Source: Chromera velia
Taxonomy: Eukaryota > Sar > Chromeraceae
Assembly: GCA_018398765.1 (NCBI GenBank)
Contig: JAHBMJ010000176.1
Coordinates: 2,036-27,035 of the forward strand
Length of the DNA stretch: 25,000 nt
Direction of reading: 5' to 3'
Made by a program: the position numbers and the translations under genes. The notes beneath the pieces were generated by a model, which was not told the DNA's origin, did no database searches, and worked only from the letters and a program-made list of their open reading frames with translations. Positions 1 through 25,000 of this stretch are shown one piece after another. The stretch's first letter is position 1. Each line of letters starts with the position of its first letter.

Positions 1-4
1 GTGC

Positions 5-1164
5 ATGATGAAAGGTAAGGCAATTGGTGAAGCGGCTGCTTCAATCATTCATGCTTGGGCACAGAGTACTAAGAAGAGATTTCGTGTTGCTTTGTCTCCG
101 CAACAGCTTGCAGAAGACATCAGTGCTAGTGGTTTTCAAGTCAGCAGTCGAACCATCCGTCGCATTCTCAATAAAAAAGTAGCAAAAGAGCCCGTGTACA
201 AGCGCCACCATAGAGTTCAACAGAGGACTTTTACAGCAAAGGATGAGGAGGACATTGTGCGCTTCGTTCGAGAGGCAGGCCTCTATGGAATCTCCTGCAG
301 AGAAGTCACCCGGAAGCTCAATGCACGAGTGCGGAAGAAAAGCACTGTCAGTCCCACAAGATTCTTGCATGCATACATCATTCATTCCAGCCTTATGCAG
401 TGTGTTCCTCTTTTTATCCTTGTTATGTGCAGCCATTCACCTTTTCCACTGTTTGGCGTCATATGACCATGCGCATGAAAGACAGGCTTGAATTCAAGAA
501 GCCAGACTACCATCCACCCATTTCATCAGACACCAAAGCACACAGGCTGTTATGGGCAAAGGAAACAAAAGAACGGAAATGGAATTGGGAGAGAGTGATA
601 TTCATCGATGAAACACATTTCAAGATGGGGAGAAAGGGGGGCGTACGTAAGCAGTGGGTGCTGAAGGGTGCACCGTTGTGGCGTCCATACCTGCATCAGG
701 AGGGGGAGGGATTCACCGCTGTCATTGCTTTTTCTGCACGTGATGACATGCCCACAATGATCCGCATTTTTAAGTCATGTAAGAAAGAGAACTACAGAGA
801 CTTCTTAAAGGAAGTGATGCTGAAACGGAAGGACCCCGTTGCAGTGATGCATGACAATGCGCCTACTCACCGTGCCTTGATCACACAGAGGTTCTGCAAA
901 GAGAGAGGCATCGTCTTGGTCACTCAACCACCGTACTCACCTGATGTACAGCCAGTAGAGGATGTGATTGCATTGCTTAAGCATGAGGTGTATGGTGCAA
1001 ACCATGTGTACAGCAACAGAGAAGCCCTGGAAACAGCTGTGCAGAAAGCTTTCAACGCATTCAAGCAAAACACACAGATGCGCACAAATCTTGCCATGTC
1101 CATGCCTGATCGCATTGAGAGACTAGAGAAAGCAAAAGGAGCATGGGCCGCAAAGAAAGCATGA
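5..1164 (+). CDS. Tc1/mariner-like DD34E transposase, probably one intron
   Basis: Cut-and-paste transposase of the Tc1/mariner superfamily. The N-terminal part (5-328) carries a helix-turn-helix-like region (LSPQQLAEDI, then VSSRTIRRIL), as expected for binding the element's terminal repeats. The C-terminal part (433-1164) carries the DDE core: FIDETHF, then HDNAPTH, then PPYSPDVQPVED, with 34 residues between the second Asp and the Glu (DD34E). The two parts lie in different frames. Removing 329-432, a 104-nt GT-AG segment (donor GTGCGG, pyrimidine-rich tract before TGTGCAG), joins them in phase as LNAR|PFTF and gives 351 residues, the usual Tc1 length, with D167, D249 and E284. All three catalytic positions are kept. 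The alternative to an intron is a decayed copy with an indel. The left terminal repeat lies outside the window, and no right repeat could be matched. Confidence 0.85.
329..432 (+). other. putative 104-nt intron in the transposase gene
   Basis: A GT-AG segment starting GTGCGG and ending TTATGTGCAG, preceded by a pyrimidine-rich stretch. Its removal fuses the DNA-binding and catalytic halves in phase. Its length is close to the 100-nt intron at 6014-6113. Splicing is inferred from frame and signals only. Confidence 0.5.
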
Positions 1165-1226
1165 CTGATACAAGACTAACCTGGAGAGAAACGGTTCCAC
1201 CTCACTCTTCCTGCAAAGGTTTTTTT

Positions 1227-1262
1227 ATGATGAATATTCCATATGAAATATTCATTCATCAT
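1227..1262. repeat. imperfect palindrome downstream of the transposase
   Basis: ATGATGAATATT (1227-1238) faces AATATTCATTCATCAT (1247-1262); the right arm has four extra bases. It lies 62 bp after the transposase stop. It could be a 3'-end hairpin or part of the element's terminal region. No TA-flanked terminus could be assigned. Confidence 0.45.
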
Positions 1263-1296
1263 CTTTCTCTATCACCCTAGAAAACGCTTGCAAAAT

Positions 1297-1794
1297 TCAT
1301 GCCGTATGTTGTAAATGAGTTGGCACAATTTCCCTAGGAGCCCACATATGCCTAGTCTTGATACTAGTAACTAAACTGACCAAATTATAGCGAGGACGAC
1401 CTGGTCGTTCGTGGCAGCTCATGCAACGTAAGCGGCAATGCCTCGCCTCCCAACACAGGTCATCGAAAAAGGACTGCCACTCGTCGTGCCTCAACTTGAG
1501 AAAGTTGAGGTTGCATAGACGTAGTCGATACTCTGTGTCCTGGACGGGGCAGATGTGATCCTTCTCAAGATTCCAGCGAAAGAAAGTGATCTTTCGCCGT
1601 CTCCCTCTTCCAGGTATCCATCTAAATTGTTCCACTAACTGCAGAGGCTCCCCACAGCCAGTCTGCCCACACACACCGCCCATTCCCATTAAGATCCATG
1701 CATGTGCGTGCTGAGTGAGCGCATGTCGCTCTTCTCGCGATGGGACAGACGAGGGAGAAGGAAGGAGACAGGAAGCAACAGGTGTGCCCCCCAT
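1297..1794 (-). CDS. hypothetical Cys/Trp-rich protein or exon
   Basis: An uninterrupted 165-codon frame with an ATG at 1794. I do not recognise the family. The middle is protein-like, rich in aromatic and charged residues, with Cys/His pairs: CGQTGC near residue 42, then HICPV, LRLC, the ending CRLRCMSCHE, and the phrase DEWQSFFDDLC. This spacing could bind a metal, but no named zinc-finger pattern fits. The N-terminal 30 residues are Ser/Pro-rich and low in information, so the true start may be internal or the frame may be an exon of a longer gene. It converges with the transposase on the other strand, with about 130 bp between them. Confidence 0.4.
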   Translation of the reverse strand: MGGTPVASCLLPSPSSVPSREERHALTQHAHAWILMGMGGVCGQTGCGEPLQLVEQFRWIPGRGRRRKITFFRWNLEKDHICPVQDTEYRLRLCNLNFLKLRHDEWQSFFDDLCWEARHCRLRCMSCHERPGRPRYNLVSLVTSIKTRHMWAPREIVPTHLQHTA

Positions 1795-1799
1795 GAAAG

Positions 1800-2525
1800 T
1801 CGCAATCTTTAACGCTTTAGTCTACCTGTGAAAATTTGCGAGATTGAACTCTTTATAAGTGGAGCCTGCTCGACTATATATAGTTCTAAAGAGTCTTGAG
1901 CTTCATTATGAGATAGCTTTTCATATGGTAGTAGTTGAGAGCTGAATCTGCTGTTTGATCAGTTTTTAGCTCTGGTATCATAATCACGATACGTAGACGG
2001 TCAGCATGATTGATGCATACACATGCAGCCAGGCCCGCTAGGCGGATGCATGCATACATTTAAATTCAACAATGCCAACTGATTTGCAACGAGCTATACA
2101 AAGCATTGGACATATGATAAATAAAAAAAAAAGACCCAGCAAGATACCGAAATCATGACATAATCACAGACATATAGTCTTTAATTGCAAAAAAAATTTC
2201 TTTTTTTTTTTTCTTTTCGTCTTTTCACTGACATTTCTAGTAACATTTTTGGTTGTTTTGCACAATAAAAGTTTGTGTAGCTAACCTATATTATAAAAAG
2301 CTTTTAGGCTTTGAATGAGGCGACTTTTGGCCGCTAAAAACACTAAAAATCAACCGTAGAAACCCAGCTGTCATATAGTAAACGATGCACCTTATTTTAC
2401 ACCTGTTTTGCACCTGATTTAAGGTGCAAACTTGTTTTTGCACCAGCACCAGCTTCTTATGCACCTTATGCACCTTAATTTTCATACAGTGTCTAAATAT
2501 AACGTTGAAAGTCTGAATATGCATG
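1800..2525. other. AT-rich intergenic stretch, no gene seen
   Basis: AT-rich DNA with homopolymer A and T runs near 2125 and 2190-2215 and a TATATATA motif near 1876. At 2385-2480 the motif GCACCT/GCACCA recurs about eight times, once inverted as AGGTGC. This part probably includes the 3' flank of the minus-strand ankyrin gene. I see no RNA gene or coding frame that can be defended. Confidence 0.5.
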
Positions 2526-3984
2526 TCAGTCTGCAGAGGCTCCCGCTGGTACCAGAAGTGCTTTCATCTCAGAAGACCTGTTGAGCTGCACAGCAAGCTC
2601 ATGAGGGGTCTTTTCGTCCCTATCTCTCAACTGGAGGTTTGCACCTCTTTGAACGAGGAGGCGTACAATTCTAATCACACCCCATTTGATAGTATGATGC
2701 AGAGGTGTTGAACGTGCCCTTTGTGTGTGAGCATTCACATCGGCACCGTGATTCAAGAGGATCTCTAAGACCCTCCTCACAGACGTAATGAAACTCTTCT
2801 TCCTGGTGTGGGGACTGTCATGGCGGATCCCTCCAGGAATTGCCATCCTAATCGGAGTTGTGCCAAACCGGCAGGGCACATTAACCCTGGCACCGTTGTT
2901 GACCAGAATCTGCACGTATGCGGGTCTAGCTCTCATTGTAGCATTGATCAAAGCTGAATTGTCATCATCATCAACAGCATTGATATCGACCCCCTTTCCA
3001 AGGGAGAGCAACAGTAAATCCTCAAATTCCTGCCAGGAAAAAAAATGAATGAGAGATTCATCCTCACGCCCCCCCGGAGGGCTAATCCTCAGATCAGCCA
3101 CGTCGGACGTTTTCACGAGAAGATCTTTCAAGGCCGCACTGATGGTAGAGCGAACAGTGGGGTTCCCCTTTTGAGGGTTATAGTTCGGTTTGATCCATTC
3201 GTACTCTTCACTCCCAGTGTTCAGGTGTCGCTCTGCCGTCTCACAAGCGACTTGCATCCCTCCCCCTCGCATTCACGTTTGCCCCCTTTGCAATCAACGA
3301 CCAAACCATTTCCCACCGACGTAGACAGCACGCAACGATCACAACCATGTCGCCTTTGCGTACATCCCTGACACTCGTGCCTTTTGGCACCTTCCCTGCT
3401 TTGACCTCCAAGTCCGGATGGTCACTCAATATCATCTCAAAGGCTTCCATGTTGTTCGCACACATAGCCCTGATCATAGCCGTCTGGCCCTCTGCAAGTT
3501 CATTCACATCTGCCCCCACTTTCAGGCAAAGGCGAAAGTCGTCTCCCTGACTTGTATCCTTAAATAAGTTAGACATCGACAGCTTGAACGTCTCTGCCGA
3601 CAAAGGTCGAAACTCATGAATCACACCCCCCATGCCCAACTCGTACAGGTGACCCACGTCTATCCTGACGTGCCTGCTGATCACCTCACCAATCTGCCTC
3701 TCGCCAATCTGCCTTCTCATTTGTTTTGACAGGTTCTCTACCGCCACCTAGACTGCCACAAGAGCTGTGACGTCCTTGGGGTGCATACAGGGGACAGTCA
3801 TTTCCGCAGCAGCAGCTGCAGCTGCTGGCTCCTCATCCCTGTGTTCTACCCTCAAAGTGTGCTCAAGAATCTCAAGTTTCCTCTGGATGTACTGGAACTC
3901 AGAGGTGACAGAAGCCTGCAACGACTTCAATTGCTGCAGGTACTCTCCAGCTGTTAAGAGTAAAGCAACACCTGCCTCTGTCAT
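2526..3984 (-). CDS. coiled-coil plus ankyrin-repeat protein, frame interrupted (introns or pseudogene)
   Basis: Ankyrin repeats are protein-binding helical repeats; no enzymatic role is implied. The gene begins at ATG 3984 with a heptad-like helical segment (LQQLKSLQASV, then YIQRKLEILEHTL) and an Ala run, followed by repeat units ending in VGADVNE, KGANVNARG, KGVDINAVD, NGARVN, HGADVNA and RGANLQLRD, each with a TPL/SAL-type helix. The last frame ends at 2526. Two interruptions are visible. An in-frame TAG at 3748-3750 separates the coiled coil from the first repeats, with the same frame open on both sides. A frame change lies near 3245-3275 beside a run of five G. A 48-nt GT-AG segment (3748-3795) would remove the TAG in phase, but its splice signals are weak. 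Either short introns or a decayed gene is possible; the ankyrin assignment itself is firm. Confidence 0.7.
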
Positions 3985-4194
3985 TTTGGATCAAGAAAAT
4001 TGTTAGGGTATGACACCTAAAAAAAAAAAAAAATATAATTTAATTACAAACCTTAGGGGTATGTGTCACTCTGATTAGTTATAACTCTAAAAAGTGGTTT
4101 TTTTAGGTTTTTAGGATGAACTGAGCTTATTCCTACGATAACACAACTTTTTAAATTAAATCTTGTGACCTTTTATATATAGGAAAATCAATTT

Positions 4195-5000
4195 GCCCTC
4201 TGAGGTTCGCAAACGCTCATGACGTTGGTTTGCAAACCTAATCCCCTAACCTAACCAAACCTGTCTAAACCTGGTTCCAAATGGCTTTTGCATGAATACA
4301 AAGAAGATGTAAAGCAAACATAACCTGGCACTTTACCAGGAAATATCAGACAAACCGATCATTCAACGAATGTAGGAAATTGAGTGTAAGTTCTACTCCG
4401 TTGCGGATGGACAAACAAAGCTCTTCACGGTGTGGTGGCCACCTGGAAAGGCAAAGTTTGTCCTAACCAAATTCCTCAATCATGTGTATGGTTTCTACGG
4501 ATCGATCGAAAGACGATCAAGCAAACAAAGATTGTGCCGGAAAAGAAGAGAGGGGAAAAGGGGGGGGAGCAGGACAAGGAGAATACAGTGGCTGCTGTGA
4601 ATGCTGATACGAGCGAGGCTGTATCCCTTTCCTGAAACACTCATGCACAGTCATGAACAGAGTGTTACAGACGTGGTCCTACCGGTAAAAACATACAAAA
4701 TGTGCTTTTAACAGATCATTCACATAGAGATTTCAGAAGTTTGACCAGGCTTGGATGGGTTTGAAGAGGTTTGAAAGGTTTGAGTCTGGTATGACCATGG
4801 TTTCCAAACTAATTCTAAACCTTATATAGCGAATAGGTTTTAAACTCATCTGAACCTACCCTAACCTACCCTGACCTTAGCCACTTGACCCTATTTTAGC
4901 GTTTTTTAAGCTTTTCTAGTAAATTGAGCTCCAAAAATCTCTTGTAAAACGTCAAAATTTTAATTTCTTATTGAAAAACCTAACTTCAAACCTAAGGTAC
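4195..5000. repeat. AAACCT/AGGTTT-rich repetitive region
   Basis: Short degenerate motifs of the type AAACCT and CCTAACC occur at 4195-4275 and again at 4800-5000. The inverse type AGGTTTGA lies between them at 4742-4785. The first and middle clusters are roughly inverted (CTAAACCTGGT against GACCAGGCTTG). They resemble degenerate subterminal arrays of a non-autonomous transposon more than telomeric DNA. No exact unit length can be set. Confidence 0.4.
4372..4635 (+). pseudogene. small coding-like remnant, family unknown
   Basis: From 4372 one frame without an ATG reads KFYSVADGQTKLFTVWW and continues PPGKAKFVLTKFLNHVYGF, which looks like genuine protein, before running into a basic tract and a stop near 4600. 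A second frame, open to 4635, ends in a hydrophilic tail (EQDKENTVAAVNADTSEAV) that also looks natural. The two would join near the run of seven G at about 4560, suggesting an indel in a decayed gene or exon. It sits between the inverted AAACCT-type clusters, so it may be cargo of a dead element. I do not recognise the family. Confidence 0.25.
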
Positions 5001-5698
5001 CCTCATAGAGTATCAGACCCTAGGAAAATTGCTCACTGAGTGTAATGCCAGAGTCGTGCACAATATTAGCAGGCGTTCTCTCGTAAGGAGTGCTCTTCGA
5101 GTGTGACAATTGGGTTGGAGAGAGTCTCCCAGAGAGAAAGGTGTGGAAGGGTAACTTCAAGTTTGGGTTAGCTGCATATCCACCGACCGATACATGCAGA
5201 TTCTCCTTTGCTTCGCTCATGCATGCTTCGCTCGAAACGCGCGGGCTCTGCATGCATGTGTCTCGGTTCGATCGGCGGACGCGCGCGCCGTCTCGCCGTC
5301 TCCTCTTGTCTCGTACGTGTCAGATATATAGCATCTACATATACACCCACCCCATCTCCGTCGACTCAATCGACGATCGACTGACCGATTACGTCGTTAC
5401 GTCGTCGTATCAGACGTTATGACAGATGATCCTGAGTGACTGCTCATTTAGTAGTCCAACATCGTGCCTTGATTTGATTTGATGCGGGCGCGTTGAGGAC
5501 GGGCGCTTGACGACACTTCAGTTCTCTGTCCGCTATTCAGGGGAGACCGACAGCTTTGCTGCGATCAGGCCGACAGGTCGAAATCTGATCGATCGATTTG
5601 CGATTATCGGACACTCAAGTAGACAGGGAGGGTACTGTTTCCTAGATACGCACGCTTTCTGCTCTGCAGATTCACTGTTTTGATGTGTGTTGACGCAG
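5001..5698 (+). promoter_or_regulatory. non-coding stretch upstream of the 5.7-kb gene
   Basis: GC composition rises here, with CG-rich phrases such as GGACGCGCGCGCCG near 5277 and a TATATAGC at about 5324. Frames exist on both strands but have no recognisable protein character. It is most likely upstream or 5'-untranslated sequence of the gene that follows. A possible splice acceptor (TGACGCAG, ending 5698) precedes the coding frame. Confidence 0.3.
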
Positions 5699-6255
5699 GA
5701 GGAAATTTGTTCGCCTTGTGTGTCACCAGTTTGCAAACAGCTACGTGCGTAAAAAGATTTGGGTAGTGATGGAGGATGTGTTGAAGGAAGCCTGGTGGGT
5801 GAGTCTGCGTGATGGCGAATTTCGGGAGGAAGAGAAGAGACTGGTGGAAGCCCTGCTGAAGCAGCACGAGACGGAAAGAGAGAACGAGGCCTTGGAAGAA
5901 GTCGGAAGGTTCATTGGAACGAAGTTGAGCGCTCTGAGGCAGACTTTTTTGCGAGAGTGGATGGACTGCCTGGGGTCTTGGTGGGTGCCCTTCTGCCTCA
6001 CGCGAGTCTGGAGGTGGGTAGATGATTGTTGGCACCTTTGTTTCCCGTATTGAAGCACTGTTTGTTAATTTCATTTTTTATTTTGGCATCCATGACTGCG
6101 TTGAAGTTTGCAGGTGGTGCGGAGAGCAGCTGGTTTGGCCGTTTCTGCATGAAGAGAACGAGGCAGACAGACTGACTGCAGACGAACTACGCGAGTGCTG
6201 TCGACCCCGGAAGCTGAAGGATCCTTTGCGACGGATTCGGAGTTTTGGAATGTGA
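5699..6255 (+). CDS. hypothetical helical, Trp-rich protein, two exons
   Basis: An unrecognised protein. The frame is open from 5694; the first ATG in it is at 5769 (MEDVLKEAWW), and a possible acceptor at 5698 would make this an internal exon. Exon one runs to 6013 and contains a charged helix (REEEKRLVEALLKQHETE) followed by a Trp-rich stretch (WMDCLGSWWVPFC). A 100-nt intron, 6014-6113, has donor GTGGGT and acceptor GAAGTTTGCAG. Its removal joins VWR to WCGEQLVWPFL in phase, and reading continues through a charged tail to TGA at 6253-6255. The coherent hydropathy across the junction is the main support. The frame stays open again just after the TGA (next entry), so this may be part of a longer gene. 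Confidence 0.5.
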
Positions 6256-6258
6256 AAA

Positions 6259-6966
6259 GTGGACCTTGCTGGGTGTTTTGCTGTTCTGACAGATCTCGGA
6301 GGGGGGGGATACGAGCGGAGTCAGCTTCACTTGTTTGCCCTTAAGAAGAATTGGCAGAGATTTGGAATCGGTCCTCATCGCGACCTCCGCAGACTGCTAC
6401 GTCGGGCGTGTGTGTGGCTGTGGACATTCAAGGGCACAATTTTGTCCTTGGTGGGAACAAAAGTAACACTGAAGCTAGCAAAGAGTTTGGGTGTGGTTGT
6501 GGCAGCTCGATGTTTTATTCAGTACTTCGTCTGTCTGCTTGAAATTGTTCGTGAGGTTTTGCCGTCAGGTGAGATTGTGGCCTCCTGGGTGCTGTTCCTT
6601 CCCCTGTGGTGTGGGGAGTGTGTCGCCAAGTGGATGCTGGGGGTTCTGGGTAGCAGGCATTCCTCGTGCATAAGAAGAAACGAAGTAGAGGAGGACTCTT
6701 TTGACCTTTTGTGTTGGAGTCCTTTACTTCATTCGACCTTCCATGTGAAGGTGAATGCCGTCTCCTTGTTTTTCTACCTGTACGTTGGGGCTGTGGGTTT
6801 CTTGATCTTTAGCAGAGTGATGAGCAGATTGACGAGACTGATTCGATTGTTTGGAGAGGCGATGATCCCAAGAAGGCCCCTCCTGTACATCAAAATGAAA
6901 CACACAGCCACAAGACTCAGAGAGCCTGCGGGGGAGGGAGTTCTTTGTCGAAGAGAAAGACTTTGA
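6259..6966 (+). CDS. hypothetical membrane-like ORF in the same frame as the previous exon
   Basis: A 235-codon frame directly follows the TGA at 6253-6255 and is in the same phase. It has no ATG at its beginning; the first codon after the stop region is GTG at 6259. It contains several hydrophobic stretches (for example FIQYFVCLLEIV, IVASWVLFLPLWCGE and VSLFFYLYVGAVGFLIF) separated by basic segments such as SRLTRLIRLFG. This would suit a membrane protein, but low-complexity nuclear DNA can mimic it. A 51-nt segment, 6242-6292, ends in TTCTGACAG and would splice out the TGA in phase, though its donor GTTTTG is weak. I infer either a third exon or an unrelated open frame. Confidence 0.35.
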   Translation: MDLAGCFAVLTDLGGGGYERSQLHLFALKKNWQRFGIGPHRDLRRLLRRACVWLWTFKGTILSLVGTKVTLKLAKSLGVVVAARCFIQYFVCLLEIVREVLPSGEIVASWVLFLPLWCGECVAKWMLGVLGSRHSSCIRRNEVEEDSFDLLCWSPLLHSTFHVKVNAVSLFFYLYVGAVGFLIFSRVMSRLTRLIRLFGEAMIPRRPLLYIKMKHTATRLREPAGEGVLCRRERL

Positions 6967-7603
6967 AGAGTGATCAAATTTCAATTTGATTCTACAAAAA
7001 GGCAGACAACAGGGCAGGAACACCGAATGACTCCTGACAGGTGCAGACAGTTAACGAAAGGCATCCAGACAGAAGCGAACACACGGTTGAGAAGGGTCTG
7101 GCCGGCCATTTGTTGTTTAGTCCGAGGAGCCATGTGTTGATTTCATAGGTACAAGTGACGTGCGCTCTGTGGCATATTTCTGCAGAAACAGTTTATATTT
7201 TCACAATGACATTTGACCCGTTGTCTAGCCCGTCGTCCGGCGTGTCAACTGAGCAGCATTTTCTTGTGTCATTCTGCCTTGCTCTTTTGCACTTCCGTGC
7301 GTCTTTCCTCTCTCTTCTTTCTCCTCTCTCTTCATCTTTTCTCTGTTTTCCACCTCTTTCATCTCTCCTTTTGCTCTCTCTTCTCCCTTTTCCTCGTTAC
7401 TCTTCTTCTTTCTCTCCCCATGCAGCCATGCTCTCCCTCATTTGCTCTCTGGATCCTTCTATGCTTGAATTCCTTCCAGATTTCCTTTCAAGGTCTTCGT
7501 CTGTTGCCCGATTTCCTTGACACTCTTGCTAGCACTCTTGGCCGTCGGCGCCTCGCACCTTCGTAGCCTCGCACCCTGGCTCGCACCTGATTGCATATCA
7601 ATG
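6967..7603. other. non-coding, pyrimidine-rich tract at 7260-7570
   Basis: The first part has no coding signal. From about 7260 the plus strand is dominated by C and T (runs of TCTCTTC, CCTCTTTC), which opens two plus-strand frames made almost only of Ser, Leu, Phe and Pro. This is compositional. It could be a long pyrimidine tract of an intron or a 3' flank. Confidence 0.5.
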
Positions 7604-7677
7604 AATAGTATTCATTCTATCATTGATTCTAGTATTCAATGACATTGAATACTAGAATCAATGATAGAATGACTATT
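7604..7677. repeat. 74-bp near-perfect palindrome (foldback)
   Basis: The left arm 7604-7641 and right arm 7643-7677 are reverse complements over about 35 bp, with a single central base (7642) and one 3-base bulge in the left arm (AATAGTATTCATTCTAT against AATAGTCATTCTAT). The arms are AT-rich. As RNA it would form a long hairpin; as DNA it would form a cruciform. It fits a very small MITE/foldback insertion or a hairpin RNA precursor. No target-site duplication is obvious. Confidence 0.8.
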
Positions 7678-7967
7678 AAACTAAATATCAAAGTATTATC
7701 AATCGATCAATGAAGAGCTTACATGAACTTTCAGTATCTTTCAGTTGCGATATCAATCTAAATATCAATCTAGTACCCCAGCTAGTATGGTAGTAGTACC
7801 CTTCCAGGGGGCCTTCCTATATTTTTGTGTCTATATTTTTTAAAAAAATTCTTGATTTAAAAAACGGTCAGCTAGTATATACACGAAAACTCAAATAAAA
7901 TCGATCACTACGAATCATAACATTTTCCTCTAATTTGGCTCTAAATTTCACCATACATATACCCGTG

Positions 7968-8042
7968 ATGATGATGATGATGAGGTGACTTAACCCGCCA
8001 GCCATCGTGTCGGACGACGTGTTCCAATGGCAAAGGGTGAGC
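7968..8042. repeat. dispersed repeat, copy 1 (GAT run plus conserved 50-60 bp)
   Basis: A (GAT)n run is followed by TGACTTAACCCGCCAGCCAT, then CGTGT, CCAATGG and TGAGCA. A matching copy lies at 24150-24222 in the same orientation. Relative to that copy this one has 12 extra bases between CGTGT and CCAATGG, which keeps codon phase in the frame that runs into the retroelement fragment at 8007. The repeat is therefore probably part of the same element. Confidence 0.6.
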
Positions 8043-8462
8043 AACCCGTATGCCGCTTCCAAAGATGACACCCCCTGGACTGCCGTCCTCTCTTCCCAAG
8101 CTCAAGAGAAGAAAACAAAGCACGCAGGGGCATGTGGGGATAAGGGATACGACTTCATACCACTCGTGAGTCTAGTTGATGGCACACTGCACAAGGAAAC
8201 CATTCAAACCAACACATTTCTGTGCAGGCTGGCCGGACTGTTAAGTGAGAAGTGGGAGCAGGGGTATGGGAAGGTGTATGGACGAATCCGAGTGAGGCTG
8301 CAAGTCGTCCACCTACGGGTAGCAAGTGCGTGCATTATAGGGGCACGCGAGGCCACTCAGGCGAAGGGAGAGAGATGGAGGGAGCTAGGGGGGGAGTCAG
8401 CAGTGCACTCATCCTCATGGATGACTGAACCGTACAAAACTGATCGATCAACTAGAACTTAG
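8007..8462 (+). mobile_element. retroelement C-terminal fragment (reverse-transcriptase-type ORF tail)
   Basis: The translated fragment resembles the extreme C-terminus that follows the reverse transcriptase in retroelement polyproteins of algae and other protists. The order is a Lys-rich helix with KHAGACGDKGYDFIPLV, then a segment with LCRLAGLLSEKWEQGYGKV, then IRVRLQV and a final Arg/Ala-rich helix. The resemblance is from memory of family patterns, and I suspect a non-LTR element. Only the tail is present; no reverse transcriptase motif is seen nearby, so this is a truncated fossil. Age cannot be judged from one copy. Confidence 0.5.
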
Positions 8463-9200
8463 TGTGATACAATGTAGCTAGAGGTGTTGTAATAGTACGT
8501 AGATGGAAGGAAGAGTAAGAGAGAGGCGGACATGCTAGGAACGGATCTTAAATGCGGTTTCCCCCCATATATGTACATACATGCTAGCATATATGTCATC
8601 ATATATCATCTTCTAGATCATCAGACTTTAAATTATTTTTTTGAATTGCACTCTAGACTAGACTGTAGATTGCACTGTGCATGCAGACAGCTTTTAAAAC
8701 TCCTCATTGTCTACTATGTCTAGTCTATACTGGTTCATCTATTCATTTTTTATAATAGATTTCATGATAAATTCATATTTCAAATACTCATTCAATTCAA
8801 CTCGATCAATCGGATTCCTAGTCGGATTCGATCCATACAGCATTGTATATGGCAGTAAAATTTCTGAGCAAATTGATCCATACCATGCAACATCCTGCAC
8901 TATTTCCATCTTTGTACAAGAGAAAATAGGAAACGCGGAGGGAATTATATACACATTAGGATTAGGATCTATGTCCAGAGGATTGGCCGTCCGCCCCAAT
9001 GCCGAATGCCATGCTACAAAAATAAAATGAATTGAAAGGGCCCGGGCCGAGCAACAAAAAAACGGAAAACGAATTAAGGAATTTAAAGGAAAGCAACAGA
9101 AGTAGGCACAAAGAAGAGGGCCAAAGAAACCAACCGGTGTAAAAAAACAAGTGCTAGGAGGGAACATGCACCTTCCGACCCCCCATTTGTGCCGAGCCCT
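8463..9200. other. AT-rich stretch with open frames on both strands, nature unknown
   Basis: GC content drops sharply compared with the flanks between about 8560 and 9000. Frames stay open for about 105 codons on the plus strand (8707-9030) and about 155 on the minus strand (8739-9209). Neither matches a family I know. The composition and open frames could reflect organelle-derived DNA inserted in the nucleus, but no organelle gene is recognised. Nothing else is supported here. Confidence 0.3.
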
Positions 9201-9263
9201 TTTTGGCACGTCTAGTAGACATTAACGAATGGAGGAGAGATTGCAGCGAATTGAAGAGTCAAA

Positions 9264-9366
9264 AGAAAGGAAGGAGGGAAGGAAGGAAGGAAGGAAGGAA
9301 GGAGGGAAGGAAGGAAGGAAGGAAGGAAGGAAGGAGGGAAGGAAGGAAGGAAGGAAGGAAGGAAGA
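9264..9366. repeat. (GGAA)n microsatellite
   Basis: About 100 bp of GGAA units interrupted by GGAGGGAA steps. It opens Lys/Glu/Gly-rich frames on the plus strand and Ser/Phe/Pro-rich frames on the minus strand, neither of which is a gene. It is the complement of the CTTC array type at 16500-17190. Confidence 0.95.
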
Positions 9367-10431
9367 GGGGCCAGAGAGTCGCAGATGGAAGACTCGAATA
9401 TGCTTTTACATGCTTTCCCCTCTTCTCTCTCTCTCTGCAGACTGCAGACACCAGAAAGTCTCTCCTGTGTCGTTCCGCCCCCCTTCCTCGATCGATCAAC
9501 TCTCTCTTGCAACTTCGATCATGCGTCTCTTCCCTTCTTGCTCTCTCTCTCTCTCACTCACTCTGTCTACCTCAGATCGAGACTGGCCCTTCTGAGCCTT
9601 TCCCCCCAGCTGTCGTTGCTCTCCTTCGTTCCCTGCGGTACGTCATTTTTGCCTTTCGGTGGATGCCCTTTTCAAAACCACAATTGATTGGTGTCGTTGC
9701 TCGACTGTATGCCGGACGACGAGATTGAGGCATGCGTGCACGGATCAACTGCCAAAAAAGAAAGAGGCATGCGGACCTCTTATACCTCGCGCCCTCCAAG
9801 AGCTGTCGAACAAACGGTCCATGCATGAAGATGGTCCAGGAGCGATGACATTCGATCGTCCATTTCTTCTTCTTTCCCCATCAGCGCTCCTGTCTGTCAT
9901 GCAAACAGAGGGGGGTTCAGGCAGACACAACAGAATTCGGACGACGGGTCCGCATTGCATTCGTGCAAAAGAAGAAAAGGTGAAAAGAAAAAACGAAAGA
10001 CAATCCCTACACGCGAAGCAGCCAAGCAGGTGCAGAATCTGGCACCTACCGAGCCAAGCAATCAAAAAAATGAAAGAACGAAATCACTGGAAGAAAACAC
10101 CGTCCCCCCCTTCCCTCTGTTACACACGTATGCACACAGACACACACATTGTCAAGCAAAGAGGAAGGGAGGGAGGAAGAGCGGGGGGGAGAGACAATCC
10201 AACTGCGGGTCGACCAGCATGGGAAAGAAAAGGCTGGAAAAGGTGGAGGAGTATTGAAATTAAAGGAAGCAAAAACACCAAGCCCCCTCAAAAACAAACT
10301 CTGGCCCCCCCCACACGGCATCTTCCATTCTACCGGCACCTTCACTTCGCAACCTTTCACTCAGCCCCATATACGTGACAGAAGACTTTCATCGATCAGT
10401 TCAACAGGAAACGGTAGATGGAGAAAGTGAA
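9367..10431. other. intergenic, purine/pyrimidine-rich, no gene seen
   Basis: Several C/T-rich (9410-9600) and A/G-rich (9960-10260) tracts open overlapping frames on both strands without recognisable protein. The 10260-10431 end is the probable 3' flank of the minus-strand CBM20 gene. Confidence 0.4.
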
Positions 10432-10557
10432 CTAAGGATGAAAAGCAGAGAGCGATTTGCATTCCTTGCAGCATCGACGGTTCTTTCGGTGGACACAGAT
10501 TCCTTTCCCTCCACAGTCCCTACAGAAGTAGCGCAGCCGACCGTGCTCACATACGCT
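10432..10557 (-). pseudogene. frame-shifted tail of the CEHGR repeat gene
   Basis: After the main frame ends at 10547, a second minus-strand frame carries the last two repeat units, VCEHGRLRYFCRDCGGKG and ICVHRKNRRCCKEC, then a short tail ending at TAG 10432-10434. The final unit is degenerate (CVHRK instead of CEHGR), as is usual at the edge of a repeat array, so this is probably the original C-terminus. The frame change results from an 8-bp shortfall in unit 13. Confidence 0.75.
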
Positions 10558-11248
10558 CGCACTCCTTGCACTGAGAGCGAATGCGACCATGCTCACAGAC
10601 ACCCTTTCCTCCACACTTCTTGCAACTGTAACGGATTCGGCCGTGCTCACAAATGCTTCCCCCCACACACTTTTTGCACTGAGAGCGCAGCCGACCGTGC
10701 TCACAGATGCTCTTCCCTCCGCACTCCTTGCACTGAGCGCGCTGTCGGCCATGCTCACAGAAACCCTTCCCTCCGCACTCCTTGCACTTGCTTCGCTGCC
10801 GACCGTGCTCACATACGCTCTTCCCTCCGCACTCCTTGCACTGAGAGCGAATGCGACCATGCTCACAGACACCCTTTCCTCCACACTCCTTGCAACTGTA
10901 ATGTATTCGGCCGTGCTCGCAGATGCTCTTCCCACCGCACTCCTTGCACTGAGTGCGCCGTCGGCCATGCTCACAGACACCCTTCCCTCCACACTCTTTG
11001 CACTTGTTTCGCTGCCGGCCGTGCTCACAGACGCTCTTCCCTCTGCACTCCTTGCACTGAGAGCGAATGCGACCATGCTCACAGACGCTCTTCCCACCGC
11101 AGTCCTTGCACTTGGAGCGCTGCCGGCCGTGCTCACAGAAGCTCCCCCCTCCACACTCCTTGCAAGCGTAACGGATTCGGCCGTGCTCACAGATGCTCTT
11201 CCCACCGCAGTCCTTGCAAAGGCAGCGGACCCGTCCATGTTGACAGAG
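10432..11248 (-). repeat. 54-bp tandem repeat array encoding CEHGR units
   Basis: Fifteen units, thirteen in the main frame and two beyond the deletion. The variable positions show higher-order duplication. Units 4-5-6 (IRSQ, QRNK, RRTQ) resemble 8-9-10 (IRSQ, QRSK, QRAQ). Units 7-8 (IHYS, IRSQ) resemble 12-13 (IRYS, IRSQ). The repeat length, a multiple of three, keeps all frames open on both strands, which explains the long plus-strand shadow frame. Confidence 0.9.
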
Positions 11249-12547
11249 ACTCCTTCCATGGCGGTTTCTCTGCACCTCGCCTCCCTCTCGCAGACTCTCT
11301 AAACGACGGTTCTCAGACACCACCACTTTCGTGTCAGCGATCGGATCCCCCCTCCCTCTATAGGACTCCAAAGAGAGAGGGGCAAAGTCTGGGACAGACA
11401 GGGTCAATCGATGCTGCTTGTGTTCCCGAAGACAACCCCCCCCTCTCTCTCTTCCTCTCGAAGCACCCCCACTTATCTCACCGGGATACTCAGACACATG
11501 ATTGCACTCGTCCACCTCCCCCTGACAGAGGGGCAGGGCAGCCTCTGACCTCTGTCGCTTCAGGGCAACCCCTGAGCTGTGGGTCCCCTGTCTTTCTGCC
11601 TCGTGTCTGCGATCACAAGTTCGATCGTGCGAGTGGAGGTGGGAGGAGTTCGAGGGAGGGGAGGGAAGGATTCTGTTGTGGGACTTCAGGTCAGAGGGAC
11701 GGATACAGACTTCCTCTGCTGCATCGGGACTGTCAGAACACACATGGGCTTCTGCTTGTTTCTTCGGTCTTATCGTCTCACATGGTCTTTTGATGCCCCC
11801 ATCCCTTCCCCCCCGAACAGGAGATTCTGTGAACTTGACTGTTGACTCATGGTGACACACAGAAACCCCTGACTTGTCCTCACTCTCATCGGTTCGAATG
11901 AACATTCTGGAATCTGGTCGTGCCCTTCTCTGTGCGGAAGGAGGACACCCAGTCTCTGACTGAGGGCCATGCAGACCAGCATCCTCACTCTCTCTCTGCG
12001 GGTGCAGAGCAAGCAGAGCGAGCTGTACACTCTCAGGAATGCCCCACTCAACCGAAATTCCAACCACCTCCGTCTTATCCTGCTCTGGTCCACCCTTTGC
12101 ACCGACATAGACTATGCTGACACCCCTTTCTCCCACCCAAGAGGAGCCAACGGAAGCAACCCCATCAACGAGACGTACCACACGGAAGTCTCCCCCCTTC
12201 AGAGGCTCTAGACAAATGAGGTTGAGGGGAGCCGGAACCGTCACCGCGTCTGCCTCGTTCGGAACTGCAACCAGTCGAAACTTTAATTCTGACTCCCTCA
12301 CCCCTCCAACCTCCCCACCCACCCCCACAGCATCTGCAGAAACTCCCGACCCACCGAACGGCGACTCGGAGAGGTCCACCTCCACCTCACTCGACACCCA
12401 CAACGGACGCCCACACGGTGCAGGTCTCAGAGACAGCACACCACCCAACTCCCACCCTCCCAGCTCTGCACATTCCCCCACCACCACAACCCGTTGATTC
12501 TCTGGCAGCTCAGGGCAATGCACAACAAATGCGACGAGCCGCTTCAT
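10547..12547 (-). CDS. CBM20 starch-binding domain fused to CEHGR (CxH/CxxC) zinc-finger-like repeats
   Basis: The predicted protein has three parts. Residues 1-100 resemble a CBM20 carbohydrate-binding domain: VAFVVHCPELP, then RVVVVGECAELGGWELG, a second Trp (PLWVS) and ELKFRLVAV, matching the family's LG-x-W strand and K(F/Y) strand. CBM20 binds starch or related glucans. About 300 Ser/Gly/Arg-rich, probably disordered residues follow. The third part is an 18-residue tandem repeat (10547-11248), consensus CEHGRxRxxCKECGGKS, 13 units in this frame; each unit places Cys, His and a CxxC so that one metal ion could be bound. The start is taken at ATG 12547 because CBM20 begins right after it. 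The frame is open to 12625, with a possible 3' splice site (CTCTTTTTTCAG, ending 12593). The frame ends early at 10547 through an 8-bp deletion. Confidence 0.75.
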   Translation of the reverse strand: MKRLVAFVVHCPELPENQRVVVVGECAELGGWELGGVLSLRPAPCGRPLWVSSEVEVDLSESPFGGSGVSADAVGVGGEVGGVRESELKFRLVAVPNEADAVTVPAPLNLICLEPLKGGDFRVVRLVDGVASVGSSWVGERGVSIVYVGAKGGPEQDKTEVVGISVEWGIPESVQLALLALHPQRESEDAGLHGPQSETGCPPSAQRRARPDSRMFIRTDESEDKSGVSVCHHESTVKFTESPVRGGRDGGIKRPCETIRPKKQAEAHVCSDSPDAAEEVCIRPSDLKSHNRILPSPPSNSSHLHSHDRTCDRRHEAERQGTHSSGVALKRQRSEAALPLCQGEVDECNHVSEYPGEISGGASRGRERGGGCLREHKQHRLTLSVPDFAPLSLESYRGRGDPIADTKVVVSENRRLESLREGGEVQRNRHGRSLCQHGRVRCLCKDCGGKSICEHGRIRYACKECGGGSFCEHGRQRSKCKDCGGKSVCEHGRIRSQCKECRGKSVCEHGRQRNKCKECGGKGVCEHGRRRTQCKECGGKSICEHGRIHYSCKECGGKGVCEHGRIRSQCKECGGKSVCEHGRQRSKCKECGGKGFCEHGRQRAQCKECGGKSICEHGRLRSQCKKCVGGSICEHGRIRYSCKKCGGKGVCEHGRIRSQCKECERM

Positions 12548-12592
12548 TGTGCCTATATACACTTGTGAAGATGTAGACGGCTTCGATTTCAA

Positions 12593-13390
12593 CTGAAAAA
12601 AGAGGACATGCACAGCTGGCAGCACCTGTCGACGTCCTCACTTGATGCTCAGCTGCACAGACCTGCAAACACACGGAAACGGGACAAATCCCGCGAAGTT
12701 TTCGGAGGAGTACCGTGAGCGCACAAGCCTCCCGAGACAGAGCAACATCATCAATTTGATGCAGAAGAAGAGAAATTAATCTCACCCGCAGTGCGATGCA
12801 GGGAGGTGTCGGTCCAATGCACTGTTCCGCCTTCTAGGGAGAAAGAGAGAAAGCAGGGCAAAGGAAACGTGAAAAGAACGATTGGAGAGTTCCCAAAACC
12901 CAACGCGCAATTAAGAGTTGCGTTGGCACCCCCAAATTGCAAGCCCGATCAAAGTTACACTGCGAAGTCGCGGGACTTTTGACCACTCGGTGCAAGATTT
13001 GAGGAGCAAGGAGTGCCTGGCAGGATCGCCAGATAAACTGAGCTCTGACAGCTTGGACGCTGCGCGCCTGTCGAACTCGATCGGCCTGAGAGAGCACTCA
13101 CACTCTACAGTGACTGTCAGTCTGCCTGCATCAATCAAACATATTCACACCTTCACAGTCTCGAGACAGCACATCGTCGCGCAAAGGGAAGACGGTATTA
13201 ATAACGATGAGTGTTCACGGATACTGATCACTGAAGTTTTCTGTGTGCACGATCGAGAAGAATTAGCATTCGACTATATATATTCGACTGTCATGGCAGA
13301 ATCCAAGGCAGATCGCGAGACTGGCAGGCGGAGATTTATGGCAGAGACTCATATTAATACAGGTGCTGCAGACTGACTAGCTCGGATGCC
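12593..13390. promoter_or_regulatory. upstream region of the CBM20 gene, no other gene seen
   Basis: The minus-strand gene should be driven from here. A plausible 5' UTR intron acceptor ends at 12593, with possible donors (CAGGTGCTG, CAGGTCTG) near 12635-12665. Overlapping weak frames of 60-150 codons exist on both strands but carry no recognisable domain. TATATATA occurs at 13275-13282. I see nothing else. Confidence 0.3.
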
Positions 13391-13398
13391 TCGGAACG

Positions 13399-13640
13399 GC
13401 CGGGGACACAAAAAAATTCTGGTATCCGATGCTATATAGGATACCGTTTGCTGACCCCCCCCCTCTCAAATAGGGGGTATCCGATTCCCCGGCGCGGCTT
13501 GACGCCTCGGGGAGACACAAAAAAATTCTGGTATCCGATGGTATCGGATACTGTATGGAACCCCCCCCCCCCTTAAAAATAATACGGTATATCCGATGGT
13601 CTGGACTGGAGGGGGGGGGCGCACAAAAAGTGTATCCAGA
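13399..13640. repeat. GTATCCGAT / poly-C repeat cluster, left
   Basis: Two tandem copies of GGGGACACAAAAAAATTCTG followed by GTATCCGAT start near 13402 and 13509; each leads into a run of 8-12 C. In the second copy GTATCCGAT and ATCGGATAC (13531-13551) form a hairpin with a GGT loop. A third, degraded piece follows at 13585-13640 (ATATCCGATGG, a run of G, CACAAAAAG). The family recurs inverted at 17297-17513. Confidence 0.85.
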
Positions 13641-14140
13641 CTCCAGAAGCTTTTTCTGGCTTCGCCAGTCACAAAAAAATGTATGATGCGAGAAAAATGA
13701 AAAAATGAAGGATCATCGGCTACATAAAGAAAATTCAAGGCACACGACTTGAGACCTCTGATTGGGAGTGTGAGTCTATAAACCTTCAATATATATTGGT
13801 TCTTGAGTGACACTATAGATGCTCTGAAAGTTTTTAATTTGCCTATCAGGGACTCTTTTACATTCTTCACAGGACTCGCATCTAACTCACAGGGATATAT
13901 ACATGAGGGCCCTTATTGAAGGTGTTGCTTGGCAGACTGCATGTTAAAAGTATCACATGCCATCTTTATACATATTTTCCCTTTCCGTTGCTCTTCAGTC
14001 GAGCTTGCATAGCCGTTTACAGGTATCTGTGTGTCTCCTGTGTGCCTCTGTGCTAGGCAGCATTCAGGCTAGAGAACGTCTTCATCACCACTGTCTACTT
14101 TGTTCTCATGCATGCATATATCTGATGCATGATGATCGAA

Positions 14141-14175
<35 letters not shown>

Positions 14176-14226
14176 CATGTATCCGTACTATATTCATACA
14201 TATGCATACTTCTCCCCTTTCTACTT
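13641..14226. other. intergenic with an AT microsatellite, no gene seen
   Basis: Non-coding sequence with an ATATAT-type run at about 14142-14175. Frames through this area owe their length to neighbouring repeats. Nothing else is supported. Confidence 0.5.
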
Positions 14227-14760
14227 TCAGTCAGCCAGCCAGTCAGCCAGCCAGTCAGTCAGTCATGCAGTCAGTCAGTCAGTCAGCCAGTCACTGACAG
14301 TCAGTCAGTCAGTCCGTCTGTCTATCCGTCCGTCCGTCCATTAGTCAGTCAGTTAGTCAGTCGGTCAGTCGGTCAGTTAGTTAGTCCGTCAGTCAGTCAG
14401 TCAGTCAGTCAGTCAGTCAGTCAGTCAGCCAGCCAACCAGTCAGTCAGTCAGTCAGTCAGACTGAGCTAGCCAGTCAGTCAGTTAGTTACTCATTCAGTC
14501 AGTCAGTCTTCCTATCATGCAGTCACTGATAATCAGTCAGTCGGCCACCAGATCGGCCATACAGTCAGCCAGTCAGCCAGCCTGGCCCAGCCAGCTAGTC
14601 AACCAGTCAGCTAATCAGCCGGTTAGCCAGTTAACCAGTCAACCAGTCAGCCAGTCAGTCAGTCAGCCAGTCAGCCCGCATCAGTCCATCAGTCCGTTAG
14701 TCCATCAGTCCGTTAGTCTGTCAATTCGTCAGTCCGTCAGTCTGCGTCAGTCTGTCTGTC
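14227..14760. repeat. CAGT/CAGC tetranucleotide array
   Basis: About 530 bp of CAGT units with CAGC, CCGT and TTAG variants. It is degenerate rather than pure, implying age. It stops exactly where the foldback element begins and resumes in related form beyond that element's other end, so the element seems to have inserted into it. Confidence 0.95.
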
Positions 14761-16131
14761 CTAGGGGGCCGCACTGTGGGTATACCTATGCTTCACCCCT
14801 AACTTTTCCTACATCTTTTTACACTATATATTATATCCCAAGTTATAAGGTTAAAACTAGTAGATAAAACACATTCTGGAGTGTTATGTTGGGCTATTCT
14901 TAAGCTCTAGTTCAACTTCAGTCTTGAGAAATGTCAGTCCAAAGTCGTGTCGCCAGGTTCTGTTGGGCTTGTTGCCTGTTGGGCTCTGTTGGGCCTTTCA
15001 TCAGCTACATGACAGGTCATGAAGCCCAACAGTGCCCAACAGAGCCCAACAAGGTCCTTTCCCTTCCCTACATGCTTGTCTTACACGCCAAGTCCACGTA
15101 TTAAAGCATATGAATACAACAGACACCATTTAAGATATTCAGCGCTGCACATTGATGCAGTATGAGCCTGAAACTCTTCGTAAAACGTTCACAATATACC
15201 AAAAAAAATTGAGACAAACCTGCACACACAATATTATTCAGAGAGGGAACTGTTTGGAAAAAAATGGATATGGGTTGAGAGGGAAGAAGATCGAAGTTTA
15301 TATCCCGTCCAGTCTAGTTTGGTCTACTGGCTCCCTTCCATCCCGTATGGTCTATTGCAATATATTACTACTAAGTGAGACAATAAGTTCAGTCAGTCAG
15401 TACTTCAGTCCAGTACCTACAGGAGAGAAAGTCTGACAGTCCACCATTCCCACTCCTGGTACTTCTGAATGTTTCTTTCCGATCCAAGTCTCTTTCATTC
15501 ATTTTTCTGCATGTATGTGAAGAATTACTTTTTGAGCTCAATTGCACGTTTTGCATTTTGCTCTCAGTCGCTCGCATTCGTGCACGGTCATGCACTTCCT
15601 GACCGGGTCTGACTTTACTGCACGTGGCGGCGGGATATTCCAAGGTCGGCGCCGCAAGGGCCGAACTTCGGACAGAAGAGGCGGCTGGTGCTGCTGCTTC
15701 CAGGTCCTCTCTGGCGACCTAGGCTGACTGCTAGAACACTAACAGTGTTTTATATTGTTCTAGTATTCTTCCAGATCATTCTCATCATCATGATTGTGCG
15801 TGTTATGCATGTTAGGAGTGTTTGTTGGGCTGTTGGGCCGTGTTGGGCTTTCTTGTTGGGTATGTTGGGCACTCAACAGCTTCCTGGCAAGGTGAAGCCC
15901 AATAGTACAACAAGCCCAACAGCCCAACAAAACCTGGCGACACGAAGTTTTTCATAAAAATGAATGCATGTTTCTAGCCCAACATAAAAACTAATGTTAC
16001 TGTCATGTTTTTTGTAATTTACAGTTTTTGGTTTTTTATGAAACTTCTTGCATAACATTCCTAGATTTTTGTCTGTTTTTCTTTAAAGTCAGGGGTCATG
16101 ATATACCTATATGTAGAGTGCGGCCCCCTAG
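14761..16131. mobile_element. 1,371-bp non-autonomous foldback DNA transposon
   Basis: Both ends carry the 15-bp inverted repeat CTAGGGGGCCGCACT, perfect on both sides (14761-14775; complement 16117-16131). TATAC/ATATA and CCCCT follow at similar depth on each side. CGTGTCGCCAGG occurs about 185 bp in from each end (14947-14958 and, inverted, 15933-15944). The terminal repeats therefore extend, imperfectly, for about 300 bp. Each arm contains several TGTTGGGC motifs in both orientations, typical of transposase-binding subterminal repeats. Flanking TA or CTAG could be the target duplication. The interior has a GC-rich patch (15615-15725) but no transposase, so mobilisation must be in trans. 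Both flanks are GTCT/CAGT microsatellite. Confidence 0.8.
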
Positions 16132-16300
16132 CCGTCTGTCCGTCTGTCCATCTGTCCGTCTGTCCGTCTGTCCGTTTATCCGTTTGTCCGTCTGTCCATC
16201 TGTCCGTCTGTCCGTCTGTCTGTCTGTCCATCTATCAGTCAGTCAGTCAGTCAGTCAGTCAGTCAGTTAGTCAGTCAGTCAGTCAGTCACTTATTCAATG
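16132..16300. repeat. GTCC/GTCT then CAGT tetranucleotide array
   Basis: GTCC and GTCT units (16132-16232) pass into CAGT units (16233-16290). This continues the array left of the foldback element. Confidence 0.95.
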
Positions 16301-16495
16301 ACATTCACTCACTCTCTCACCTACTCACTCACTTACTCACTCACTCCCTCCCTCCCTCACTTACTCACTCACTCACTCACTCACTCACTTCCTCACTCAC
16401 TTACTCACTCACTTCCGAGTCTTCACTTAGTCACTCATTCACTCACTCGCTCGCTCACTGACTCACTCACCCACTAGCTCACCCACTGAGTCTCA
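16301..16495. repeat. (CACT)n array
   Basis: Degenerate CACT/CACTTACT units over about 195 bp. No coding signal. Confidence 0.9.
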
Positions 16496-16499
16496 CCGC

Positions 16500-16846
16500 T
16501 TTCTCTCTTCCTTCCTGTCCTTCCTTTCTTCGTTCCTTCCTTCCTTCCTTCCTTCCTTCCTTCCTTCCCTCCTTCCCTTCTTCCTTCTTTTTTTCCTTCC
16601 TTCTTTCTTTCTTTCTTTCTTTCCTTTCTTCCTTCTCTTCTTTCCTTCTTCCTTCTTTTTTTCCTTCCTCCTTTCATTCCTTCCTTCCTTCCTTCCTTTC
16701 TTCCTTCCTTCTGTCCTTCCCTAGTTCCTTCCTTCCTTTCTTCCTTCCTTCCTTCCTTTTAATTCTTTCCTTCCTTCCTTTTAATTCTTTCCTTCTTTCC
16801 TTTTCTTCCCAAAGATTCTTTCCTTGTTTCCTCTCTACCTTCTTCC

Positions 16847-16941
<95 letters not shown>

Positions 16942-17190
16942 GAGAGAAACTCTGTCTCTCTCTTCCTCTCTTCCTTCCCTCCCTCCCTCCCTCCCTCCCT
17001 CCTTTCTTCTTTCCTTCCTTCCTTCCGTTCTTCGTTCTTTTCTTCCTTCCTTCAGACTCTTCCTTCCTTCCGTTTATCCTTTCTTCCTTCCTTCTTTCCT
17101 TTCCTCCTTCCCTCTCTCCCTCTCTCCCTCCTTCCTTCCTTCCTTCTTTCCTTCCTTCCTTCCTTTCTTCCTTCCTCCCTTTCTTTAATG
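16500..17190. repeat. (CTTC)n array with an internal (CT)n run
   Basis: About 690 bp of CTTC/CCTTC units broken by a nearly pure CT run at 16848-16943. The minus strand opens Lys/Glu/Gly/Arg-only frames of 67-122 codons, which are artefacts of composition. The whole tract is a strand-asymmetric pyrimidine block that could form triplex structures. Confidence 0.95.
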
Positions 17191-17296
17191 ATCCTCCATG
17201 CATACAATTTGAAGCGTATGCAAGTGATTGGGAGGCATTGGGAGGGAGACGGGGGTTAGAGTCTTAGGGTCAAGGGGGGGTAGGGGGTTCAACTTG

Positions 17297-17513
17297 GTAT
17301 CCGATAACCTCTATGGCAGTCACCCNCCCCCCCCCTTATCCGATACCATCAGATACACGAATTTTTTTGTGTCCCCCGGCCTGGCCGGCTTAGTACCGGG
17401 CTTACGAAGGAAAAGGCTGGGTCCGACTATGATATCCGATATGATCTAGAGCTGGTGACCCCCCCCCCCCTTATCTGACACCATCGGATACGGGAATTTT
17501 TTTGTGTCCCCGG
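17297..17513. repeat. GTATCCGAT / poly-C repeat cluster, right (inverted)
   Basis: Two copies, each with TATCCGAT, then about 20 bp, a run of C (17322-17335 and 17459-17470), ATCNGATAC and GAATTTTTTTGTGTCCCC (ends near 17377 and 17511). Read on the minus strand this matches the left cluster, so the two clusters face each other across about 3.7 kb. One base (17326) is an unresolved N inside the C run, which shows that the assembly is uncertain here. Confidence 0.85.
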
Positions 17514-17857
17514 GCCCCGCCGGGGCGCCGGCCGGGGGCCGCGGGGCCGGGGCATGCATGCAGCCGCGCGCGGCGGCCCCGACGCGCGCGCTTTGGCCCA
17601 CGGCGAGCTAAGCGCGGAATCGCTCACAAAACTCGGCTGGAAAGATCGAAGATCAAACTTTGGTCCAGGTCAACGCACCATGCTCAACGTGTCTTCATCT
17701 CTTCGTGCATTCTGCTCTGCGTCCGAATCCATTCACACCTATATACAGCCTCTGAAGTCCAGCATTGTCACATTGATCTTTGGAAGCAATCCACGAAGCT
17801 TGAGTCACTCAATCTAACAAGATCTCCATTGAACACACGTGGGTCTCATCAGGAAAG
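17514..17857 (+). promoter_or_regulatory. GC-rich leader upstream of the VIT-vWA gene
   Basis: 17514-17600 is extremely GC-rich and rich in CpG (GGGGCGCCGGCCGGGG and similar), unlike anything else in the window. It is followed by ordinary sequence with CTATATACAG at 17740. It is likely the promoter and 5' UTR of the gene starting at 17858. Frames in this stretch are compositional. Confidence 0.35.
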
Positions 17858-20800
17858 ATGTCTCCCCAGTTTGCGTCTGCCACCCTCCTGGTGGCAGCCC
17901 TCGCCTTGGCGGGGCCGAGCACAATCATCGCTCAACAAACAGGTGTTGGGTCCCCCGGAGACAACCCATTTACCATGCCGGGTTTGTACTACCTTCCCAG
18001 AGGTCCCTGCTGGTCTCCCTGGTGGCCTCGTCCTCCTTGTCCCACAACCACGCCCTCTCCCGACACTGACACAGGATCCCAAAACTTTTCCTTCCCTGTT
18101 CCTCTGAAGTCCTCCCACGCCTCCGTGAAAATGGTGGACCTGGTTGCTGAAGTCACGTTTACACAGACCTTCCAGAACTACGAGGAGGAGGACCTTGAGG
18201 CCAAGTACGTCTTCCCTCTCGTGGAGAACGCAGCCGTCAGTGGGTTCAAGGCTTACCTCAACGGCACGGTGGTCGAGGGAAGAGTGGAAGGACGGGAACA
18301 GGCCAAGAGAACTTACCAGGTCGCAGTTGACGGGGGAGACTCGGCATTCCTTCTCGAGCAACAGATGCCGGACGTTTTTGAAATCTCTGGTCAGTAACTC
18401 CGTCTATAAATATATATATCCGTCTACATTTGGGAAGACGACATTTTTGTTCACTCGTCGGTCGGTCTGGCTTCGTCCCTGCGTTCCGTCTCTCGTGGTC
18501 TTGATGTTTGCCTGCCTGCCTGCCTGACTGACTGACTGACTGCTTTCATTTCTGCTCCTCCGACTGCATCGTATTGCGGTCTTTGTCTTGGTCACTTTTC
18601 CATGCTTGTCCGAATGACAGTGTTTCCAGGCGATTACATTCTTATTCCGCTGCCTTCCGGACCACAACATCTTCTTTTTCGCTCTTCGTGTTCTTGTAGT
18701 TGATTACTCTTTTTTCTGCTCTTGCTTCTTCTTCTTCTTCTTCTTCTTCTTCTGCAGTTGGCCGACTGTTGCCCGGAGAGGAGGTGAAGATCGAAATCTC
18801 CTACGTTTTCGATGTCAAGTTCGCAGATGGATGCGCTCGGCTGATTCTCCCCACCGCTGTCGCTCCTCGATGTGAGTTACTCAAATAGTCTGCATGGTAC
18901 CTTTCCTGTCATCTGGCTTACTTCTGCTCTCTCCTTTTGTGCGTTCTCTTGTTCACGCCTTACTTCTGCTCTCTCCTTTTGTGCGTTCTCTTGTTCATGC
19001 CTTACTTCTGCTCTCTCCTTTTGTGCGTTCTCTTGTTCATGCCTTACTTCTGCTCTCTCCTTTTGAGCGTTCTCTTGTTCACGCCTTACATCTGCTCTCT
19101 CCTTTTGTGCGTTTTCTTGTTCACGCCTTACTTCTGCTCTCTCTTTTTGTGCGTTCTCTTGTTCATGCCTTACTTCTGCTCTCTCCTTTTGTGCGTTCTC
19201 TTGTTCATGCCTTACTTCTGCTCTCTCCTTTTGAGCGTTCTCTTGTTCACGCCTTACATCTGCTCTCTCCTTTTGTGCGTTCTCTTGTTCACGCCTTACT
19301 TCTGCTCTCTCCTTTTGTGCGTTCTCTTGTTCATGCCTTACTTCTGCTCTCTCCTTTTGTGCGTTCTCTTGTTCATGCCTTACTTCTGCTCTCTCCTTTT
19401 GAGCGTTCTCTTGTTCACGCCTTACTTCTGCTCTCTCCTTTTGTGCCTTCTCTTGTTCACGCCTTACTTCTGCTCTCTCCTTCTGTGCCTTCTCTTGTTC
19501 ACGCCTTACTTCTGCTCTCTCCTTCTGTGCCTTCTCTTGTTCACGCCTTAACTTTTCACTGCCCCCCAGGTCCTTCGCTGTTGCCTTTTGCTTCCTCCTC
19601 CTTCTCATCATTCCCCACCCCGCCCCCCCCAAATTTTGCAGATGCACCTGAAGACTTCGATCTTCCTGACTTCGTTGAGGATATCGTCTACAACACTGTA
19701 AGTTGGCCTCCCTGTCTGCTTGACTGCTGGTTTGTTCGGCTGCAAGCTTTCCTGTTTGTCTGAAGGAACGGTATCAAAGGTGTCTGCCCAAAGACATGGG
19801 CTCGTGTTTCTCCACTTATGTCATTGAGCGTGCCAGTCTCTCTGTGCACCCATAGTATCTCGACTGCTGCATGACTCTGCCGTTCGCTTTTGTGTATCTC
19901 TCTTCTCAATCCACTGGAGTATTTTCCCTTTCCCCCCTAAGTTCTTATTGTTCCCATATTTTCTCCCGTACGCAGCCAAAGACTCAATGAACTCGACAAT
20001 AGACGGATCACCTATCCCAAGCAGAGTGCTCCTGTTTCTTCGTCGTGGGACGTTTTTTCCTTTCTTGATCTTTTCATCTTTCTTGATCCTTCGTTCATTA
20101 CACGAATCTTTCCTCCCCTCGTCTTCTGCCTGCCTGTCTGCAGGGCAACAACGGAACTGGCAACTTCTCTACCAACAACGCAACCTACTCTGCCGACGTT
20201 GCCATCGAGATGAAGGGAGGCCAGAGCATCGCCTCCGTCTCCAGCCCCTCCCATCCCCACCTGTCCTCTACAGTCGCACAAGACGCACTCGAAGCCTCCT
20301 TCGCCTTCCCCCCCCAGAATCTCTCCCACAACGCAACCGACTTTGTCGTTGTAGTCGACTTAGACGGTGCCAAGCCTCCTCAAATCGTCTGGGAAGTCGC
20401 ATCGGACAGACAGAGTGTTGCTGCGATGCTCACCCTCGTGCCGGCCTTCACGAACGCCGAGATCAAACCCGAGATCATCTTCGTGACCGATGTTTCGGGG
20501 TCCATGTCTGGAGGTAAAATTGCTACTGCCCGCTCGGCTCTGAAGCTTTTCCTCCAGTCCCTACCGACCGACTCGTACTTTAACATCATTGCGTTCGAGA
20601 CATCTTACAGAGCTTTCAGCTCAGGCAGCAGCAGAAAGTACACCGCAGAGACACGAGACGAGGCCGACACTTGGATCGATACCAACATTGTCGCGAGAGG
20701 GGGGACCAATATTCTCCGACCCCTCGAGTACGTAGAGAACTTGCCTCCTGTCCAGGGGTATGCTCGGCAGGTCATTCTTCTGACCGACGGACAGGTCTGG

Positions 20801-22789
20801 AACACTGATGAAGTTGTCAATCTCGTCAGAAGAACAACCGAGACCACGAGATACTTCACAAGTCAGTCTGATCAACTGCAAAGGCACTTCTCCAAATGTG
20901 TGGTGTTCGAGTGGTTCAGCATTCAATCTTCCTATCAAACACACAGTCAGGTCAAGCTTGCAGCATTCTGATCATGCAAACAATTTCTAAAAAAAAACGA
21001 GCATGCCAAAGAAATCAGAAACACCGGAAAGGTCAATCAAGGTTTGCGAATTTGGGTGTCGATTGTCCCTCTGTCTGTTGGATGGCAGATGTATTTTGTT
21101 GAGTGACTTTTCGCGTTCATCTGTTTTTGGCTCCACCGGCAAATGTATGTAAATGTCTGTATGTGTATGTGTATGTAAATGAGTGTGTATGTATGTATGT
21201 ATGTGTGTGTGTCTGTGTCTCTGTCTGTGTGTGCAGTCGGTGTGGGCTCTGGGGCGAGTCGCGACCTGATTGCTCGCGTTGCCTCTGTGGGCCGGGGTCA
21301 CGAGGAGAACGTAGTGGACGGAGAGGATCCCCGGATGGCCGTTATGTCCCAACTCGAGCGGGCATCCCACGCCTCTGTAAATGACCTCTCCCTCAAGTGG
21401 CCCCAGGCAGAAAACCTCTGGAAAGCAGCGTCCATTGACACAGCCACCTCCTCCAATGACACTATTGCTGCTGCGGGAGTGCAGAGACTCCTTCAGGCAG
21501 TGGGGGGAGCGCCCAGGCTTTCCTTCTGGTCACCGACAGCAGCAGCCGCAGCACCTGCTTCCAGAGCACAGGCTCTCCGTGGAAGTGCCCCTGCACCTTC
21601 ACCCACCTCCATTCCTTCTTCCCCTCCCTCTGAAGCTACAGAGGTCCAGTCAGAGAGAACCTCCAACAGTACTACTCCCGCTGTCCAGCCGAGTGTGCCC
21701 GCATTCATCTCAGCTCCCTATCCCCCCCCCGCAGTCTACTCGAACAAACACCTGACTCTCTATGCCCTTTGGACCGTCCCTCCGTCCTCTCTGAACGAGG
21801 CAGTTTCTGTGGGTTCCCCTCTGTCTGTATCCCTCAACGGGTCTCTGGCAGGAACCCCCATTGACCTTTCTATGAAGATGAACAACACAGGTAGAGAGGC
21901 TGATGGGGTCGGGATCGTACACCATATGGCGGCTCGTGCGGTCCTCCGAGACCTCCGTGAGAAGAACATTCAAAATCTCCTCTCTGAGGAAGAGAAGAAG
22001 GGGGCAGAGGCACTGGGTGTGCGTTTTGGCCTAGCGTCTGAGTGGACCTCCTGGGTCGCCACCCTCGAGAGAGAGGGGGGGGGCGAGGAGGCTTCCTCTC
22101 TCATCACACGCAGAGTCCCCCAGCCTGGCGGGTATGGGTATGTGCCTCCTGCTGCAGGCTATCCTACAAGTAGCATCGGGTCTGGGTGGTCTAGTACTAG
22201 ACTGTCTCGGCCAGGATATTACAGAAGCGCTCCCGTTTGGGGTTCTAGAGGCCCTGTCTTTGGAGTTGGGAATGCTTTTGGGGGTCCGTCCTTTGGGGGA
22301 GTTGGTGCGGTTGGGGCGTCTCCTTTCGTTGGGGGGGCAATGCCAGCAGTCGGCGGACCCATGCCCACTCCTGCGCTAAGAGCGCCCACAACCACAACAC
22401 CTGCCACTGGTCTCCTGGGTCTCGTCCAGCTTCAGCAGTTCGACGGTTACTTTGCGTCTTCTGATGCTGAGAGAATCCGTACGGCAACGGCCGGGGCTGT
22501 GGATGTGCAGGCAGCACAACTGATGACAACAGTCAGAGACAGTCTGAACAGGCTTGTGGGGGCCTCAACCTCTCCTAGAACGTTCTCCTTCTCCATGCCA
22601 AATTTCAGTGCGACCCTAGGTGCAGTCGCATGGCTTGAGGCCGACCCCGTGCGTGCGTCCGCAAGTCGCCTAGTGCTCCAGAAAGCCCGATCGTGGTTGA
22701 GATCCCGAGTGGCAGAGGCAGGAGGGGCGGGTTCAGCGGCTTCTGTTGACTCGCTTGTGAATGCTGCGAGGGGGTCTCTTGGTATCTAG
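17858..22789 (+). CDS. secreted VIT + von Willebrand factor A protein (ITIH-like), five exons
   Basis: Exons are 17858-18389, 18758-18871, 19642-19697, 20144-20861 and 21237-22789. All four introns are GT-AG (donors GTCAGT, GTGAGT, GTAAGT, GTCAGT; acceptors TGCAG, TGCAG, TGCAG, TGCAG) and splice in phase to 990 residues. Residues 1-26 form a signal peptide (hydrophobic core LLVAALALAG). A VIT domain spans about 79-220 (KYVFPLVENAAVSGF, later LLPGEEVKIEISYVF). A vWA domain spans about 340-510 with a complete MIDAS: DVSGSMS at 350, Thr422 in GGTN, Asp449 in LLTDGQ. This predicts divalent-cation-dependent ligand binding. A Pro/Ser linker (575-635) and Gly/Pro-rich tract (770-855) precede a C-terminal module (QLQQFDGYF, AVAWLE, KARSWLR) known from VIT-vWA proteins. 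No transmembrane helix is seen near the end, so secretion or wall association is likely. Confidence 0.93.
18390..18757 (+). other. intron 1 of the VIT-vWA gene
   Basis: A 368-nt GT-AG intron in phase 1, joining EIS to VGRLLPG. It contains a short GCCT/GACT tetranucleotide run (18508-18541). Its polypyrimidine tract is an expanded (TTC)n microsatellite of about 30 bp (18724-18753) directly before the acceptor. Confidence 0.9.
18872..19641 (+). other. intron 2 of the VIT-vWA gene, filled by a minisatellite
   Basis: A 770-nt GT-AG intron (donor GTGAGT, acceptor TTTTGCAG) joining APR to YAPEDFD. Most of it (630 nt) is a 42-bp tandem repeat. The codon split across the junction (T|AT) gives Tyr, restoring the frame. 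Confidence 0.88.
18921..19550. repeat. 42-bp minisatellite, 15 copies, with 168-bp higher-order unit
   Basis: Exactly 15 units of 42 bp, consensus beginning CTTCTGCTCTCTCCTTTTGT. Variants (CAT against CAC, GAGC against GTGC, CATC against CTTC) recur every fourth unit over units 1-12 as read on the plus strand, so the array grew by duplication of a four-unit, 168-bp block. The last three plus-strand units are a separate variant (GCCTTC instead of GCGTTC). Because 42 is a multiple of three, antisense frames stay open and spell a 14-residue charged pattern (RREQENAQKERAEV). That frame has no independent support as a gene. Confidence 0.95.
19698..20143 (+). other. intron 3 of the VIT-vWA gene
   Basis: A 446-nt phase-0 GT-AG intron: donor GTAAGT, acceptor CCTGTCTGCAG. 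No repeat or coding insert was seen. Confidence 0.9.
20862..21236 (+). other. intron 4 of the VIT-vWA gene
   Basis: A 375-nt GT-AG intron with donor GTCAGT. A TATG/TGTG-rich stretch (about 21143-21232) precedes the acceptor. It splits an Ile codon, giving RYFTIGVGSGASRDL, which matches the vWA family sequence across the junction. Confidence 0.9.
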
Positions 22790-24149
22790 ACGAGGGGATG
22801 AAGGTGATCAGTGAAGGGTTTGGATGATGGTGGGAAAAAGAAAAAGATGGAGTGGATGTGGAAGGGAACAAAATACCAGAAAAGTGGCGATGGGGGCGTT
22901 GAAAGATGGCAAGTGAGAAGGGAGAGAAACAGAAGAAGGGAATGGGAGGGCATGCAGAACCAAGCATACAGTCACATTTTCATGACGTATTTTTCTTTCT
23001 CCTTCTGCCGATGTGAAGAGTCGGAGGGTTTGGGGGATCATCTCTGATATGAATGGCTGCATGGGTCGTGAGGATTGAAAATTAGTAGTCGAAATTTGTG
23101 GGTCAATTGTTTGTTTCAATGCTTCATTGTGCGTAGATCGACGTGTTTGTCTGTTGAGTCCATTGTCTTCGGATGGGGACGAAAAGGTCTCTCTTCTGTT
23201 GCATGGTATACATTGCGCTGCGTGACTGCATGCCCTTTGGTTTGTGTGCCTGAGATCGAAGTGGATTGCATACGCTGATCCCTTTTTTCGTTCTTCGTTT
23301 GTTTCTCGCTGCATTTGATATTTCGTGCATGGGAGTGTAAAGTGGGGCAAAGTGCGTATCGAATAATATTGTGTGTACAGTCAAGCACGCAACGAGCAGG
23401 TGTCAAGGAAACAGGGAGGAAGATCCTGCCCGCGAGCTGGCTTCCTCTCTCCGCGATCGCAGTCGATTCTTGTACAAAGCCGTTCGTGCATGGCAATACA
23501 TACATGCAAATATGCAAGTAGCATAGTTGCACTGTTAATTGGTGCTATACACACGCTAATCAAGTAAACAGAGTCTTACCAAGACTGTCGTAGCTCTAGA
23601 GTCATACACGTGCATGTAAACTGGAAATTGCACTATAAAAAATATTTAGAAACCTAGTTAGAAACATGTATAACTCTAAATTTACTTGTAAATATTTACT
23701 TAAATTCATGTATGTAAATTCGTGAAAACCATAGCATAAAAATTTATTTGTAAATTCACCCATTTTTAAAAGTATGACATTTTTGCAGGGTAGAGAAATA
23801 AGTTGAGTAAGCAAACATGCAATGAACAATTGTTGTTCTGTGTCTATGCTGTTTGCGGGAGCAATGCCTAAAAGACAGAACAGCAACTCACAGCGAAAGT
23901 ACCCAGGGCACCAATTTTATAAATCCTAAAATAAATTATTCATCCCTAGACTTATCCCTTCGATTTATAGAATACGGCCCGAAACCTAGCCTAGAACCCC
24001 TATAATCTCTTTAAAACGCAGAACTTGCGGCGGCGGCGGAAGATCAATGTTATGCTAATAATCTTATGCAATAAGATATATGTCTAAAATCTAATCTAAG
24101 ATTTTAAAATCATTTTTTAGAAAGATATATGTCTTCATAAATTAATTTA
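22790..24149. other. 3' flank and intergenic DNA, no gene seen
   Basis: After the stop at 22787-22789 the sequence becomes purine-rich (22800-22950), then mixed, then AT-rich (23600-24150), with a short CGG run at 24028-24039. Frames of 60-180 codons on either strand have no recognisable protein character. Confidence 0.5.
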
Positions 24150-24222
24150 ATGATGATAATGATGATGATGTTGACTAAACCCGACAGCCATCGTGTCCCA
24201 ATGGCAGAGGGCAGTCTGAGCA
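24150..24222. repeat. dispersed repeat, copy 2
   Basis: A GATGATAATGATGATGATG run followed by TGACTAAACCCGACAGCCAT, CGTGTCCCAATGG and TGAGCA, matching 7968-8042 in the same orientation. Here the retroelement-like reading frame is not continued. It is a small relic of the same family. Confidence 0.6.
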
Positions 24223-25000
24223 TACATGCATTGCTAGCCTAGAAGCCTAGGAGAGAGGTAATATGAACCAGATCATGTTTAGGATTATTCATTCAAATTT
24301 TTATTGTCTAATATTCAAAATCAGTTGATTTCTAGCTTGATTTGGATTGATTCCGATTGAAGTTATCAGCTAGGTCATCACCGACTCATCAGATGGGTTG
24401 TATTGCCCCTCCCCCCCTCCTTCCCACAAATGGTTTAATTCGAATCGCAATCAAGTTTTCAATTCTTACACCCCAACCCGGGGCCCCCCAAAGGCACCCA
24501 TTCCGTCTGTCTATGTGAATCCCACACAGATGAAATGAACACGCGGGCATGCATCCCAACAAAACCCATTCCGTCCATGAAATGGATCAAAAAGTGTTGC
24601 AGGAATAAAGCACCTGTGCGCCCTTTCACCCTTCCCCATCAGCTTCTTTGCTTCACCCCCCTCTCGTCATAATTGGTCGAACGGCGTGAGTGCCTTGCAG
24701 GGACTTGAAGAGACCCAAACACCCTGCAAAGTGAACACTCTCATTCCGACCTGACGCTAGACAGACGGAGTATGAAACTGTGTATGCATGCCTGTCATCC
24801 ATCTGCCAGACAACCCTCCCGAGCTCTCTCCGAGCGACGAGTTTGTCCTGACAATCTTTATTCCAGACGACGGTGTCAGCTACGGCATGCGGAGCAAGAA
24901 GACAACAGGGCCCCGCCAGAGAGTGAAAGGGGCAAGGATGGGCAAGGGGAACGAAAGAAGAAAGGAAAAACATCAATAAATAAAAAGAAAGGAAACGGTT
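24223..25000. other. window end, no gene supported
   Basis: Mixed sequence with C-rich runs at 24408-24425. A 63-codon plus frame (24788-24979) and a 107-codon minus frame (24653-24976) overlap each other, and neither shows a known motif. A gene could begin beyond the window. Confidence 0.4.

What the first reader, a model, noticed from the sequence alone, without database searches (positions are those of the whole stretch)
10432..12547. CBM20 starch-binding domain fused to a CEHGR metal-binding-like repeat array
The N-terminus shows CBM20 strand motifs (VVVVGECAELGGWE, PLW, ELKFRL). The C-terminus is a 15-unit array of an 18-residue motif with C-x-H-x6-C-x2-C spacing. Each unit has four potential zinc ligands. 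I know of CEHGR-type repeats in algal and protist proteins but not of this pairing. A glucan-binding module linked to many small metal-binding or nucleic-acid-binding units could connect starch granules to regulation. The function is inference.
Basis: partly seen in the sequence, partly recalled or inferred. Interest (0 to 1): 0.75.

Follow-up and report, generated by a model that had tools for sequence, protein, structure and literature searches.

The report
Starch-domain and zinc-repeat gene family
An alga-like genome holds dozens of genes that join a worn-down starch-binding domain to a long string of small zinc-binding repeats, and the same repeats sit in front of DNA-cutting enzymes in viruses and in this genome, so these proteins probably grip DNA or RNA rather than starch.

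Summary
On the minus strand (12547 to 10547) one 666-codon frame joins a CBM20-like N-terminus, a linker and 13 in-frame CEHGR units; two more units lie out of frame behind an 8-base shortfall. It is no lone oddity: the genome has 45 places like this N-terminus, and 31 of 45 face, head to head 1.45-1.8 kb away (one 2.9 kb), a second CBM20-hit gene; three pairs opened over 10 kb show arrays behind both. CBM20 ancestry is solid for the family (array-fused profile hits a cyclodextrin glucanotransferase at 5e-8), but the window copy scores below Pfam's cut-off and 0 of 9 array-fused sequences aligned keep all three known glucan-site residues. The array is the better clue. In viral contigs 10 of 13 array ORFs carry an HNH or endonuclease-VII-like domain behind it; this genome has 72 HNH clusters, 51 with two hits. 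Units have three freely varying positions in a conserved frame, with similar residue choices in virus and alga; the array is strongly basic; linkers keep a KRxR nuclear-signal-like motif. Best reading: an expanded family of nuclear nucleic-acid-binding proteins with a remodelled CBM20 domain. The starch part is not supported. Binding is untested.

The parts
10547..12547 (-). open reading frame of 666 codons plus stop: CBM20-like domain, linker, 13 in-frame CEHGR units (type-A family member)
12182..12547 (-). CBM20-like N-terminal domain, residues 1-122; W32 and K89 of the known glucan site kept, second Trp replaced by L113; long insertion between about residues 58 and 86
11246..12181 (-). linker, residues 123-434, not matched by Pfam
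11549..11560 (-). KRQR, nuclear-signal-like K[KR]x[KR] motif, residues 330-333
10550..11245 (-). array of 13 in-frame 18-residue CxH-x6-CxxC units (the last one cut short), residues 435-666; net charge +32 over residues 435-663
10432..10553 (-). two further units and C-terminal cap (CVHRK...CKECK), out of frame with the main ORF after an 8-base shortfall in the 54-base period; the cap is like that of copies read in L059 and L060

Best explanation
The gene is one, possibly recently damaged, member of a large paralogous family of probably nuclear nucleic-acid-binding proteins. Shown by sequence: a diverged CBM20 domain, a linker, and an array of 18-residue zinc-ligand units; many paralogues, mostly in divergent head-to-head pairs of two subfamilies that duplicated together; broken copies, i.e. 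birth and death. Inferred: each unit binds one zinc ion through C-x-H...C-x2-C, the basic units line up along DNA or RNA, and residues 6, 8 and 9 of each unit face the target and tune which sequence or structure is bound. The same array stands in front of HNH or endonuclease-VII-like domains in viral contigs and in this genome, where it would deliver the nuclease; in the CBM20 proteins the catalytic part is absent and the CBM20 beta-sandwich is kept for another tethering role (a partner protein or a changed glucan).
For: 45 places match the window's N-terminus at 60-80% and lower identity (45 taken of 78 matches); 19 of 20 type-A loci have 7-13 units downstream on the same strand, the exception being 32% masked; 31 of 45 are head to head with a second CBM20 hit, chance expectation 0.02. 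CBM20: array-fused profile A3 hits 16 PDB sequences at E<=0.01, best cyclodextrin glucanotransferase 5e-8, glucoamylase 4.7e-5. Nucleic-acid role: 10 of 13 viral array ORFs have a nuclease-like domain behind the array, with PHROG support for 4 (L071 HNH 4.3e-13, L068 HNH 1.6e-8, L064 and L070 endonuclease VII 1.4e-4 and 4.5e-4) and weak Pfam Endonuclease_7 support for L073 (19.5 bits, E 9e-4) and L067 (13 bits, 0.096); own-genome HNH domain L008 matches endonuclease VII PHROG 4.6e-7 and the viral array-HNH protein at 46% over 82 residues; array-HNH-array-HNH read in 2 of 2 loci opened for it. Unit variation: frame pN/pS 0.14-0.25 against 0.87-1.04 at positions 6, 8, 9 in CBM20-type arrays; residue frequencies at 6, 8, 9 correlate 0.95, 0.89, 0.75 between CBM20-type and viral units. 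Array net charge +32, pI 9.3; CBM20 part -7. K[KR]x[KR] in 29 of 31 linkers examined, 28 if only the mid-linker motif is counted, against 0.00-0.39 in shuffles.
Against: No binding, localisation or expression data. Window copy alone is below Pfam's CBM20 cut-off, and the type-A-only profile finds only laforin at E 0.3 in the PDB. No fold match for the three-unit model (0 hits at E<=10); the CBM20 model failed (pLDDT 36). pN/pS near 1 at positions 6, 8, 9 also fits plain lack of constraint; the palette of position 9 in CBM20-type arrays resembles viral position 6 (r 0.88) more than viral position 9, so part of the agreement is general Q/R richness. Three viral array ORFs have no nuclease behind the array (L074 and L075, the same short 3-unit protein; L066, interrupted by a transposase-like stretch). 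The linker motif may be shared by descent within each subfamily.
Confidence: 0.6

Rival explanations
1. One reading: the CBM20 domain anchors the protein on starch (cytosolic in such algae, recalled) and the array binds metal or nucleic acid there, tying starch to regulation.
For: CBM20 ancestry is real for the family; type-A copies keep W32 and mostly K89, subfamily C keeps both tryptophans. No N-terminal leader precedes the domain (sequence).
Against: 0 of 9 array-fused sequences in A1 keep all three residues (W, K, W) that PMC9254107 (passages seen) names as critical, while the unfused own-genome CBM20 of L029 keeps all three; W to L in 12 of 12 type-A rows; nuclear-signal-like motif in the linker.
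Confidence: 0.15
2. The array is a metal store or sink (metallothionein-like), and the variable positions are merely unconstrained surface.
For: Four potential ligands per unit, 13 or more units; pN/pS about 1 at 6, 8, 9.
Against: Positions 6, 8 and 9 use restricted residue sets (position 6 lacks C, D, F, G, W, Y in 305 units and has P, S, A near zero) shared with nuclease-fused viral arrays; arginines 5 and 7 are kept.
Confidence: 0.1
3. The divergent gene pair is, or was, a mobile element that scattered itself through the genome.
For: 31 of 45 copies in the same two-gene arrangement on many contigs; A and B trees agree (Mantel r 0.70, p 1e-4 for 17 pairs; but 0.19, p 0.12 for all 19 including two with broken B frames; nearest neighbour shared by 9 of 19, p 2e-4; 3 of 22 partner loci looked up gave no alignable start and were dropped).
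Against: In three 10-kb copies, 51 of 665 between-copy alignments fall outside the two genes and the 40 printed are all array remnants at two places in L059 (11 not printed); no conserved ends and no transposase gene in the pair; domain under purifying selection.
Confidence: 0.1
4. The array is a DNA tandem repeat whose translation is accidental.
For: 54-bp period with a 216-bp higher order; long open frames also exist in other frames of the array.
Against: Synonymous change far exceeds replacement change at frame positions; same protein motif in viral contigs of 30-50% GC.
Confidence: 0.02

Closest known systems
CBM20 starch-binding module (Pfam PF00686; glucoamylase, cyclodextrin glucanotransferase, laforin)
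   Same: Profile similarity over the domain, LGxW and PxW motifs, the xKF strand in type A
   Different: Window copy under Pfam's cut-off; second stacking Trp lost in types A, B and D, K changed in B, C and D as aligned; long insertion in type A; fused to a zinc-ligand array instead of an enzyme
HNH / endonuclease VII-type nucleases with CEHGR arrays (viral contigs L064, L065, L067, L068, L070, L071, L073; own-genome L008, L076, L077)
   Same: The same 18-residue unit, spacing and residue palette
   Different: No nuclease domain in the window gene; CBM20 at the other end
Modular nucleic-acid readers (C2H2 zinc-finger arrays, TALE, PPR; recalled)
   Same: Tandem units with a conserved frame and a few variable positions per unit
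   Different: No recognition code, structure or binding shown; no Pfam family for the array
EsV-1-7 cysteine-rich repeats of brown algae (spacing recalled; search listing seen)
   Same: Short Cys/His repeat arrays in algae and a virus
   Different: Spacing differs (C-x-H-x6-C-x2-C here against the recalled C-x4-C-x16-C-x2-H)

Membership tests
CBM20 | Pfam PF00686 score at or over the gathering cut-off (23.3 bits) | tested here: not met
   Window copy 18.0-21.9 bits; met by array-fused relatives L038, L057 and the L060 partner gene
CBM20 | profile homology of the array-fused family to solved CBM20 domains | tested here: met
   A3, nine array-fused sequences including the window: CGTase 5e-8, glucoamylase 4.7e-5; but type-A alone only laforin 0.3
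CBM20 | three glucan-site residues W, K, W (PMC9254107, passages seen) | tested here: not met
   W32 and K89 present, second W is L
CBM20 | beta-sandwich fold | tested here: inconclusive
   single-sequence model, mean pLDDT 36.4
CBM20 | binding of starch or alpha-glucan | not testable with these tools
   needs pull-down
CEHGR-array nucleases | array of CxH-x6-CxxC units in 18-residue steps | tested here: met
CEHGR-array nucleases | HNH or endonuclease VII domain in the same protein | tested here: not met
   no such Pfam or PHROG nuclease match in P0001; out-of-frame tail P0002 has only a sub-threshold Zn_Tnp_IS91 match (10.8 bits)
known zinc-finger family | match to a Pfam zinc-finger model or a solved fold | tested here: not met
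   array: 0 Pfam families at E<=10; three-unit model (pLDDT 82.3, pTM 0.46): 0 Foldseek PDB hits at E<=10
transposable element | conserved ends beyond the genes, or own transposase | tested here: not met
   three copies compared (11 of 51 outside alignments not printed); no target-site test made

The most novel reading that the evidence does not exclude
CEHGR units are a modular nucleic-acid reading system, one 18-residue zinc unit per target step with residues 6, 8 and 9 as the reading residues. Viruses and this alga use it to aim nucleases, including natural single-chain array-HNH-array-HNH enzymes that look like a paired zinc-finger nuclease, and the alga has a second, nuclease-free set (CBM20 type) of similar size that shares the reading module and may compete with, mark or silence the nucleases' targets.
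Probability: 0.22. Interest if true: 0.92.

Novelty: new variant of a known kind. Interest (0 to 1): 0.66.

Why it matters
If the array reads nucleic acid, this is an undescribed programmable-looking binding module with hundreds of natural units in one genome and a natural nuclease form, testable at once by binding selections. It would also show a starch-binding fold recruited into a large nuclear gene family, and give a concrete case of a gene set in a free-living relative of apicomplexan parasites (organism inferred, not tested) shared in part with viruses. Even without the code reading, the array has no Pfam model and the fusion was not found in ten full-text searches.

Tried and rejected
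Viral and phage searches with the window's own array: IMG/VR scan gave 64 pattern stretches but no confirmed relative; the phage collection gave one weak hit, Synechococcus phage B23, 24.6% identity, annotated as a secretory antigen precursor, not pursued. A degenerate DNA pattern then found 12 stretches on 8 viral contigs and 0 in genome contigs (exact pattern only). Transposon reading: tested by flank comparison, no element ends. Alignment A2 was made in a wrong reading frame and not used further. Structure of the CBM20 part: uninformative. L101's N-terminal repeats looked to me like halves of AP2 domains, but there was no Pfam hit at E<=1 and only HNF1-beta at E 0.15 in the PDB: dropped. 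Rfam: no match in the window. NCBIfam: none. Literature, all ten searches: 17, 18, 19, 31, 32, 38, 67, 70, 71, 98; the motif strings CEHGRQR and CKECGG, Chromera+CBM20, Chromera velia+starch+carbohydrate-binding module, and Chromera+HNH gave 0 papers each in the held open-access library. Of PMC4501334 I saw abstract, outline and passages; of PMC9254107 passages; the other listed papers as listings only.

Full report
What is there. The window lies on contig C175 of an unnamed 177.8-Mb assembly in 4040 contigs. The size and gene content fit Chromera velia (193.66 Mb, 5953 scaffolds in PMC4501334, passages seen), but the organism was not tested. On the minus strand a frame opens with ATG at 12547 and stops at 10547. 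Pfam finds CBM_20 at its N-terminus, below the cut-off. From residue 435 come 13 in-frame units C-x-H-x6-C-x2-C in 18-residue steps. An 8-base shortfall in the 54-base period then breaks the frame; two more units and a C-terminal cap follow in another frame and end at 10432. Copies in L059 and L060 carry a like cap in frame, so the break is either recent or an assembly error.

A family, not a curiosity. Searching the genome with the first 116 residues gave 78 matches, of which I took the 45 best places (E<=5.8e-14) as type A. A Pfam CBM_20 search gave 101 matches. Of the 45, 31 have a non-overlapping CBM_20 hit head to head on the other strand, 30 of them at 1452-1794 bases and one at 2900; chance would give about 0.02. 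Some of the 14 unpaired lie near contig ends; the window's copy is unpaired and does not. Opening three pairs over 10 kb (L059-L061) showed that the partner (type B) has the same build: CBM20, linker, array, although in L061 its array is in a separate frame. Of the 14 type-B loci held as short stretches, 6 show units before the stretch ends (L039, L044, L046, L051, L053, L054); in the others the array would lie beyond the end. Two further subfamilies, C (L042, L049, L050, L052, L057, L058) and D (L038), also join CBM20 and array, except that L052 shows no unit in the held stretch. Nine CBM20 loci (L029-L037) have no units in the held stretch. 19 of 20 type-A loci have 7-13 units downstream; L010 is 32% masked. 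In 12 of 20 the domain and at least 7 units sit in one frame inside the held stretch (recount); several others have stops or frame breaks, so copies are being lost.

How the pair spread. In a tree of 46 N-termini, A and B form separate groups and the same loci group together in both; the one D row falls inside B on a very long branch and is not to be trusted. Distances in A and B agree (Mantel r 0.70, p 1e-4) for 17 pairs, but r is 0.19 (p 0.12) when two pairs with broken B frames are kept; nearest neighbours agree for 9 of 19 (p 2e-4). Three of 22 partner stretches looked up were dropped because no start motif was found. So the pair was mostly duplicated as a unit. Between three copies, 51 of 665 alignments fall outside the two genes; the 40 printed are all array remnants in L059, and 11 were not printed. 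I found no element ends. PMC4501334 (passage seen) says that close head-to-head genes are commoner than chance in both chromerids.

CBM20: a member by descent, with a worn site. A profile of nine array-fused sequences hits 16 solved sequences at E<=0.01, all amylolytic enzymes except laforin (best 5e-8); with two unfused own-genome CBM20s added, 53 (best 4.1e-10). Type A alone reaches only laforin at E 0.3. L057 alone hits glucoamylase at 0.0025. PMC9254107 (passages seen) names two tryptophans and a lysine as the glucan site. In alignment A1 the first Trp is in 11 of 11 rows; the second is in 4 of 11 (L050, L057, L029, L033); 0 of 9 array-fused rows keep all three; the unfused L029 does. In 12 of 12 type-A rows the second position is leucine. 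I therefore do not claim starch binding.

The array: what it works like. Pfam has no family for it. A degenerate pattern for one unit found 12 stretches on 8 viral contigs and none in the prokaryote collection. I read 13 array ORFs there (L070 and L072 are the same protein, and L066, L069, L074, L075 come from two near-duplicate contigs): 10 have a nuclease-like domain behind the array. PHROGs names HNH for L068 and L071 and endonuclease VII, weakly, for L064 and L070; L065, L067 and L073 had no PHROG match, and Pfam Endonuclease_7 is sub-threshold for L073 and L067 and absent for L065; L069 is judged by eye. In the window's genome the HNH domain of L008 has 125 matches in 72 clusters: 51 of two, 20 of one, one of three. 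Two such loci opened show array-HNH-array-HNH in one frame (20 and 15 units). The algal and viral HNH domains are 46% identical over 82 residues. Three arrays assigned to neither set were opened: one (L101) has six units behind an unrecognised long N-terminus, one (L102) is a 33-unit protein, one (L103) looks like a broken type-A or -B tail.

Variation within units. Across window, A, B, C, D, HNH and viral units, positions 6, 8 and 9 are the most variable in nearly every group, while 4, 5, 7, 11, 14 and 15 are conserved; in the viral set 16 and 17 are nearly as variable. In 27 CBM20-type arrays (222 units) pN/pS is 0.25 for the frame and 0.93 for 6, 8, 9; for closest between-array pairs (176) 0.18 and 1.04; for closest within-array pairs (76) 0.14 and 0.87; for viral units 0.33 and 1.49; for own-genome HNH units 0.25 and 0.72. 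Positions 1, 3, 10 and 13 are fixed by the search pattern. The residue sets are restricted and much alike in 288 CBM20-type and 48 viral units (r 0.95, 0.89, 0.75 at 6, 8, 9), though off-diagonal values reach 0.88. This fits reading residues but does not prove them.

Where it acts. The array carries net +32, the CBM20 part -7. A K[KR]x[KR] motif occurs in 29 of 31 linkers of at least 120 residues (3 of 34 proteins dropped as too short); shuffled linkers have it in 0.00-0.39. The CBM20 domain starts within a few residues of the first Met, which leaves no room for a plastid leader (inference). I read this as nuclear.

Structure. Three units modelled with 14 other segments gave pLDDT 82.3 and pTM 0.46 with hardly any regular secondary structure, and no PDB match at E<=10. 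No zinc was modelled. The CBM20 model from one sequence failed.

Verdict. The pairing is real and recurrent; CBM20 by descent, nucleic-acid binding by inference, starch link unsupported.

Noticed in passing
L076 (G000:C53:23300-26700), L077 (G000:C3703:15600-18900), L001-L008: Large set of CEHGR-array HNH nuclease genes: 125 HNH matches in 72 clusters, 51 with two HNH hits; two opened loci read array-HNH-array-HNH in one frame.
   Followed up: partly
L102 (G000:C91:33900-37900), 572-3490 +: A 973-residue open frame with 33 CEHGR-type units and no recognised other domain.
   Followed up: no
L101 (G000:C15:40200-43200), 502-3000 -: Six CEHGR units behind a long N-terminus with internal repeats of unknown family.
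   Followed up: partly
L066 123-827 -: A viral array gene interrupted by a stretch that looks by eye like an IS200/IS605-type transposase, where the near-duplicate contig copy L069 reads on into an endonuclease-VII-like domain.
   Followed up: no
window 247-1164 +: DDE_3 transposase-like frame (Pfam PF13358, 59.5 bits).
   Followed up: no
window 2526-3747 -: Ankyrin-repeat frames (Pfam Ank_2 60.5 bits).
   Followed up: no
window 17804-22789 +: VIT domain (93.2 bits) and VWA domain (72.6 bits) in separate frames, as in an inter-alpha-trypsin-type gene with introns.
   Followed up: no
window 18917-19550: 42-bp tandem repeat, 15.1 copies at 96% match, lying between the VIT and VWA frames and open on the minus strand for 298 codons as a charged 14-residue repeat.
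   Followed up: no
window 13510-13550 and 17337-17377 (also 17430-17523): Dispersed short repeat with GGTATCCGAT motifs in inverted orientation about 3.8 kb apart, flanking the simple-repeat block where the missing partner gene would be expected.
   Followed up: no
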